Positions 1 through 64,000 of a DNA stretch of 64,000 bases are shown here, in pieces. The notes below the pieces were generated by a model. It was not told where the DNA came from and did no database searches. It was given only the letters and a program-made list of their open reading frames with translations. The DNA is taken from positions 1,878,909 to 1,942,908 of the forward strand of contig NZ_JACHGY010000001.1 in the NCBI RefSeq assembly GCF_014207595.1, given 5' to 3'. Numbering within the stretch: the stretch's first letter is position 1; every line of letters starts with the position of its first letter. A program made the translations under genes and the position numbers. Origin of the DNA: Algisphaera agarilytica (GTDB lineage Bacteria; Planctomycetota; Phycisphaerae; Phycisphaerales; Phycisphaeraceae).

Positions 1-634
1 GTTCGCTGGAGCTGTCTTCGCTGGACGGGAGCAACGGTTTTGTCCTGAACGGGATTGATGCCAGCGACCAGTCGGGCGTTTCGGTTTCGTCGGCGGGCGA
101 CGTGAACGGTGACGGGGTGGCGGACTTGATCATCGGGGCAGTCGGCGGCGATCCCAACGGCAACAGCATTGCGGGCGAGAGCTATGTGGTGTTCGGCGGC
201 GGCTCGGTGGGCTCGGGGGGTTCGCTGGAGCTGTCTTCGCTGGACGGGAGCAACGGTTTTGTCCTGAACGGGATTGATGCCAGCGACCAGTCGGGCGTTT
301 CGGTTTCGTCGGCGGGGGATGTGAACGGTGACGGGGTGGCGGACGTGATCATCGGGGCACGTGGTGGGGACCCCAACGGCAACGGCAGCGCGGGCGAGAG
401 CTACGTGGTGTTCGGCGGCGGCTCGGTGGGTTCGGGGGGTTCGCTGGACCTGTCTTCGCTGGACGGTAGCAACGGTTTCGTCCTGAACGGGATTGATACC
501 GGTGACCAGTCAGGCGTTTCGGTTTCGTCGGCGGGGGATGTGAACGGTGACGGGGTGGCGGACGTGATCATCGGGGCAATCGGCGGCGACCCCAACGGCA
601 ACAGCTCTGCGGGCGAGAGCTACGTGGTGTACGG
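1..634 (+). repeat. 219-nt in-frame tandem repeat (FG-GAP units)
   Basis: The 10-mer gttcgctgga recurs at 1, 220 and 439, an exact period of 219 nt (73 codons). The copies are nearly identical at DNA level; the third diverges after about 634. The array probably continues upstream of the window. Such identity points to recent duplication or gene conversion. Confidence 0.9.
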
Positions 635-1817
635 GGTATCGGTCTTCACCTGGACGGGCCTTTCGGGTGGCAACTTCGATCTGGGCGGCAACTTCATCGG
701 GGGGGTTACCCCCGGGACCACCGGCGGGGTGGTGGTCCTGGAGACCCAGTTCGGCGGGACCATCAACGGGCCGAGCGGTGTCGTGATCGCCGACCGGCTC
801 AGCCTGGGGGCGGAGTTCGGCGTGACGACGCTGGACCTGCAGGCCAACAGCTTGATGCAGGTCCGCTCGGACGTGTCGCTGGATAACTCGGCCCGGCTGA
901 CGGGCGCGGGTGGGGTGTTTGCGGTGTCGGGTGACCTGAACAACGCCGGGGAGATCGATCTGGGGGTTAGCGGCCTGCAGGTGGTGGCCGACTCGCTGAA
1001 CAACACCGGGCTGTTCCGGGGCTCGGGGGTGGTGGATGCGGTGTTTGTCAACTCGGCCAACGGTCGGATCGAGGCGTTTGATCAGAGCGGCGAGATGGAC
1101 TTCCGCGCGAACGTGCTCAATCAACTCGGCGGGCTGATCGCCACGCGCGGTTCGGCGATGCGGTTTAACCAGGGCCTGACGAATGAGGGGCTGGTGTCGG
1201 TGAGTGACGGGGTGAGCGACCTCTTCGGGGACGTGAGCAACACCGGCAAGATCGCCTTGAGCAGCCAGGCGGTGGCGTCGTTTGTGGGTGACCTGGATCA
1301 GGAAGGCACGCTGGAGCTGCTGGGCAGCAGCCGCGCGATCGTTTTTGACACGTATACCGGCAGCGGCGGGACGACCGGGAGCGGCACGCTCGAGGTGCTG
1401 GGCACGTTCTCCCCGGGTTCGAGTCCGGCGAGCGTGGAGTACGGCGGAAACCTGATCGCCACCGGCGGCACGGAGATCGAGATCGGCGGCACGGGGGTGG
1501 GCGAGTTCGACCAGTCGATCGTGGCGGGCGACCTGACGCTGGACGGTGAGCTGACGATCGTGTTGATCGAGGAGTTCGTTCCGATGGCGGGTGATGTGTT
1601 TATGATTTTTGATGTGGGTGGCGAACGGATCGGCGCCTTCGACGGATTGGACGAAGGCGCTCTGGTCGGTAGCTACGACGGCACAGGCTTGTTCATCAGT
1701 TATCTGGGCGGAGATGGCAACGATGTGACGCTGTATACGATCCCCGAGCCGGGCTCGGCAGCCGTGGTGGTGTTGGTCAGCCTTCTGGGAGCGATGCGGC
1801 GGCGAAGCTACTGCTGA
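1..1817 (+). CDS. FG-GAP repeat PEP-CTERM surface protein (5' end missing)
   Basis: The reading frame is open from the first bases of the window, so the start lies upstream. The first ~210 residues are integrin-alpha-like FG-GAP units: each carries a calcium-loop motif DVNGDGVAD, an IIGA strand and a YVVFGGGS strand. The next ~350 residues are a Gly/Asn-rich beta-strand region like the autotransporter-type repeats common in this phylum. The C-terminus has IPEPGS, a hydrophobic stretch and RRR, a textbook PEP-CTERM sorting signal, so export and exosortase processing are expected. Unlike the next five genes it has no dockerin-like repeat before the signal. Its last 10 bases overlap the 3' end of the convergent gene at 1808. 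Ligand and function are unknown. Confidence 0.85.
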   Translation, partial: SLELSSLDGSNGFVLNGIDASDQSGVSVSSAGDVNGDGVADLIIGAVGGDPNGNSIAGESYVVFGGGSVGSGGSLELSSLDGSNGFVLNGIDASDQSGVSVSSAGDVNGDGVADVIIGARGGDPNGNGSAGESYVVFGGGSVGSGGSLDLSSLDGSNGFVLNGIDTGDQSGVSVSSAGDVNGDGVADVIIGAIGGDPNGNSSAGESYVVYGVSVFTWTGLSGGNFDLGGNFIGGVTPGTTGGVVVLETQFGGTINGPSGVVIADRLSLGAEFGVTTLDLQANSLMQVRSDVSLDNSARLTGAGGVFAVSGDLNNAGEIDLGVSGLQVVADSLNNTGLFRGSGVVDAVFVNSANGRIEAFDQSGEMDFRANVLNQLGGLIATRGSAMRFNQGLTNEGLVSVSDGVSDLFGDVSNTGKIALSSQAVASFVGDLDQEGTLELLGSSRAIVFDTYTGSGGTTGSGTLEVLGTFSPGSSPASVEYGGNLIATGGTEIEIGGTGVGEFDQSIVAGDLTLDGELTIVLIEEFVPMAGDVFMIFDVGGERIGAFDGLDEGALVGSYDGTGLFISYLGGDGNDVTLYTIPEPGSAAVVVLVSLLGAMRRRSYC

Positions 1818-3727
1818 GTACGTCGTGGCTTCAACATGAAGCCCGCCATTGTGACTACCAATAAACCGGTGGTGGGTTCGGGGATGGTGGTGAGGGTGTT
1901 GGCCGAGGCGTTGGTGTTGCCGAAGTTGTCTTGCCAGACGGTGTAGTCTGCGGCGTCGACGATCCCGTTGCCGTTGCCATCGGCGGCGAGGTCGGTGGTG
2001 GAGCCGAAGTTGTCTTGCCAGATGGTGTAGTCGGCGGCATCGACAATACCGTTGCCGTTGTAGTCGCCCATTACGTTGGCTACATCGCCGAGGGTGTTAG
2101 CTACGAAGATACCCTCCGTACCATCGGTAAAAGTGGCGTGGAAGGCGAGTTGGCCAGCATCGTTGAAGAAAGCTGGTTGACCATACTCCCAGTCAATGTC
2201 GATTGAGGCGATGATACGGAGGTCTTCGTTGAGCGGGTTGTCATCAATATCGAGGAGATCGCCTTTACGAATGACAAGAGTCGGCAGGCCGTCGAGGTCA
2301 GTGGCCCAGATGCCGGTGTTGTTGGATAAATCTACGCCGGTGCCAAATAGTTCGCCACGGAAAGCAACTTGCCCTGCGTTGTTGAGGATGGGGTCCCAGC
2401 GCAGGCTGCTAAAAACAACGCCGGGCTTGGTTCCGGGAGCGGCGTCGCCAGTCCGGGCAATAATTCCGGGGTTGCTGATGGAACCTACGGCTTCGGACCA
2501 AATACCTTCATCGTTAGACCCGTTTACTCCGGTGCCGGTGAGTTCACCGCGGAACGCGGTATGTCCTTTGGCATTGAGAGACGGGCGAGCAAGCCCTCTT
2601 CTGAAGGTGACACCGGGTTCAGTCCCGGGCGCCGGATCCCCGGTGCGAACAACGATCCCGGGTCTACCCGCAGAGCCTGCGGCTTCGGACCAAATACCTT
2701 CGTTGTTGGAGCCATCCACGCCGGTACCGGTAAGTCTGCCACGGAAAGCGGTCTCGCCGACGTCGTTGAAGGCGAGGTCAAGTAGTCTGCGGAATTTCAC
2801 GCCGGACTCTGTTCCTGGGGCGTGGTCGCCAGTGCGGATAATCAGATCGAGATTATCCGTGGTCTTGGACCAAATGCCAGTGTCGTTGGAGCTATCGACG
2901 CCGTTCCCGGTAAGTTGTGCCCAAAATGCGGTCTGTCCGGCGTCGTTGAGCACTGGTTTGGCTATGTCGATATGACTGAAAATGATGCCGGACCCTGTTC
3001 CGGGAGCGGCATTACCGGTTCGGACGAGAATTCCTGGGTTACCGGAAGAGCCTGCGGCCTCGGACCAAATCCCTCGATCGCTGAAACCGTTGGAGCTAAG
3101 CGAGGACAGGAGTGCGGTGAACGTGATCTGTCCCGCGTTGTTGAGGACAGGAGCGCTTATGCCGGTGAATTGGACGCCGGGCGGGGTGTCGGGGGCGGCG
3201 TCACCATCGCGAAGGAATAGTTCGAGCGAGCCTTTGGGCCCTGCAGCTTGGGAGTAGATCACGAAGTTGTTGGTGTGGTCCACGTCGGGGCCAGTGATGA
3301 CCGCGCGGAAGGCAATCATTCCGTTGTCGTTGAGGACGGGGCCTACGAATCCATCGAGTTTGACGCCTGCGGGTGTACCGGATGCGTCATCATCATCACG
3401 TGCGATGAGTCCGGGGTTGCCGATCGAACCGGCGGTTTCGGACCAGATGCCTTTGTCAGGAATGACGAAGTTCGGATTGATGTTGGTCACGTAGCCCAGG
3501 AAGGCGACCTGACCGGAGGCGTTGATCGTTGGGTAGCCGAAGCTTTCGAAGGTGACGCCGGGTTCGGTGCCGGGGGCTTGGGTGCCGCTAAGAGCGCGGG
3601 TCTCGATTGTTACCTCGCCTAAGGCAGACGAGGTTATGACCAAGTCTGCGGCAGTTACAAAACCCGTCAACACGGCCACAAGAAAGGTTCGCAACAACCT
3701 CGCCGTCTTCGTCTGCTTTTTGTTCAT
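1808..3727 (-). CDS. NxxGxxAF-repeat PEP-CTERM protein with dockerin-like repeats
   Basis: Secreted protein of about 639 residues. I chose the ATG at 3727 because a GGAGG (complement of 3733-3737) lies 5 nt upstream; a GTG directly before it is too close. The N-terminus is a signal peptide (KKQTK, hydrophobic core, SALGE). The body is about seven tandem units of ~60 residues with the pattern RTGDxAPGT..GV.F, LNxxGQxAFRGxLTG, GIWSEAxG, matching the NxxGxxAF-type 'choice-of-anchor' repeat. Two dockerin-like loops follow (NGNGIVDAADYTIW, NGNGIVDAADYTVW), then IPEPTTG, a hydrophobic segment and KPRR as PEP-CTERM signal. It is paralogous to the genes at 8223 and 11763. Binding partner and function are unknown; surface adhesion or display is inference. 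Confidence 0.85.
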   Translation of the reverse strand: MNKKQTKTARLLRTFLVAVLTGFVTAADLVITSSALGEVTIETRALSGTQAPGTEPGVTFESFGYPTINASGQVAFLGYVTNINPNFVIPDKGIWSETAGSIGNPGLIARDDDDASGTPAGVKLDGFVGPVLNDNGMIAFRAVITGPDVDHTNNFVIYSQAAGPKGSLELFLRDGDAAPDTPPGVQFTGISAPVLNNAGQITFTALLSSLSSNGFSDRGIWSEAAGSSGNPGILVRTGNAAPGTGSGIIFSHIDIAKPVLNDAGQTAFWAQLTGNGVDSSNDTGIWSKTTDNLDLIIRTGDHAPGTESGVKFRRLLDLAFNDVGETAFRGRLTGTGVDGSNNEGIWSEAAGSAGRPGIVVRTGDPAPGTEPGVTFRRGLARPSLNAKGHTAFRGELTGTGVNGSNDEGIWSEAVGSISNPGIIARTGDAAPGTKPGVVFSSLRWDPILNNAGQVAFRGELFGTGVDLSNNTGIWATDLDGLPTLVIRKGDLLDIDDNPLNEDLRIIASIDIDWEYGQPAFFNDAGQLAFHATFTDGTEGIFVANTLGDVANVMGDYNGNGIVDAADYTIWQDNFGSTTDLAADGNGNGIVDAADYTVWQDNFGNTNASANTLTTIPEPTTGLLVVTMAGFMLKPRRTQQ

Positions 3728-3904
3728 CACTGCCTCCGGAGTACAACATCATCAGATGGGCTCGATGATAATGGTTGCGTAGTGCCTGACAACCTCTGCA
3801 TGCACCTTGTTGATATCGCCCGTTGAGTAGTGGGTACCTCGAATGCGGATAAGCCTGCTGCTAACTGTGTCTTCTTGTGGGAGTGTACAGTTGCGCGATA
3901 CTCG

Positions 3905-3946
3905 ACGCCGCGGTGGCCCCGGGTCATTTACCCGGGGCTAAAGTTG
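3905..3946. repeat. Dispersed palindrome family A, copy 1
   Basis: Hairpin with arms ggccccgggt / acccggggc around catt, flanked by gccgcgg on one side and taaag on the other. Other copies lie at 18786, 19304, 22388 and 22434. It sits downstream of the convergent genes' ends and could act as a transcription terminator. Confidence 0.75.
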
Positions 3947-3955
3947 ATATGGGGA

Positions 3956-6900
3956 TTAGGGCGTAAGTTGGGTGTGGCGGCGACGCGTGGTGGCGAGGCC
4001 GGTGAGGGTGAGCAGCACGAAGCCGGTGGTGGGTTCGGGGATGGTGGCGAGGGTGTTGGGCGAGGCGTTGGTGTTGCCGAAGTTGTCTTGCCAGACGGTG
4101 TAGTCCGCGGCGTCGATGACGCCGTTGCCGTTGCCGTCGGCGGCGAGGTCGGTGGTGCTGCCGAAGTTGTCGGCCCAGACGGTGTAGTCCGCGGCGTCGA
4201 CGATGCCGTTGCCGTTATAGTCGCCGGCGAGGAGGTTGATGGCGACGACCGACAGGGCGACGCGGCTGGCTTCGTAGAGCACATCGAACTCCAGGCCGCT
4301 ATCGAGGGTGGGCAGCGCGATGTTGTCGAAGGTGCCGGTGACGGTGTCGGCGAGGATCAGGTCGTACTCATCGCCCAGGCCGATGCCCGAGACATCCGCG
4401 GCGGACACGATCAGCGAGCCAGCGAGGGTGGCGGTGTTGTCGACCTGGAGCAGGTCGTCCGCCCCGGCGGCGGTTTCGATGCCGAAGGCGATGCTGCTGC
4501 CGCTGGTGAGTGCCAGAGCGCTGGCGGCGTTGGTGTTGACGATGGTGATGTCGCCGCCGTTGATGGTGCCGGTAGTGATCGCGTCGACGAGCACGAGGTC
4601 GCCGTTGGTGTTGTTGAGGGTGCCGAAGTCGGCGGTGCCCTGGGCGATCACGATGGTGCCGCTGTTGACGGTCGCACCCGACGAGAAGTTGCCCTCGGCG
4701 ACGTTGAGCAGGCCGTCGGATTGAACAAAGGTGCTGTTGGTGACGTTGATGGTTTCGTCTTCGTCGATGACCAGCGTGCTGCCGAAGAGGCCCGAGCTGG
4801 TGACCACGATGCCGGAGTTGGTGAAATTGAGCGTGCCCGAATCGAACTCAACTTGACTGAAGCTGCCCGTCGAGATCGACCCGATGCTGAGCGACCCGCC
4901 GTCGACTTCGATCGGCCCGCCGAGAACGGCCAAGCCGTCGAAAGCGAGGTGCTTGCCCGCGTCGAGCAGGGCCGGGCCGCCGGAGAACACGGTGTTGATA
5001 TCGCTGGTCGCAAAGGTTTTACTGCCGGTGTAGCGGATCAGGCCGGTGTCCCAGTTCACGGTGGGCACCGGTGTGTAGTTCGTGCCGGTGAAGTCGAGGA
5101 AGATCAGGTCGTTGGCGATGAGTTCGCCGCCGGTGAGGTTGATGGTGCCGCGGTCCTTGAGATAGAAGTCGCCGTCGATGGTGATCCGCCCGTTTTCGAG
5201 CAGGTTGAGGGTCGAGGAGCCGGACGATTGGCTTCCGCCGGACGACGAGACGTTGGTGCTGCCGGACATGTAGAAGTTGCCGGCGACGTCCCACGTGGCC
5301 ATCGCGCCGGGCCCGCCGATGTCGACGCGGCCGACGTTGGTTGACGCTCGGCCGATGAACCCGTTCCCCCCGGTCACGACGGCGCCGCCGTCACGGATGC
5401 GCATCTCGCCGTCGACGCGGAGCGAAGACGAACCCGCCGCGACGGAGAGGTCGCCGCCGGTTTCGTAGAGCGAGCCGGCGTCTTCGACGGTCAGGAAGTT
5501 GTCGCCGTCGCCGCCCGCGCCGACCTCGGAGTATTCGGCGATCTGGACCTCGCCGCCGTTACTGACGGTGACGCTGCCGCTGGCCCCGTTGGCCTGGCCG
5601 ATGTCGAGGTAGCGCACGTCCACGAGCGAGCCCGCTCCGTCGACGAGTAGTTCGCCGTGCCCGTTGGATTCGTCGCCGAGGACCATGAAGCCCTGCGTCG
5701 CCGGGTTGGCGGCGTCGGTGCGGAAGGCGCGGACGACCGCACCGTCGAGCACGTGGAGCTTGTTGCGGTCCGCCGCGGTGCCCGCCTGGAACCCGACGCT
5801 GATGCGTTCGCCGCCGAAGTAGTTGACGGCCGAGCCGACGCCGGTGACGGTGAGCGACGAGTCGTTGCTGCTGTTGACGCGACCGATGATGAGGCGTCGG
5901 TCGGCGACGTCCGGGTCGGCGAAGTTGCTCGCCACGTTGACGACCGCGCCGCCGCTGACGGTCATGGTCGCGTCGTTCTCGTCGCCGACAGAAAGACGCT
6001 GGGTGAGGTTGAGTTGCGAGCCGGCGCCGTCCACGGTGATGTCGCTGCCGGCGGAGCCGGGCTCGTCGGCGAGGATGAGTCCGTTGCCGTTGACGACGCC
6101 GCCGCTGTCGATGTTGAGGAAGCCGTCGCCCTGGAAGCCGACGAGGATGAAGTCGCCGTTGGCGTCGTAGCGGGAGCCGGTGCCGGTGACGTTGAGCGTG
6201 CCCTGGGCGTTGGCGCGGTAGCCGATCCAGGTCCGGCCGGAGGCGATGCCCACGCCGCCGGCGGAGATGTTGACGGTGCCGGTGCCGCCGTTTTCGTTCT
6301 CCGAGCCGCCGATGAACCAGGTGGAGTTGGTCGTTTCGACGCGGGACCCGACGCCTTCGATATTGAGCGTGCCGATGCCTTCGTCGTCGTCGCCGATGGT
6401 GACGCCACTGCCGGTGTCGTTGGTGGCGAAGACGCCGTTGAGCGTGGCGGTCGCGCCGTTGCGGAAGGTGGCGGTGCCGGTTGAGCCGACGCCGGTGCCG
6501 TTGCCGACGAACAGGTTGAGCGCGGTGAGCGTGGTGCCGGTGCCGTCGAAGAGCGCGGTGCTGACCGAGCCGTCGCGGAGGCCGACGTTGAAGGACGTGC
6601 CCGCCGTGGTGGTACTGCCATTGAACGATTCCCAGACGCCGCGCCCGGCGTCGCCGACGATAATCGCGCCGGACGTTTGGACCTGGGCGTTGGCCCCGTC
6701 CACCACCACACGGTTGTCCTGGTCGTTGTTGTCGAGGTCGCCGACGATGATCTGGGCCGCGTTGACCTGCCCGAAGTCTTGGAAGTTGTCGTTGAGGTCT
6801 CGGCCGACGCGTAGCTCACCCAGGCCGTCGCTGCCGACGATGACGATGTTATCCGCGTTCACGGCTGAGGCCGTTGTGCCATCGGTGCCGTAGACCGCCA

Positions 6901-8050
6901 CCAGGCCGTTGGCGATCGCCCCGGCGGCGTTGGTGTTGCCGATGATGAGGTCGCCTTCGTTGGTGCTGTCGGTGGCTTGGGCGGTGATCTCGGTGATCAA
7001 CTCTCCGCCGTTGGACACGGCAATTTGGGCGGTGCCGCCGGATGTGCCGACGAACACGGCGTGGGCCCGCAGGACCGAATCGGTCCCGTCGATCGTGCCG
7101 TTGCCGACCGAGCCTTCGCCGCTACCAAAGAGCGCTTGGGGGCTGGCCCCTTCGGCGAGCACGACCTGGCCGCCGTCGAGGATGTTGACCGTGCCGATCC
7201 CGCCGAGGTGGCCGACCAAGAAGTCGCTGGTTTCGGCCAGCGAACCGGCGCCCGAGACGTTGAGTGTGCCGACGGAGCGGACGACGGGGTTCGCCGGGTC
7301 TGCCAAGTCGGCATCGAAGAAGCTGCGGCCCACGACGATGTCTTGGTTGGCGCTGCCGCCGGCGTTGGTGGTGAGCAGTTGGCCGCCGTTGGTCAGGTTG
7401 ACCGTGCCGGTGCCGCCATCGCCGCCGATGTTGATGATGCGTCCTTGGCTGTCGGTGCGGACCGCCGCGAGCGTTGAGCCCACGCCGTCGACGTTGACCA
7501 CGCCCACCGCCCCGGCCGAATTACCCACGAAGATGTTCTCGGCGGTGACGTCCGAGCTGGTCTGGATGCCCAGCGTGCCGAAGCCCTGCTGCGCCACGAG
7601 CAGGTCGTTGTCGTTGGTCAGCGCGGCATCGGCGATGTTCCACAGGGCGCTATCGGCGATGTTCAGCGAGGCACCGGTGGCCAGGGAGGTGGCCGTGACG
7701 TCATCGATCAACGCGACGCCGGCGGTGGTTAGGTCGCCGCTGGTGATCCCGGAAAATGTCCAGGCGTTGTCGGCCACGGTGAGGTTGTTGCTTTGGCTGC
7801 CGGCGCTGAGCACGATCGGGTTGCCCATGAGGTCGACCTGGAACAACGCGTTGTCGGCGAGCGTGGGCGCGTTGCCGGTGTCCCAGTTGCTGCCCGTGCC
7901 GTAGATCAGGAAGGGGAACGGCCCCGGGGGCGGCGTGGGATTGATCCACTCGGCATCCTGCGCCTCGGCCCGCATGCCCGCCACCGCGACCACCACAACC
8001 AAACCCGTGGCCGACCACGCAGCCACGTTCCGATGCTTTGAAATGTACAT
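3956..8050 (-). CDS. Giant beta-repeat PEP-CTERM surface protein
   Basis: About 1364 residues. ATG at 8050 is preferred: a GGGAG lies 5 nt upstream, while an upstream TTG has no ribosome site. A signal peptide (SKHRN, hydrophobic core, AEAQ) is followed by more than 20 imperfect repeats of the form GxGSxL..., IVGxxGxGTLNI.GG, which resemble the T5SS/PEP-CTERM-associated repeat and predict a long right-handed beta-helix stalk. The end carries two dockerin-like loops (NGNGIVDAADYTVW and NGNGVIDAADYTVW) and IPEPTTG, a hydrophobic stretch and TRRRH. No autotransporter beta-barrel is present, so anchoring would be by exosortase. Probably an adhesin or stalk-like surface fibre; that role is inferred. 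Confidence 0.85.
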   Translation of the reverse strand: MYISKHRNVAAWSATGLVVVVAVAGMRAEAQDAEWINPTPPPGPFPFLIYGTGSNWDTGNAPTLADNALFQVDLMGNPIVLSAGSQSNNLTVADNAWTFSGITSGDLTTAGVALIDDVTATSLATGASLNIADSALWNIADAALTNDNDLLVAQQGFGTLGIQTSSDVTAENIFVGNSAGAVGVVNVDGVGSTLAAVRTDSQGRIINIGGDGGTGTVNLTNGGQLLTTNAGGSANQDIVVGRSFFDADLADPANPVVRSVGTLNVSGAGSLAETSDFLVGHLGGIGTVNILDGGQVVLAEGASPQALFGSGEGSVGNGTIDGTDSVLRAHAVFVGTSGGTAQIAVSNGGELITEITAQATDSTNEGDLIIGNTNAAGAIANGLVAVYGTDGTTASAVNADNIVIVGSDGLGELRVGRDLNDNFQDFGQVNAAQIIVGDLDNNDQDNRVVVDGANAQVQTSGAIIVGDAGRGVWESFNGSTTTAGTSFNVGLRDGSVSTALFDGTGTTLTALNLFVGNGTGVGSTGTATFRNGATATLNGVFATNDTGSGVTIGDDDEGIGTLNIEGVGSRVETTNSTWFIGGSENENGGTGTVNISAGGVGIASGRTWIGYRANAQGTLNVTGTGSRYDANGDFILVGFQGDGFLNIDSGGVVNGNGLILADEPGSAGSDITVDGAGSQLNLTQRLSVGDENDATMTVSGGAVVNVASNFADPDVADRRLIIGRVNSSNDSSLTVTGVGSAVNYFGGERISVGFQAGTAADRNKLHVLDGAVVRAFRTDAANPATQGFMVLGDESNGHGELLVDGAGSLVDVRYLDIGQANGASGSVTVSNGGEVQIAEYSEVGAGGDGDNFLTVEDAGSLYETGGDLSVAAGSSSLRVDGEMRIRDGGAVVTGGNGFIGRASTNVGRVDIGGPGAMATWDVAGNFYMSGSTNVSSSGGSQSSGSSTLNLLENGRITIDGDFYLKDRGTINLTGGELIANDLIFLDFTGTNYTPVPTVNWDTGLIRYTGSKTFATSDINTVFSGGPALLDAGKHLAFDGLAVLGGPIEVDGGSLSIGSISTGSFSQVEFDSGTLNFTNSGIVVTSSGLFGSTLVIDEDETINVTNSTFVQSDGLLNVAEGNFSSGATVNSGTIVIAQGTADFGTLNNTNGDLVLVDAITTGTINGGDITIVNTNAASALALTSGSSIAFGIETAAGADDLLQVDNTATLAGSLIVSAADVSGIGLGDEYDLILADTVTGTFDNIALPTLDSGLEFDVLYEASRVALSVVAINLLAGDYNGNGIVDAADYTVWADNFGSTTDLAADGNGNGVIDAADYTVWQDNFGNTNASPNTLATIPEPTTGFVLLTLTGLATTRRRHTQLTP

Positions 8051-8222
8051 CTCAACTCCCAACTAAACCGCCGCCCAGACGGGCCGCGCCGTTGACCCAA
8101 AGATGACTCGGACCTTGAGAAGTGCCAAGGCCCGGGGAGGGAAAGAAATGGGGCTTGTACACCTGACCCACCACTGCCTCTGCAGCGTTTATATCACCCC
8201 CCGAAAGCCGCAGCAAGAGAAT

Positions 8223-10103
8223 TCAGCGCTCCCGACGACGACCGATCAACCCCGCACCTAAAACGCCCAAAACTGTCAACGAAGCCGGCTCGGGGATGAT
8301 GGAGAGGGTGCTGGTTGAGGCGTTGGTGCTGCCGAAGTTGTCTTGCCAGACGGTGTAGTCCGCGGCGTCGATCATGCCGTTGCCGTTGCCATCGGCGGCG
8401 AGGTCGGTGGTGCTACCGAAGGAGTCTTGCCAGACGGTGTAGTCTGCGGCGTCGACGATGCCGTTGTTGTTGTAGTCGCCCAGGAGCGTGTCGATGATGG
8501 TGGCGAGGGCGATGCCTTCGGTGCCGTCTTCGAGGGCGAAGCGGAAGGCGAGTTGGCCTTCTTCGTTGAAGCCGAAGTCGTTGTATAGGAGGAACAGGTT
8601 GTTGATGGGGCTGCCTTGGAGATCGTCGCCGATGCGGGCGAGTTCGAGGAGGCCGTGGTCGGGGTCGAAGACGAAATAGGCGAGGGTGGATTGGGGGTTG
8701 GTGGCGTCGATGGTGGATGCGAGGAAGGCGACTTGGCCGTCGTCGTTGAGCTTGGCGCCGTGGAGGCCGGTGATCAGCTGGTCGAGGGAGTTGAGTTGGC
8801 CGACACGGAAGAGCGGGGCGAATCCGTCGGCGGTGCCGTCGCGGAGGAAGAGGGTTTCGAGGTTGTCTTCGCTGTTGTCGTTGATGGCGGTGCTGGCTTG
8901 GATGAGGACTTGGCCGGCGTTGTTGATCTGGGGCTCGCGGAAGCTCAGGCTGGCAAGGGTTCCGCCGCCGGGCAGGGCTTGGCCTTCGCGGGCCAGGGCG
9001 GAGAGTCCGTTCGCGGTGCCGTCGCTGAGGAAGAGTCCGCTGTTTGCCCCGTCGGTGACGCCGGCGAGGGTGTTGGTGAAGGCGACATGACCGAGGTCGT
9101 TGAGGGAGAACTTGTGGAAGGCGCTGCCTTGGGGGCCGAAGGTCCCGTTGCCATCGGGTGAAGCCTGGTCCTGTTGGACAATGAGCGAGGGGCCTGCGGG
9201 GTCACCGCCGAGGTAGAGGTTGGCGACTACGCCAGGCGATGGTGATTCGATAGGGATCGGGGTTGCGCTGTACACGGCCTGTCCGCTTTGATTGAGGCCA
9301 GTCAGCTGTTCACGAAAACGGATACCGTCTTCGCTGTCGAAGTCTTCGATGAACGTGCCGCTGTTCGGTGTGCCGTCGGTGCGGTAGAGGCCGCTAGCAC
9401 CGAAGGGGAATCCGGGCATGTCGAATCGGGCGTTGAACGCAACTTGGCCGGTGTCGTTGAGGGTGCCGTCGAAACGGCGGGGCCGAAGGTCGACAACGCT
9501 CCCCCCGCCGTCGGGTAGCGGCTACCCTTCTCGGCCCAGACCGACGAGTCCGCCGGGTGTGCCGTCGCCGACATAGATCCCGGATTCCTCAGCGAATGGA
9601 TCGTCATTGGTCGAGATATCGGCGATGAAGGCGACTTGGCCGACGTTGTTGAAGCCGGCGATGTGAGGGTTAGCCGCCGCCGCAAAGGATGGTGGTGTGC
9701 CGAAGTAAGTGAACGCCCCCGCGCCGTCTGGCGGCGTTTGTCCGGTCCGGGCGATCTCGACGAGTCCGGTGCCGGTGGCGTCGACTCGGTAGATGGCGAG
9801 GTTGTCATCGAACCCGCCGGGGGTGCCTGCGAGCGCAGCGGCGAAGGCGACTTGGCCGGTGTCGTTGAGCCAGAACGGGCTGCGGATCGTGGAGCTGACA
9901 CCCGTTTGGAACGAATCGAGCGTGAACCCGCCGGGCACCGTTTGGCCGGTGGTGACGAGGACTTGTGTTTCGATCGAGGGGGCTGCCTGCACCGCCCCGC
10001 CGAGGATCAGCGTGGCGACTCCAACCACGGCGAGCCACGCCCGATGGGGTGCTCGGGCATAGGGCCGTTGCAAGCTCATCCGTCTACCACGAAACACACT
10101 CAT
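8223..10103 (-). pseudogene. NxxGxxAF-repeat PEP-CTERM gene split by in-frame TAG
   Basis: One continuous frame of 626 codons interrupted only by TAG at 9522-9524. The upstream part (10103-9525, 193 residues) begins with a good GGAGG 7 nt before ATG and has a signal peptide. The downstream part (432 residues) carries more NxxGxxAF units, two dockerin-like loops and the IPEPAS...RRRER signal. Across the stop the frame reads GREG-stop-PLPDGGG, while the intact paralog at 11763 has AREGQPLPSSG; a later unit of this gene has AREGQALPGGG. The lost residue is therefore Gln, CAG to TAG. The next ATG downstream (9419) has no ribosome site, so the second half is unlikely to be made independently. Either a recent pseudogene, a sequence error, or amber read-through. 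Confidence 0.85.
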
Positions 10104-10168
10104 ATTGAAAACCTCCGGGAATTCTTGGGGACGATGAAGCTTGATTAAAGGTTAGCCGTGGTTAGCGA

Positions 10169-11557
10169 TCAGAAGGTGTCGGCGGGTCCACTCGTTGGCC
10201 GAGATGGCGTGGCTCTACGGACTCGCCCTCGGCCAAACACGAGGGTGGCGAAGGAAAAGAGCGCGAGGCCGGTCGAGGGCTCGGGGATGATGGATAGGGT
10301 GTTGATGCTGAGGTTGGTGTTGCCGAAGTTGTCCTGCCAGACGGTGTAGTCCGCGGCATCGATGATGCCGTTGCCGTTGTAGTCGCCCAGGAGTTCGGCG
10401 ATGTCGTTGAGGCTGACGATCCACGCGCTGCCGAGGGCGCCTTCGGGGCCGGAGCCGTTGCCGATGAAGGTTTGGCCGTCGGCACTGACATCGACGACGT
10501 CTTCGATGCCGGCGACGAAGTCGGCGCCGATGCCGGCGTCGAGGAAGACGTCGCGGAGGTTGCGCATGCCGTGTTCTTCGGTCCAGATGAACGGGGCGTC
10601 TCGCTGGGAGAAGGATTCGGCTTCGATGGTGGCTTCGCCGACGATGACCGAGCCGTCGGCGGAGATGGCGGTGGCCCAGCTGTTGAAATCGCCACCGGGC
10701 AGATCGCCCAGGCCGACCATGCCGTCCTCTTCGGTCCAGCGGAAGGCTTCGAAGAAGCCGCCGCCGGCTTCGGCGTTGGCCGAGTCGCTGGTGCCGACGA
10801 TGATCGATCCGTCGGCGGAGATGTCGGCGGCGGTGCTGTAGTCGTTGTCGCCGCCGGGGAGGTAGCCCAGGTATTCGAACTCGCCGTCGGGTTCCCAGCG
10901 GTAGGCCTGGGTTCGGCTCGAACTTCCGCCGCTGTAGCTGCGGACGTCGCCCACCACCACACCGGCGTCGGCACTGAGCCCGCCCACATCGACATGCCGC
11001 CAAATATGGTGGGAGGGCCCGAGGTCGAGGAATTGGTAGCCGCCGTCGCTGGTCCAGACAAAAGCGTTCGAGCGGCTTTGTGGGCTGTTTGTCGCGTACC
11101 CTGCAAGGACCGATCCGTCGGCGGAGATGGCTCGCGCATTGACGCGTGGGTACCCGGTGGCGGGCAGATCGATCGGCTGTTTGTCTCCGCCGGGCTGCCA
11201 GGTGTACATCCGTATACCGCCACTCATACCGCCGTAATCGAACAGCGTACCCAAGGCGGTGTCGCCGTTGTCGGTGATGTCGACGGCCCAACTGTCGGCG
11301 CCTAGCGGTGCGCCGAGACTGCCCATACCGAGCATGCCGGTTTCGGCGGTCCAATGGAACGCTTCTTCTTCGATTCCTTCGAAAGTACTGCTGCTGCCGA
11401 TCACGGAAGACCCGTCGGCGGATAGTGCCACTGCTTGGCTGTAGCTGTAGTCCGTACCGTCGGTCAGCGACCCCAGCCAGCGGTAGTCGGCTGCCATGGC
11501 GTTACTGCACACCAAGCCCGTACCGAAACACACCACCCATCCCATAAACGCTTTCAC
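10169..11557 (-). CDS. HAF-repeat PEP-CTERM protein
   Basis: About 462 residues. I place the start at GTG 11557 because GGAGG lies 6 nt upstream; an ATG four codons later is possible. Signal peptide (KAFMGWVVCF...AMAA), then about seven units built on ALSADGSSVIG / ISADGSVIVG with FxWTxExGMxxLG, matching the 'HAF family' extracellular repeat. There is one dockerin-like loop (NGNGIIDAADYTVW) instead of two, then IPEPSTG, a hydrophobic stretch and GRGRVRR. The tail after the arginines is about 15 residues longer than usual for PEP-CTERM. Function unknown; secreted or surface-anchored. Confidence 0.82.
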   Translation of the reverse strand: MKAFMGWVVCFGTGLVCSNAMAADYRWLGSLTDGTDYSYSQAVALSADGSSVIGSSSTFEGIEEEAFHWTAETGMLGMGSLGAPLGADSWAVDITDNGDTALGTLFDYGGMSGGIRMYTWQPGGDKQPIDLPATGYPRVNARAISADGSVLAGYATNSPQSRSNAFVWTSDGGYQFLDLGPSHHIWRHVDVGGLSADAGVVVGDVRSYSGGSSSRTQAYRWEPDGEFEYLGYLPGGDNDYSTAADISADGSIIVGTSDSANAEAGGGFFEAFRWTEEDGMVGLGDLPGGDFNSWATAISADGSVIVGEATIEAESFSQRDAPFIWTEEHGMRNLRDVFLDAGIGADFVAGIEDVVDVSADGQTFIGNGSGPEGALGSAWIVSLNDIAELLGDYNGNGIIDAADYTVWQDNFGNTNLSINTLSIIPEPSTGLALFSFATLVFGRGRVRRATPSRPTSGPADTF

Positions 11558-11762
11558 AGCAGAACCTCCAGAATCTGTAGACAAACCAAGACATCCCCGG
11601 GAGTGAATAAAGACACCGAGGCGGTGTCAATCCAAGCATGCATACTACTTAGCGGAATGTTCCATTACAACGCTATATCCGGATTTCATGGACAGCATGT
11701 TTTGCGGATTTTCTGATCGGACCGCGAAGATCGGGGTATCGTTCGCTCAGGGTGTTCAGGGG

Positions 11763-13595
11763 TTATCCTCGCGCTCTTCGATGTGTACACAGCAAACCAC
11801 TCAAACCCAACAGCCCTATTGTCCCTGGCTCCGGGAGGATGGCGAGGGTGCTGGTGCCAATGTTCGAGTTGCCGAAGTTGTCCTGCCAAACGGTGTAGTC
11901 CGCGGCGTCGATGATGCCGTTGCCGTTGCCATCGGCGGCGAGGTCGGTGGTGCTGCCGAAGGAGTCTTGCCAGATGGTGTAGTCGGCGGCGTCGACGATG
12001 CCGTTGTTGTTGTAGTCGCCCAGGAGCGTGTCGATGATCGTGGCGAGGGCGATGCCCGATCTTCCGTCTTCGAGGCTGAAGCGGTAGGCGACTTGGCCGG
12101 CGTTGTTGAGGGTGCTGCTGAAGCCGACGTAGGAGAGGGTGCTGCCGAGGAAGGCATCGCCTTCGCGGGCGATTTTGATGAGGCCGCCGTCGTCGTCGTG
12201 AACATAGATGCCCGACACGACATCGCTGCTGCCGAGGATGCCGAGGTCAGCTACGACCAGGGCTTGGCCCTGGTCGTTGAGGCCTTGGGGGTGGAACTCG
12301 AGGAACTCGGCATCGCCTTCGGGGGTGATTTCTTCGTCGCGTGCGATTTGGAAGAGGCCCTCGGCAGTGCCATCGGTGAGGTAGAGGCCTTGCCCCACGG
12401 TTTGACCGTCGGCGGGGTTCATGAGGTCGGTGGCGAACAGCATTTGGCCGGCGTTGTTGAGTTCGTCGTGGTAGAGGAACCCTCCCGCGGAGTGGCCGGT
12501 GGGTAGGAGCTGGCCCTTGCGGATAAGGGTGTCGAGTCCGCCGCCGGTGCTGTCGCTGCGGAAGAGGCCGGAGTCGTCGCTGTTGCCGTCGGTAGTGCTG
12601 CTGAGAGTGGAGTAAAACGCGACTTGGCCCGCGTTGTTAATCATGGGGGTAATGAAGGTGGGGACGACAAAACTGCCGTTACCATCGGGCGCAGCCTGCC
12701 CTTCGCGGACGACTTTGGTCAGGCTGCCGGGCGTGCCGTCGCCGCGGTAGATGCCCTGGTCGTCGGTGGTACCCCCGGGGGTGTCTTGAAGCGTGGCGTT
12801 GAAGGCAACTTGGCCGGCGTCGTTGATGACGTACCGCCTGGAAGTAAAAGAGCGGAACGTACCATCGCTGTCGGGAAGAGATTGATCCACGGCGGCGATG
12901 GTCGTATCTCCGGAAGAGGTGCCGTCGCCGCGATAGATGCGGGTTTCATAGGTAAACGGTGTGGAGTCGTCACTGACCGAAGTCACAAAAGCGATCTGCC
13001 CGGCGTCGTTCAACTCAGGAGTCGAACTGGAGAATTGAAAAAAAGATTCTCCGCTGCTCGGCAGCGGTTGGCCCTCGCGAGCGAGGTTGACGAGGCCGCC
13101 GGGCGAGCCGTCGCCGAGGTATTGGCCGTGGGCGTATCGGGTGAAGTAGGGAGAATTGGTTTCTGCGAGAAAGGCAACCTGCCCGGCGTTGTTGATGCCT
13201 GAGGCGAAGTCTGCTGCTGCAAAAGTACTGAAGCCCAAACGACGGAATGTGCCGTTGCCTTCAGGCACCTCATCGCTAAGGCGTACGATTCTTACGAGTC
13301 CTTCAGCCGTGCCGTCGCCACGGTAGATTCCTTGGTAATCGCTAAACCCGCCGTTGGTGCCGGTGAGTTCGACGCTGAACGCCACCTGGCCTATGTCGTT
13401 GAGGTGTGGGGCGAAGTTCCAAAAGAAGTCGAAAGTGCCATCGTTTTCGGGGGTGGCTTGGCCTTGGATGGCGACAATAGCGGTGTCTACCACAGGCGTA
13501 GCGTTCACGTTGCCGACGCTCATACCCGGCAGCGCCAGCCCACACGAGACCGCCAGGGCCCAGCCCCTGTCCTTGGTCTTCACAACAGCATCCAT
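11763..13595 (-). CDS. NxxGxxAF-repeat PEP-CTERM protein
   Basis: About 610 residues and the intact paralog of the broken gene at 8223. GGAGG (complement of 13604-13608) lies 8 nt before ATG 13595; a GTG immediately upstream is an alternative. Signal peptide is followed by about eight units with LNDIGQVAFSVELTG, GIYRGDGT and VREGQAAPDGNG patterns. Two dockerin-like loops (NNNGIVDAADYTIW, NGNGIIDAADYTVW) precede LPEPGTIGLLGLSGLL and HRRARG, a PEP-CTERM signal with Leu replacing the usual first residue. The dockerin-coding DNA is almost identical to that of the four neighbouring genes. Confidence 0.85.
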   Translation of the reverse strand: MDAVVKTKDRGWALAVSCGLALPGMSVGNVNATPVVDTAIVAIQGQATPENDGTFDFFWNFAPHLNDIGQVAFSVELTGTNGGFSDYQGIYRGDGTAEGLVRIVRLSDEVPEGNGTFRRLGFSTFAAADFASGINNAGQVAFLAETNSPYFTRYAHGQYLGDGSPGGLVNLAREGQPLPSSGESFFQFSSSTPELNDAGQIAFVTSVSDDSTPFTYETRIYRGDGTSSGDTTIAAVDQSLPDSDGTFRSFTSRRYVINDAGQVAFNATLQDTPGGTTDDQGIYRGDGTPGSLTKVVREGQAAPDGNGSFVVPTFITPMINNAGQVAFYSTLSSTTDGNSDDSGLFRSDSTGGGLDTLIRKGQLLPTGHSAGGFLYHDELNNAGQMLFATDLMNPADGQTVGQGLYLTDGTAEGLFQIARDEEITPEGDAEFLEFHPQGLNDQGQALVVADLGILGSSDVVSGIYVHDDDGGLIKIAREGDAFLGSTLSYVGFSSTLNNAGQVAYRFSLEDGRSGIALATIIDTLLGDYNNNGIVDAADYTIWQDSFGSTTDLAADGNGNGIIDAADYTVWQDNFGNSNIGTSTLAILPEPGTIGLLGLSGLLCTHRRARG

Positions 13596-14041
13596 CACCG
13601 CGTCCTCCGAAAAGCAAGGCCCGCCCGGGCTTGGTTTGAAACGATCCCCGAAATTGGGAGAACCAGAGCTCCTAGCCTAACAGAACACACTCACAGATCA
13701 ACGATTGGCATGGTTTATTAAGCATAAACGGCCTGCGGCTAGACGAGATTTGCCCCTTGGCGAAACGCTTGGCCTGGAGCAAAAACCTCGACATCCAGCA
13801 TGCATATCGATATGCTTGACAACCACTCGGATATCGGATCGTCCCACGTTTTGGGGCGTGGAGCTCATCGGCCAACACGCTTTCAACCCTGAATCACACC
13901 CGGCTAACGCGTCACCACCGATGCGCTTAGCGGCGATGTGAGTTTTTTGTTTGATGCAGGATTCCTCACGGCGACGCGTGGCGTTGTTCTTGTGGCGTTC
14001 TAGATGTTTTCTCCAGCCCTAACTCAACGAGTGATCTCAAA
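13596..14041. other. Intergenic region between PEP-CTERM cluster and GH16 gene
   Basis: A 446-base gap between divergent genes. The short open frames in it lack ribosome sites and recognisable protein features. It contains a perfect palindrome at 13802-13815, listed separately. Promoters for both divergent genes must lie here, but I cannot place them with confidence. Confidence 0.5.
13802..13815. promoter_or_regulatory. Perfect 14-bp palindrome, possible operator
   Basis: GCATATCGATATGC is self-complementary, and partial symmetry extends it on both sides (agcat / atgct). It lies about 230 bases upstream of the GH16 start and about 200 bases upstream of the divergent PEP-CTERM gene. Length and symmetry fit a homodimeric repressor site, but no regulator is encoded next to it, so this is a candidate only. 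Confidence 0.25.
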
Positions 14042-15319
14042 ATGTACACCCAACCCCAGAATCGATGGTCTCATTACATCCTTTCCCTCATCGCCGGCGT
14101 CGCCTTCACCGCCGCCGCCCCGCTCTTCGCCCAGCCCCACACCGGCGACCCCGAAGAGAGTTTCGCCCCCGACGGCTACGAGCTCGCGTGGGAAGACGAT
14201 TTCAACGGCCACCAGCTCGACCACGACAAGTGGTTCTACCGCAACGGCATCGACCGCGGACGCACCGTCATGTCACGCGACAACGTCATCCTCGACCACG
14301 GCCACCTCAACCTCGTCGTACAGTCCGGCGACTTCCGCATCAACCGCGAAACCTACCCGTACTACAACGGTGAACGCGACACGTTCAACTACGTCGGGGC
14401 CGGCGTGATCAGCGATTGGCGGTTCTCGCTCGGCTACTACGAAGCCCGCTCGAAGATGCTCGACGCCCACTACTGGCACCCCGCGTACTGGCTGGAAGTC
14501 GTCAACGCGGATGACGACAACAACCTGCTTCGCTTCCACAACCGGGCGGAGATCGACATCATGGAATGCGAGCCGCAGTGGCCCGTCGCGCAGAGCATCC
14601 GCGTGCACGACTGGCTGACGGGCGGGGAACACCGCAAGCTCCCGCCCAAAGACCCAAAGACCAAGCACAACATGACCATCGCGTCGGACCAGTCGCTGGG
14701 CTGGTACGTCTGGGGCATGGAACTCACCGAAGACCAGGCGATCTTCTTCGAGAACGGCCGACACGTCGTGACCGTCGATATCCCCGACGACTACCGACGC
14801 GACCCGATGAACATCATCCTGTCGTGCGTGACGATCAAGGACCCCGAAGACAGCGGCATCCAGAAGTTCGATTGGGTGCGTTACCACGAGCCGGCGTCGC
14901 TGCGGGAGAGCGATCGGAAAGAATGCGAAAGACTGATCCAGTTCACGAGTCTAGTCGGCCCCGATTTCATGGACGAACGCGATACCGAGGCCTCAAACGG
15001 CTGGCGGCAGCGGGCGAGCAACGCGAAGAAAGGCGACTTCGTAACGTACCGCGTGTACGTGAACGAGCCGGGCGAGTACGCGGTGAAGCTGCGGACGTTT
15101 GCCGAGGACGACGCAACCGGTGCGTGGCGTCTGACGATCGATGGCGAGAAGCAGGGCAAGCCCATCCGTGCCGACAAATCGACGGGTTATGTCGAATGGG
15201 AACTGGGCACGAAGGCGTTTGCGGAGAAGGGCTACGCGGAGTTCACGCTGACGTGCGTGAACGCGAAGGGTAAGGGGGCGGTGTTGGACTTTGACTGGAT
15301 CGAGTTGGTGAAGGAGTGA
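14042..15319 (+). CDS. Secreted GH16 glycoside hydrolase with C-terminal carbohydrate-binding module
   Basis: 425 residues. The signal peptide ends near residue 30 (PLFAQ). Residues ~45-290 are a GH16 jelly roll: LAWEDDFNG at the start, W.K..Y.....G at 120-135 (GYYEARSKM), and the catalytic motif EIDIME at 170-175, where E170 is the nucleophile, D172 the helper and E175 the acid/base. FDWVRYHEP closes the domain. Residues ~310-425 look like a CBM6/CBM35-type beta-sandwich (WRQRASNAKKGDFVTYRVYV ... LDFDWIEL). GH16 cuts beta-1,3 or beta-1,4 glucans or galactans; the EIDIME form without an inserted bulge is compatible with agarase, porphyranase or carrageenase subgroups. The substrate cannot be fixed from sequence alone. 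It probably acts outside the cell or at the surface. Confidence 0.88.
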   Translation: MYTQPQNRWSHYILSLIAGVAFTAAAPLFAQPHTGDPEESFAPDGYELAWEDDFNGHQLDHDKWFYRNGIDRGRTVMSRDNVILDHGHLNLVVQSGDFRINRETYPYYNGERDTFNYVGAGVISDWRFSLGYYEARSKMLDAHYWHPAYWLEVVNADDDNNLLRFHNRAEIDIMECEPQWPVAQSIRVHDWLTGGEHRKLPPKDPKTKHNMTIASDQSLGWYVWGMELTEDQAIFFENGRHVVTVDIPDDYRRDPMNIILSCVTIKDPEDSGIQKFDWVRYHEPASLRESDRKECERLIQFTSLVGPDFMDERDTEASNGWRQRASNAKKGDFVTYRVYVNEPGEYAVKLRTFAEDDATGAWRLTIDGEKQGKPIRADKSTGYVEWELGTKAFAEKGYAEFTLTCVNAKGKGAVLDFDWIELVKE

Positions 15320-15394
15320 GGGGTGAGATCGCCGGGATGCCGGGTGTCCCCGGTTGGCCGTTATTTTTCGTTACCCCCCCGCCTTTGGCGGGGG

Positions 15395-16828
15395 CTAGGC
15401 GTGGCGGCGAAAGCGCATCACCGGCCGGAAGAGTACTTGGGGGGCGTCCGCCCTGCCGGGCGTTTGGCTGGCAAGGTCGGCGAAGGCGGGGGTATCGACA
15501 TCGCGCAACGTGTCGAGGTTCAGTCCGTAGTCGCGGTGCAGTACGCCGGCGTCGTTGAGACGGACTTCCTCGCCTTTGTGGTTTACGGCGATGGGTGCGT
15601 CTGTGTCGGCGTCGGCATCGGCGTCCAGCAGCTTCCACCCTTGTTCGCGGTAGGCGTCGCGCCCCTGTTCGTTGCGGTTGAAGATCACGATGTCGTGGAA
15701 GCCTTGCTCTCTGGCGTAGGCGTATGTGTAGTTTTAAAGGGTGTAGACCAAGTCGGCGTAGAGGGTTTGTTTTTCTTCCGTACCCAATGCCTCGTTTGGT
15801 GTGCCGAGGGTGGTGGGGCAGATGATGTGGCGGGTGATGGCCAAGACGCGGTGCTCGGACAGGCAACTCAACTTCAATGGGCGGAGAGTCATACACGCCA
15901 AAGTCTTGCCCCGATACCGAACCACGAGGTGGCGGGCTTCCCCACCGGCTTCATGGTCGATGCGCATCGCTTCGAGTCGGCGTTGCCAGTGGCCGTGCTG
16001 CCCCTCGGGGTCGTCGAGCCCGGTGGCTGTGTCTTTGCCAAGGGCCTCCAGGTGGATGCCCCGCCTGCCGACGAGGGGTTGGATGTTCTGGTGAAACGTC
16101 CCGTCCTCGAAGGGTGCTTCATCGGAAGGGGTGTGGTTGTCGCGACGCTCGAGTTTGCAGTTGAATCCCAGGAAATGCTGAGGGATTTTGTTGAGGCTGT
16201 AATACAGCCTGTGGGTCTCGGGGATCGAGAGCCCGTAAGCGGTGGGTACGAATTGGGCGTTGCGCTTGGTGAATAGGGCGTAGCTGTAGAGCTGGTCGGG
16301 TTTCGCTGTTTCGAGGTGGCGGATGATCTTGCGCATCGTGGTGCCATGGTGGATCGGGCCATCGAAGACCAGGACCGATCGAGTGGCGACAGCCTTGGCG
16401 AGATCCTCCGAACTCAGTTCTCTGGCCCGATCTTTGCCGTACTCATCTTTGTCCAGCATCCAGTAGCGGTATCCGCTCTCCGCTTTATTCCGGCTCGTGG
16501 TGCAGTAGATATACGAAGCGTTGTAAAGGGCCCACGGCCAGCGGGGGCGGTCGGTGTCGGCGTTGTATTCGTTGATCCAGCCGACCAATGCTTCATAAAG
16601 CTGGTGGCCCGACTCGCCTACCAACACGATGACCGGACGGTACGTCTCGTCTTCGTACCCCTTCGGCCAGAGTTCGGGGCCGAAGCGGGTACACATATCT
16701 AACAGGAGCGCCCGTACCTGTTCTTGCCCTAGGAACTGGGTCAGCATCATCTGGCGGTCTTGGTTGTTGGGTGGCGTGTCCTGTGAGTCATTGGGCAGGA
16801 CTGCGGTGGTTCCCGGAGTTGAAGCCAT
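15395..16828 (-). pseudogene. Phosphoribosyltransferase-like gene interrupted by in-frame TAA
   Basis: A single frame of 477 codons broken once by TAA at 15734-15736. The first 364 residues contain SVLVFDGPIHHGTTM (151-165), which resembles the PRPP-binding loop of type I phosphoribosyltransferases, although the second acidic residue is Gly. After the stop the frame continues for 112 residues without another stop (NYTYAYAREQGFHDIVIFNRN ... VNHKGEEVRLNDAG), with the same codon style as the first part. Protein-like sequence directly across the stop suggests an original CAA Gln codon. Function is not known. The region after the stop has no good start, so the shorter product, if made, would lack its last quarter. 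Confidence 0.65.
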
Positions 16829-16971
16829 GCGTCGTATCTTGGTGGTGAAGGATCAGATATCAAAAAACCCCAGATCAAAATGAGGTGGGGTAATTTAACA
16901 AATTCCAAGGGGTTGTCGAGAGATTCAACTTGGCCTGCGGTCGGCTTCCGGAGCCCGTATGAACAACCGGT

Positions 16972-17283
16972 CTAATTCGCGGGGTTTGTCTGGAAAATGG
17001 CCGCGTCGTCGTGGAGCTCGTAATTGTTTCCCACGAGAGCTGAAATCTCGGCGGTGCGCATCTGCATGCATGATCGGCAGAGGTGTTTTTGATCGACCTC
17101 CACCGCCCGCATGTGTTCTTTGCCGTGCAAGGTTTCGTGGATGATCTCGCCGCAACGGTCGCAGGAATGTTGGTCCTCACGGCCTTCTTCAGATTCGTTG
17201 ACGAGTTCGACGAGTCGGCTCACTTTGTTGTAAGGCGTGAGCCGAAGTAGTGCCGGGTCAATCGGATGGTGGTCTGTGTTCAC
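16972..17283 (-). CDS. Small CxxC...CxxC protein
   Basis: 103 residues, charged and His-rich. Two cysteine pairs, CDRC and CRSC, are 27 residues apart with conserved-looking GEIIHET and HLC spacing, typical of a treble-clef or ribbon zinc site. There is no signal peptide or membrane segment, so it is probably cytoplasmic. I do not recognise the family. It lies 143 bases upstream of the interrupted gene on the same strand, so co-transcription is possible. Confidence 0.55.
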   Translation of the reverse strand: MNTDHHPIDPALLRLTPYNKVSRLVELVNESEEGREDQHSCDRCGEIIHETLHGKEHMRAVEVDQKHLCRSCMQMRTAEISALVGNNYELHDDAAIFQTNPAN

Positions 17284-17699
17284 GAGCTCAATCTACTTTC
17301 GATGGCAAGGGTTGGCATCTTCGACCGCCCCTATGCCTTAACCGAAAACTATAGCGCCATGCGGCAAATGATACAAATCGTCAATCCCTTGGGACGATCC
17401 TGCTTATCGACCATCGATGTAAAGATGGGCGAATTTCTATCGGTCTTCCGTGACCCCGGAGTGAGTGCTGAACCGCCCTCAACCTGAAAGCAACATCATA
17501 AGCATATCCGCCCAACCCTTGCAAGCCGCACAACCTCACCCCTCCGCCTTGTCCGTTGCAGGTTATAACCAGGCCGGAAACCAAATGTAGGAATAATGGC
17601 GATTTAGAACGTGTGCGAGAAGGCTGGTTTTGCCCCCCTTCCTCCGGGAGAGGGGGACAAGCCAATCGCTTCTCGTGCAATTTTTAGGGGCTCGTTCCG
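17284..17699. other. Intergenic region with no recognised gene
   Basis: 416 bases. Possible reading frames here are short, lack ribosome sites and do not look like proteins. A hairpin-like stretch (ccttcctccgggagaggggg, near 17638) resembles other C/G-rich intergenic palindromes of the window. Nothing else seen. Confidence 0.5.
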
Positions 17700-18617
17700 T
17701 TACGCGGGCTCGATGAAGTCGATCTCGCCACAATCCGGCAGCAGGCCGGCGGCGATGCCTTCTTGGATGAGTTGGCGCACGGCTTGTCGGCCACGTTCGC
17801 CGTAGTCGAGGGTCCAGTCGTTGACGTACATGCCGACGAATTTGTCGGCCAAGTCCGCACCCATGTCACGGGCATAATTCAGGGCGAAGTTCACCGAGGC
17901 TTCGCGGTGTTCGAGGGCGTACTCGATGCTGTCGAGGAGGATGCGGCAGATGGTTCGGGCTTCGCCGGACTCGACGAGGTCGCGGCGGATGGCGTTGGCG
18001 CCCAGGGGCAAAGGGAGGTTGCGGGACTGGGTCCACCAGGTGCCGAGGTCGACGAGTTTTTCCAGGCCGTTGTTCTGGAAGGTGATTTGGCCTTCGTGGA
18101 TGATGAGGCCCGCGTCGAACTCGCCGCTTTCCACTTTTTGGAGGATCTCGTCGAACATGACGGGCTGCCAGTCGAGGTCGTCGGCCGACAGGCCGTGCTC
18201 GGCGAGGAGGAGTTGGCAGGACAGCCAGGCGGTGGTGCGCTCGCCGGGGATGGCGAGCTTGGCGCTCTTGAGGTCTTCGATGGTTTTGAACTTGTCGGGG
18301 GGGCAGACGATCATCGGGCCGTAGTTGTCGCCCATGGAGCTGCCGCAGGAGGTCATTGCGTATTTGTCGGCCACGTAGGGATATTCGTGGACGGAAAAGG
18401 CGGTGATCTCGAGTTCGCCTTTTTCGGAGCGGACGTTGAGCGACTGGATGTCCTCGAGCACGTGGACGAAGTCGTAGCCCTTGGTGTCGATCTTGGGGGT
18501 GAGGGTGGTGCCGTCGGGTGCGGTGAAGTTGGCCAAGGGGTACCACATGAAGGCGTCGTCGGGGTCGGGGGAGTGGCCGATGTGGAGGGTTTTGTTCTGG
18601 GTGGGTGCAGTGCTCAT
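17700..18617 (-). CDS. mqnD: 1,4-dihydroxy-6-naphthoate synthase (futalosine menaquinone pathway)
   Basis: 305 residues, the usual size. The N-terminal IGHSPDPDDAFMWY corresponds to the signature of MqnA/MqnD-type enzymes, which have a periplasmic-binding-protein fold but no signal peptide. Further features are LEDIQSLN, ITAFSVHEYPYV, YGPMIV, AIPGERTTAW and DAGLIIHEGQITF with the His used in catalysis in the family. MqnD converts cyclic de-hypoxanthine futalosine to 1,4-dihydroxy-6-naphthoate. MqnA is the alternative, but the dual-lobe length and IHEGQ favour MqnD. No other mqn gene is adjacent; that scattering is common for this pathway. Confidence 0.85.
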   Translation of the reverse strand: MSTAPTQNKTLHIGHSPDPDDAFMWYPLANFTAPDGTTLTPKIDTKGYDFVHVLEDIQSLNVRSEKGELEITAFSVHEYPYVADKYAMTSCGSSMGDNYGPMIVCPPDKFKTIEDLKSAKLAIPGERTTAWLSCQLLLAEHGLSADDLDWQPVMFDEILQKVESGEFDAGLIIHEGQITFQNNGLEKLVDLGTWWTQSRNLPLPLGANAIRRDLVESGEARTICRILLDSIEYALEHREASVNFALNYARDMGADLADKFVGMYVNDWTLDYGERGRQAVRQLIQEGIAAGLLPDCGEIDFIEPA

Positions 18618-18660
18618 GTCAGCAGTTTAGGCGTTTAAGGGGGTGGGGGGATTTAGATGT

Positions 18661-18684
18661 CCGAGCACGCTGCGTCAGCGAGTG
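18661..18684. repeat. Dispersed palindrome family B, half copy
   Basis: ccgagcacgctgcgtcagcg then agtg. It matches one arm of the full hairpins at 34642, 49695 and 56437. It lies upstream of mqnD and downstream of a lipoprotein gene. The second arm is missing. Confidence 0.6.
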
Positions 18685-18785
18685 GGTGGGAAGCGGGGGT
18701 TGGGGGAAGGCGTGGCAAGGCGGTCGCCTGCGCGGCGGGCGGTCAGGGCTACGCCCCGACACCCCGAAGGCATGGCGGCTGTCGA

Positions 18786-18823
18786 ACTTTAGCTCCGGGT
18801 CATTGACCCGGGGTTGCCGCGGC
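18786..18823. repeat. Dispersed palindrome family A, copy 2 (overlaps a gene end)
   Basis: actttagctccgggtcattg continuing into acccggggttgccgcgg, in opposite orientation to copy 1. The lipoprotein gene at 18800 ends inside it: its last codons (AAATPGQ-stop) are read from the repeat, whose central tcaatga supplies the TGA. Confidence 0.7.
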
Positions 18824-19273
18824 TTCGGTTCCGCCAGAGCTACCGTAGCGTTCTTCGTGAATCAAGATGGGATGGTTCGGGCCTTGGCGGAAATCGATGG
18901 CGTTACCGGTGGCAGCCCCAAGATCGGCGAGACGCCCGGCCCCGAAGAGGTAGACCCTTGAGCCTTCACACCAGAGGGGCTCGGCCTCGTTGGAGTGGTA
19001 GTCGTGTGAGGCGACGAGTTGGAGGTCATCGTTGAAGATCAGCAATCGGTAGGCAAGGCCACGCGGTGCAGGCATGCCGGAGAGGATCAGGCGTTGGGTG
19101 GCAATGTGGTAGTTGCCGGCATCGGTCGTGATGTCGCCGATGTAGGCCAGTTGGGTTTGTTGCACCCCGTGGGGCGGTGCGGCGGCGGCGGTCATGCGTT
19201 GGTAGAGAGATAGATGGGGCGAGCAGCCGATTAAGGCCAAGGTGAAAATACAGATCGGGAGGTACCGCAGCAT
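18800..19273 (-). CDS. Small lipoprotein of unknown function
   Basis: 157 residues. Signal peptide with lipobox LALIGC near residue 17, so a lipid-anchored envelope protein. The mature part is a compact mixed domain (AYIGDITTDAGNYHIATQRLILSGM, AYRLLIFNDDLQLV, SRVYLFGAG) that I do not recognise. The C-terminus runs into a family A palindrome that provides the stop codon, so the original C-terminus may have been different. Confidence 0.6.
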   Translation of the reverse strand: MLRYLPICIFTLALIGCSPHLSLYQRMTAAAAPPHGVQQTQLAYIGDITTDAGNYHIATQRLILSGMPAPRGLAYRLLIFNDDLQLVASHDYHSNEAEPLWCEGSRVYLFGAGRLADLGAATGNAIDFRQGPNHPILIHEERYGSSGGTEAAATPGQ

Positions 19274-19303
19274 GTAAGAGAGGGTATCTCGAAATTGGTT
19301 CTG

Positions 19304-19342
19304 CGCCGCTGCGGCCCCGGGTCATTGACCCGGGGCTAAAGT
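19304..19342. repeat. Dispersed palindrome family A, copy 3
   Basis: cgccgctgcggccccgggtc then attgacccggggctaaag. Same orientation as copy 1. It lies between the divergent lipoprotein and RNase D genes, so it is not simply a terminator. Confidence 0.75.
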
Positions 19343-19451
19343 GGGGGGACTGCAGACAATCCCGGGAGGTGTAAAATGGGGTGCATTCACGAGACCTATC
19401 ATTCGGTTACGGCGGGACCGGAGTCGATGGAACGACCCCCCGGAAGCACCC

Positions 19452-20702
19452 ATGCCCGGCAAACGCAACCTGAAAACCAACGGCGGCTGGCCGAACTACC
19501 GCAGCCCGCACCGCCAGCGTGCGGACGCCGAGGCGCACGCGGAGCAGGCCGCCCCGCCGCCGGTGGTCGAACACGATCTGGTGCCCGATGGCGAGCTGGG
19601 CGTGGTCGAAACCCAAGACGCGCTGCTCAAGTTGATCGACGAACTGCGGGACGCGGGCCGCTTTGGTTACGACACCGAGTTCATCGGGGAAGAGACGTTT
19701 TACTCGCGGTTCTGCGTGGTGCAGGTGTCGACGCCGGAGAAGATCACGCTGATCGACGCGTTGGCCCCCGGAATTGATCTACTTCCTTTCTGGGAGTTAT
19801 TGGCTGAGCCGGCGGTGGAGAAGATCGTGCATGCGGGGCTGCAAGACATGGAGCCGGTGCAGCGGCTGACGGGTAAGCCGCCGGCCAACGTGTTCGATAC
19901 GCAGATCGCCGCGGCGTTTGCCGGGCAGCCGTACCCGATGTCGCAGGCCAAGCTCTGCCTGGCGGTGGCGGAGGCGGACCTGGGCAAGAGCAGCAAGTTC
20001 AGCCAGTGGGACCGCCGGCCGTTGACGCCGCATCAGAAGCAATACGCCGCGAACGACGTGCGGTACCTGCACCTGGTCCGCCACCGCATTGGCAAGCGGT
20101 TGGACGAGATGGGGCACGCCGACAAGGCGCGGACGGAGTGCCAGCAGTTTTCGGACCCGTCGATCTACCGGGTCGAGCCGTTGGAGATGAAGCTCAAGGC
20201 CAAGGGCGGCGGGACGCTGAACCGCAAGGAACAGGCGATCGTCAACGCGCTATTGCTCTGGCGGGCCGAGGTGGCGGAAGAGCGTAACCTGCCGATGCGG
20301 ATGCTCCTGGAAGATCAAATCCTGGTGGACCTGGCCAAGACGCCGGTGACGTCGGCGAGCGAGGTGGCGTCGTTTAAAGGTATGCCCTGGCCTGTGAAAG
20401 AGGCGTACGCGCAGACGCTGGTGGACCTGACGGCGGCGGCGTTGGCCGGGCCTTTGCCCAAGCGCAAGCGGGGGTACAAACCGCTGAGCGACACCGCCCA
20501 AGCCCGCCTCGACGAGTTGTGGGAGGCGGCCCAGGCTCACTGCGATGCGTTGTCGATCGCCCCGTCGATGGTGTTCACCAAGCGGGAGCTCACGGCACTG
20601 GTCCGCGCGGAAGAAAAAGGCAAAGCTCCGCCGACGGGGCTGCGCATCGGCACGGGTTGGCGCCGCGAGGTGTTGGAGCCGGTGCTTGGGGCGTTGCTTT
20701 GA
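19452..20702 (+). CDS. rnd: Ribonuclease D-like 3'-5' exonuclease
   Basis: 416 residues from ATG 19452; upstream in-frame codons run into a palindrome and are unlikely to be coding. The DEDDy exonuclease domain shows FGYDTEF (D74, E76), HAGLQDME (D132) and YAANDVRYL (Y198, D202), the four metal-binding acids and the Tyr. An HRDC-type helical domain follows (LNRKEQAIVNALLLWRAEVAEERNLPMRMLLEDQILVDLAK). The first ~45 residues are a basic, Ala-rich extension. RNase D trims 3' ends of tRNA and other structured RNAs in the cytoplasm. It appears monocistronic. Confidence 0.88.
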   Translation: MPGKRNLKTNGGWPNYRSPHRQRADAEAHAEQAAPPPVVEHDLVPDGELGVVETQDALLKLIDELRDAGRFGYDTEFIGEETFYSRFCVVQVSTPEKITLIDALAPGIDLLPFWELLAEPAVEKIVHAGLQDMEPVQRLTGKPPANVFDTQIAAAFAGQPYPMSQAKLCLAVAEADLGKSSKFSQWDRRPLTPHQKQYAANDVRYLHLVRHRIGKRLDEMGHADKARTECQQFSDPSIYRVEPLEMKLKAKGGGTLNRKEQAIVNALLLWRAEVAEERNLPMRMLLEDQILVDLAKTPVTSASEVASFKGMPWPVKEAYAQTLVDLTAAALAGPLPKRKRGYKPLSDTAQARLDELWEAAQAHCDALSIAPSMVFTKRELTALVRAEEKGKAPPTGLRIGTGWRREVLEPVLGALL

Positions 20703-20764
20703 TTGGGCGATTTGGTGATTGAAGAAGTAGCTGCGACGCCACGCGTCGCTGGAGTGGTAGCACC

Positions 20765-21262
20765 ATGTCGATTAAGGTACGGGGTTGGTCGGAGAACGAT
20801 TGGCCCGGCATGTGGCGGATCATCGAACCGGTGGTGCGAGGCGGGGAGACGTATGCGTACTCGCGGGACGCGACTGAGTTGACGATGAAGCGGGCTTGGA
20901 CCGAGTTGCCCGAGGCGACGTTCGTTGCGGGGGACCAGGCGGGCGCGTTGCTGGGGACGTATTACCTTAAGGCGAACCAGCAGGGGCCGGGGGCGCATGT
21001 GTGCAACTGCGGGTACATCGTGGGGGCCGAGGCACGCGGCCGGGGTGTGGCGACACTGATGTGCGAACACTCGCAGGCACAGGCGGTGGCGATGGGGTTC
21101 CGGGCGATGCAATTCAACCTGGTGGTATCGACGAATGCGGGGGCGGTGCGGTTGTGGGAGAAGCTGGGATTTGAAATCGTGGGGAGGTTACCCGGAGCGT
21201 TCGATCATCCACGGGTGGGTGAGGTGGATGCGCTGGTGATGTTCAAGCGGTTGGGGAAGTAG
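20765..21262 (+). CDS. GNAT-family N-acetyltransferase
   Basis: 165 residues covering one GNAT domain. The acetyl-CoA loop is seen as EARGRGVATLM, preceded by the strand ahVCNCGYIV and followed by FRAMQFNLVVSTNAGAVRLWEKLGFEIVGRLPGAF, the usual C-terminal motif B. The N-terminus IKVRGWSENDWPGMWRIIEPVV is typical of the family. The acceptor substrate is unknown; the NAGAVRLWEKLGF form is common in amine and amino-acid acetyltransferases. It is 62 bases after RNase D on the same strand. Confidence 0.8.
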   Translation: MSIKVRGWSENDWPGMWRIIEPVVRGGETYAYSRDATELTMKRAWTELPEATFVAGDQAGALLGTYYLKANQQGPGAHVCNCGYIVGAEARGRGVATLMCEHSQAQAVAMGFRAMQFNLVVSTNAGAVRLWEKLGFEIVGRLPGAFDHPRVGEVDALVMFKRLGK

Positions 21263-21339
21263 GCAGTGGGAAAGCAAAGGTAAGTGTGCGATGGGGAGAG
21301 GCTTTCCCCACACCCCATTGCCCACTGCCCAGTTCCCCA
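21252..21339. terminator. Imperfect long hairpin between convergent genes
   Basis: Left arm 21252-21270 (tggggaagtaggcagtggg) pairs with 21321-21339 with two mismatches. It contains the GNAT stop codon and ends two bases before the stop of the convergent MCE gene. It lacks a clear U tract, so a bidirectional terminator role is inference. Confidence 0.4.
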
Positions 21340-21340
21340 C

Positions 21341-22363
21341 TCAATCAAACGGGTTGATGAAGTTGAAGATGTCCCCAAGGGGATCGGGCTTCGGGTCAGC
21401 GGGCGTGTCCGGATCGGCGTCGGCTTGTTCGTCTTGCTCGGGCGTGGGCGCGGGCTCTTCGACAGGGATGAGATTCGGGGCCCAGGTCTCGAAGTCTTCG
21501 GGGGGTGCGTGTTGCATCTGGAAGATGGAGTCGGCCGTGACCTCTTCGCCGGGGTTGTCCGGGGTGGCGACGTCGATGCTGATGTCGAGCGCCGAGTTGA
21601 GTCGGGGGAAGTCGATCTGGTAGCCGCCGAGGCCGAGGGACACCGAGTTGAGGTTGGCGACCGCCCGCTTGCGGTGCCAGAACACGCTCTTCTCGCGGAT
21701 GAGGTGGGCGAACGGCAGGTCGATCTCGGCGATGAAGACGACCGATTGGCCGTGGGTGGGCAGGCGCATGCTGACGACCCGGCCGATGGGGATACCGCGG
21801 AACCGGACGGACGTGCCGGGCTCGATGGCGTCGCGTTGGTCGGAGGTGATGAACAGGCGCAGCCCGCCGGTCATGCCTGCATCGGACGGCGGGCCGGAGA
21901 GCGCGGTGAACGACTTGTTGCGACGCGGCACCTCTTCGCCCGGGCGGTACTCGATGCTCGGCCCGGCGAGCAACGACTCGACACCGCTCACGTCGGTCAG
22001 GCTGAACTCGGGGCGGAGGACCCACCAGTCCGAGTCGGGCGTGGCCAGCGGCAGCCCGGATTCGTTGAGCCTGATCGACACGGTGGCGCCGTTGCCGTTG
22101 GGGCTGAGCGCGACGTTGGTCACCGTGCCCACCTCGACGCCGCGGCAACGCACGGGCGTCTGGAACGCCTTGATCCCCGAGGCGTCTTCCAGGCGGAGCG
22201 TGACGTTGGGCTCGTTCTGCGTGTACGCCCAGTAGGCGAAGTAGCCCACCACCGCGAGCCCGAGGACCGGCAGCAGCCAGGCAAACGGCAGACGGCGGCG
22301 ACGCACCGGCACCGCGGCGGGCAGGCTCGATGCGGGGGGTGGGGTGGGGTTTGTTTCGTTCAT
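21341..22363 (-). CDS. PqiB-like MCE-domain membrane protein
   Basis: 340 residues from ATG 22363; an upstream GTG starts within a palindromic repeat and was rejected. One N-terminal transmembrane helix (LPFAWLLPVLGLAVVGYFAYWAY) is followed by two MCE domains, NVTLRLEDASGIKAFQTPVRCRGVEVGTV-like and GGLRLFITSDQRDAIEPGTSVRFRGIPIGRV-like. The C-terminus is acidic and Pro-rich. MCE proteins form hexameric rings that move lipids between inner and outer membranes. Canonical PqiB has three MCE domains and MlaD one, so this is an intermediate form. It follows the PqiA-like gene, as in the pqiAB operon. No lipoprotein PqiC is adjacent. Confidence 0.82.
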   Translation of the reverse strand: MNETNPTPPPASSLPAAVPVRRRRLPFAWLLPVLGLAVVGYFAYWAYTQNEPNVTLRLEDASGIKAFQTPVRCRGVEVGTVTNVALSPNGNGATVSIRLNESGLPLATPDSDWWVLRPEFSLTDVSGVESLLAGPSIEYRPGEEVPRRNKSFTALSGPPSDAGMTGGLRLFITSDQRDAIEPGTSVRFRGIPIGRVVSMRLPTHGQSVVFIAEIDLPFAHLIREKSVFWHRKRAVANLNSVSLGLGGYQIDFPRLNSALDISIDVATPDNPGEEVTADSIFQMQHAPPEDFETWAPNLIPVEEPAPTPEQDEQADADPDTPADPKPDPLGDIFNFINPFD

Positions 22364-22387
22364 GTTGTATCCAGTTTGATTGTTTTT

Positions 22388-22470
22388 CACTTTAGCCCCC
22401 GGTGAGTCACCGGGGGCCGCCGCGGTGTTTTGGGTTGCCGCGGCCGCCCCGGGTCATTGACCAGGGGTTC
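22388..22470. repeat. Dispersed palindrome family A, copies 4 and 5 in tandem
   Basis: Copy 4 (22388-22425) is a compensated variant: arms gcccccggtg / caccgggggc around agt, with both arms changed together. Copy 5 (22434-22470) is degenerate, gccccgggtcattgaccagg, and touches the pqiA stop codon. Covariation in copy 4 suggests that the hairpin, rather than the primary sequence, is maintained. Confidence 0.65.
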
Positions 22471-23734
22471 ATGTCGAGTCCTTCGTGCGCGACCAAAACA
22501 CGCGCGGGTTGATCTCCTCGGCCGCGGCGATCGTGATCACCACCACCGCCAGGAACGCGATCGCCCCCGGCTTGGGATCAACCGACGCCAACGAACCCAG
22601 CCGCACCAGCCCGATGAGCAGTGCCACCACGAACATGTCCACCATGGACCACCGCCCGATCGTCGCGACAAAGCGGTGCAGTTTCGTCATGCAGCGGGCC
22701 GTGCTTGCCCGGCGCGGGTGGCGACACAACAGCATCGCGATGATCACAAACACCTTGGCGATCGGCACACACAGGCTGGCGACAAATACCAGCGCCGCCA
22801 ACGCCGGCGACCCGCCGAAGTACAAGACCTTGATCCCCTCCCACACCGTCGCGGGCTCGGGCGGGCCGAGCTCGGCGATCCGCATGATCGGCACTAGGTT
22901 GGCCGGCAACAACAACACCGCCGCCAGCCCCACCAGCACGACGCTGCGCACCAGCGCCTTGTGTTCGTCTTCATTGATCTCCGCCCCGCACCGCTGGCAG
23001 CTCAGCTCGTGGTCGGCCATGCAGCGCGGGATCCGCTGCGCCAGCCCGCAGGTCTGACACCCCACCACGGTGTCGGCGGTCATGCAGGGGTCCGTGCCCT
23101 CCGGTGCGACCTCGGCCCGCTCGCTGTGCGGGCAGTCGACGCTGGGTTGCAACAGCTCCCAAAACCGGTGCGGCTTCACCCGGCGGGCGATGATGATCCA
23201 CACTGCGAGCGCCGCGAGAAACAGGTGGAAGCCTCGGCCGTAGTCGAGGTGCCCTTCGTGCCCGAGCTTGCCCGCCGTGACCAGCACGCCCAGCAGGAAT
23301 ACCTCGAGCATCACCCACGGCCGGAGCTTGTGCATGCTGCGCAAAATACCGGCCGTGCCGGGCCCGGGCATGCGGGCCGCCAACCCGCCGCAGACATACA
23401 GCATCCCCAGCCCCCACAAGATCGGCCCGACCACCGTGCAAAACAGCACCGCCATGCCCACGGCCGTGCCGCCCAGCCGGATCGTGTCGATCGGCGGGTG
23501 GATGATCGCGATGCGGTTCTGCCCGCTCGCAAACGTGAACGACATGAACAGGTCTTGCGTCGCCACAAGCATGCAACCCAGCAGCAGCAACACCCAGAAC
23601 ATCGCCTCGATCGGCCCCGCCGGCGAGCGGTGCCGCAGCGTGTAATCACAACGCCGACACTTCGCCTTGCCCGCCGGGTAACCCGGCAGGGTTTGGATCA
23701 ATCCGCAGCTTGGACATGTGTGAACAACGGCCAT
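22469..23734 (-). CDS. pqiA: PqiA-family inner-membrane protein
   Basis: 421 residues. Two PqiA halves, each beginning with a zinc-ribbon-like cysteine set (CPSC..CRRC at residues 8-29; CQTC..CQRC near 228-253) and each containing about four transmembrane helices. The second half has DHELSCQRCGAEI, LLLPANLVPIMRIAELGP and GSPALAALVFVASLCVPIAKVFVI, typical of the family. PqiA is the membrane partner of the MCE protein PqiB in intermembrane lipid transport. The MCE gene follows after about 105 bases that hold two palindromes, so the two probably form an operon. Confidence 0.88.
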   Translation of the reverse strand: MAVVHTCPSCGLIQTLPGYPAGKAKCRRCDYTLRHRSPAGPIEAMFWVLLLLGCMLVATQDLFMSFTFASGQNRIAIIHPPIDTIRLGGTAVGMAVLFCTVVGPILWGLGMLYVCGGLAARMPGPGTAGILRSMHKLRPWVMLEVFLLGVLVTAGKLGHEGHLDYGRGFHLFLAALAVWIIIARRVKPHRFWELLQPSVDCPHSERAEVAPEGTDPCMTADTVVGCQTCGLAQRIPRCMADHELSCQRCGAEINEDEHKALVRSVVLVGLAAVLLLPANLVPIMRIAELGPPEPATVWEGIKVLYFGGSPALAALVFVASLCVPIAKVFVIIAMLLCRHPRRASTARCMTKLHRFVATIGRWSMVDMFVVALLIGLVRLGSLASVDPKPGAIAFLAVVVITIAAAEEINPRVFWSRTKDST

Positions 23735-23765
23735 GACATCAAGAATAAGTGATTACTGACCGGAA

Positions 23766-24509
23766 TTATTCATTGGTGAGTTGGTTGTGACGTTTTAAGG
23801 TACTGAGCATTTCGCTTGCACCCGATTGGTGGGTAGCCGGTAGCCCGGCGCTGTGATCGGGGGCAGCGGGTTGAATCAGGGTTACGCTCAACGCATAGTC
23901 GTGGAGGAAGGTGTGCGTGTTTTCAGAGTACGGCTCGGCCGAAAGCGAATCAATGATTGTGAGGTGGTCTTCTTCGGCTCCGTTGTCGAGGACCACCCAG
24001 TGATAGGTGCTTCGGTACACCAGGGCGACGGCTAGGTGTTCATCGCGAAGGTGATCATTCAGCATCACCTGGCTCTGCGGATCATCGAGTGATAGAGGTT
24101 GAACCCCGAAGCCGTCTTGATCGAGGACGCGGTAGAGGTCGGGTTGCAGGGTCCCAGTGGATTCGTCATCGAACGGGTTGGCTTTGGCATCGACTCCCAG
24201 TCGGAAGCGTAGGTCGTACCTGTCGGGATCAAGGCCGTAGGCGCGGTACAGCGATCGGAGCGAGTGGAGGCCGCAGGTGTGGGGCTCGGTCTGTATCTCG
24301 GCCACAACCGTGGTGGGCGTGGGGTTGGGCGCGGCGGAGGTTTCGGCGCTGTGGTACTTGCCGGACATAAACCCGCAGCCGTGGAATATGAGTACCACTA
24401 AGAGCAGTATGACAATCGGCGTGGCCAAGGCCGCGAGCCCGACTGTGCGCCACAGTATCCGTCGGTGGGACGCGGCAAGGTCGGGATTGGTGGGGTTTTT
24501 GGTCGACAC
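23766..24509 (-). CDS. Membrane-anchored C39-like cysteine peptidase domain protein
   Basis: 247 residues from a GTG start, with GGAG about 9 nt upstream. One transmembrane helix (residues ~22-44) is followed by a papain-like C39-type domain: Q73 and C79 in EIQTEPHTCGLHSL, H170 in STYHWVVLDNG and D187 in TIIDS, which are the oxyanion Gln and Cys-His-Asp triad positions. This would place a thiol peptidase or bacteriocin-leader-like domain on the outer face of the membrane. Substrate is unknown and no transporter or peptide precursor is adjacent. It lies 31 bases upstream of pqiA on the same strand. Confidence 0.6.
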   Translation of the reverse strand: MSTKNPTNPDLAASHRRILWRTVGLAALATPIVILLLVVLIFHGCGFMSGKYHSAETSAAPNPTPTTVVAEIQTEPHTCGLHSLRSLYRAYGLDPDRYDLRFRLGVDAKANPFDDESTGTLQPDLYRVLDQDGFGVQPLSLDDPQSQVMLNDHLRDEHLAVALVYRSTYHWVVLDNGAEEDHLTIIDSLSAEPYSENTHTFLHDYALSVTLIQPAAPDHSAGLPATHQSGASEMLSTLKRHNQLTNE

Positions 24510-24560
24510 GCTTTACGGACTCCGCGGTAGGTCGTGGATACCAGATTAAGTCAACCTTAA

Positions 24561-24599
24561 AGAAAAAGCCCGCGCATGGTTTTGAGCATGCACGGGCTT
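24561..24599 (-). terminator. Rho-independent terminator of transketolase gene
   Basis: On the minus strand, aagcccgtgcatg pairs with catgcgcgggctt (one internal mismatch pair) around an 8-base loop, and is followed by tttttcttt. It begins 22 bases after the transketolase stop codon. Confidence 0.85.
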
Positions 24600-24620
24600 G
24601 AGTTTGGTTGGGTGCAGGTT

Positions 24621-26564
24621 CTACCCGATCAGCGATTTGAAGCCTTCGGCGATGCCTTCGGGGCCGAGGCCTTGGTAGGGCATTTGGCGCCAGAGGCCGC
24701 CGGAGCCTTCTTTGTTGGTGCCGATGTGGGTGTACTTGCCGGCGAAGCCGCGCTTGAGTAGTTCGCTGCCGAACTTGCTGCCGAGGCCGGTGGTGACGTT
24801 GAACGACTCGGCGACCATCACGGCGGGGGCGGCGGCGAGCTTGGCCATCATGGCTTCGTCGTAGATGTTGAGGCAGGTCTTGGCGATGAGGCCGACGTCG
24901 GTGCCGGCTTCCTTGAGGCCGATCACGGCGTCGAGGGCGCGATAAGTGGTTTCGCCGAAGGAGACGATGTAGCCGGCGGTGCCTTCGCGGACGACGGTGT
25001 CCTTGCCGGCGTCGAAGGTGTAGTCATCGCCGAAGACCAGGTTGCCGTTGTCATCGAGCAGGTCGGGCACGGCCGAGCGGGTGCTGAAGATGAAGCGGAG
25101 GCCTTCGTCGGTGAAGATCGACTTGAGGCATTTGGCGAACTGGTGCTGGTCGCTGGGGAAGTAGAGGCGGGTGGTGTCGTGGCCTTCGTCGGGCAGGCCG
25201 TTGGCGGCGAACATGTTGTTGATGCCGAAGTGGCAGGTGTTGTCGGCCATGTCGTCGCAGCCTGCGTGGCTGAAGTGGGCGAGCACGTTCGATTTGTTCA
25301 GTCGGGCCATGGTGATTTCGCTGACGCACATCTCGAGGAAGGCGGAGAAGGTCGCGAAGACGCCTTGCTTGCCCTTCTCGAAACCGAAGCCGGCGGCGGC
25401 GGAGTAGTTGCCGCGTTCCATGATGCCGCCGCGGATGAAGATCTCGGGGAACTCGGCCCGGATGACGTCGAGGCCGCAGGAGCCTTCGAGGTCGCTGTCG
25501 AAGACTTTGACCGAGGCTTCGCGTTCTTCTTTGGACATTGCGCCGACGATCTCGTTGAAGACCTTGCCGAACAGCGAGCGGTTTTTGCCGGCACCGGTCG
25601 AGCCTTTGAACTCGGGAGCTTTGGGGCCCTTGGTGACGTTCTTGAGGTACTCGGCGGCGTCGGTCAGGCCGCGGGCTTCGAGGTAGTCAACGGCGTAGGA
25701 GGCTTTGATGACGTCGTGGCCGTGGGGCGAGCCTTCGAGGGGTTCGATGCCGACGGCCATCTTGCGCTTGTTGATCAGGGCGACGGGGCCGGCGGTGTTG
25801 AACGCGGCGGCCATGCGGGCGTAGAGCGAGTCGAGGTCTTCGCCGTCGCCGACGTCGGTCTTGAGGCCGTGGCCCGCGAGGGTCTGGGTGACGTCGTAGC
25901 CCTTGAGGTACTTCGAGGGGTGGCCGGCGATGGTGACGTCGTTGTCGTCGATCAGGAGTTTGACGTTGAGGTCTTCGGCGACGCAGAGCCGGGCGGCCTC
26001 GGCGTCGTTGCCTTCCATCTGGCTGCCGTCGCTGCCGAGCATGAGCACGGTCTTGCCGGGGTTGGCCAGGGCGACGCCGTTGACCATGGGCCACATGTGG
26101 CCGAGGCGGCCGGAGCTGAACTTCACGCCGGGGGTGAAGTCACGTTCGGGGTGGCCGGGCAGGTGGCTGAGGTATTCGCGGTAGTGGAAGAGCTTGTTGG
26201 TTTCGAGGTTGCCTTCGAGCACGGCCATGAGGTATTGGGTTGCGACGCGGTGGCCGGCCTCGTCGAAGAAGATCGGCACGATCGAGTCGCCAGCGGGGCC
26301 TTGCATGAAGCTGTAGGCGATCATGACTTCGGGCACGGTGTCGTAGGGCCCGCCGGTGTGGCCGCCCAGGCCCTTGGCGTCGCCGATGGCGGTGAAGAAC
26401 ACGATGGCGTCGCGGCAGAGCTGGATGTTGTGTTGGAGCGCCTCACGCTGCTCGTCGGTGAGGGTGGTCACCGAAGGGTCGAGCGGGAGCTTCTTGAAGC
26501 TGCCCAGGTCGATGGGGAAGGTGGCGGTTTCGGTGGGGGTGGGTTCGAGGAGGGCAGCGGTCAT
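24621..26564 (-). CDS. tkt: Transketolase
   Basis: 647 residues. The thiamine-diphosphate domain has the metal/TPP motif GSDGSQMEGN...DLNVKLLIDDND, with the His-rich active-site segments GLGGHTGGPYDTVPEV and SSGRLGHMW. The pyrimidine-binding domain has GIMERGNYSAAAGFGFEKGKQGVFATFSAFLEMC, and a C-terminal transketolase_C domain (TAGYIVSFGETTYRALDAV) follows. The enzyme moves two-carbon units between sugar phosphates in the pentose phosphate pathway. Motif details differ from the Escherichia coli type, so it belongs to a divergent branch; a DXS assignment was rejected because the DXS C-terminal signature is absent. It stands alone, with its own terminator. Confidence 0.85.
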   Translation of the reverse strand: MTAALLEPTPTETATFPIDLGSFKKLPLDPSVTTLTDEQREALQHNIQLCRDAIVFFTAIGDAKGLGGHTGGPYDTVPEVMIAYSFMQGPAGDSIVPIFFDEAGHRVATQYLMAVLEGNLETNKLFHYREYLSHLPGHPERDFTPGVKFSSGRLGHMWPMVNGVALANPGKTVLMLGSDGSQMEGNDAEAARLCVAEDLNVKLLIDDNDVTIAGHPSKYLKGYDVTQTLAGHGLKTDVGDGEDLDSLYARMAAAFNTAGPVALINKRKMAVGIEPLEGSPHGHDVIKASYAVDYLEARGLTDAAEYLKNVTKGPKAPEFKGSTGAGKNRSLFGKVFNEIVGAMSKEEREASVKVFDSDLEGSCGLDVIRAEFPEIFIRGGIMERGNYSAAAGFGFEKGKQGVFATFSAFLEMCVSEITMARLNKSNVLAHFSHAGCDDMADNTCHFGINNMFAANGLPDEGHDTTRLYFPSDQHQFAKCLKSIFTDEGLRFIFSTRSAVPDLLDDNGNLVFGDDYTFDAGKDTVVREGTAGYIVSFGETTYRALDAVIGLKEAGTDVGLIAKTCLNIYDEAMMAKLAAAPAVMVAESFNVTTGLGSKFGSELLKRGFAGKYTHIGTNKEGSGGLWRQMPYQGLGPEGIAEGFKSLIG

Positions 26565-26912
26565 GGCGGGGTTCCGGGTTGGGGTTCCTACGGGGATGCT
26601 GGGGGATTAAGGGGTCTGGGGTGGTGAATATGGTTTATCTGATCCGGGGCTTCGCGGTGCTCAGCCCTCGGCTTAGGGGGCGTCACACAATAACGCCGCG
26701 GTTATGGGGCGGCGTCGGGGGGATCGGCGTTGACCACAAATTAACAGATTGCCTTGGCGTGGTCGGCCACGCGGGGGCGGAGAGAGCTTAACAAGATTGG
26801 CCATGGGGAGCGCAGGGAGGTAGGGAGATGGGGAGTAGGCAGTAGGCCGCCATGGTTTTCCTACTGCCTACTCCCTGCCGCCTACTGCCTTCGACCACGC
26901 GTGGTGGAGCGA
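26565..26912. other. Intergenic region with a perfect long hairpin
   Basis: 348 bases upstream of transketolase and downstream of a lipoprotein gene on the other side. No gene is apparent. A perfect 16-bp inverted repeat lies at 26831-26846 and 26860-26875 (gggagtaggcagtagg / its complement) around a 13-base loop. The core gtaggcagt also occurs in the hairpin at 21252. Confidence 0.6.
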
Positions 26913-27563
26913 TTACCCCTCTTCCACGCGGTCGAGGATCTGCTGCAGCAGACGTTGCTCGAGGTGGACGTCCCGGCCGATCGGCTCCCAGTAGCTCTGG
27001 GTGATGCCGCGGGCCTGGAGTTCTTCGGGGACCTCGGCCAGGTCGGCGAAGACCACGCCGTTGGTGCTGCCGTTCATCCGGCGTTGGGGGATCTGGAGGC
27101 GTTCCACCAGGACCTCGACGCGGAGGTCGTAGGTCGAGACCAGACGCTTCGCGGACTCAGCGTCGGCGTGGGGGGCATCATTTTGGGGTAGGAAATTGAC
27201 GGTGACGGTGCGACGCAGATCGCCCAGGGTCGAGCGGACGGACTGGTCGGGATACGTGTTATCGGGTTTCCAGGCCTCGATGAGCGTGGGTGAGCCCTTG
27301 GGCTTGGTCGACACTTTGCCGAAGCGGAAGTCTCGGCGATCGACCTGGAAACCCGCGTCGCGCAAAACCTCGGCACTGATCTGGAACGCCTCGGGATAGT
27401 CCGCGATGGTTATCGCGGCGGGGTTACCCTGCACCGCGGGGTCGTTGGAGGTCGCGCACCCGACGGCGAGTCCAAGCGTCAACGACATACCCAGCAAGCC
27501 CTTCCGGAGCCTGGGGGAACACGGGGCATGACCAAGAGGCGAGATGGCGGAGCGCGATAGCAT
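26913..27563 (-). CDS. Lipoprotein of unknown function
   Basis: 216 residues. A long n-region ending RLRKG precedes a hydrophobic core with lipobox LAVGC at about residue 36, so the mature protein is lipid-anchored. The mature part (IADYPEAFQISAEVLRDAGFQVDRRDFRFGKVSTKP, TVTVNFLP, YDLRVEVLVERLQIPQRRM) resembles planctomycete lipoproteins with a mixed alpha/beta domain, but I cannot name the family. A GITQSYWEPIGRDVHLEQRLLQQILDRV tail forms a predicted helix. Confidence 0.65.
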   Translation of the reverse strand: MLSRSAISPLGHAPCSPRLRKGLLGMSLTLGLAVGCATSNDPAVQGNPAAITIADYPEAFQISAEVLRDAGFQVDRRDFRFGKVSTKPKGSPTLIEAWKPDNTYPDQSVRSTLGDLRRTVTVNFLPQNDAPHADAESAKRLVSTYDLRVEVLVERLQIPQRRMNGSTNGVVFADLAEVPEELQARGITQSYWEPIGRDVHLEQRLLQQILDRVEEG

Positions 27564-28016
27564 GGCCTAAGTCTACCTGTTTCAAGGTGTTTCAGAGCGT
27601 TTCAGATTTGATGGGGAAGTCCCGTAAATTGTTCAGGTCTTTGCCGGAGGGCTCAAGCCCCGTGGGTGGGCCTGCCGATACTTTTGCGGGGCGGTCCAGA
27701 GAATCTCAGGACCTACAAGCTGAATCGGTTGCGTGCTGAATAGTGTACCGCGACCGATTCGAATGACCCGCGATGCGGATGGCTCGGCGTGCAGTGTGGC
27801 GCCGGGGGGTTCCTTCCGCAGGCAAACCGCACTGTCTTCCTTTTAGGAAGATCCGGCGGTGGGTGAGGCCTGAACGAGGTCTCACTCCAAATCCAGGGCA
27901 ACGCCGCCTGAGACCGGCCGAGATCGAGTTGCTTTGACCCCTTGGGGGGAGCCAAAGCAGTGCGAACTCCCGCTCCGAGACGCGTGAACGCCCGCATATG
28001 GAAGCATGTCGGACCG
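27564..28016. other. Intergenic region before the Rrf2 regulator
   Basis: 453 bases between divergent genes. In-frame codons upstream of the Rrf2 ATG (27942-28016) are open but do not look like protein. I see no tRNA and no clear riboswitch. A promoter for the regulator is expected here; a short symmetric stretch (cttccttttaggaag, 27835-27849) is present but too weak to call an operator. Confidence 0.5.
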
Positions 28017-28469
28017 ATGAAATTGACCAAGACCTCCGCCCAAGCCGCTCTGGCGATGGGTTATCTCGCTGAGCAGACCGCCACCCGCCCCACCCAAGCC
28101 CGTCAGGTGGCTGAGCACCTGGGTATCCCGACCGATTCCACCCTCAAGATCCTGCAGACCCTTGTCCGTCAGCAATTGCTGCGTAGCCAACTCGGCCGCA
28201 GCGGCGGCTACCAGATGCTGGTTCCCGCCGAGTACATCTCCTTGCTGCAGATCGTTGAAGCCATCGACGGCCCGATCAACACCGAACTGCCGCTGGACAG
28301 CCCGTCCCCCGAAGTGGAAGGCCGGCTCTCGTTGCTGCACGACGTCTGCATGCGTTCGACCGAGCACCTGCGCCGCGAACTCTCGAGCGTCACCGTGGCC
28401 GACCTGATGAACGCCGCGAAATCCGGGGCCCCGGTCCTCACGCCGGCGTCCTACGCCATCGCGGGTTAA
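28017..28469 (+). CDS. Rrf2-family transcriptional regulator
   Basis: 150 residues from ATG 28017. The family N-terminus is clear: MKLTKTSAQAALAMGYLAEQ, winged-helix segment ARQVAEHLGIPTDSTLKILQTLVRQQLLRSQLGRSGGYQM and the wing GG. The C-terminal part has a single Cys (HDVCMRS) where IscR- or NsrR-type members have three cysteine ligands, so binding of an iron-sulfur cluster by the usual set is unlikely. It lies 163 bases upstream of cheW on the same strand. Whether it controls the che operon is unknown. Confidence 0.82.
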   Translation: MKLTKTSAQAALAMGYLAEQTATRPTQARQVAEHLGIPTDSTLKILQTLVRQQLLRSQLGRSGGYQMLVPAEYISLLQIVEAIDGPINTELPLDSPSPEVEGRLSLLHDVCMRSTEHLRRELSSVTVADLMNAAKSGAPVLTPASYAIAG

Positions 28470-28632
28470 AGGTTGAGTATCCACTGCTCCACCCGATAAC
28501 GCATAGCGTCTATGGAGGCGTGGTTGATAACTGGGGGTTTACCTAAACCGCTTCGTTGTGCAATCCGATCAGTCAAAAGGATATGGGTAGCCCCGTAATG
28601 AGACGCGGCCCCATCCAGAGTGAGGCTGATGG

Positions 28633-29142
28633 ATGAGTGAGCACGAAACGACCAACGACTTCTTGGAAGAGGATAACGATCACGATCTGTTGCAACTTGT
28701 GAGTTTTGAGATCGGCGTTGAGGAGTACGCCATCCCGATCCTCGCAGTTCAGGAGATCAACCGGATGATGCCGATCACCCGGGTGCCTCACTCCCCCGCC
28801 GCGGTGGAGGGTGTGATCAATCTGCGTGGCCGGATCATCCCCGTTATCGACATGCGTAAACGCTTCGGCCTCAAGCCTTCGGCCGACGAGGGCGATGCCC
28901 GTGTCATCGTGGTCGAAGTAGGCAATGTCGGCCGAGTGATCGGCTTCACCGTCGACCGCGTGCATGAAGTGCTCCGTCTCGACAAGACCATTATCGACCC
29001 TGCCCCGACCGCCGGCAACGGCGTCAAGGCCGACTTCATCTGCGGGGTGGGCAAACTCGAGGATCGGCTGTTGATCCTGATCGATCTCGAACGGCTGTTC
29101 ACCCGCGAAGACTTCATCGACGCCAACGGCCTCGCCGCCTGA
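28633..29142 (+). CDS. cheW: Chemotaxis coupling protein CheW
   Basis: 169 residues. One CheW SH3-like domain: LVSFEIGVEEYAIPILAVQEI, the conserved INLRGRIIPVIDMRKRFGL, and FTVDRVHEVLRL. CheW bridges chemoreceptors and the kinase CheA at the inner membrane. It is the first gene of a six-gene che operon. A short acidic N-terminal tail precedes the domain. Confidence 0.93.
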   Translation: MSEHETTNDFLEEDNDHDLLQLVSFEIGVEEYAIPILAVQEINRMMPITRVPHSPAAVEGVINLRGRIIPVIDMRKRFGLKPSADEGDARVIVVEVGNVGRVIGFTVDRVHEVLRLDKTIIDPAPTAGNGVKADFICGVGKLEDRLLILIDLERLFTREDFIDANGLAA

Positions 29143-29213
29143 CCCCCGAACCTCTCCACGCGTGGGATCACCAAGCCCGCGACACCTCTCTGTATTCCGA
29201 GCCAGGACCCATC

Positions 29214-30065
29214 ATGCCCACGACCAAACGGCTAACCCTCTCCGACGCACAGTTCGAAACACTCCGCAAGGTCGTCTATGACCGCTCGGGCATCCACTTC
29301 CAAGACTCCAAGAAGTACGTCCTCGAGTCGCGGCTGTCGCGCCGCCTCGAAGAGCTTGAGTTCGACGACTACGACCAGTACCTAATGTTCCTGACCTCCG
29401 GCCCGTACCAGACCGACGAATTCCAGGAGATGTTCAACCGCATCACCATCAACGAGACCAGCTTCTTCCGCAACGAACCGCAACTCGACGTGTTCGAGCA
29501 GCGCATCCTGCCCGAGATCCTCGAGAAGCGCAAGAGCAGCAAGACGCTGCGTCTCTGGTCCGCCGCGTGTTCCTCTGGCGAAGAGCCCTACACCCTGGCC
29601 ATGATCCTGCACCGCTCGCTGGGTATCCGCCTGGCGGACTGGAAGATCGAGATCCTGGGCACCGACATCTCCGAGAAGGTCCTGAACATCGCCAACGGCG
29701 GCCGCTATCCGCACTACGCGGTGAAGTCCACCAACCCGATGGTGCTGTCGCGTTATTTCAAGCAGGAAGGCCGTGAGTACATCCTCGACCCCGAGATCAT
29801 GAGCATGGTCCACTTCGAGAAGCTCAATCTCAAAGACACCTACGCCGCCCGGCGGTTCGGCACGTTCGACGTGATTTTCTGCCGCAACGTGATGATCTAC
29901 TTCGACGACCAGATGAAGACCAACTGCGTGAAGATGTTCCACAAACAGCTTGCCGACGACGGCACGCTGATGATCGGGCACAGCGAATCGCTGCGAAACC
30001 TCGACGTGAAATTCACCCAACTCAACATCCCCCAAGGCTTCGCGTATCAAAAATCCGACGCCTAA
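29214..30065 (+). CDS. cheR: Chemoreceptor glutamate methyltransferase CheR
   Basis: 283 residues. N-terminal all-helical CheR_N (residues ~8-65), then a SAM-dependent methyltransferase domain with RITINETSFFRN, the SAM motif LWSAACSSGEEPYTLAM, LGTDIS and VIFCRNVMIYFD. The C-terminal MIGHSESL segment is also typical. It methylates receptor glutamates during adaptation and is opposed by the CheB encoded downstream. No TPR extension or C-terminal pentapeptide-binding insert is visible beyond the usual beta-subdomain. Confidence 0.93.
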   Translation: MPTTKRLTLSDAQFETLRKVVYDRSGIHFQDSKKYVLESRLSRRLEELEFDDYDQYLMFLTSGPYQTDEFQEMFNRITINETSFFRNEPQLDVFEQRILPEILEKRKSSKTLRLWSAACSSGEEPYTLAMILHRSLGIRLADWKIEILGTDISEKVLNIANGGRYPHYAVKSTNPMVLSRYFKQEGREYILDPEIMSMVHFEKLNLKDTYAARRFGTFDVIFCRNVMIYFDDQMKTNCVKMFHKQLADDGTLMIGHSESLRNLDVKFTQLNIPQGFAYQKSDA

Positions 30066-30107
30066 TCACGCCCGACCCACCGCATCGAGCGAAAAGAGAG
30101 AATCACG

Positions 30108-32426
30108 ATGAACGACATGGACGCCAGCCTGCTACAGGATTTCCTCACCGAGTCTTCGGAGCTGATCGAGCAGCTCGACCAAGATCTGGTCACCCTCGAG
30201 TCCGCGCCCGAGTCCGAGCAGGGCGACATCTGCAACAGCTGCTTCCGTGCGCTGCACACCATCAAGGGCGCCGCAGGCTTCCTGGGGCTTGAGCCCGTGA
30301 TCGAGTTCGCCCACGCCGCGGAAGACGCGCTCAACCGCCTGCGCAGGGGCGAAGTCGCGGTGAGTGCCCAGGTGATGGACCTGCTGCTGCAGTCGGCGGA
30401 TGTGGTCCGCGGACAGATCGAACAGCTCGCCGCCGGCGAATCGCCGAGCCCGGCCGACCCCGCCCTCATCGCCGCCCTTAACGCCATCGGCAGCGACGAC
30501 GCCGGCGCGGACGCTTCGGCGTCTACGGATGACGCGCAGGAAACCGATGCATCTTCCGAAAACGACGCCGAGCCCGGCGAGCCCCTCGAGCTCGGCCCGC
30601 AAAAGATGGACCTGATCGAGTTCATGGTCACCGACCTGCAGGACTACTCGGCCCAGCTCACCGACACCATCCGTCAGGTCACCAACGACGCGACCCGCTC
30701 CGAGGCCGCTGAGCAGCTCGGCGAGATCGCCGACAACATGGTCAAGACCGCCGACTTCTTCGAGCTCGACGACCTGACCGCGGTAACCCAGCTCATGTTC
30801 GAGGTCGCGCCGAAGCTCAACGACCTGTCGTCTGAACTCGTCGCGGAAATCGAAGTGCGTCTGCGTGCGGCCAAGTGGATCATCGACAAGCAGGCCGAGG
30901 CGCTGGGCAAACTCCGTGTGTTGTCCTGGCCGTTGGAGACGTTCCTGCAACGCCTGAGCCAGCTCGCCGACGGGGAACCCCTGGACGCCGACTTCGCCAC
31001 GAAACACGGCGGCGAGGTCGAGCAGCTGCTGATCCTCGATGGCATCGTGGACGAGCCCGCCGCGGCCGAGGTGCTCGACGATATCGCCGGCAAGATCGAG
31101 CCCGCCGAATCCGAAACCCCTGCCCCGCCCCAGGCCAACGAGCCCGCGGCCCCCGCTGCGCCCCAGGCCGCCCCGAAGGCCGCCAAAGAGCCGGGCCCCA
31201 AAACCGCGGCCCAGGTCGAGCAGACCATCCGCGTTGAAGTCGGCCGGCTCGAGTCGCTGCTGAACCTCGTCGGCCAGTTGGTGCTGAATAAGAACCGCGT
31301 GGTCGCGCTCAGCCGAACGGTGGGTGAGGCCGGCATCGAGCAAGAACTCAGTGAATCCTTCGCCGAGGCCGCCGGCGACCTGGATCGCCTCACCAGCGAA
31401 CTCCAGGTCGGTGTGATGCGCACCCGCATGCAGCCGCTCGCTAAGCTGTTTGATCGCTACCCCCGGGTTATCCGCGACATCGCCCGCCACACCGACAAGA
31501 AGATCAACCTCGAGATCGTTGGCAAAGACACCGAGGTCGACAAGTCCGTCCTCGAGCTCCTGGCCGACCCGTTGGTCCACATCCTCCGCAACTCGGCCGA
31601 CCACGGCATCGAGTTGCCCACCACCCGTGCAGACAACGGCAAGACCGAAGAGGGCACGATCAGCCTCTCGGCCGAGCACCAGGGCAGCCACGTCCGCGTC
31701 GCCATCACCGACGACGGCAAGGGCCTCTCACGCCAGGTCATCGGTGGCAAGGCGATCGAGAAGGGTCTGGTCACGCCCGAGGCGTTGGCCAACCTCGCCG
31801 ACGAAGAAGTTTTCCGCTTCATCTTCGAGGCCGGCTTCTCCACCGCCGCCCAGGTCTCCGACCTCTCGGGCCGCGGCGTGGGCATGGACGTGGTCCGCAC
31901 CAACATCAGCAAGCTCAACGGCGCGATCAACATCATGTCGACCGAGGGCCAGGGCACGACGATCGAGATCCTCATCCCGCTGACCGTCGCCATCATGCCC
32001 GCGATGATGATCGAGTCTGACTCCGACCAGTACGCGATCCCGCTGCAGAGCATCGTCGAGATCATCCGCCCCGAAGACGCATCGATCTCTTCGATCCAGG
32101 GGCAACAGGTCGTGCGGTTGCGCGACAGCGTGCTGCCGCTCATCGATCTGCGCGACCGCTTGGGCCAGCCCCCGCTGCCGCCCGAGCAGCGTTTCGCGGT
32201 CGTGGTCAAGGTCGGTGCACAGCAGATCGGCCTCGTGGTCGACGGCCTGATCGGGCAGCAGGAAATCGTCATCAAACCGCTCGAAGACGGCTACACCGAG
32301 GGCGGGCCGTTCTCCGGTGCCACCATCCGCGAAGACGGCCGGGTGTGCCTGATCCTCGACGTGATCCAGCTCATCAAGACCCCTTGCGGCACGCCTCAGC
32401 CTCACGGCGACCGGGCGGCCGCGTAA
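30108..32426 (+). CDS. cheA: Chemotaxis histidine kinase CheA
   Basis: 772 residues. Hpt domain at the N-terminus with phosphorylated H50 in FRALHTIKGAAGFLG. A long second region (~165-330) may be a divergent helical domain; a canonical CheY-binding P2 is not obvious. An Ala/Pro-rich linker (~330-370) leads to the dimerisation helices (IRVEVGRLESLLNLVGQLV), the ATPase with N-box PLVHILRNSADHGIE, G1 DDGKGLS and G2 GRGVGMDVVRTN, and a C-terminal CheW-like domain. All catalytic boxes are intact. Receptor-controlled phosphoryl donor for CheY and CheB. It follows cheR by 42 bases. Confidence 0.93.
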   Translation: MNDMDASLLQDFLTESSELIEQLDQDLVTLESAPESEQGDICNSCFRALHTIKGAAGFLGLEPVIEFAHAAEDALNRLRRGEVAVSAQVMDLLLQSADVVRGQIEQLAAGESPSPADPALIAALNAIGSDDAGADASASTDDAQETDASSENDAEPGEPLELGPQKMDLIEFMVTDLQDYSAQLTDTIRQVTNDATRSEAAEQLGEIADNMVKTADFFELDDLTAVTQLMFEVAPKLNDLSSELVAEIEVRLRAAKWIIDKQAEALGKLRVLSWPLETFLQRLSQLADGEPLDADFATKHGGEVEQLLILDGIVDEPAAAEVLDDIAGKIEPAESETPAPPQANEPAAPAAPQAAPKAAKEPGPKTAAQVEQTIRVEVGRLESLLNLVGQLVLNKNRVVALSRTVGEAGIEQELSESFAEAAGDLDRLTSELQVGVMRTRMQPLAKLFDRYPRVIRDIARHTDKKINLEIVGKDTEVDKSVLELLADPLVHILRNSADHGIELPTTRADNGKTEEGTISLSAEHQGSHVRVAITDDGKGLSRQVIGGKAIEKGLVTPEALANLADEEVFRFIFEAGFSTAAQVSDLSGRGVGMDVVRTNISKLNGAINIMSTEGQGTTIEILIPLTVAIMPAMMIESDSDQYAIPLQSIVEIIRPEDASISSIQGQQVVRLRDSVLPLIDLRDRLGQPPLPPEQRFAVVVKVGAQQIGLVVDGLIGQQEIVIKPLEDGYTEGGPFSGATIREDGRVCLILDVIQLIKTPCGTPQPHGDRAAA

Positions 32427-32549
32427 TCCATGAAACCTCGGGTTGGGCGTGAATCGTCGCCCCGCCCCAGCCGATAGAGAAAAAGGTCGTGCACTGAGGA
32501 CCGATCCCCGCAACCACCATCTGTACTCATATTCATCCAGGAGAGCCCT

Positions 32550-33029
32550 GTGGACAGCCAATTCATCATCCCGTTCATTGATTCGGTGACCAACGTCTTC
32601 GAGACGATGCTCCAGCTCAAGGTGGAAGTCGGCACCCCGTCGATCAAGCCCGCCGAGTCCGAATCGCACGACGTGTCCGGCATCATCGGCATGTCCGGCG
32701 ACGTCGAAGGCACCATCGTCCTGGGCTTCCCCACCGCCAGCGCCGAACGCGCGGTCGCTGTCTTCACCGGTATGGAGATGGACTCGAAGCACGAAGACTT
32801 CGCCGACGCCATCGGCGAGCTGGTCAACATGGTCTCCGGCGGCGCCAAGGCCAAGTTCACCGATCGTAAGGTCAGCATCACCTGCCCCTCGGTCATCGTC
32901 GGCCAGCACCACACGGTCACCGGCCGCAAAGACATACTTACCATCCACATTCCGGTCGAATGCGACCTGGGCAACTTCAGTGTCGATGTTTCGATCCGCG
33001 ACGCCCTGGCCTCCGAAGCCGCCGCGTAA
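32550..33029 (+). CDS. cheX: CheX-type CheY-P phosphatase
   Basis: 159 residues from a GTG start with AGGAG 6 nt upstream. The CheC/CheX fold is recognised from FIIPFIDSVTNVFETML, GIIGMSGDVEGTIVLGFP and the phosphatase helix FADAIGELVNMVSGGAK, where the E..N pair inserts into the CheY active site. It carries one such helix, as CheX does, rather than the two of CheC. It would remove phosphate from the CheY encoded 100 bases downstream. No cheZ, cheC or cheD is present in this operon. Confidence 0.87.
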   Translation: MDSQFIIPFIDSVTNVFETMLQLKVEVGTPSIKPAESESHDVSGIIGMSGDVEGTIVLGFPTASAERAVAVFTGMEMDSKHEDFADAIGELVNMVSGGAKAKFTDRKVSITCPSVIVGQHHTVTGRKDILTIHIPVECDLGNFSVDVSIRDALASEAAA

Positions 33030-33130
33030 CGATTCCACCTCTTGTGGAGCCACCCGATTTACCCCAACCCGGCCTGCCGCTCAAAGCCCCGCCGCCAACC
33101 CGATCCATTTGATCCGACGAGGACACACTC

Positions 33131-33499
33131 ATGAAAGTGCTACTGGTAGACGATTCGAAAACGATGCGCAACATCCAGCGTGGCATCCTGACCCAGCTCG
33201 GCTACAGCCAGATCGAAGAGGCGGTGGACGGCCAGGACGCCTTGGATAAAGTCACGTCGTTCTGCCCCGAGCTGATCCTGCTGGACTGGAACATGCCCAA
33301 CATGGACGGCATCACCTTCATCAAGGAATACCGCAGCAGCGGCGCTACCACCCCCGTGATTATGGTCACCACCGAAGCCGAGAAGTCGCGCGTCGTGGAA
33401 GCCATCAAGGCCGGCGTGAACAACTACGTTGTCAAGCCGTTTACCCCAGATATTCTGAGTCAACGTATCCAGGAAACGCTCAGCAGAGCTGCGGCCTAA
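33131..33499 (+). CDS. cheY: Chemotaxis response regulator CheY
   Basis: 122 residues, a stand-alone receiver domain. Acid pocket D7/D8, phosphoacceptor D52 in LILLDWNMPNMDG, T80/T81 in VIMVTTEAEKS and K102 in YVVKPFTPD. GAGG lies a few bases before the ATG. Phosphorylated CheY would bind the flagellar switch; no flagellar gene is in the window. Confidence 0.92.
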   Translation: MKVLLVDDSKTMRNIQRGILTQLGYSQIEEAVDGQDALDKVTSFCPELILLDWNMPNMDGITFIKEYRSSGATTPVIMVTTEAEKSRVVEAIKAGVNNYVVKPFTPDILSQRIQETLSRAAA

Positions 33500-33571
33500 C
33501 CGCGCCGGGTGGCCGGTCGGGGTGATAGGTCCGGGGTGTGTAAATTAGTACAGTCAACGGAGACGTGTGCG

Positions 33572-34618
33572 ATGCGCATTCTGATCACAGATGACTCGGC
33601 CTTCATGCGGCTGGCGATCGGCCGGACGCTGGCGGAACAGCCCGACTTCGAGATCGTCGGCCGGGCCTGCGACGGCCGCGAGGCCGTCCGGCTCGCCAAG
33701 GAGCTCCGGCCCGACGTCATCACCATGGACATCGAGATGCCGGAGATGGACGGGTTGACCGCGCTCCGCCGGATCATGCGTGAAGCGCCGACTCAGGTGC
33801 TCATGTGTTCCACGCTGACGACCGAGGGGTCTTATCAATCGCTGCAGGCCCTGCGCTTGGGCGCGGCCGATGTCATACCAAAGCAGCTCAGTGCTGATCC
33901 GCAGGTCAAGCAGCGTTTTCTCGACGACCTGGTCCGCCGGGTCCGGGGGCTGGGCGAGAGCAACCGCCACAAACAGCAATCGTCGGACGTCGCGCCTGCG
34001 GTGTCGGACGCGCTGCCCGAGATCGATGCGTCGCGGATGGAGATGGTCTGCATCGCGTCTTCGACGGGCGGGCCGCCGGTGCTGGAAACACTGCTGCCCA
34101 GCCTGCCGGCCACGCTGCACATACCGGTGGTGGTGGGTCAGCACATGCCCCGGCTGTTCACCGAATCGATGTCACGTCGTCTTAACGACATCTGCCCGCT
34201 GCCTGTGATCCACGCCGAGAACGGGATGGAACTCGAAGCGGGCAAGGTCTACATCGCCCCCGGCGAAACCCACACCCATATCGAACGCGTGTCGTTGGCC
34301 AAGTGCGGCCTGCGCATGAGCGACGAACCGCGCGAGTCGTTGTATAAACCCTCGGCCGACGTATTGTTCGAAACCGCCGCGAAAGTCTGCCAGCAACGCG
34401 TGCTGGGCATCATCCTGACCGGTATCGGCGACGATGGATTGAAAGGGGCCCGGGCCCTCCACGAATGCGGTGCCCCCCTTCTCGCCCAGGACCGCTATTC
34501 TTGCGTGGTCTACGGCATGCCGCGCGTGGTCGCCGAAGCGGGCTATGCCACCGCGTCACTCACGCCGGACGACATCGCCAAGACACTGAGCGGTCTGACC
34601 GCTCGCGCCGCAGCGTGA
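33572..34618 (+). CDS. cheB: Chemotaxis methylesterase/deamidase CheB
   Basis: 348 residues from ATG 33572; an upstream in-frame ATG lacks a ribosome site. Receiver domain with D53 in VITMDIEMPEMDG, then a linker, then the CheB esterase with catalytic Ser in IASSTGGPPVLE, His in VVGQHMPRLFTESM and Asp in LTGIGDDGLKGA. It removes methyl groups from receptor glutamates and is activated by CheA. Last gene of the operon; a family B hairpin starts 24 bases after its stop. Confidence 0.93.
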   Translation: MRILITDDSAFMRLAIGRTLAEQPDFEIVGRACDGREAVRLAKELRPDVITMDIEMPEMDGLTALRRIMREAPTQVLMCSTLTTEGSYQSLQALRLGAADVIPKQLSADPQVKQRFLDDLVRRVRGLGESNRHKQQSSDVAPAVSDALPEIDASRMEMVCIASSTGGPPVLETLLPSLPATLHIPVVVGQHMPRLFTESMSRRLNDICPLPVIHAENGMELEAGKVYIAPGETHTHIERVSLAKCGLRMSDEPRESLYKPSADVLFETAAKVCQQRVLGIILTGIGDDGLKGARALHECGAPLLAQDRYSCVVYGMPRVVAEAGYATASLTPDDIAKTLSGLTARAAA

Positions 34619-34641
34619 ACAATCGAAATGTAACTCAGAGT

Positions 34642-34694
34642 ACGACACGTCAGCGAGTGACAAGGCGATGCACTTGCTGACGCTTCGTGCTCGG
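34642..34694. repeat. Dispersed palindrome family B, copy 2
   Basis: Left arm acgacacgtcagcgagtga, right arm tgcacttgctgacgcttcgt followed by gctcgg; the pairing is imperfect on the left. It lies between the convergent ends of cheB and the neuC-like gene, where a bidirectional terminator is needed. Confidence 0.65.
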
Positions 34695-34714
34695 CGATGG
34701 GTTGGTATTACCGC

Positions 34715-35788
34715 TTAGTACGCATTGCGTTTACGCACCGGGATTTGTTCGATGCGTAGGCTCGCCAGCGATTGGGCGATCTGCTGGCCGGTTTCGCCAC
34801 GGCCGTAGGGTTGGCGGAAGCGTCGCGTGTTGAGGCCGAGAGTTTGTTGGATCGCTTGGGTGACGCCGCGCTTCCCGTAGCCACAGGAAACCACGGAGTT
34901 GGGCGTTTCCCGTCCGCCTTGCCGCGGGCCGATGTTGACCGCGGGTGTCTTGCAGACGGCGGCTTCGATCAGTCCGGCGGAGGAGTTGCCCACGATCAAC
35001 CGAGCGGCTTTGAGACGGGCGATGAATTCGTGGCGTGGCAGGTGATCCACGACTTCGACGCCAGCTTCGTGGATCGCTTGCGCGATGCCGTTGCGGCCGG
35101 GGTCGTGATTGGGGGCCATGACTAGGCGGGAGAACTTGGCGGTGGCTTGCAGTGTGCCACGCATGCGCTGGTGTTCGGTGGCGTCGTCGTCCCCGATGGG
35201 GTGCTGCATGACGATGATCTCGGGTGCGTCTTCCGCTGGGGCGATGTCGCTCAGGCCATCCGCCGCGGGTGAGCCGTGGTTGAAGACCGTGGCGGGGTCT
35301 TCCCCCATGCGGATGAGGCGTTTGCGGCTCTGAGCGGTGGCAGGGAAGTGCAGGTGGGCGAGTTTGCTGATCGCGTGGCGCATCGCTTCGTCGGCCACGC
35401 CCTCGGCCCGGTCGCCGCCGTGCAGGTGGGCGACGCGGATCCCGGCGATCGATGCTGTGCTCGCCGCGGCAAACGCTTCGATACGGTCGCCTAGCACGAG
35501 CACCACATCGGGCTTGAGCTGCGCAAACGCCTCGGCAAATACACTGATGCCCCGCCCCGTCGCTACCGCGTCGTGATGCCGCCCCACGCGATCCGGCTTC
35601 TGCATCCGCACCTTCGCCGCGATTGGGAAGGCGATGTCTTGGTGTGTTCCGGTGACAAGGTGCATCCCCGCCGCAACGCATTGAAGCGAGAGCTTGGGGT
35701 GCGCGTCGATGGCGCGCATCACGGTTTCGAGCAGGCCGTACTCGGCCCGCGTCCCGGTGACGACTGCGATGTTGCGGGGTGACGCCAT
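34715..35788 (-). CDS. neuC: UDP-N-acetylglucosamine 2-epimerase (hydrolysing), NeuC-like
   Basis: 357 residues from ATG 35788; in-frame codons upstream are the translation of a hairpin and were excluded. GT-B-fold epimerase features: VVTGTRAEYGLLETVM at the N-terminus, VLVLGDRIEAFAAA, VAHLHGGDRAEG, and LIVGNSSAGLIEAAVCKTPAVNIGPRQGGRE in the UDP site. The enzyme releases ManNAc (or the diacetyl-bacillosamine equivalent for legionaminic acid), the first step toward nonulosonic acids. It is the last gene of the maf-SPASM-neuA-neuC group. No neuB synthase is adjacent. The precise sugar cannot be decided here. Confidence 0.82.
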   Translation of the reverse strand: MASPRNIAVVTGTRAEYGLLETVMRAIDAHPKLSLQCVAAGMHLVTGTHQDIAFPIAAKVRMQKPDRVGRHHDAVATGRGISVFAEAFAQLKPDVVLVLGDRIEAFAAASTASIAGIRVAHLHGGDRAEGVADEAMRHAISKLAHLHFPATAQSRKRLIRMGEDPATVFNHGSPAADGLSDIAPAEDAPEIIVMQHPIGDDDATEHQRMRGTLQATAKFSRLVMAPNHDPGRNGIAQAIHEAGVEVVDHLPRHEFIARLKAARLIVGNSSAGLIEAAVCKTPAVNIGPRQGGRETPNSVVSCGYGKRGVTQAIQQTLGLNTRRFRQPYGRGETGQQIAQSLASLRIEQIPVRKRNAY

Positions 35789-35799
35789 GAGCAAGGCCT

Positions 35800-35862
35800 G
35801 TAGGGTGGGCACCGCCCACCACGAAGCGGCAAGATCGGCGCGGTGGGCGGTGCCCACCCTAC
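35800..35862. repeat. Perfect 21-bp inverted repeat inside the operon
   Basis: Arms 35800-35820 and 35842-35862 are exact reverse complements (core gggtgggcaccgcccacc) around a 21-base loop. The hairpin fills most of the 94-base gap between neuA and neuC. It has no U tract, so attenuation, mRNA processing or a mobile palindrome are all possible. Confidence 0.85.
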
Positions 35863-35882
35863 GCCTTTGAATAACTACAAGT

Positions 35883-36602
35883 TCACCCTGCCGCCCGGCC
35901 GCGTTCCTCGGCCTGCAGCTTCAGCGTGGCCTCGGCGACGATCAGGTCTTTGGCTTCGTCGATGTCGATCACTTCGCCGGGCTCGGTGACGACGACACGA
36001 CGGTCGGTGCCGAGGAAGGCGTGGGGGTTGGCCGGGTCGATCTTGAACAGGCTCTCGCGGGTGACGGCGATGACGCCGCCGTCGAGCTGATACAGCGGCG
36101 GCAGGTCTTGCCGGCGGTAGACGCTGTTGGGCTCGTAGGGCTCCATCACGTCGTCGTTCTCGCCGGTGAGCGACTTCATCCAGTAGGGGTGGTGCTTGCC
36201 GACGGGGCAGACGGACTGGACCGAGTCGCAGCCGGTCTCGATGAGCTTGTCGAGGGCGCGTTGGGTCAGGTCGTCGGGGCGGACGGGCACGTTGCCGTAG
36301 AGGATCACGATGTGCTCGTGGTTGCCGATGATCGAGGTCACGGCGTGCCGGGCGGCGGCGTCGACGGTTGCGGTGTCGTGGGCAAACTCGTACGGCCGGG
36401 TGACGACTTCGACGCCCAGGTGTCGGCCGATCTGCGACATCTCGTTGCTGTCGGTGGACAGCAGGATGCGGTCGAGGCCGGGGGTTTCGAGGGCGTGTTC
36501 GATGGTCCACGCCAGGCAGGGCTTGCCGGCGACGGGGAGTTGATTTTTGTGCGGCAGGCCTTTGCTGCCGGCACGGGCGAGGATCACAGCGAGAGCGTTC
36601 AT
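35883..36602 (-). CDS. neuA: NeuA-like CMP-nonulosonate cytidylyltransferase
   Basis: 239 residues, the typical size. N-terminal nucleotide-binding loop ALAVILARAGSKGLPHKN with the conserved RxGSKG, then LPVAGKPCLAWTIEHAL, ILLSTDSNEM, ILYGNVPVRPDDL and LYQLDGGVIAVTRESLF, with IDIDEAKDL near the end. It activates a nonulosonic acid (sialic, legionaminic or pseudaminic acid) with CTP. KDO cytidylyltransferase KdsB is a relative, but the spacing and the NeuC neighbour favour the NeuA/PseF group. Confidence 0.82.
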   Translation of the reverse strand: MNALAVILARAGSKGLPHKNQLPVAGKPCLAWTIEHALETPGLDRILLSTDSNEMSQIGRHLGVEVVTRPYEFAHDTATVDAAARHAVTSIIGNHEHIVILYGNVPVRPDDLTQRALDKLIETGCDSVQSVCPVGKHHPYWMKSLTGENDDVMEPYEPNSVYRRQDLPPLYQLDGGVIAVTRESLFKIDPANPHAFLGTDRRVVVTEPGEVIDIDEAKDLIVAEATLKLQAEERGRAAG

Positions 36603-36674
36603 GGATTGTTTTCGTTCGCCGGGTATCGGCGTTGCAGATGGTAGTGTTATTTATCAATGCATTATCAATATCGG

Positions 36675-38390
36675 CTAGCACGATACCGGGGCTGTAGCCT
36701 CAACCCGCCGCATCGACCACCAATCGTGGCACCGCCGACACACCGGCGAATCGTCTCGCCCGCCCGGGATTTCCAGCGTTGGAACGCCCGCCCAGAGCTC
36801 CAAAAGCATGTTATCGGAAGCGTTGCCCAGGCTCGCCCGGCCAAGCGCATCCTGCCCGCAGAGCGTGACCGTGCCGTCGGACAGGACCGTGATCCGACGC
36901 TTGACCTGGTGCAGACTCGGTTGCTTCCACGGCGGGTCCATCGGCACGGGGTTCTGGTCCGGGGCCAACGCAAAGCTGCCCTTGCCCAGCGTCGGCGGGC
37001 GCTCGATCACGGCATGCCCCACGACCTGCATCCAACGCTCGAAGAACATCTCCATGTCCTTGAGCGTGTCGGCGGTCTTTACGAGTCGCGGGATGATCCA
37101 CGGCAGACCCGCGGCGGGGAGCTGGTCGCTCGCTGAGGTCGTCGTTGCCCGCCGGTCGAACAGCCACTGCAGGTTGGCCATCACTTCGGGCAGGCGGTCG
37201 ATGCCCATCACCTTGGAGTAGGTCGCGGCGGTGTCGGCGTTCACGCGGACGCTGAGGATGTCGATCGGCAGCTCAGTCAGCGGCGCGAGTTCGTCACGCG
37301 GCGAGAGTAAGTCGGTTTCGAGGTGCAGCCCGAACACGTCGGCCTCGGTGGCGGCTTGAACGAGTTCGACCCATTGCGGGTGGAGCAGCGCGTCGCCGAG
37401 CCCGCCGAGGGTGACGGCTTTACCGGCGCATTGGGCGAGCAGGTCGCGGGCCAACCCGAGGTCCATCTCGCTGCGTGGGAGGTCGACGTGGTGTTGCGGG
37501 ACGATCGGACCGTCGGGGATGCGGCGCGGGGTAAGCTCGATGGTGATCTGCTCGGGCAGGTCGGCAAAGACGTGTTCGGGGTGGTCGAGTTCCCAAACGC
37601 GACAGGCGTCGGTGATGGCCACGGCATCCGCGTCGGCGAAGCCATCACCGAGTTGATCTGCGACGCGATGCAGACGTTGCATCCCCGCCGGGCTGTCGAA
37701 GATGAACCGCCGAGCGGTGTCGCGGACGCTGGCGGCGATGGGCAGGTTGCACTCTCGGCCGATGGGGTCGATCGCGGGGCGTTTGGGGTTGTAGGCGAGC
37801 GCACTGCCGAAGGTCGCCTGCTTCTCGGCGAAGTCGTGCAGCACCTCACGGCTGGTCACGAGCGGGCTCAGCCCGGGCGGGGCCTGGGTGAAGACGAGCT
37901 TCATCGCGTCGGGCGCGTCGAGGTGGATGTCGAGCAGTCCGTCGGCGTAGCCCGGATCGAACGCACACCAGTCGCCCCCCACAAGCACCGCGGCCTCAGC
38001 GTTGAAGCGGTCCATCGCCAACGCGAGCGGCGCGGCGGGCAAGAGTTCGTCCCACGCGGTTGCGCCGGCCAAGCCGCCCCGCCAGCCGGACAACGCCCAC
38101 TTGCGGGCCGAGCGGATGCGCGGGGTGAACGTGTCGCCGGCCACGTCGCCATGAGCGAAGGTTTCGATGGGCTTGGCGAATGCAGAGGTGTCGATGTGGG
38201 CCAGCGGGTCTTGCCCCGGCTGATGCAGCACGACGACTCGGCCGACGCGTCCGATGCGCGTGGCGCGTTGCAGTGTGTGCCACAGCGCCGGCCGGCCCGC
38301 GAGCGGGGCATGCAGGTCGCGCGCATGACCCAACCGCCCCGCCGAGACGTCGGCCACGATCAACGCGATGACAGATGCGGGGTTGCTCAT
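36675..38390 (-). CDS. NTP-transferase-like / degenerate radical-SAM / SPASM protein
   Basis: 571 residues. Residues ~1-170 resemble a cytidylyltransferase (VIALIVADVSAGRLGHARDL, APLAGRPALWHTL, RVVVL) but lack the RxGSKG loop. Residues ~280-480 follow a radical-SAM barrel pattern: ITIELTPRR (282-290) and GGLGDALLHP (329-338), the usual GGEP-like strand. The expected CxxxCxxC at 289-300 is replaced by RIPDGPIVPQH, so no [4Fe-4S]/SAM site remains. The C-terminus is SPASM-like (VLSDGTVTLC at C511, CRRC at 551-554). It starts 7 bases after maf stops, so the two are translationally linked. A catalytic radical role is doubtful; sugar-nucleotide binding or glycosylation accessory role is inference. 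Confidence 0.6.
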   Translation of the reverse strand: MSNPASVIALIVADVSAGRLGHARDLHAPLAGRPALWHTLQRATRIGRVGRVVVLHQPGQDPLAHIDTSAFAKPIETFAHGDVAGDTFTPRIRSARKWALSGWRGGLAGATAWDELLPAAPLALAMDRFNAEAAVLVGGDWCAFDPGYADGLLDIHLDAPDAMKLVFTQAPPGLSPLVTSREVLHDFAEKQATFGSALAYNPKRPAIDPIGRECNLPIAASVRDTARRFIFDSPAGMQRLHRVADQLGDGFADADAVAITDACRVWELDHPEHVFADLPEQITIELTPRRIPDGPIVPQHHVDLPRSEMDLGLARDLLAQCAGKAVTLGGLGDALLHPQWVELVQAATEADVFGLHLETDLLSPRDELAPLTELPIDILSVRVNADTAATYSKVMGIDRLPEVMANLQWLFDRRATTTSASDQLPAAGLPWIIPRLVKTADTLKDMEMFFERWMQVVGHAVIERPPTLGKGSFALAPDQNPVPMDPPWKQPSLHQVKRRITVLSDGTVTLCGQDALGRASLGNASDNMLLELWAGVPTLEIPGGRDDSPVCRRCHDWWSMRRVEATAPVSC

Positions 38391-38397
38391 GGGAGGG

Positions 38398-40419
38398 TTA
38401 CGCGGCGGGGGTGGCGATCTTGCGCGACGGCTTGGCCGAGGCGTTGGCGTTGATCTGGATATCCGGGGAGCGTGACTCGCGCTTGGCGCGTTGCGTCACA
38501 CGCCCGTGCGCCTCGCGAAAGATGACGAGTGCTTCGTCGCAGGCCTGGATGATCCAGTCGATGTTGTCGCGGTCGCGCTCGAGCTGGGCGGCGAGTTTTT
38601 CCTTGGAATTCCCCGCGTCTTTCGCGATCGAGCGGTCGGTGCGGTTGCGGCGGTACGAGCCGATGGTGTTGAGCTGGTTGACCAGGGCGAAGGGCTCTTT
38701 GAGGTCGCCCTCGACGCGCTTGCGGTTGCGGTCAAGCTTGGTGAAGTGCTGGTCGAGTTTCTTCTTGTCACCCTTCTCCAGGCATCGGCCCATTTTGCGG
38801 ATGAGTTCGATGCTGTCGCGGGACATGCGTTTGAGTTCGAGGGTCTGCGTGATCCGCTGGTTGAGCAGCGCGTCGAGTTGGCCCAGGCGGTCTGCATCCA
38901 GCTTGCGCGGCGGGACGGGCAGCGTCGGCACGGGGCGGGTGGCGTGCTGGGCGATCGCGTCGGCGAAAGTGAGGCGGGTGGTGTGGGCCTTGGGCATGCC
39001 GCCCTCGGTGGCGTCAATGACGAGTTGATCGTCGGCCTCGGCGTCGGCGAAGTCGCGCTCGAACTGCTTGAGGTAGGTGATCATCTGCTCGTCGGAGAAG
39101 ATCGGTCGGCCGTGCATATCGTCGAATCGGCGGAGGTGGCCCCGCATGCGGACGATGCGTTGCCACTCCATCATCTCGATGGTGTTGAACGGGTTGAGTT
39201 CGCAGTCCCACACCTGGTGGACCGCGGTGCCGGGGGCGTAGTAGAGCCCGTCGGAGAAGCCAAGGTCTTGGCCGATGAACATGATCGGATCGCAGCCGAG
39301 GTGCTGGGCGAGGTAGAACGACAGGTGGGCGACGGTCGCGCCGCCGCGGATGGGCACGATCTCTCGGCCGAGGCCGCCGGTCGCGGGGTCGCCGAGAAGT
39401 TGGTCGTTGAACGCATCACGGCAGACGCGGACGGGGCCGGGGAACGCGTCGAGGATGGCGGGGTTGGCCTTGGGCTCGGCGACGAGCGTGACGTTGGGAA
39501 GTTCGGGCAGGCCTTCGTAGAACCGGGCGCAGATCGGCGAGTAGTCGAGCGCCGTCACGAAGTCGGGCTGGACGCCGCGGTCCAGCAGCGGCTTGAGCGC
39601 CGTCTGCACCGCGATGACCACGATGTTCTTTCGCACCTCAGGGTCCTGCAGCAGGTGCACGTTCTTCACCAGGCTCGGCCCGGCGCCGACGCACACAGCG
39701 GGGTACCCCTTGGCCGCGTTGTGCAGCTCGTTGGTCGTCGCCCCGGCGGCGTAGACATCGAGGTTGTTGGCGAGGTTGCGGCAGGTCCGCGCGGCATTGA
39801 CTAGCGCGGTGGCGATGTTGGTCCGGCTGTAGGCGACGATGTCGGTGATGGCTTGGCCGAAGGCGTTGACCGCGTCGCTGTGTAGCTTGCGGGCGATCGG
39901 CAGCGTGACGAGCTGGGTGCCCTGGGTGAAGAGTTGGGCGTGGACCTCGGTGCGCGAGAGCAGCTTGGCCCGGTCGATGTCATCCCCGCCCCCGGAAAAG
40001 AGCATGACGTTGGGCTTGGCGAGCAGCTTCGACAGGTCGCGCTGCTCGAAGACCGCCCTGAGCAGCGCGGGGTCGGGCTCGTAGAGCAGGATCAGGGCGT
40101 CGTTCCCCAGAAGGTCGAGGGCGGCCTCGGCGTGGTAACCCAGCCCCAAGCCGAGCAGTACGGCACACGCGGTCTTGCCGGGGTCGAGGTCGCCCAGCAG
40201 TTTCTGGGCCTCGGCGGCGGGGTCGTATTTGCTGCACAGCGGGGTCGGCCGGCCGCCGGGGGCTTCGGTGGGGAGCGCGGCGATGGGCTGGCCGTTGCGG
40301 GCGGTGTCCCAGTCCAAGGCGGCGGGCGTGGTCTGCTCCAGTAGCTCGGCGAGCGCGGGGTCGTCGCCGCGGAGGGCATCGAGGTTGGCGCGCAGGATGT
40401 CGGGCACGGGCGTGGGCAT
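38398..40419 (-). CDS. maf: Maf/DUF115-family flagellin glycosyltransferase
   Basis: 673 residues. The central domain is DUF115/MptE-like: AVLLGLGLGYHAEAALD, VCVGAGPSLVKNVHLLQD, NIVVIAVQTALKPLLDRGVQPDFVTALDYSP and DPIMFIGQDLGFSDGLYYAPGT. The C-terminal ~200 residues are basic and helical. Maf proteins (motility accessory factors) transfer pseudaminic or legionaminic acid to flagellin before export. The neuA- and neuC-like genes downstream and the che operon on the other side agree with this. Flagellin is not in the window. First gene of the group. Confidence 0.82.
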   Translation of the reverse strand: MPTPVPDILRANLDALRGDDPALAELLEQTTPAALDWDTARNGQPIAALPTEAPGGRPTPLCSKYDPAAEAQKLLGDLDPGKTACAVLLGLGLGYHAEAALDLLGNDALILLYEPDPALLRAVFEQRDLSKLLAKPNVMLFSGGGDDIDRAKLLSRTEVHAQLFTQGTQLVTLPIARKLHSDAVNAFGQAITDIVAYSRTNIATALVNAARTCRNLANNLDVYAAGATTNELHNAAKGYPAVCVGAGPSLVKNVHLLQDPEVRKNIVVIAVQTALKPLLDRGVQPDFVTALDYSPICARFYEGLPELPNVTLVAEPKANPAILDAFPGPVRVCRDAFNDQLLGDPATGGLGREIVPIRGGATVAHLSFYLAQHLGCDPIMFIGQDLGFSDGLYYAPGTAVHQVWDCELNPFNTIEMMEWQRIVRMRGHLRRFDDMHGRPIFSDEQMITYLKQFERDFADAEADDQLVIDATEGGMPKAHTTRLTFADAIAQHATRPVPTLPVPPRKLDADRLGQLDALLNQRITQTLELKRMSRDSIELIRKMGRCLEKGDKKKLDQHFTKLDRNRKRVEGDLKEPFALVNQLNTIGSYRRNRTDRSIAKDAGNSKEKLAAQLERDRDNIDWIIQACDEALVIFREAHGRVTQRAKRESRSPDIQINANASAKPSRKIATPAA

Positions 40420-40471
40420 GCGTAGGAGAGTTATCGGAAGGCGGGCGGCGTGGGCATGATTCGTGGGGCTT

Positions 40472-40521
40472 GCCGCTTACGGCTTAGCCCGGGGTTGGCT
40501 AAGCGCTAAGCCGCAAGCGGC
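40472..40521. repeat. Dispersed palindrome family C, intergenic copy
   Basis: Arms 40472-40488 (gccgcttacggcttagc) and 40505-40521 (gctaagccgcaagcggc) pair with one mismatch. The right arm is identical over 17 bases to a segment inside the FGE gene (56713-56729). It lies upstream of maf and of the divergent gene at 40616. Confidence 0.8.
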
Positions 40522-40615
40522 TGGGCGGGAGGTGTAACCCCTGTTCAGGGGACGACGTATGCCAAGTGACGGCAATTCTGCCGGGCCCGGTTCCGGGCGG
40601 ATAGGATGGTGCGAT

Positions 40616-41209
40616 ATGGAAATGATCTTGGCCCAGAGTTCGAGCCTTTCGGAGTTGCTTTTGGAGAACCCCTGGCCGTTGGTGATCGCGCTGGTCGCGG
40701 TCTCGGCGGTGCTGCGGACGGTGGGCAAGCGGCAGGACCAGAAGAAGGCGGTGTCGGCCTCGTGGCTGGCGCTGCTTCTGGGCATCGGCGTTTACGTCGC
40801 GGCGACGCTAGTGAACACCGATCGGGAGACGATGATCGAGCGGACCGAGGCGTTCGTGGCGGCGACCTCGCCCCCGGACGAGGTGGCGCTGCGGGACCTG
40901 CTGGCCGACCGGGTGGTGCTCATGGGGCCGGGCGGCGACGTCTGGGAGGACCTGAGCGCCGAGTTCATCGCCAGGGAGATCAAAGAGCACGAGGTGAAAG
41001 ACAACGCGACCCGCGCCGTGGACGCCCAGAGCACCCGCCCGGGCATGGGCGTCAGTACCATGGACGTCAGCAGCCGGCTGGGCGGCTACCCCATGCGGAG
41101 CCAGTGGGAAGTCGAGTGGCAGAAAGACCCGCAGGGGAATTGGCGAATCACGGCCCTGAAGTGGCTAAGCTTTAATCAGCAGGACCCCAGCCCCAACCTC
41201 TACCGTTAG
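40616..41209 (+). CDS. Membrane protein with NTF2/SnoaL-like domain
   Basis: 197 residues from ATG 40616; the codons before it lie in GC-rich intergenic sequence. Two transmembrane helices (ENPWPLVIALVAVSAVL and VSASWLALLLGIGVYVAATLV) separated by a basic loop, then a soluble domain of ~120 residues (MIERTEAFVAATSPPDEVALRDLLADRVVL ... WEVEWQKDPQGNWRITALKWLS) with the cone-like NTF2 pattern. No catalytic motif is evident. The next gene starts 2 bases after its stop, so the two are an operon. Function unknown. Confidence 0.7.
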   Translation: MEMILAQSSSLSELLLENPWPLVIALVAVSAVLRTVGKRQDQKKAVSASWLALLLGIGVYVAATLVNTDRETMIERTEAFVAATSPPDEVALRDLLADRVVLMGPGGDVWEDLSAEFIAREIKEHEVKDNATRAVDAQSTRPGMGVSTMDVSSRLGGYPMRSQWEVEWQKDPQGNWRITALKWLSFNQQDPSPNLYR

Positions 41210-41211
41210 CC

Positions 41212-42210
41212 ATGAACGCGAAGCAACTGTTCCGAATGAAGAAACTCGCGGCCACGCTGCTGCTGCTCACGCTGTTGCTGGGCGTGGTGACCTACACGCT
41301 CGCGGAACCGACCGCCGACGCGGAGCCCGCGACGATCGACCTGGGCCCGCGCTGGGTGGACGGCCAGACGTCGCGCTACGAGTTCTGGAACCAGATGGAG
41401 CAGACGGTCCACATCAAGCTCGGCGACCAATCGCAGACCTCGTCCAGCACCATCGAAGTCGATGGCGAAGTGACCTGGACGGTCGACAAGGTCAACGCCG
41501 ACGGCTCGTCGGTCTGCACCATGACGCTGGAGTGGATGAAGTACGTCAACACGCCGAGCGAGGGCAAGGCGATCTCGGTCGATTCGCGCAAGTCCGCGTC
41601 GGCCGAGACCAAGGCGATGCACGAGTTGCTCAGCGCGATGGCGGGCGTGGGGCTGACTATCGAGATCGCACCCGACGGGAGCGTGACGAAGGCCAACGGC
41701 GTGGACAAGATGAAGCGCAAGACCTCGCAGCCCGACTTCATCCCGTCGGAGCTGGACTTCGAAGAGACCGCCTCGGACCTGGCGTCGATCGCCTACGCCC
41801 CCAAGCCGTTCGACCTCACGCCTTCGGGCGCGGGTAAGACGTGGAAGGCGGACTTCCGCTGGGACCACGACCTGGGCAAGATGGACCAGAAGTGGACGTA
41901 TGAGCTGGACCGGGTGGAAGACATTGCTGGGGTCCAGGTCGCGGTGGTGACGGGGCAGGGCAAGTTCAAGCTCGACCCCGAGGTGGACAAGGACCGCCCC
42001 GCCGACGCCCCGCCGGTGAACGTACGGCTGCTCGAGGGCTCGGCCGAGGCGGAGGTGCTGTTCGACCTCTCGCGTCACGAGGCGGTGGGTCGGCACTCGC
42101 TCAGCAACGAAAAGATCCTCGTCACCGTGTCGCTGCCCGACGGCCGGAAGTTCGAGCGGACCCTGACCGAGGAAACCGTCGGCCAGGTCCTCCGGCTCTC
42201 CGAAGACTGA
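41212..42210 (+). CDS. Exported protein of unknown function (DUF6263-like)
   Basis: 332 residues. Signal peptide (MKKLAATLLLLTLLLGVVTYTLAE; start at ATG 41212, or at an internal ATG giving a shorter n-region). The mature part is beta-rich: SRYEFWNQMEQTVHIKL, STIEVDGEVTWTVDKV, SVTKANGVDKM, WKADFRWDHDLGKMDQKWTYELDRVEDIAGVQVAVVTGQGKF and a C-terminal AEAEVLFDLSRHEAVG. It resembles secreted DUF6263-type proteins of planctomycetes; the family name is a guess. Co-transcribed with the membrane protein directly upstream. Confidence 0.65.
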   Translation: MNAKQLFRMKKLAATLLLLTLLLGVVTYTLAEPTADAEPATIDLGPRWVDGQTSRYEFWNQMEQTVHIKLGDQSQTSSSTIEVDGEVTWTVDKVNADGSSVCTMTLEWMKYVNTPSEGKAISVDSRKSASAETKAMHELLSAMAGVGLTIEIAPDGSVTKANGVDKMKRKTSQPDFIPSELDFEETASDLASIAYAPKPFDLTPSGAGKTWKADFRWDHDLGKMDQKWTYELDRVEDIAGVQVAVVTGQGKFKLDPEVDKDRPADAPPVNVRLLEGSAEAEVLFDLSRHEAVGRHSLSNEKILVTVSLPDGRKFERTLTEETVGQVLRLSED

Positions 42211-42319
42211 TCCTTGCCTGGCGGGGGTTGTCCAATTAATATATTTGAACCGATTTTAATGGACGTCTCACCCCCTCACGTCTCGGCTTAGGCTCGACGA
42301 TTTTCAGGAGAATAGCGTG

Positions 42320-44137
42320 ATGAAATACTTAACTTCTTTGTTTGTGTCGTGCTTCGTCATCGCGTTGACTGCGGATCGGGCCGTGGCGGCCGAGCCCGGG
42401 CAGACCGATCGGCCCAACATCGTCTACATCCTGATCGACGACCTGAGCTGGTTCACGATGACCTCCTACGGGGCCACGGCCGTGACCTCCGGGCAGCAGC
42501 ACTTCAAAGACGTGCCGTTGTCGATGCCCCACATCGATGCGCTGGCTTCGGGCGGGGTGATGTGTGAGCAGGCGTATGTCTATCCCATCTGCGAGCCGAC
42601 GCGGGTCGCGATCCTCTCGGGCATGCACAACGGCCGAAACTTCATCGCGCCCAAGGCGCTGCACGAATCCCAGATCACCATCAGCGACGTGTTCAAACGC
42701 GCGGGCTACGCCACGGGCATGTTCGGCAAATGGAAGCAGACGCGCGGCACGAAAGAGATCTCCGCGGCCGACTACATCTTCCGTTTCGGCTGGGACGAGT
42801 ACCTGTGCTTCGATGTGGCGAACAAGGCCCCGGGTTGGAGCCGGTTCCTCGACCCGACGCTGTATCACAACGGCGAGGTGCTGCACTTCACCAAGGACGA
42901 CAAAGACCCCGTCACCGGCCGGCGCGTGTACGGCCCGGACGTGTGCAACCGCGCGCTGCTGAAGTTCATCGACGACCACAAGGACCAGCCGTTCTTCGTG
43001 TACTACCCGATGATCCTGGTGCACGACGAACACACCCCCACCCCCGACACCGTGCCCGCCTCGGCCTACGACAACTTCGACATCAAGGGCGACTTCAAGC
43101 ACGGCGCGATGAAGGGCGACGCCAGGCAGTACTTCCCCGACATGCTCGCCTATATGGACAAGCTCATCGGCAAGGTCGTTGAGAAGCTCGAAGAGCACGA
43201 CCTGCGCGAGAACACGCTGATCGTCATCATGGGCGACAACGGTACCAAGGCCGTCTTCGAAGCCACCCAGCCCGACGGCAGCAAGATCGCCGGCGGCAAA
43301 GGCCACAGCCGATTCACCGGCGAACACGTCGGGCTGATCTTCAACCAGCCCGGCACCGTGCCCGCGGGCGGCGCGGGTCAGGCGCGCACGTTCTCCGGCC
43401 TGGTCGACGCGACGGACATCTACCCCACGTTCCTCGAGGCCTGCGGCATCGACATCCCCAACCCCGACCGCATCGACGGCATCAGCGTTTGGCCGCAGGT
43501 GATCGGCCGGGCCAACGGCGCGGGGCGTCAGGCGATCTTCAAGTGGTACAACGGCAACCGCAAGATCACCGACCTCGAGAAGAAGATCGAGTTCGCCCAC
43601 ACTGCCGACTTCAAACGCTACGCCCCGCACCACGACTTCCCCAACGGCCGGTTCTTCGACCTCCGCGACAACCCCTGGGAAGAGCAGGGCAAGAAGGGCC
43701 CGAAGATCGGCTGGCAGAACTTCTTCTACCACGGGCTGGACGTGAATCAGCTCACCCCCGAACAGCAGGCGGCCTACGACATGCTCGGCGAAACGCTCGA
43801 CGAGAAAGCCTACGTCCCGGTGAAGTCGCTGAAGATCGCCGCCCCGAGCCAGGCGGTGTCGCGCGGCCAGACGATCGACCTGACCTGCGCGGTGATCCCC
43901 GCCAACGCCACCCGTAACAACGTGATCTGGGAATCCAGCAACCCGAAGATCGCGTCGATCGACAAGTTCGGCACCGTCACCGGGCACAAGACCGGCAGCG
44001 TGACGATCACGGTGTACTCCTGGGACGACGCCAACCCGGTGGCGAACCCCAACATGACCGAGTTCCTCCGCGACGGCGTGAAAGACACGGTGAAAATCGA
44101 GGTGCGACGGGAAAGCCTAACTTCAACGATGCGATAG
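42320..44137 (+). CDS. Formylglycine-dependent sulfatase (S1 family) with Big_2 domain
   Basis: 605 residues from ATG 42320 (AGGAG 9 nt upstream; the GTG just before it is an equal option). Signal peptide ends near AVAAEP. The sulfatase domain starts NIVYILIDDLSW (metal Asp pair) and has CEPTRVAILSGMHNGRN: C91 in the CxPxR motif is the residue oxidised to formylglycine. TGMFGKWK and VIMGDNGTK (metal D/N) complete the site. Residues ~510-600 form a bacterial Ig-like group 2 domain (VSRGQTIDLTCAVIPANATRNNV, WESSNPKIASID, GTVTG). It probably desulfates algal polysaccharide at the cell surface or outside. The maturing enzyme is encoded at 56544. Confidence 0.88.
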   Translation: MKYLTSLFVSCFVIALTADRAVAAEPGQTDRPNIVYILIDDLSWFTMTSYGATAVTSGQQHFKDVPLSMPHIDALASGGVMCEQAYVYPICEPTRVAILSGMHNGRNFIAPKALHESQITISDVFKRAGYATGMFGKWKQTRGTKEISAADYIFRFGWDEYLCFDVANKAPGWSRFLDPTLYHNGEVLHFTKDDKDPVTGRRVYGPDVCNRALLKFIDDHKDQPFFVYYPMILVHDEHTPTPDTVPASAYDNFDIKGDFKHGAMKGDARQYFPDMLAYMDKLIGKVVEKLEEHDLRENTLIVIMGDNGTKAVFEATQPDGSKIAGGKGHSRFTGEHVGLIFNQPGTVPAGGAGQARTFSGLVDATDIYPTFLEACGIDIPNPDRIDGISVWPQVIGRANGAGRQAIFKWYNGNRKITDLEKKIEFAHTADFKRYAPHHDFPNGRFFDLRDNPWEEQGKKGPKIGWQNFFYHGLDVNQLTPEQQAAYDMLGETLDEKAYVPVKSLKIAAPSQAVSRGQTIDLTCAVIPANATRNNVIWESSNPKIASIDKFGTVTGHKTGSVTITVYSWDDANPVANPNMTEFLRDGVKDTVKIEVRRESLTSTMR

Positions 44138-44149
44138 TCGATGCCTTCG

Positions 44150-44281
44150 CCCCCCTCTCTCTCCGGGAGAGGGTTGGGGTGAGGGAACGTGGTGTAGTGA
44201 CACGCCCTACGCCGTGGTTACCGCGAGTTCCCCCTCCGACCGGCCTCTGACGAGTCCGCCCACCTCCCCCGATGGGGGAGG
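44150..44281. terminator. Hairpin-rich region between convergent genes
   Basis: Two C/G-rich hairpins: ccctctctctccgggagagg (44152 on) and a perfect 8-bp stem cctccccc-gat-gggggagg (44263-44281). They lie between the convergent sulfatase and epimerase genes and probably end transcription from both sides, although U tracts are weak. Confidence 0.45.
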
Positions 44282-44288
44282 GATTAAG

Positions 44289-45236
44289 TCAGCGCTTTTG
44301 ATACCACGCCCAGAGTTTTTCGAGTCCCTGCCGGACGTCGGTCTGCGGGTCGTAGCCCAGCAGGCGCTGGGCTTTTTCGATATTGGCAAACGTCTGCTTC
44401 GGCTCGCTCGCCGGGGCGGGCGGGGTGTCGAGGATGGCTTTCTTGCCGATGAGTTCTTCGAGCATGGTGACGAAGTCGGCCATGAGCACGGGCTCGCCGC
44501 GGCCGAGGTTGATGACCTCGTAGCCCAGCGGTTTACGCAGCGCCGCGTCGACGCCCGAGACGATATCGTCGACGAACGTCCAGTCGCGTTTCATCTGCCC
44601 GGCATCGAAGAGCGTGATGGTCTCGCCGCGGGCGATGCGGTCGGTGATCATGAAGGGCATCATGTCGGGGCGGGCCCGCGGGCCGTAGACGCTGAAGAAG
44701 CGCACGGCGGTGAAGTTCATCTGGTGCAGGTTGTGGTAGGTGTAGCCCATCAGCTCGATGGCTTTTTTCGAGGCGGGGTAGGCCGAGAGGGGTAGGTTGC
44801 AGGCGTCGTCTTCAACGAAGGGGATGTTGGGCGTCTTGCCGTAGATCGAGCTGGTCGAGGCGAAGACGAAGTTGCCGCAGTCGTGGGCTTTGGCGGCTTC
44901 GAGGAGGTTGATGCTGCCTGTGATGTTGACCTGGTTGTAGATCGGGGTCCGGCCGATGGAGTAGCGGACGTTGGCCATCGCCGCGAGGTGGGCGACGGCG
45001 TCGGGCTGGTGCTGCTCGAAGAGTTGGCTGACGCCGGCCTCGTCGCGGATGTCGATCTCGGCGAGCGTGCAGTTCTCGTGGTCTTTGAACCCCGCGACGT
45101 TGGCGTGCTTCTGATCGACGTCGTAGTAGTCGTTGAAGTTGTCCAGCGCGATGACGCGGTCGCCCGCGGCGAGCAGTCGTTCGCAGAGGTGGGACCCGAT
45201 GAGGCCCGCGGCGCCGGTGACGAGGAAGGTTTTCAT
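44289..45236 (-). CDS. NAD-dependent sugar-nucleotide epimerase
   Basis: 315 residues, an extended SDR. NAD loop FLVTGAAGLIGSHLCERLL, then DNFNDYYD, the catalytic Ser in FASTSSIYG and Tyr/Lys in SAYPASKKAIE. VYGPRARPDMMPFMI and FDAGQMKRDWTFVDDIVSG are typical of UDP-glucuronate 4-epimerases. It would supply a galacturonate- or galactose-type nucleotide sugar for envelope polysaccharide. It follows lpxA on the same strand after about 95 bases that include an inverted repeat, so it may be part of the lipid A operon or separately transcribed. Confidence 0.85.
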   Translation of the reverse strand: MKTFLVTGAAGLIGSHLCERLLAAGDRVIALDNFNDYYDVDQKHANVAGFKDHENCTLAEIDIRDEAGVSQLFEQHQPDAVAHLAAMANVRYSIGRTPIYNQVNITGSINLLEAAKAHDCGNFVFASTSSIYGKTPNIPFVEDDACNLPLSAYPASKKAIELMGYTYHNLHQMNFTAVRFFSVYGPRARPDMMPFMITDRIARGETITLFDAGQMKRDWTFVDDIVSGVDAALRKPLGYEVINLGRGEPVLMADFVTMLEELIGKKAILDTPPAPASEPKQTFANIEKAQRLLGYDPQTDVRQGLEKLWAWYQKR

Positions 45237-45330
45237 TTCAGATTTCAGATTGAGGATTTCAGATATTCATTTGCCGGGGGCTGCAAAACATATCGGACAT
45301 CTGAATTCTGAAATCAAAAATCTGAAATGA
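45234..45330. repeat. AT-rich imperfect inverted repeat
   Basis: tcatttcagatttcagattg at 45234 and its imperfect complement ending 45330 (aaaaatctgaaatga). It is unusually AT-rich for this DNA and fills the gap between lpxA and the epimerase gene. Similar AT-rich inverted pieces surround the terminator at 52264. Confidence 0.6.
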
Positions 45331-45331
45331 A

Positions 45332-46180
45332 TTATTTCGCCGGGTTGGTCCGCGGGTTGTCCTTGCGGAGGCCTTCGCGGTATCGGCCGTAGACGCCTTG
45401 GCCCGACCGGCGGACGTGGGCGACCAGGGCCAGGACGCAGGCGTCGTGGGGGTAGGCGTCTTCCAGGTCTTCCAGGGCGGAAGCGGTGTTGCCGGCCTTG
45501 CCCGTGGCGGTGCGGCGGTAGAGGCGTTTCCAGGCGTCTTTGAGATTGCTGATCGACTCGGCGGTGAAGCCGCGGCGGCCCAGGCCGGTGGTATTGACGC
45601 CGCGGATCACGGCGGGGTTGCCCTCGGCGATCATGAACGGCGGGCAGTCGTTGACCGCGCGGGTCATGCCGCCGACGAAGGCGTGCTGGCCGATGGTGAC
45701 GAAGTGGTGGATGGCGGTGGCGCCGCCGATGACCACGTGGTCCTCGACGCAGACGTGGCCGGCGAACTGCACGGCGTTGGCGATGACGATGTGGCTGCCC
45801 AGGACGCAGTCGTGGCCGAGGTGGGCGTAGGCCATGATGAGGTTGTGGCTACCGACGGTGGTGATGCCGTGGTCGTTGGCGGTGCCCTTGTGGATGGTGA
45901 CGCACTCGCGGATCTCGTTGTGATCGCCGATCACCAGCTGGGAGTCTTCGCCCTGGAACTTGAGGTCTTGCGGGTCGCCGCCGAGCACGGCCCCGGACCA
46001 GACGGTGTTGTTTTCGCCGAGGGTGGTGCGGCCGGTGATGGTGACGTGAGACACCAGCCGGGTCCCCGTGCCCAGGGTGACCTTGGGCCCGACGTGGCAG
46101 AACGGACCGACTCGGACGTCGTCGGCAAGCGTGGCTTGAGGGTCGACGACGGCTAGGGGGTGGATTTCGGGCATAGGCAA
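45332..46180 (-). CDS. lpxA: UDP-N-acetylglucosamine O-acyltransferase
   Basis: 282 residues. A left-handed beta-helix of hexapeptide repeats opens with IHPLAVVDPQATLADDVRVGPFC. The catalytic His is in MAYAHLGHDCVLG, and the substrate segment NAVQFAGHVCVEDHVVIGG and the C-terminal helical part (GLGRRGFTAESISNLKDAWKRLY) match LpxA. It adds the first 3-hydroxyacyl chain to UDP-GlcNAc in lipid A synthesis, in the cytoplasm. The C-terminus is about 20 residues longer than in Escherichia coli. It follows lpxC-fabZ by about 114 bases. Confidence 0.92.
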   Translation of the reverse strand: MPMPEIHPLAVVDPQATLADDVRVGPFCHVGPKVTLGTGTRLVSHVTITGRTTLGENNTVWSGAVLGGDPQDLKFQGEDSQLVIGDHNEIRECVTIHKGTANDHGITTVGSHNLIMAYAHLGHDCVLGSHIVIANAVQFAGHVCVEDHVVIGGATAIHHFVTIGQHAFVGGMTRAVNDCPPFMIAEGNPAVIRGVNTTGLGRRGFTAESISNLKDAWKRLYRRTATGKAGNTASALEDLEDAYPHDACVLALVAHVRRSGQGVYGRYREGLRKDNPRTNPAK

Positions 46181-46294
46181 GTTGTGGTCCTTGACCCGGA
46201 CTCGGTGGCGTGAGCCAGGCGATTGAGAACTATGTTCACGGCTCGTTGAGCGTGTTGCAACAACAATTTCTCAATTCCGGGGCCAAAAACCTCC

Positions 46295-47617
46295 TTATTC
46301 CGCCTCGTCGTCGACCATCATGAACTTCACTTGCGCCTCGGCGGCGAGTTCCTCGGCCACGTAGGCCCGGCAGTGCATGTGTGCGATTCGGCTGCGGATC
46401 TTCACCGCCTCGGCGATGAGCATGAGTTGGTCGCCGGGCGTCACCGGCTTACGAAGCTTGACGCGGTCCAGACTGAGGAGCACCGGCAATTTGCCGACCT
46501 GCTCCAGGGATTGGCCGATCAGCACGCCCGACAATTGGGCCATCGCTTCCACGACCAGTACACCAGGCATTATCGGAGTATTGGGGTAGTGGCCCTGAAA
46601 AAACGGCTCGTTAATCGTTACGTTTTTTACACCTACAGCTCTTTGGTCCCCCACGATCTCCACCACCCGGTCCACCAGGAGCATGGGGTAGCGGTGGGGC
46701 ATCATGCGAAAGAGCCGGCGGACATCCAGCACCGAGTGGTGGTGGGCCAGGTCCTTGAGCCGGGCGGCCTCGTGCTGTTTGATCAGCTCGCGTACGAGGC
46801 GGTGGTTCATCGGGTGGCCCGACTTGTAGGCCACGATCCGGCCCTGGATCGGTGCGCCCAGGAGATACAGGTCGCCGATCAGGTCGAGCATCTTGTGACG
46901 GACCGGCTCATCGTCGAAGCGGAACTCGTTGGTGCCCAGCGGGCCGTCGTCGCCGATGACCAGCGCGGTGTCCACGGTCAGGTGCGGGAACAGCCCGGCC
47001 TTCTGCGCGGCCATCGCCTCGGCCTCGAGGCTGAAGGTTCGGCTCGGCGCGATCTCCTTGGCGTAGTCCGCTTCGGGGTCGTCCAGGTCGAACGTCTTGA
47101 GCTGCCGGCCGATGACTTTCGACACCCCGGTGTAGTCGAGTTCGTAGACGACCTGCATGCCCGGGTCGGGGCTGGGCAGCGCGGCGACCATGGCGTCGTC
47201 TTCGCGGATGACCACGGGGGTCTTCACGACCAGCCGGCGGCGGGGGGTGTCTTGTTTCGCAATGCCCGCCTTGAGCAGGGTTTCGTAGAACGGCAGCGAC
47301 GAGCCGTCCATCGCCGGGACCTCGGGGCCGTCGAGCTCGATGATGAGGTTGTCGATGGCGTGGGCGGCGACGGCCGACATGCAGTGTTCGATGGTGTCGA
47401 CCGAAGCCTCGCCGACCTTGATCGCGGTGCGGCGGACACGTTTGGTGACGTGCTCGACGGAGACGGGGATCTCGGCGTTGTTGAGGTCGGTGCGTCGGAA
47501 GACGATGCCGTGGTTGGCCGGGGCGGGGAGGAACGTGAGGTTGACCGGCACGCCGTGGAACAGCCCGCGTCCGGACATGGACTGGGGGGTCGAGATGGTG
47601 TGCTGGTGTGAATCCAT
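46295..47617 (-). CDS. lpxC: LpxC-FabZ bifunctional protein
   Basis: 440 residues from ATG 47617. Residues 1-~285 are LpxC, the zinc deacetylase that commits to lipid A: DTIEHCMSA (E77, H78), HKMLDLIGD (zinc His and Asp) and GHPMNHRL (general His). Residues ~295-440 are FabZ, the 3-hydroxyacyl-ACP dehydratase: MMPHRYPMLLVDRVVE with catalytic His and GHYPNTPIMPGVLVVEAMAQ with Glu. The fusion is known in Bacteroidetes and some other phyla. One polypeptide couples the hydroxyacyl pool to lipid A. Both active sites are intact. Confidence 0.92.
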   Translation of the reverse strand: MDSHQHTISTPQSMSGRGLFHGVPVNLTFLPAPANHGIVFRRTDLNNAEIPVSVEHVTKRVRRTAIKVGEASVDTIEHCMSAVAAHAIDNLIIELDGPEVPAMDGSSLPFYETLLKAGIAKQDTPRRRLVVKTPVVIREDDAMVAALPSPDPGMQVVYELDYTGVSKVIGRQLKTFDLDDPEADYAKEIAPSRTFSLEAEAMAAQKAGLFPHLTVDTALVIGDDGPLGTNEFRFDDEPVRHKMLDLIGDLYLLGAPIQGRIVAYKSGHPMNHRLVRELIKQHEAARLKDLAHHHSVLDVRRLFRMMPHRYPMLLVDRVVEIVGDQRAVGVKNVTINEPFFQGHYPNTPIMPGVLVVEAMAQLSGVLIGQSLEQVGKLPVLLSLDRVKLRKPVTPGDQLMLIAEAVKIRSRIAHMHCRAYVAEELAAEAQVKFMMVDDEAE

Positions 47618-47715
47618 ACGGTAGTTCGGCAGATGCCGTGGGGCGGGCACGATGTCCGCCGCTCGCCGGGGCGTTCGCTGCGAAAATCAGGAAGCCTTAG
47701 TTTAGCGTCGGGCGG

Positions 47716-48768
47716 TCAGTCGCTCACCTCGGAGCGGTCGACGCGCTGCTTGAGGGCCTTGAAATCTTTGAGAAGCTTGGGGAGTTTTTTGATCGCCATC
47801 AGTTCACGGATGGCCTCTTTAGCGTTGCTGGCGTTGTACCCCAGCCACTCCTCGCCGTCGGGGATATCGCCTGAAATGCCTGCGCCGCCCGCGATCTTGC
47901 AGCCTCTACCGACGGTGACGTGGTCACGGAAGATCACCGCCCCGCCCACGAGCGTGCCGTCCCCGATCTTTACCGAGCCGGCCACCGCGGAGCAGCCGGA
48001 CATCACGACCATCTGGCCGATCTTGCAGTTGTGCCCTATCTGCACCTTGTTGTCGATCTTGGTCCCTTGGCCAATCGTGGTGGCGTCGAACTTGCCGCGG
48101 TCGATGGTGACGCAGGCGCCAAGTTCGACCTCGTCGCCGATCTCGACGTTGCCCAGGTGAGGTATCTTGACGATGCGGGGGCGCTCGCCGGTCATGTCCG
48201 GGCGGTAGCCGAAGCCGTCGGCCCCGATGATGCAGCCCGGCTCGAAGATGCAGCGGCTGCCGACTTTGCAGCGTTCGCGGATCACCACGTTGGGCCACAT
48301 CACGCAGTCTTCGCCGAGGCGGACGTCGTCGAGCAGGGTCACATGGTTGTGCAGCACGGTGCGGGCCCCGACCTTCACACCCGGGCCGATGACGCAGTAC
48401 GCCCCGACGGTCACGTCTTCGCCGAGCTCGGCGGTGTCGTGCACGACCGCGGTGGCGTGGATGCCGGGCTCGGGCTTGGCGGGCTCGGGGGCGATCGCGT
48501 CGAGCACGCGGGCCATCGCCAGGTCGGCGTTCTCGACGAACACCAGCGCCCGGCCTTCGCCGGGCTCGAGCTCGATGCCCTCGGTGACGATGGCGACGGA
48601 CGCCTGACTGGTGCCCCAACGCGGCGCGTAGCCCGACTCACCGACGAACGTGAGGTCGCCGGGCTTGGCGGTGCTGATCTCGGCGAGGCCGGTAATGGCC
48701 AGGTCGGGATCGCCCACGAGTCGGCCTTCGAGTAGCTCGGCCACGGTCTGGGGGGTGTATTCAGTCAA
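47716..48768 (-). CDS. lpxD: UDP-3-O-acylglucosamine N-acyltransferase
   Basis: 350 residues. An N-terminal uridine-binding domain (TVAELLEGRLVGDPDLAITGLAEI, DLTFVGE) is followed by hexapeptide repeats (VGAYCVIGPGVKVGARTVLHNHV ... GADGFGYRPD). The catalytic His is in DNKVQIGHNCKIG, and a C-terminal helix rich in Lys closes the protein. It adds the second acyl chain after LpxC. It lies downstream of the ompH-like gene and upstream of lpxC-fabZ, the common bacterial order. Confidence 0.92.
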   Translation of the reverse strand: MTEYTPQTVAELLEGRLVGDPDLAITGLAEISTAKPGDLTFVGESGYAPRWGTSQASVAIVTEGIELEPGEGRALVFVENADLAMARVLDAIAPEPAKPEPGIHATAVVHDTAELGEDVTVGAYCVIGPGVKVGARTVLHNHVTLLDDVRLGEDCVMWPNVVIRERCKVGSRCIFEPGCIIGADGFGYRPDMTGERPRIVKIPHLGNVEIGDEVELGACVTIDRGKFDATTIGQGTKIDNKVQIGHNCKIGQMVVMSGCSAVAGSVKIGDGTLVGGAVIFRDHVTVGRGCKIAGGAGISGDIPDGEEWLGYNASNAKEAIRELMAIKKLPKLLKDFKALKQRVDRSEVSD

Positions 48769-48895
48769 GCGTTGAACGTCGGAGGTTAGCGGTGTCTTCT
48801 GACTCCCCGTCCTTGAGGTAGGGGCCGGGGGAGGGTGTCGGTGTTATCAAGGCTGACGGAATCTCGTGATCCTGGCAAGCCTCTGCACCCTCCCC

Positions 48896-48919
48896 TTACC
48901 CCTCCCTCAAGGGAGGGGG
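48896..48919. terminator. Perfect hairpin before the lipid A genes
   Basis: cccctccctcaagggagggg: 8-bp stem, 4-base loop tcaa, followed by g-rich sequence. It sits in the 176-base gap between the ompH-like gene and lpxD. There is no U tract on either strand, so it may reduce rather than end read-through. Confidence 0.4.
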
Positions 48920-48944
48920 ATCGAGCCGGAAGCATTTCGATGTC

Positions 48945-49541
48945 TTAGCGTTGATCGAAGTCAGCGTTCATGCGTTGCAGCACGGCGTTGGTGATGTCCA
49001 CGGCGTCGCCGGAGTAGATCACCTTCCGGGTCTGCACCACGGTTTGGAGTTGCTGGATGTTGAGCCGCATCAGGTCGGGCAGTTCGCCGCCTTGCAGGAC
49101 GACGTCGTAGCCGGCGGCCTGGGCGATGGCGGCCGAGGCTTCGTTCGCAGCGATGTAGATCTCGGCGAACTGGCGGGCCTGATCGAGTTGGCCGTTCTGC
49201 TCTTGCATCTGGACCCAGACCTGCATCTCCAGGGTCTTCTGCTGGAGTTCTTCACGCTTCTTGTTCCACGCGTCGCCGCCGACTTGCAGCGTGTCGAGGG
49301 TGGTGGAGATGGTTGCGATCTGTTGCTGGCGCTGCTGCTGCTCGGCCTTGAGCGACTCGGCCTTGGCCTTGCCCTCGGCGAGGAACGCGGCCTGCTGGGC
49401 ACACTGGTTGATGACGTCCTGCAGGTTCACCACCGCCACCTTCGTGGGGGTCGCGGCGCCGCCGGCCTGACCGCCCGCGGTGACGTACAGACCCAGGGTC
49501 AACGCGGCGACCAGGGCAACGATTACGATCGAATTCTTCAT
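48945..49541 (-). CDS. OmpH/Skp-family periplasmic chaperone
   Basis: 198 residues from ATG 49541, with AAGGAG 8 nt upstream; a longer frame upstream has no ribosome site. Signal peptide MKNSIVIVALVAALTLGLYVTAGG. The mature part is a long coiled coil (KAESLKAEQQQRQQQIATISTTLD ... KTLEMQVWVQMQEQNGQL), typical for Skp/OmpH, ending in a short beta-alpha segment (AAAIAQAAGYDVVLQGGELPDL). It would shuttle outer-membrane proteins across the periplasm. It leads the lipid A operon, as in many Gram-negative bacteria. Confidence 0.82.
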   Translation of the reverse strand: MKNSIVIVALVAALTLGLYVTAGGQAGGAATPTKVAVVNLQDVINQCAQQAAFLAEGKAKAESLKAEQQQRQQQIATISTTLDTLQVGGDAWNKKREELQQKTLEMQVWVQMQEQNGQLDQARQFAEIYIAANEASAAIAQAAGYDVVLQGGELPDLMRLNIQQLQTVVQTRKVIYSGDAVDITNAVLQRMNADFDQR

Positions 49542-49694
49542 CTCTGCAACTCCTTGACGAGTTCGGGTATGGTTCGGTTGAAAGGTAAATCCGTAGCCCA
49601 ATATCGTATCAGGCTGTCTACGGCCTCACAAAACATACGCCGGCATGGCCCATGAGGGTCGCCGATGGTTGTTTGCCATCCCCAACGTTTTCCC

Positions 49695-49770
49695 CTCCGA
49701 GCACGAAGCGTAAGCGAGTGGCCGTGGCGGTCTGACACCGCATGCACTCGCTGACGCGTCGTGCTCGGAG
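49695..49770. repeat. Dispersed palindrome family B, copy 3
   Basis: ctccgagcacgaagcgtaag at the left (49695) and cactcgctgacgcgtcgtgc ending ctcggag at the right (49770), nearly perfect arms of 26 bases. It lies upstream of ompH and downstream of the acyl-CoA ligase, both on the minus strand. Confidence 0.8.
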
Positions 49771-49796
49771 GGGGGATATGGGGGTGTGGGGGTGAG

Positions 49797-51338
49797 TCAG
49801 TCTGCCGACAGCGCTCGACGCAGGATCTTGCCGGTGGGGTTACGCGGCAGCTCGTCGAGCACGCGGATTTCTTTGGGCACCTTGAACGGTGCCATGTTGT
49901 CCCGGCAGTAGGTCTTGAGCGCCCCTTCGTCGAACTCGGCGTCCTCGGCCAGCTCGACGAACGCGATCGCCACCTCGCCGCGGGAGTCGTCGGCCCGGCC
50001 GATGACCGCCGAGGCGTTCACGGTCTCGTGGCGGTTGAGCACCTCTTCGATCTCGCGGGGGAAGACGTTCTCGCCGCCGATGATGAGCATCTCTTTCTTG
50101 CGGCCGGTGATGTAGAGGTACCCATCCTTGTCGATCTTGCCGATGTCGCCGGTGCGGAAGCAGCGGGTCGGGCCGCCGCGTTTAGCGCGGTGCCCGGACG
50201 AGCCGATGTTCGGATCGTCGGGCACGTCCAGCGTCAGGATGACCTTGTCGGTGAGTTCGGGCAGCTGGTAGTAGCCCTGCATGACGCTGGGGGCCGAGAT
50301 GAGGATTTCGCCTTCCTGGTCGCGGCCGAGCAGCTTGTCGTTGTCGTCGACGATGAAGTTCTGCACGCTGGGCAGCGGCAGGCCGACGGAGTGGAGGCGG
50401 GTGTTTTCGGGGGTGGACCAGTTGGTGACGGGTGAGGTTTCGGTGAGGCCGTAGCCCTCGTTGATCTCGACGCCGAGCTTGTCTTTGTACCCGTCGTACA
50501 CCGCCTGGGGCAGCGGCTCGCCTCCGCAGATGACGTAACGCAGGCTCTTCCAGTCGTCGGGCGAGGCGCTCTTCACGTTGAGCAGCGCGCCGAGCATCGA
50601 CGGCACGCCGATGAAAAGCTGCGGCCGGTGCTCGCGCATCAGGTCCATGATCTTGCGTGGGTTGAACCGCGCGGTGTACACCACCCGTCCCCCGCCGAAG
50701 AGCGGCAGCAGCGTGAGCACGGTCAGCCCGAACGTGTGGAACTGCGGCAGCACGCCCAGGAACGTGTCACACTTGGTCAGGCCCGCGTGTTCCATGGAGT
50801 CTTCGATGTTGGTGCGGATGTTCTTCTCGCTGAGCATCACGCCCTTGGGCTTGCCCGAGGTGCCCGAGGTGTAGAGCAGGACCGCCAGGTCGTCGTCGGC
50901 CAGCTTGGGCGGCATCCGCAGCGGGGGCAGGCCCTTGAAAGACACGTCCTCGAGCTTCATCAGCTTCACATCGCCGGGCAACGCCTCGACGTCGATGCCC
51001 AGGCCCGTGATCGCCTCGATCATCTTCCCGGCGGTGATGATGGTGTCGATGCCGCTGTCGGCCACGACGTGGGCCAGCTCGTCCTGCGACAGCAGGTAGT
51101 TCAGCGGCACCGGCGTCTTCTTGGCCAGCCAGGTCCCCAGAAACGCGACGGTGAACGCGCCGCTGGTCGGCAGCATGATGCCGATCTTGTCTTTCTGCGT
51201 GGCCTGCTCGATCGCCTTGGCGGCAAACAGCGCACCGGCCGCGATCTTGAAGAACGTGTACTCGCGCTGGTCGTCGATCACCGCCACCTTCGCGGGGTGG
51301 GTGATGGCCTTTCGCATGATCTTTCGCAGGATGCTCAT
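49797..51338 (-). CDS. AMP-forming acyl-CoA ligase
   Basis: 513 residues, full length for the family. ATP/AMP-binding motif LLYTSGTSGKPKGVMLS, then INEGYGLTETSPVTN, the hinge region YLYITGRKKEMLIIGGENVFPREIEEVL and the C-terminal Lys in NPTGKILRRAL. It activates a carboxylic acid, most likely a fatty acid, as acyl-AMP and then acyl-CoA. The exact chain length cannot be read from sequence; a ligase for polyketide or other acid is possible. Its position between ompH and a SPOR lipoprotein gives no further hint. Confidence 0.85.
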   Translation of the reverse strand: MSILRKIMRKAITHPAKVAVIDDQREYTFFKIAAGALFAAKAIEQATQKDKIGIMLPTSGAFTVAFLGTWLAKKTPVPLNYLLSQDELAHVVADSGIDTIITAGKMIEAITGLGIDVEALPGDVKLMKLEDVSFKGLPPLRMPPKLADDDLAVLLYTSGTSGKPKGVMLSEKNIRTNIEDSMEHAGLTKCDTFLGVLPQFHTFGLTVLTLLPLFGGGRVVYTARFNPRKIMDLMREHRPQLFIGVPSMLGALLNVKSASPDDWKSLRYVICGGEPLPQAVYDGYKDKLGVEINEGYGLTETSPVTNWSTPENTRLHSVGLPLPSVQNFIVDDNDKLLGRDQEGEILISAPSVMQGYYQLPELTDKVILTLDVPDDPNIGSSGHRAKRGGPTRCFRTGDIGKIDKDGYLYITGRKKEMLIIGGENVFPREIEEVLNRHETVNASAVIGRADDSRGEVAIAFVELAEDAEFDEGALKTYCRDNMAPFKVPKEIRVLDELPRNPTGKILRRALSAD

Positions 51339-51407
51339 CGCGGTAAACTATATCCTAATCATTCGATCATTCCCCAAACCTCCCCGATCAGGAAGGCTCA
51401 AAATCCG

Positions 51408-52208
51408 ATGAATGGATCCCGCGTGTTGCGTGTCGTGTTGTGTTTGATGCTGCTGTCTGGTGTGGTGTTGCAGTCGGGCTGCCGTAATTCTCAGCCCACC
51501 GCGACGCTGGACGACGCCAACAGCGCCTACCACCGCGGCGACTACGAACAGGCCTACAGCTTCGCCTCCGCCATCGCGTCCGCCGAGCCCTCGCTGGACT
51601 CGGCCGAGGCGGCGTACGTCGCGGGCCTGTCTGCGGGTGAGCTCGGCCGGACCGACAAGGCCGTGAAATACCTCCGCCAGGCCGCCGAGGGCTTCGACAA
51701 GGAACTCGCCGCCAATGCCGGGGTCATGCTCGGCCTGGCCTACTCGACCCAGGAACGCTACGCCCTGGCGACCGACGCCCTGCTCTCGGCCGCGCCCACG
51801 CTCACCGGCGAAGACCGCGCCAAGGCCTACTACTACGCCGCCATCGCCCAGCAGAAGCTCGGTCGATGGGCCAACGCCCGGGACCACCTGACCCTGGCCC
51901 GCGCCTCGTCCGCCGACCCCGCGTTCCGCAAGCAGGTCGAAGACCAACTCGCCGTGAACGGCTACACGCTCCAGCTCGGCTCGTTCGCCAATGTCGAAAA
52001 CGCCCAGGCCGCCGCCGACCAGATCCGCGACGCCGCGATCGAGGCCCGCGTCGGTGCCCCCCGCCTGCTCGCCAACCCCGCCCGCCCCGGCCAGACGCTG
52101 GTGCACCTGGGCCGGTTCACCACCTACACCTCCGCCGCGGCCTACCGCGACGAGCTGGGCATCCCCGGCGCGTTCATCGTCCCGGTCGCCACCGAACAGG
52201 TGCGGTGA
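51408..52208 (+). CDS. TPR lipoprotein with C-terminal SPOR domain
   Basis: 266 residues from ATG 51408, with GGAAGG about 10 nt upstream. Signal peptide and lipobox LQSGC at about residue 25. Residues ~35-180 are TPR-like helical pairs (ANSAYHRGDYEQAYSFASAIASAEP, LSAGELGRTDKAVKYLRQAAEG, YAALAQQKLGRWANARDHLTLARA-like). Residues ~185-262 are a SPOR domain (YTLQLGSFANVENAQAAADQI ... TLVHLGRFTTYTSAAAYRDEL), which binds denuded peptidoglycan. Probably a lipid-anchored cell-wall factor acting at division or remodelling sites. It diverges from the acyl-CoA ligase gene over 69 bases. Confidence 0.85.
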   Translation: MNGSRVLRVVLCLMLLSGVVLQSGCRNSQPTATLDDANSAYHRGDYEQAYSFASAIASAEPSLDSAEAAYVAGLSAGELGRTDKAVKYLRQAAEGFDKELAANAGVMLGLAYSTQERYALATDALLSAAPTLTGEDRAKAYYYAAIAQQKLGRWANARDHLTLARASSADPAFRKQVEDQLAVNGYTLQLGSFANVENAQAAADQIRDAAIEARVGAPRLLANPARPGQTLVHLGRFTTYTSAAAYRDELGIPGAFIVPVATEQVR

Positions 52209-52263
52209 GCATTTGGTGGTTTAGCGATTTTGTGATTTGGCGATTGAGCCATTGAGCAAACTC

Positions 52264-52306
52264 AAAGACCTGCCCCGGCATCACGCCGACCGGCAGGTCT
52301 TTTTTC
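52264..52306 (+). terminator. Rho-independent terminator after the SPOR gene
   Basis: aaagacctgcc pairs with ggcaggtcttt around 17 bases, followed by more T residues. It is flanked by AT-rich inverted pieces (gcgattttgtgatttggcga to the left and its complement to the right). Confidence 0.85.
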
Positions 52307-52345
52307 AATCGCTAAATCACGAAATCACAAAATCGCCAAATGACC

Positions 52346-52711
52346 TCACCACATCGCGCGGGCGCTGGTCGCCGCGATCCGGGCCAGACGCGTCAGACGC
52401 ATGCGGTCTTCATCGCTCATGTTGATGAACTCGATGCCGAACTCGAACTTGCGTCGGCCGAGCTTGCGGATACGGCGGACGATGACATCGATGGACATGA
52501 TTTCTTTGTCGATCTGCACATCGATGCGGAACTTCTCGCCTTCCTGGACGGGGATCGCGCCCTTGCGGTGGATCCGCATCCCCGAGGCGGAGATGTCCAC
52601 GACGCTGCCCAGCGACGACTCGGTGCCCTCGGTCTTGAGACGGCCGTGGCGACGGCGGTTCTGAGCGTGTGCCTCCGGAGCATCTTTCATACTGGTACGC
52701 CAGATCTTCAT
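52346..52711 (-). CDS. PilZ-domain protein
   Basis: 121 residues from ATG 52711; longer or shorter starts (52753, 52690) cannot be excluded because no ribosome site is clear. The PilZ pattern is present: QNRRRHGRLKTEG for the RxxxR region and VVDISASGMRIHRKG for D/NxSxxG, followed by the barrel (FRIDVQIDKEIMSIDVIVRRIRK, FEFGIEFINMS). It should bind cyclic di-GMP in the cytoplasm. A partner is not known. The HD-GYP protein at 60483 is in the same signalling class. Confidence 0.8.
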   Translation of the reverse strand: MKIWRTSMKDAPEAHAQNRRRHGRLKTEGTESSLGSVVDISASGMRIHRKGAIPVQEGEKFRIDVQIDKEIMSIDVIVRRIRKLGRRKFEFGIEFINMSDEDRMRLTRLARIAATSARAMW

Positions 52712-52794
52712 ACCGTGGATATCGACCGGCCCGGTATCCGGCTTTACCAGCACAATCCGTCATATCCGGCGGGTTTTCCCCCGCACCCGAAACC

Positions 52795-53700
52795 TTATCG
52801 GCCCCCCCAGACATACAACAGGACCGCGAGGCACATCAGCGCCGCGGCGCCCAGCCGCCGCGCCTGCACCGCCCAGCCGTGCTTCTGCTCCAGGTGGTGC
52901 CAGCCCATGCCCGCCAGCATGACGCCCAGCAGGATCGAGATCAGCCCGCGGGTCGATTGAAGGATGGCTCCGAGCACGGTGCCCAGGCTCGCAAACGTGG
53001 CGTAGAGCGCGACCATCGTTGCCAGCCAGATTGCGGCATAGGGCAGGGTGTCCCGCCAGGCCTCCCGCTTCCGTGAGCCCCAGACCCCGAGCAGGGGCAG
53101 CGCGATCACGCCCAGGCTGCCGTAGACCGCGGCGACCGTGAAGATCGGGATGCCGAACCTCGAGTGGTCCCCGGTCATGTCTTTGGCGATCTCGATGGTG
53201 CCCTTGATGAACGTATCCGCCAAGGCGTACGCCAGGCAGGCCCCGACGACCAGCGCCGTCACCTTCCACGCCAGCCGGCCGCCCACATCGTTGAGCACCC
53301 ACGCCGCCGCCACCGCCATCGCCACGCCGGTCCACTGCGTCCCGGTCAACGGCATCCCCATCAGCACCGAGAGCAACGCCAACACCGCCACCTTCATCCC
53401 CAGCAGCGGCGCCACCCGCGACGCATCGGTCGCACGCAACGAACTCAGCAAGCACACCTGCGCGAGCACAAAAAATCCGATCAGCCCCGACAGCTGGCCC
53501 CACCATTCCGCCGTCGGCGCGAAACCCACGGGCCAAAGAAACGGCAGCGCTACCCAGCACACCGCCCCCATCAACACGTGTCCCTGAACCAACAGCTGCG
53601 ACACCGGCCGGCCGCGATCGACCGTGAACCAACGCGACGCCAGATACGCCAAGGAGTGGCCCAGCCCCGTTAACAAACCCAAAAGGATGCCCAAGGCCAT
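52795..53700 (-). CDS. EamA/DMT-family membrane transporter
   Basis: 301 residues with about ten predicted transmembrane helices in two halves, the drug/metabolite transporter layout (LGLLTGLGHSLAYLASRWF; GFFVLAQVCLLSSLRATDASRVAPLLGMKVAVLALLSVL; GTVLGAILQSTRGLISILLGVMLA). The repeated A..A.PL.. and STRGLISILLG segments are typical EamA. The substrate is unknown. It lies 21 bases after aroG on the same strand, so the two are probably co-transcribed; a link to aromatic amino acids is inference. Confidence 0.8.
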   Translation of the reverse strand: MALGILLGLLTGLGHSLAYLASRWFTVDRGRPVSQLLVQGHVLMGAVCWVALPFLWPVGFAPTAEWWGQLSGLIGFFVLAQVCLLSSLRATDASRVAPLLGMKVAVLALLSVLMGMPLTGTQWTGVAMAVAAAWVLNDVGGRLAWKVTALVVGACLAYALADTFIKGTIEIAKDMTGDHSRFGIPIFTVAAVYGSLGVIALPLLGVWGSRKREAWRDTLPYAAIWLATMVALYATFASLGTVLGAILQSTRGLISILLGVMLAGMGWHHLEQKHGWAVQARRLGAAALMCLAVLLYVWGGR

Positions 53701-53721
53701 ACCGCAAACACGCCTGTCTAC

Positions 53722-54804
53722 TTAGTCCGTAAGTCCCAAGCGATCGTAGCCCCGCTGCAGCATGTCGGCCGTCTTCTCCCAGCCGATGCATTCGTCGGTC
53801 ACCGACACGCCGTATTGCAGCTGCGACAGGTCGTCGGGGATCGACTGCTTACCTTCGAACAGGTTCGACTCGATCATCACGCCGATGATCGCCTCGCCCG
53901 ATCCGCCGGCGTTGCGCTGCTCGATCAGGCTGTCCCACACGACTTCCTGCTGGGCGAACTTCTTGCCCGAGTTGGCGTGGGAGCAGTCGACCATCAGCAG
54001 CGGGTTCATGCTGGCGGAGGTGAGTTTTTCTGCGGTGGCGGAGATGTCTTGGGGGTGGTAGTTGCTGCCCTGAGCGCCACCCCGCAGGATCACGTGGCCG
54101 TAGGCGTTGCCGCGCGTGTGCACGACGCTGGCCCGGCCCTCTTCGTCGACGCCGATGAAGTGGTGGGGGTTGAGCGCGGCCTGCATCGCGTCGAGCGCGA
54201 CTTGCAGCGAACCGTTGGTCGCGTTCTTGAAACCGACCGGCATCGACAGGCCGCTGGCCATCTGGCGGTGGGTCTGGCTCTCGGTGGTGCGTGCGCCGAT
54301 CGCGGCCCAGCTCACAAGGTCGTCGAGGTACTGCGGCGTGATCGGATCGAGGAACTCGGTGCCGGTGGGCAGGCCGAGCTCGTTGATGTCGATCAGCAGT
54401 TTGCGGGCGACGTTGAGGCCGTGGGTGATGTCGAAGCTGCCGTCGAGGTGGGGGTCGTTGATCAGGCCCTTCCAGCCGACGGTGGTGCGGGGCTTCTCGA
54501 AGTAGACCCGCATGACCAGGAACAGCCGGTCGTCGAACTTCTGTTTGAGTTCTGCGAGTTTCTTGGCGTACTCCATCGCCGCGGCGGGGTCGTGGATGGA
54601 GCAGGGACCGATGACGACTAGGAGGCGCGGGTCTTCGCCGCGCAGGATCGCCTCGATGCTCTGCCGGCCGTCCAGCACGGTCTGCCGGGCCCGGTCGGAC
54701 AGCGGCAGGGATTTCTCAAGCGTCGCCGGCGGGACCAGGGGGTCCAGCGACGTGACGTTGAGGTTCTGGGTCGGCCGAGGATCGGTGGTGGGGGTGGTGT
54801 TCAT
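53722..54804 (-). CDS. aroG: 3-deoxy-7-phosphoheptulonate synthase (class I)
   Basis: 360 residues, close to AroG/AroF/AroH in length. Active-site segments: [107 protein letters not shown] and [13 protein letters not shown] with the metal ligands Cys, His, Glu and Asp. It condenses phosphoenolpyruvate and erythrose 4-phosphate, the first step to aromatic amino acids. Which amino acid inhibits it cannot be told. Confidence 0.93.
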
Positions 54805-54920
54805 AGCGAATCGACCATGATACCCGCTATCCGCGAGGAATTGGGCAAGGTGTTGACCCCAGAAAACAGACCGCCGATGCCACCGGCGGCTTTGAACGGA
54901 AGTTGCGGATTAAAGAGAAG

Positions 54921-56231
54921 TTACCCCGCGAAACGCTGGGCGATGCGGTTCACGCCCCGCAGGATGTCGGCGGCGGTCTTGAAATCGCTGAGCCCGGGGT
55001 TGATGGGCTTGAGGATCGAAGCGGTCAGCGACTCCAGGGCCCTGGCGCTCTCGCCCAGCGGCTGGTAGTCGATCAGCCGTTCGAGCTCGGGGTTGGTCTG
55101 CGGGTGGTTGATCTGGACCGCGAGGTAGAACGTGTCCACGCTGGGGTCGGCCTTGCCCTGCACCGCGGCGAGGGCTTCGTTGGTGACCTCGCCGTTCTCC
55201 ACCATCTGGCCGAGCACACGTTGGATGTGGCTGGTGCGCATCATCTGGTCGAACAGCTCGTGCAGGACGGGGCTGGCTTGGAGGTCTTCGTCGATCTGAG
55301 CGGAGCTGCCGAAGTCGATAAAGCCGACGCCCTCGGGGGTGATGACCAGGTTGTCCGGCCGCAGGTCCAGGTGCATCAGCTTGGCGTGGTCGTGCAGCAT
55401 GGAGAGCAGCTCGAGCGACTGCCGGGCGAACTCGATCTGCGTGATGGGTTGGCCGCCGTTGCGTAGCCAGTTCATGTCCAGCCGGGTGACAAAGCCCTTG
55501 TCGTTCTTCACGATGCGCAGCGGCCGGGGCACGCGGGTGCGGAACGCCTCGGGCAGCGTGCGTTGCAGCTTGTCGAGCGCCTTGGCCTCGCGGGTCAGGA
55601 AGATCGGGAAGATCTCGTTGACCAGTTTCTCAGCGCGGACGCGGATGTCGATCAGGTCAAGGTCGGGGTACTTGCACGCCAATCGGCGGGACAGGTTGTC
55701 GATCGTCGGCACCTGCTTACGCACGCAGAAGCCCGAGCTCTGCGAGTCGTCCTCGGCGAGCTTGACGTCGAACGTGAACCGATCGGTCACCTGCCCTGGG
55801 GGCACGAGGTGGGTCTTGCGTGCGACGAAGCAGTAGGCCCGCGGCGTGACGCCGGGGATGCGCAGCCCCAACGGCCCGCCCCAGAGTTCATCGAACCCCT
55901 GTTCGAGCACGAAGCCGTTCTTGTTGTCGTAGGCCTGCATGATCTTGCCGACGCGCTCGGGGTTAGGGTCGACGCAGGCAAACAAGCCGCCCCACCGCAG
56001 CCGTTCGAACACCTCATCGGGCTGCTTGGGCTCGCCGGGTCCGGCCAGGCGGATATCGACCATGCCGTCGTGCTCGGCGTCGCTGGACCGCCCGACCTGT
56101 CGGCCGCGGGCCTCGGCCTTGAGCTTCTGCTCCAAGAGGATGCGGACCCACTTCTCGGTGTCGGCGTTCTGGCCGACCGCCGAGGGCTTCATGTGTCGCG
56201 AGAGCGGACTGATTTTTTGCAGGATGGACAT
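54921..56231 (-). CDS. Protein-kinase-fold protein of unknown role
   Basis: 436 residues from ATG 56231. The upstream in-frame stretch to 56444 reads as Cys/Pro/Arg-rich non-protein sequence and was dropped. The C-terminal part has a kinase-like catalytic loop HLDLRPDNLV (H287, D289, N294) and IDFGSS (D306), with FCVRKQV as a candidate ATP lysine and FLTREAKALDKLQ as the alphaC-like helix. The first ~150 residues (EVFERLRWGGLFACVDPNPERVGKIMQAYD, EQGFDELWGGPLGLRIPGVTPRAYCFVARK) are not recognised; they resemble a methyltransferase-like domain lacking a SAM motif. No transmembrane segment. Probable aminoglycoside/eukaryotic-like kinase relative. Confidence 0.65.
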   Translation of the reverse strand: MSILQKISPLSRHMKPSAVGQNADTEKWVRILLEQKLKAEARGRQVGRSSDAEHDGMVDIRLAGPGEPKQPDEVFERLRWGGLFACVDPNPERVGKIMQAYDNKNGFVLEQGFDELWGGPLGLRIPGVTPRAYCFVARKTHLVPPGQVTDRFTFDVKLAEDDSQSSGFCVRKQVPTIDNLSRRLACKYPDLDLIDIRVRAEKLVNEIFPIFLTREAKALDKLQRTLPEAFRTRVPRPLRIVKNDKGFVTRLDMNWLRNGGQPITQIEFARQSLELLSMLHDHAKLMHLDLRPDNLVITPEGVGFIDFGSSAQIDEDLQASPVLHELFDQMMRTSHIQRVLGQMVENGEVTNEALAAVQGKADPSVDTFYLAVQINHPQTNPELERLIDYQPLGESARALESLTASILKPINPGLSDFKTAADILRGVNRIAQRFAG

Positions 56232-56436
56232 CGCCGGGATCTCTGAAGACGCGGTTTCGCAAGGGCTTCGTCCATGTCTTCGTGCATCTCGGCGGGCGAC
56301 TGAGTCGGGAACGGATGCGGGGCCGTAATTTGTGGGTTTAGGTCCGGCGTAGCACGGACAAGCGGCGCAGCACGCAGCCCGCCGGGGAAAATCGGGCTGC
56401 GGGGGTGAAATTGATTTGACAGGGTTAGGCGTGAAT

Positions 56437-56508
56437 CGGAGCACGAAGCGTTAGCGAGTGACAGCTTTCGCAGGTCGCTTGTGTCACTCGCTTACGCTTC
56501 GTGCTCGG
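56437..56508. repeat. Dispersed palindrome family B, copy 4
   Basis: cggagcacgaagcgttagcg at the left and tgtcactcgcttacgcttcg ending tgctcgg at the right: arms of 27 bases with one or two mismatches. It lies upstream of the kinase-like gene and downstream of the FGE stop codon, both on the minus strand. Confidence 0.85.
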
Positions 56509-56543
56509 AAGTGGCGTTGTGTGCGGGGGCGGTCAGGTGAGGG

Positions 56544-57647
56544 TCAGATATCCCGCACGCAGCGGAAGCCGTTGTTGGTCGTGGCGCTGTCGGGGGTGTT
56601 GCCGGTGCGGGCCCCCAGGCGGTAGCGGTTGCAGTAAGAGTCGTGGCAGAGGTAGCTGCCGCCCTTTTGGACCTTGTGGGTGAGGCGGTAGCCGGTGGAG
56701 TCGATGAGCGTTGCCGCTTGCGGCTTAGCGTTCGGGGTGTTGGATCCGGTGCTTTGTCGCTGCGCTCCGCAGCATCCGGCTTCGTTTTGGGGTTTGACGG
56801 GTTGGGGGCCGAATGGGTTGTCGCGGGTTTCGGTGGAGGCTTCGACGTGCCAGGTGGGGCTGAACCAGTCGCTGACCCATTCCCAGACGTTGCCGGAGGT
56901 GTTGTGCAGGCCGAAGCCGTTGGGGGAGAACGCGGTGACGGGGCAGGTGCCGACGTAGCCGTCGTCGGCGGTGTTGTTCGTGGGGAACTTGCCCTGCCAG
57001 ACGTTGCAGCGGTGTTGGCCGCGCGGTTCCAGCACATCGCCCCAGGGGAAGATCGTCTGCTCCTTGCCGCCGCGGGAGGCGTATTCCCACTCGGCCTCGG
57101 TCGGCAGACGCTTGCCCGCCCACCGGGCGTACTCCATCGCGTCGTTCCAGCTCACCTGCACCACGGGGTGGTCCATGATGGCTTTGATCGATGAGCGTTC
57201 GCCGTGCGGCCGATCCCACTTGGCGCCGGGCACTGCCAGCCACCACGGCGTCTGCGGCACGGTCGCGTCCTTGCGCAGGCTCTCGGCAAACTTCTTAGAC
57301 AGGTGCAGGTGGAACACGAACGACCAGCCGAAGCGTTCGGCCTCGGTGGTGTAGCCGGTGTCTTTAATAAACGCGGCGAACTGGGCGTTGGTCACGCTGG
57401 TCGCGTCGATCCAGAACGGGCGGAGCGTGACCTCGCGGACCGGGCCCTCGCCGTCGTCGGGGAAGCCCTTGGGGTAGTCCGTGCCCATGAGGAAGCTTCC
57501 GCCGGGCAGCTCGATCATGACGTCGGTCGAGCCTTGGTCGGCGTGACGGATCGGCTCGAGCACCGCTTGGAGCGGGCCGGTGTAGGCCGGGGAGCTGCCG
57601 GGGTTGGAGGAAACGCTGGGGGTGCAGCAGGCTTTGGGGGCGGACAT
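56544..57647 (-). CDS. Formylglycine-generating enzyme (sulfatase-modifying factor) with an inserted repeat
   Basis: 367 residues from ATG 57647. FGE-sulfatase fold: MIELPGGSFLMGTDYPKGF, VTLRPFWIDATSVTNAQFAAFIKDTGY, VVQVSWNDAMEYARWAGKRLPTEAEWEYASRGG, SGNVWEWVSDWF, and the active-site end GGSYLCHDSYCNRYR (C334, C339) with TPDSATTNNGFRCVRD. Both catalytic cysteines that distinguish true FGE from paralogs are present, so copper-dependent oxidation of a sulfatase Cys to formylglycine is expected, for example on the CxPxR of the sulfatase at 42320. Residues ~283-316 are a Cys/Gln/Asn-rich insertion with palindromic-repeat DNA, listed separately. Start is placed after a non-protein-like stretch. 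Confidence 0.87.
   Translation of the reverse strand: MSAPKACCTPSVSSNPGSSPAYTGPLQAVLEPIRHADQGSTDVMIELPGGSFLMGTDYPKGFPDDGEGPVREVTLRPFWIDATSVTNAQFAAFIKDTGYTTEAERFGWSFVFHLHLSKKFAESLRKDATVPQTPWWLAVPGAKWDRPHGERSSIKAIMDHPVVQVSWNDAMEYARWAGKRLPTEAEWEYASRGGKEQTIFPWGDVLEPRGQHRCNVWQGKFPTNNTADDGYVGTCPVTAFSPNGFGLHNTSGNVWEWVSDWFSPTWHVEASTETRDNPFGPQPVKPQNEAGCCGAQRQSTGSNTPNAKPQAATLIDSTGYRLTHKVQKGGSYLCHDSYCNRYRLGARTGNTPDSATTNNGFRCVRDI
56700..56800 (-). repeat. Palindromic element inserted in frame in the FGE gene (family C)
   Basis: The insert encodes GCCGAQRQST...NAKPQAATL, absent from the FGE pattern, between NPFGPQ and the active-site block YRLTHKVQKGG. The DNA at 56713-56729 (gccgcttgcggcttagc) equals the intergenic palindrome arm at 40505-40521 (complement) over 17 bases. 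A second small hairpin (gctgcg-ctc-cgcagc, 56760-56774) lies in the same insert. No stop codon results on the coding strand. Confidence 0.75.
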
Positions 57648-57769
57648 CCATCCGATTTTATCAGAGGCGGTCGGGGCTTTTCGGACGTTGCCCATTCGGC
57701 CGTGAGTCGCAGACGGCGGGGCGATATGATCAGGTGAGATTGTGGGGCGATCCAGAGGATGGAACGGTG

Positions 57770-59611
57770 ATGATGCGCGTCGGCGATCAGGTTGGTCAAA
57801 CTCCAAAGCGGTGGTGGTTCATGCGGTGCGTGCTTGCGCTGTTGTGCTTCGCGGTGTCGGTGGTGTCCGTGTCGGCACAGGATGAATTGCCGGGCAACGA
57901 CCCGGCGGCGTGGCTGGAAGAAGCGAGCGTCCAGGCCCGGCGGATCACGGGCGTCGGCGAAGAGCTGACTTATGCCTTGCAAACCAAGGGCGCGTTGTTA
58001 GCACAGATCGCTGCGGTTCAGCGCGAGCTTGGCGAAGACCCCGCGGCGGAAGAAAACGAACGGATCGTCAACCTCTGCGTTCGGGCGTTGGCCCACGACG
58101 GGGAAGACGGCTGGATCCACGCGTCCCGGGCGCTGCACAAGTGGTACTGGGGCCACGACGCCGAGGCGGAGACTTATTTAGGGAAAATCGGCAACCCCGC
58201 GGAGCGTGAGTACGTGGCCGGGCTTCTGCGTGATGAGGGCGACGCGTCTTTCGAGCGCGATCAGATGAGCCGTGGTTTCCGCGAACAGCTCAGCCGATCC
58301 GATCTATACGGTTGGGCGCACTTCACGGTGCTCGGCATCGCGGGGCAGGGAAGGTTCGAGGAGGCCCGCGACTGGACGCAGCGGATCGACGACCCGGCCC
58401 AACGTGCTTGGGCGTCGCTCGGCGTAGCGCAGGGTTTGCTCGAAGCCGCCAAACGCCCCGAGCCGGAGCCGACGATCACGGCCGAGGCCCCGGCGATTCT
58501 TCCGGACGCCGAACCCGAGCCCGCCCCCGGGTCGCTTGTGGCAACCGAGCCCGAGTCGCCGGTCAGTTTGGAAACAATCGATGCGGAGTCCACGGAACCC
58601 GCGGCGGATCTTGCTGCCGCCCCCGAAGCGGCGGACACGGTCGCGGTCACCGAAGCCCCCTTGCCGGTGGTCGAAGCCGAGCCCGCATCGACGCCCGAGG
58701 TTGTGGAGCGAGTGGCGGAACCCGTGGAGGTGTCGGCTGCTCCTAATGCTACGGAGCCCGTGAGGGTGGTCGTTGTCCCGGCGGCCATCCCGGTCGCGGA
58801 GGTGGATGCTGAAGAGTCGGAGTCTTCCGAGCCCGAGACCGCTGCGGTCGCTGAACCCGTCGCCGAGGCGCAGCCTGACGAGGACGCGCTGGTTGCGGAA
58901 GTTTCCGAATCCACGCCTTCGGTCGAGCCGGCCCCGGTCGAAGCCTCGGCCGAAAGCGTGCCCGCTGTGGTGGTGGACGAGGTGCCTGCCCCGACAGACG
59001 AGGGTGACGAAGCCGTGGCCATGATTCCTGTGGTGCCGGACCTCAAGCGCTTGGCCGAGCCCGCCTCGGTGCTCGACGATCAGCCTGCGCCGGATCAGTA
59101 CGACCTGGACTTTGTTACCACCCAGGGCACCTTCGTGGTGCGAGTCCACCGCGACTGGGCCCCGCTCGCGGCCGACCGCTTCTACGACTTGTCGGTGGCG
59201 GGCTTCTACCACAACCAGCGGGTGTTCCGCGTCGTCGACGGCTTCGTCGTGCAGTGGGGGATCCACGGCTACCCCGACGTCGCCGCGGCGTGGCGTCCCC
59301 AAAAATTGAAAGACGAGCCCCGCACCCAATCCAACCAACGCGGCACCATCACCTTCGCCGCCGCCACCCAGCCCAACACCCGGGCCACCCAGGTATTCAT
59401 CAACCTCGACGACAACCAATTCCTCGACGACCTGGGCTTCGCCCCGTTCGGCGAAGTCATCGAGGGCATGGACGTGGTCGAGTCTCTCTTCAAGGACTAC
59501 GGCGAAACCCCCAGCACCAAGCAACGCGAGATCCAGCTGCAAGGCAACGCGTATCTGGACGCGGCGTATCCGGAATTGGATTCGATCCTCTCCGTCGAGC
59601 ATCCCGAATAA
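57770..59611 (+). CDS. Exported cyclophilin with long N-terminal extension
   Basis: 613 residues from ATG 57770 (AGAGG 11 nt upstream); a second ATG at once follows and a later ATG at 57821 would give a shorter signal. Signal peptide [18 protein letters not shown]. Residues ~40-230 are helical and unrecognised ([55 protein letters not shown]). Residues ~230-430 are an Ala/Glu/Pro/Val-rich flexible linker. Residues ~443-600 are a cyclophilin fold: [38 protein letters not shown] with the catalytic Arg, and [11 protein letters not shown]. The Trp/His pair of eukaryotic-like cyclophilins is absent. Expected periplasmic peptidyl-prolyl isomerase. Confidence 0.8.
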
Positions 59612-59711
59612 GCCCGCCCGTTCCGTTGCAAAAGCCCCGCAAAGCCTGTGTACATCGGGGTGGCTATACTGTTTGCCCGTTTCGTTCCCAACCTTCAACC
59701 GCGAGCCCACT

Positions 59712-60149
59712 ATGCCCACCACCGCAACGATCAACACCCCCAAAGGCACCATCGAAATCGAACTCTTCGCCGAGGACTGCCCCGAGACCGTCGGCAACTG
59801 GGTCAAGCTCGCCAAAGACGGCTTCTACGACGGCCTGAAGTTCCACCGCGTCATCGCCGACTTCATGATCCAGGGCGGCTGCCCGCTCGGCACCGGCACC
59901 GGCGACCCGGGCTACAAGTTCGACGACGAGCCCTCGGCCCTGGCCAAGAAGCACACCGGCCCCGGCATCCTCAGCATGGCCAATGCTGGACCCAACACCA
60001 ACGGCAGCCAGTTCTTCATCACCCACGTCGCCTGCCCCTGGCTCGACGGCAAGCACGGTGTGTTCGGCAAAGTGACCTCCGGCCAGAACGTCGTCGACAC
60101 CATCGCCCAGGGCGACACGATGGACAAAGTGACCATCAACGAAGGCTAA
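59712..60149 (+). CDS. ppiB: Cytoplasmic cyclophilin-type peptidyl-prolyl isomerase
   Basis: 145 residues from ATG 59712; upstream in-frame residues belong to the intergenic region. Complete small cyclophilin: [43 protein letters not shown] with the catalytic Arg and Phe, [13 protein letters not shown], and [12 protein letters not shown] with the conserved Trp and His. No signal peptide, so cytoplasmic. It lies 100 bases after the larger cyclophilin, a likely tandem pair, and is followed by a strong terminator. Confidence 0.92.
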
Positions 60150-60482
60150 GCCTTTCCGATTTTTCCGCAAAACATTCCACACCCACGCCGTGCTTGGCGT
60201 GGGTTTTTTTGCGTTCCAATCACAGCGGCTTTCGTTCCAGTTTGTTTCGTAAACCGGCTCAGTCCTCCGGTAATGATCCGCTCCAGGACGCTGAAATCAC
60301 CGATCCGCGTTTCAGGCGTGTGAGCGGGGTGTTAAATGGGGCGTTTCCTGAAGCGAGTTCCAAGCCCCGCCCGCCGATGTATTGCGTAACGACATCGGGG
60401 GATGTCCGCCAGGCACCGCTCACTCTTCGTATGAGATTGAGTTGATTCCGTTTTGTGCCTGGAAGCTGAAGGTTCCATTTCG
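60150..60482. other. Intergenic region before the HD-GYP gene
   Basis: 333 bases. The first part holds the terminator listed next. The rest (about 60211-60482) has no protein-like frame and no recognised RNA element. It must hold the promoter of the HD-GYP gene. Confidence 0.5.
60182..60210 (+). terminator. Rho-independent terminator after the small cyclophilin
   Basis: cccacgcc pairs with ggcgtggg around gtgctt and is followed by seven T residues. Confidence 0.92.
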
Positions 60483-61778
60483 ATGTCACAATCCCATTCT
60501 GAAGAAATCCAAGTCCGCTCGCTCCGGGTTGGCGAGCCCCTCCAAACCGACCTCACCGATTCGGCCGGCGTCCTGCTGCTGAGGGCCGGCGTGGTCATCA
60601 CGCAGGGCTTTATCGACACGCTCACCCGCCGCGGCATCAGCACCGTGGCCAAGCGGGAAACCGAGGAGATGCGCCAGGCCCGCGAAGAACAGGAAGCCCA
60701 GGCCGCCGCGCAACAACAAGCCTCTTCCGCCGACCCCCCCGTGTCGTCGTCGGCCCCACGCCCCTCGTCCGCGGGCCCCGCCCCGGACCTCGACGCCGCT
60801 CAGCCCGACGGCTCCTACACCACCGACCTCGACTACCAACCCGGCCGCGTCGCGACGCAGAAACTCTCCGTCGCCGAGCTCAACGCCCTCTCGACCCAAA
60901 CCGAACGCGCGTTCGATCAGGCGCTGGACCAATACACCGGCTTCGGCCCCGCCTTCGCCGAGGGACAGATCCACGACCTGGGCCTGGCCTCGGGGTTGAT
61001 CCAAGGCTTCCAGCGCTACGTCAACACCGACCCCGCGCTCGTGCTCATGCTCCTCCGCATGAAGGGCGACACCCAGTCCACGCTCTACCGCCACGGCATC
61101 AAGACCGCCCTGCTCAGCATGACCCTCGCCACCCAGATGGGCTTCGGCGAACAACAAGTCACCGACGCCGGCGTCGCGGCATTGATCCACGACTTGGGCA
61201 TGCTCAAGGTGCCCCCGCACATCCGCCTCGCCCAGCGCCGGCTCACCCCCGTCGAGTGGCAGATGGTCCGCGAGCACCCGACCCACACCCTCAACATCCT
61301 CGACCGGCTCAACGGCGTCACCGAGTCGGTCAAGACCGCCGCCTACCAGGTCCACGAACGCTGCGACGCCTCGGGCTACCCCAAGAGCCGGCACCAGCAG
61401 TTCATCCACCCCATGGCCAAGGTCATCGCCGTCGCCGACACCTACGCCGCCCTCACCGACGACCGCCCCCACCGCCCCGCCCTCACCGGCCACGAGGCGA
61501 TGAAAACCATCCTCCGCGAGGTCCAGCAGAACAAACACGACCGCAGCGTCGTCCGCGCCCTGCTCGACACCATGAGCATGTTCCCCGTCGGCACCACCGT
61601 CAGCCTGTCCGACCAACGCACCGCCCGCGTCCTCCGCGGCGTGCCCGGACACCCCATCCAACCCGTGGTCGTGGTGCTCAAAGACGGCCAACCCGTCGAC
61701 TGGGAACTCGATCTCGCCCAAGTCGGCGACCTGTCGATCACTCAAATCCTCGCCGAAGACAAAGCCGTCGCGGCGTGA
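60483..61778 (+). CDS. Divergent HD-GYP domain protein
   Basis: 431 residues from ATG 60483. The N-terminal ~60 residues (VRSLRVGEPLQTDLTDSAGVLLLRAGVVIT, LTRRGISTVAKRE) are the short beta domain that often precedes HD-GYP. An Ala/Gln/Pro linker follows. The phosphohydrolase part has LYRHGIKTALLSM, HD at 236-237 in ALIHDLGMLKVP and GYP at 298-300 in VHERCDASGYP, then VIAVADTYAALTDDRPHR. HD-GYP enzymes normally have HHExxDGxGYP and a Lys after HDxG; here the first His is Val, the Gly is Ala and the Lys is Met. Cyclic di-GMP hydrolysis may be weak or lost; a sensor role is possible. Confidence 0.82.
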   Translation: MSQSHSEEIQVRSLRVGEPLQTDLTDSAGVLLLRAGVVITQGFIDTLTRRGISTVAKRETEEMRQAREEQEAQAAAQQQASSADPPVSSSAPRPSSAGPAPDLDAAQPDGSYTTDLDYQPGRVATQKLSVAELNALSTQTERAFDQALDQYTGFGPAFAEGQIHDLGLASGLIQGFQRYVNTDPALVLMLLRMKGDTQSTLYRHGIKTALLSMTLATQMGFGEQQVTDAGVAALIHDLGMLKVPPHIRLAQRRLTPVEWQMVREHPTHTLNILDRLNGVTESVKTAAYQVHERCDASGYPKSRHQQFIHPMAKVIAVADTYAALTDDRPHRPALTGHEAMKTILREVQQNKHDRSVVRALLDTMSMFPVGTTVSLSDQRTARVLRGVPGHPIQPVVVVLKDGQPVDWELDLAQVGDLSITQILAEDKAVAA

Positions 61779-61822
61779 CCCCGCATTACGATTGCCCGCG
61801 CTTCGTGCGCGGATAACACGTC

Positions 61823-62848
61823 TTATTCCGAAACCACGCGGCGGGCTTCCATCACCTGCTCGGTTACCTCGACCGCGAGGTCGGTGACGCGTAGGCCTTC
61901 TGCTGCGGTGGGCAGGTTGTTGGCGTCGCCGGTTTCGAGCGCCTTGGCGAAAGCGCGGTACATCCCGGCGAAGTCTTTTTCGTGGTGGTACTTCAGGGTC
62001 TGGGTGCCCTCGGTGTTGCGCAGCTCGAATCGGCCGATGTTGCGGTCGTAGGTGATCACGCCGTCGGTCCCGATGAGCTGATACAGGAACAGGCTTTCGG
62101 GGTCTTTCATGGTGTGGCCGAAGCCGTAGGAGATCTCGACCATGGTGTGGGCACCGTTGTCGTGGTCGAGGTGGGCGTAGACGTGGTCGGGGGCTTCGTA
62201 GTCGTCGGCCCACGCGCCGTGGCCCCGCGCATTCACCACGGGGCTGCCCAGCCACCACTGGGCGAGGTCGATCTGGTGGGTGCCGCAGTCGACCATGGGG
62301 CCGCCTTCGAGCATCCGGCCGTGCCGATGCGGGGCGACGCCTTGCTCGGGGTCGCGCTGGTTGTACTTGCCGTGGCAGTCCCAGTTGTAGATCAGCCGCA
62401 GCGAGCGGACATCCCCGATCGCGCCCTCGGCGACGAGGTCCTTGATCTTCAGGGCCGAGGGCGAGAAGCGGTAGCAGAACGCGACGTACAGCGGCACGCC
62501 CGCGGCGTCGGTCGCCTCGATCATGCGCTGGCCCTGCTCCTTGCTCATGGACAGCGGTTTTTCGCAGAGGATGGGCAGGCCGTGCTTGGCCGCGGCCAGG
62601 ACGTTGGCCTCGTGGGCGGGGGCGGGCGAGGTGATGGCGACCGCGTCGATGCCCGAGGCGAAGAACGCTTCTTCGGTGTGGCAGGCGTGGCGGACGTTGA
62701 AGCGGTGGGGGCTGGCCAGGTCGCGGGCGCGGCTGGCGTCGGGGTCGTAGATGGCGTGCAGCTCCAGCCCCGCGGTGTCGCGGATGGCCGGGAGGTGCCC
62801 GTAGGTCGCCACGTTGCCACAGCCCATCAGGCCGATTTTCTTACTCAC
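61823..62848 (-). CDS. Gfo/Idh/MocA-family oxidoreductase
   Basis: 341 residues from GTG 62848 (VSKKIGLMGCGNVATYGHL). NAD(P) Rossmann loop GLMGCGNVA, then YDPDASRARDLA, AITSPAPAHEANVLAAAKHGLPILCEKPLSMSKEQG with the EKP motif, and a C-terminal alpha/beta domain with NWDCHGKYNQRDP and MLEGGPMVDCGTHQIDLAQWWLG, where DxGxHxID is the typical dehydrogenase motif. It probably oxidises or reduces a sugar or its derivative. Neighbouring KDPG aldolase and KDG kinase on the opposite strand fit sugar-acid metabolism, but the substrate is not known. Confidence 0.82.
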   Translation of the reverse strand: MSKKIGLMGCGNVATYGHLPAIRDTAGLELHAIYDPDASRARDLASPHRFNVRHACHTEEAFFASGIDAVAITSPAPAHEANVLAAAKHGLPILCEKPLSMSKEQGQRMIEATDAAGVPLYVAFCYRFSPSALKIKDLVAEGAIGDVRSLRLIYNWDCHGKYNQRDPEQGVAPHRHGRMLEGGPMVDCGTHQIDLAQWWLGSPVVNARGHGAWADDYEAPDHVYAHLDHDNGAHTMVEISYGFGHTMKDPESLFLYQLIGTDGVITYDRNIGRFELRNTEGTQTLKYHHEKDFAGMYRAFAKALETGDANNLPTAAEGLRVTDLAVEVTEQVMEARRVVSE

Positions 62849-63079
62849 GTCGAAGGTTCCATCCGTTGTCGTCAGCGGTCGATAGGCCCGGGCCCGGACT
62901 CGCGCTCGAGTCGTCGCCGGGGCGAGACGGCTTAGATCATAGACCAATTTGCAGCCGGAGCGAAGGGGCGAGGCGGGCGTGACCGCGGGCCCGGGTTCAG
63001 TACACTGAGGCCCCGAATCGCCTCGCCGAACCCGCGGAAATCCGCCGCATCACGCCCCCATCCCCGCAGACGCAACACC

Positions 63080-63754
63080 ATGGCTTCACCCCCGCCTGCC
63101 CCCGCTCCCGTCTTTCCCGAAGCGATCGCGCAGCGCCTGCGCTCCACCCGATTGGTCGCGGGCTTCTCCACCGAAACACCCGAAGACGCCGTCGCCACCG
63201 CCAAGGCGATCCTCGCCGGCGGGATCGATGCGCTCGAAGTCACGCTGCGCACCGCCGACGCCGTGGCGGGCATCCGCGCGATCGCCGAAGAATTGCCGGA
63301 CGTGTTGCTGGGCGTGGGCACGATCCTCACGCCCGAGCAGGTGCGCCGGGTCAAAGACGCCGGGGCCCACTTCGGCGTGAGCCCGGGGCTCAGCATGGAC
63401 GTGATCGAAGCCGCCGCCGAGTGTGGCCTGCCCTACGCCCCGGGCATCGCCACGCCCAGCGAGCTGACCCAGGCCGTCAACGCGGGCAGCCGACTCGTGA
63501 AGCTGTTCCCCGCAGCCAACCTCGGCGGGGTGCCGTACCTCAAGAGCATCGCCGCCCCCTTCGCCTCGCTCGGCGTCGAGTACTTCCCCTTCGGCGGGGT
63601 GAACCGCGACAACATGCAAGACTACTTGGCCCAGCCCGAGGTGATCGCCGTAGGCGGTACCTGGCTCGCGCCCAAGGCCATGATCCAGAACCAGCAGTGG
63701 GACCAGATCACCGAAGCGGTCAAGGAATCGGTCGACGCGCTCGGCAATCAATAA
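63080..63754 (+). CDS. eda: KDPG/KHG aldolase
   Basis: 224 residues. Class I aldolase of the Eda type: DALEVTLRT with the catalytic Glu, LGVGTILTPEQVRRVKDAGAHFGVSPG, YAPGIATPSELTQAVNAGSRLVKLFPA with the Schiff-base Lys, and FFPFGGV-like YFPFGGVNRDNM. It splits 2-keto-3-deoxy-6-phosphogluconate (or -galactonate) into pyruvate and glyceraldehyde 3-phosphate. The KDG kinase start just downstream makes a two-step pathway from KDG. KDPGal aldolase is a possible alternative. Confidence 0.88.
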   Translation: MASPPPAPAPVFPEAIAQRLRSTRLVAGFSTETPEDAVATAKAILAGGIDALEVTLRTADAVAGIRAIAEELPDVLLGVGTILTPEQVRRVKDAGAHFGVSPGLSMDVIEAAAECGLPYAPGIATPSELTQAVNAGSRLVKLFPAANLGGVPYLKSIAAPFASLGVEYFPFGGVNRDNMQDYLAQPEVIAVGGTWLAPKAMIQNQQWDQITEAVKESVDALGNQ

Positions 63755-63784
63755 ACAACAACAAACGAAACAGGCTTAATCGAG

Positions 63785-64000
63785 ATGGATGTAAACATGA
63801 AAGCAGTCGTGGGTTTTGGTGAGATCATGGGACGCATGGCCGCAGTCGGCCCGCTGCGTCTGCGTCAGTCACGCGCGCTCGACGTCACCTACGCCGGGGC
63901 CGAGGCGAGTGTTACCGCGTCCATCTGCAACTTCGGCGGGGTCGGCCGCTACGTCACCGCCCTGCCTAAGCACGCCCTGGCCGAGGCCGCGATGGACTCG
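63785..64000 (+). CDS. kdgK: PfkB-family sugar kinase, probably 2-keto-3-deoxygluconate kinase (3' end missing)
   Basis: The frame is open from ATG 63785 (or 63797) to the end of the window: MKAVVGFGEIMGRMAAVGP, LRLRQSRALDVTYAGAEASV and GGVGRYVTALPKHALAEAA. This is the N-terminal third of a ribokinase/PfkB kinase; the FGEIM start and the QS..DVTYAGAEASV segment match KDG kinases. It begins 31 bases after eda, so an operon is likely. Its product would feed KDPG to the aldolase upstream. Confidence 0.8.
   Translation, partial: MDVNMKAVVGFGEIMGRMAAVGPLRLRQSRALDVTYAGAEASVTASICNFGGVGRYVTALPKHALAEAAMDS

Follow-up and report, generated by a model that had tools for sequence, protein, structure and literature searches.

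A 571-aa protein encoded between maf and neuA in the planctomycete Algisphaera agarilytica is probably a double pseudoenzyme that partners the flagellar glycosyltransferase Maf without being catalytic itself. Its two halves resemble a sugar-activating nucleotidyltransferase (NTase) and a radical-SAM/SPASM enzyme, and judging from sequence both have lost the residues on which catalysis would depend. We propose that the protein makes no 5′-deoxyadenosyl radical and activates no sugar. It would sit on Maf, as a separate subunit in the DNA studied here and, in sister families, as the C-terminal portion of Maf itself, and it may, more tentatively, help Maf to hold a protein acceptor, probably flagellin, through its barrel/SPASM surface. 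Radical-SAM/SPASM enzymes commonly have a peptide-binding surface of this kind. The one auxiliary [4Fe-4S] cluster expected in most relatives would serve as a structural or redox element.

Genomic context

We analysed a stretch of 64,000 nucleotides of the A. agarilytica genome (hereafter the window), in which the gene and its neighbors lie as follows:

38398–40419, minus strand: maf, flagellin glycosyltransferase-type with an MptE-like domain, directly upstream of the 571-aa protein gene (PF01973, E = 6.9e-36)
36675–38390, minus strand: gene of the 571-aa protein, an open frame from ATG to TAG (121 non-redundant full-length relatives, counting this copy)
35883–36602, minus strand: neuA/pseF-like CMP-nonulosonate synthetase (PF02348, E = 1.5e-17; TIGR03584 PseF, E = 1e-28, below cut-off)
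34715–35857, minus strand: neuC-type UDP-GlcNAc 2-epimerase (TIGR03568, 301 bits, cut-off 235.9)

Only 7 bases separate maf from the start of the 571-aa protein gene, and neuA and neuC follow on the same strand, which confirms the wedged position given in a preliminary description of this DNA. A neuB gene is found elsewhere in the same genome, so that the core steps of the nonulosonate pathway are present. In related operons NeuA and NeuB are fused in a single ORF with CTP_transf_3, NeuB and SAF domains (L055, 8210–9958; L056, 8407–10179; L117, 8932–10674). Facing the operon in the window is a chemotaxis-like gene run (28633–34618, plus strand) with CheW-, CheR-, CheA-, CheX-, CheY- and CheB-like genes, named by eye from their translations.

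Domain architecture and descent

The protein begins with a NeuA-related domain, continues as a radical-SAM barrel and closes with a SPASM/twitch end; its features are:

37581–38390, minus strand: NTase-like domain, residues 1–270, without RxGSKGxxxKN (hhalign against NeuA; NTP_transf_3 in 15/44 aligned members)
38046–38108, minus strand: A-RKW-x4-WRGG-x7-DE block, residues 95–115, more conserved than any other block in the protein and not present in NeuA
37011–37556, minus strand: radical-SAM-like barrel, residues 279–460 (TIGR04321 over residues 276–558; Pfam Radical_SAM in 35/44)
37500–37523, minus strand: former [4Fe-4S] site RIPDGPIV, residues 290–297, in place of CxxxCxxC (alignment with relatives)
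37392–37406, minus strand: GGLGD, residues 329–333, counterpart of the canonical GGE/GxGE motif with E replaced by D (family counts)
36726–36902, minus strand: SPASM/twitch end, residues 497–555, with C511, C551 and C554 (PF13186 over cut-off; BtrN alignment)

The 226 matching ORFs reduce to 150 non-redundant ones: 121 full-length, 26 with barrel and SPASM only, 2 partial (L177 and L223) and 1 with the N-domain only (L216), the last three being left out of the 121/26 split. All family counts refer to loci that were read, a subset of all genome matches.

Searched alone, the window protein has SPASM as its sole Pfam match (PF13186, 25.5 bits, cut-off 21.5), no match to Pfam Radical_SAM even at E = 10, and no match in a PDB sequence search; its best NCBIfam match is TIGR04321 (E = 3.4e-16, 59 bits, residues 276–558). 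Among the 44 relatives in our profile alignment, which are 18–51% identical to the window protein, Pfam finds Radical_SAM in 35, SPASM in 33, NTP_transf_3 in 15 and CTP_transf_3 in 2, and the 44-member profile matches the solved structures of BtrN (E = 8.1e-12) and of the cytidylyltransferase 6OEW (E = 2.4e-6). AlphaFold2, run on two sequences only (the window protein and L001), gave a poor model (mean pLDDT 37.4). The profile evidence (TIGR04321, Pfam and solved-structure matches) rules out a chance resemblance to radical-SAM and NTase proteins. It identifies the barrel as radical-SAM by descent, and points to a C-terminal half that as a whole descends from a radical-SAM/SPASM enzyme and in which the radical cluster is absent. 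The architecture had been implied to be peculiar to this gene; it belongs instead to a widespread family related to TIGR04321, which at this level of identity keeps intact ORFs across many families and near-invariant positions in its full-length members (R96, W103, R104, G106, E115, and G173), a sign of purifying constraint.

The likeness to NeuA/PseF lies in the N-terminal domain. When the N-domain of 81 stand-alone copies is compared by hhalign with 81 NeuA neighbors, the match has a probability of 94.6% (E = 6.5e-8), while three controls (NeuC, Maf, and the family's own C-terminal half) all stay under 1%. The difference lies in the RxGSKG..KN loop. Its conserved residues in NeuA (R8 in 81/81, S11 in 80/81, G13 in 81/81, and K17 in 80/81) have no counterpart in the aligned N-terminal domain, which carries the WRGG...DE block and APPGL instead. 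Profile match and loop comparison together bear out the proposal that the N terminus is NeuA without its active loop, and on this evidence the NTase fold of CMP-sugar synthetases is ancestral to the domain, which lacks their catalytic loop. Conservation in the block at residues 95–115, counted in the 81 relatives with an ORF under 720 aa, reaches 99% for R96, 98% for R104, 100% for G106 and 90% for E115.

Linkage to Maf

A survey of maf neighborhoods, suggested in the preliminary description, establishes the linkage: Maf is adjacent or fused in 111 of the 119 testable full-length copies (L014 and L217, near contig ends, are outside the test; L053, L104, L124, L136, and L215 were scored as Maf-adjacent from ORF tables rather than by the script rule). 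Maf and the 571-aa-type protein share a single ORF in 37 of the 119, and on the tree these fusions have two or more independent origins. No barrel-only relative has Maf nearby (0/26; for 14 of them less than 1.6 kb of upstream sequence was available). Across 201 genomes of the window's order, 152 have both Maf and the protein, 41 have neither, 4 have Maf only and 4 the protein only, an odds ratio of 390; of the four with Maf only, three (G001, G002, and G049) have a Maf that reaches the contig end.

The link between the protein and flagellin is looser among genomes of the order (odds ratio 52), and seven of them have the protein with no flagellin match (G069, G136, G170, G057, G148, G166, and G188). 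At the flagellin-less loci that were read (L058, L059, and L060, from G069, G136, and G170) the fusion partner of the protein is a Maf cut down to about 300 aa, and a Maf-like system may persist after loss of the flagellum and serve another client. Given these genomes and the 8 of 119 testable copies that are unlinked to Maf, flagellin cannot be the sole client everywhere. Those of the 8 that were scanned have unrelated genes as neighbors: L128 and L213 stand beside two-domain GNAT acetyltransferases, and L130 and L209 near ruvB. An orphan copy from the window's own family (L070, 6172–7995, in G031) lies beside a peptidyl-arginine deiminase and a SAM synthetase, with Maf on another contig; on the tree it falls within the fusion clade, among other families, which hints at transfer.

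For the role of the protein we favor acceptor recognition over donor delivery or assistance in Maf folding, as a preference and not a result. Maf binds flagellin directly, according to a study of Aeromonas (PMC4065374). Counting against our reading, the authors of that study describe Maf and its flagellin as a "genetically simple system", and their abstract names no such partner. For FlmG, a modular flagellin glycosyltransferase of Caulobacter, a separate flagellin-binding domain is reported to set specificity, making it a possible functional analogue with a binding domain beside the transferase (PMC7591256). A recognition module beside the transferase thus has precedent. Of the roles suggested in the preliminary description, that of a scaffold fits, while that of a sugar-nucleotide sensor found no direct evidence. 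FlmG belongs to a different transferase class from Maf and, to our knowledge, its binding domain is not derived from a radical-SAM protein.

The main rival to acceptor recognition is donor channeling, in which the NTase-like domain would be a dead NeuA that pairs with the real NeuA or passes CMP-nonulosonate to Maf. This would suit the profile homology between the N-domain and NeuA, the order maf, 571-aa-type protein, neuA, neuC in most of the window's order, and the fusions, which place the NTase-like domain next to Maf. However, neuA lies within 2.5 kb downstream in only 60 of the 95 copies that have 3 kb of downstream sequence, and 26 of the 35 copies without it keep Maf. Nor did the neuA-less loci that we scanned share a common downstream gene, the genes there being unrelated. 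The constant partner is Maf rather than NeuA or NeuC (111/119 for Maf against 60/95 for neuA). Because Maf is the constant neighbor we have lowered donor channeling from first choice, and now consider it unlikely.

Loss of the radical cluster site and fate of the twitch site

The barrel landmarks reported earlier, ELTPRRIPDGPIVPQHH (residues 285–301) and GGLGDALLHP (329–338), are indeed present in the translation, and so, by alignment, is the replacement of CxxxCxxC. Compared with Cys-bearing relatives, C-x3-C-x2-C aligns onto R290, G294, and V297 with the usual P298 next, and none of the eight cysteines of the protein (142, 214, 263, 321, 511, 551, 554, and 571) lies near the site. CxxxCxxC occurs at the site in 0 of 121 full-length relatives, a set found with profiles from Cys-less members in which Cys-bearing ones could be under-sampled, and in 25 of 25 readable barrel-only relatives, which have no N-terminal domain (L101 has no readable loop). 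In a quick IQ-TREE run with the columns of the trait left out, a single branch (support 99) separates the 121 full-length proteins from the rest, with one change of the motif.

Checking homologs for retained or relocated cysteines, as had been proposed, bore out the preliminary description, with no CxxxCxxC at the site and no replacement column among the 121 relatives: apart from the four twitch columns, no column reaches 60% Cys, and CxxxCxxC is found elsewhere, in the SPASM end, in 2/121. This column survey rules out relocation of the cluster cysteines. Since the loss is common to 121/121 full-length relatives, a sequencing error or one-genome pseudogene is rejected too.

Other positions have also changed. 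The GxGE motif and the Asn of the TN strand, which we take to be likely SAM-contact positions, are D333 and D360 in the window protein, which matches neither motif. At the first, D is present in 99 of 121 full-length proteins, while 24 of the 26 barrel-only relatives have E; at the second, N is present in 26/26 barrel-only relatives, and among the 121 full-length proteins N is found in 6 and D in 70.

Outside these counts, L223 (4006–5616) encodes a radical-SAM/SPASM protein of 537 aa that has CNARCVHC and whose N terminus is only doubtfully NTase-like (hhalign 49.9%); it might be close to the ancestral Cys-bearing form.

The SPASM end, described earlier as present, is recognized by PF13186 above its cut-off but is incomplete in the window protein, because the first of four twitch cysteines is replaced by L, leaving three of four ligands. 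The four twitch cysteines of the family align with the twitch Cys pattern of BtrN, and from BtrN we presume that they would hold a [4Fe-4S] cluster. All four are present in 75 of 121 full-length relatives, which suggests that the family probably kept its auxiliary Fe-S cluster after the radical one had gone; the window copy, with three ligands, may have lost it. Within the window's clade of 7 (support 99) the first twitch Cys is lost and the remaining three are kept in 6/7. The complete twitch site is gone in the fusion clade of the window's order (37 rows, support 98), and of the 37 Maf-fused copies only L131, outside that clade, has all four cysteines.

A surviving twitch cluster could also act as a redox- or iron-linked switch that senses redox state and gates Maf. 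Such a switch would make sense of a four-Cys site kept in so many relatives though the radical cluster is gone, and of C551 and C554, found in all full-length rows with those columns. It is harder to square with the missing first ligand in the window's clade and with 36 of 37 Maf fusions that keep the module without a complete Cys set, and a structural role accounts for the retention equally well, so that we hold a switch to be distinctly improbable. We give very little credence to the idea that the protein remains an enzyme dependent on SAM or Fe-S, its cluster held by unusual ligands: some elements of the SAM-binding frame are retained (G330, G332, T359, and Y391), but there is no replacement Cys column, the replacement letters vary across the family, and the other likely SAM positions show E to D and N to D changes. 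Equally far-fetched is a decaying remnant without function, to which one might assign the stepwise loss of the radical cluster, of one twitch Cys (window's clade) and of the complete twitch site (fusion clade), together with persistence in seven genomes without a flagellin match, but which the intact frames, the near-invariant residues across many families and the tight co-occurrence with Maf contradict.

Relation to known families

The closest named family is TIGR04321 (spiro-SPASM), which matches all 44 aligned members (best E = 1.5e-46) and in deep relatives extends into part of the N-terminal region (model positions 75–506 of 510). Its cut-off is 250 bits; the window protein scores 59 bits, and 0/199 genomes lie above. 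In silico replacement of Cys by Ala at CxxxCxxC in two relatives costs 9.0–9.3 bits on TIGR04321 versus 16–17 bits on TIGR04317/TIGR04311, and this lower cost suggests that members of TIGR04321, a family compared here through its model, keep the radical motif only in part. The haloarchaeal family TIGR04347 (pseudo-SAM/SPASM) is, to judge from its name, another radical-SAM/SPASM relative that lacks the motif; it is matched at E = 0.001 or better (best 2e-11) by 7 of the 44 members, and the window protein itself has no match. The solved structure closest to the family profile is that of BtrN, a radical-SAM dehydrogenase with a twitch domain that has a radical cluster and is an active enzyme. The NCBIfam names of TIGR04321 and TIGR04347 mean that this kind of protein is already known to annotators; what is new is the branch that is linked to Maf, bears an NTase domain and retains an auxiliary cluster site.

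Full-text literature searches returned nothing on spiro-SPASM or TIGR04321, nothing related on radical SAM with cytidylyltransferase and flagellin, and nothing on planctomycete flagellin glycosylation. Among the matches listed for flagellin glycosylation with Treponema, Maf or SPASM, none joined flagellin glycosylation and SPASM, and among those listed for pseudo-radical-SAM no such protein appeared in titles or at the start of abstracts. Maf itself is well studied, to go by the literature listed.

A broader history is possible, and we rate it at somewhat less than an even chance: a radical-SAM/SPASM enzyme carrying a dead NTase would have lost its radical cluster once, kept the auxiliary cluster only, become the acceptor-recognition subunit of Maf and merged with Maf at least twice, giving rise to a widespread class of Maf cofactors. 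If so, a pseudoenzyme of radical-SAM descent takes part in protein glycosylation. For the question of how Maf selects acceptor sites, a family linked to Maf in nearly all copies and fused to it in whole families offers a concrete second component, a partner that could show how Maf picks its target. In addition, the family offers a clean example from nature of a radical-SAM enzyme without its radical cluster that has kept the auxiliary cluster site, and could therefore be used to test what auxiliary clusters do alone. Finally, a search of plasmids returned matches to the barrel half only, several of them on Brachyspira plasmids.
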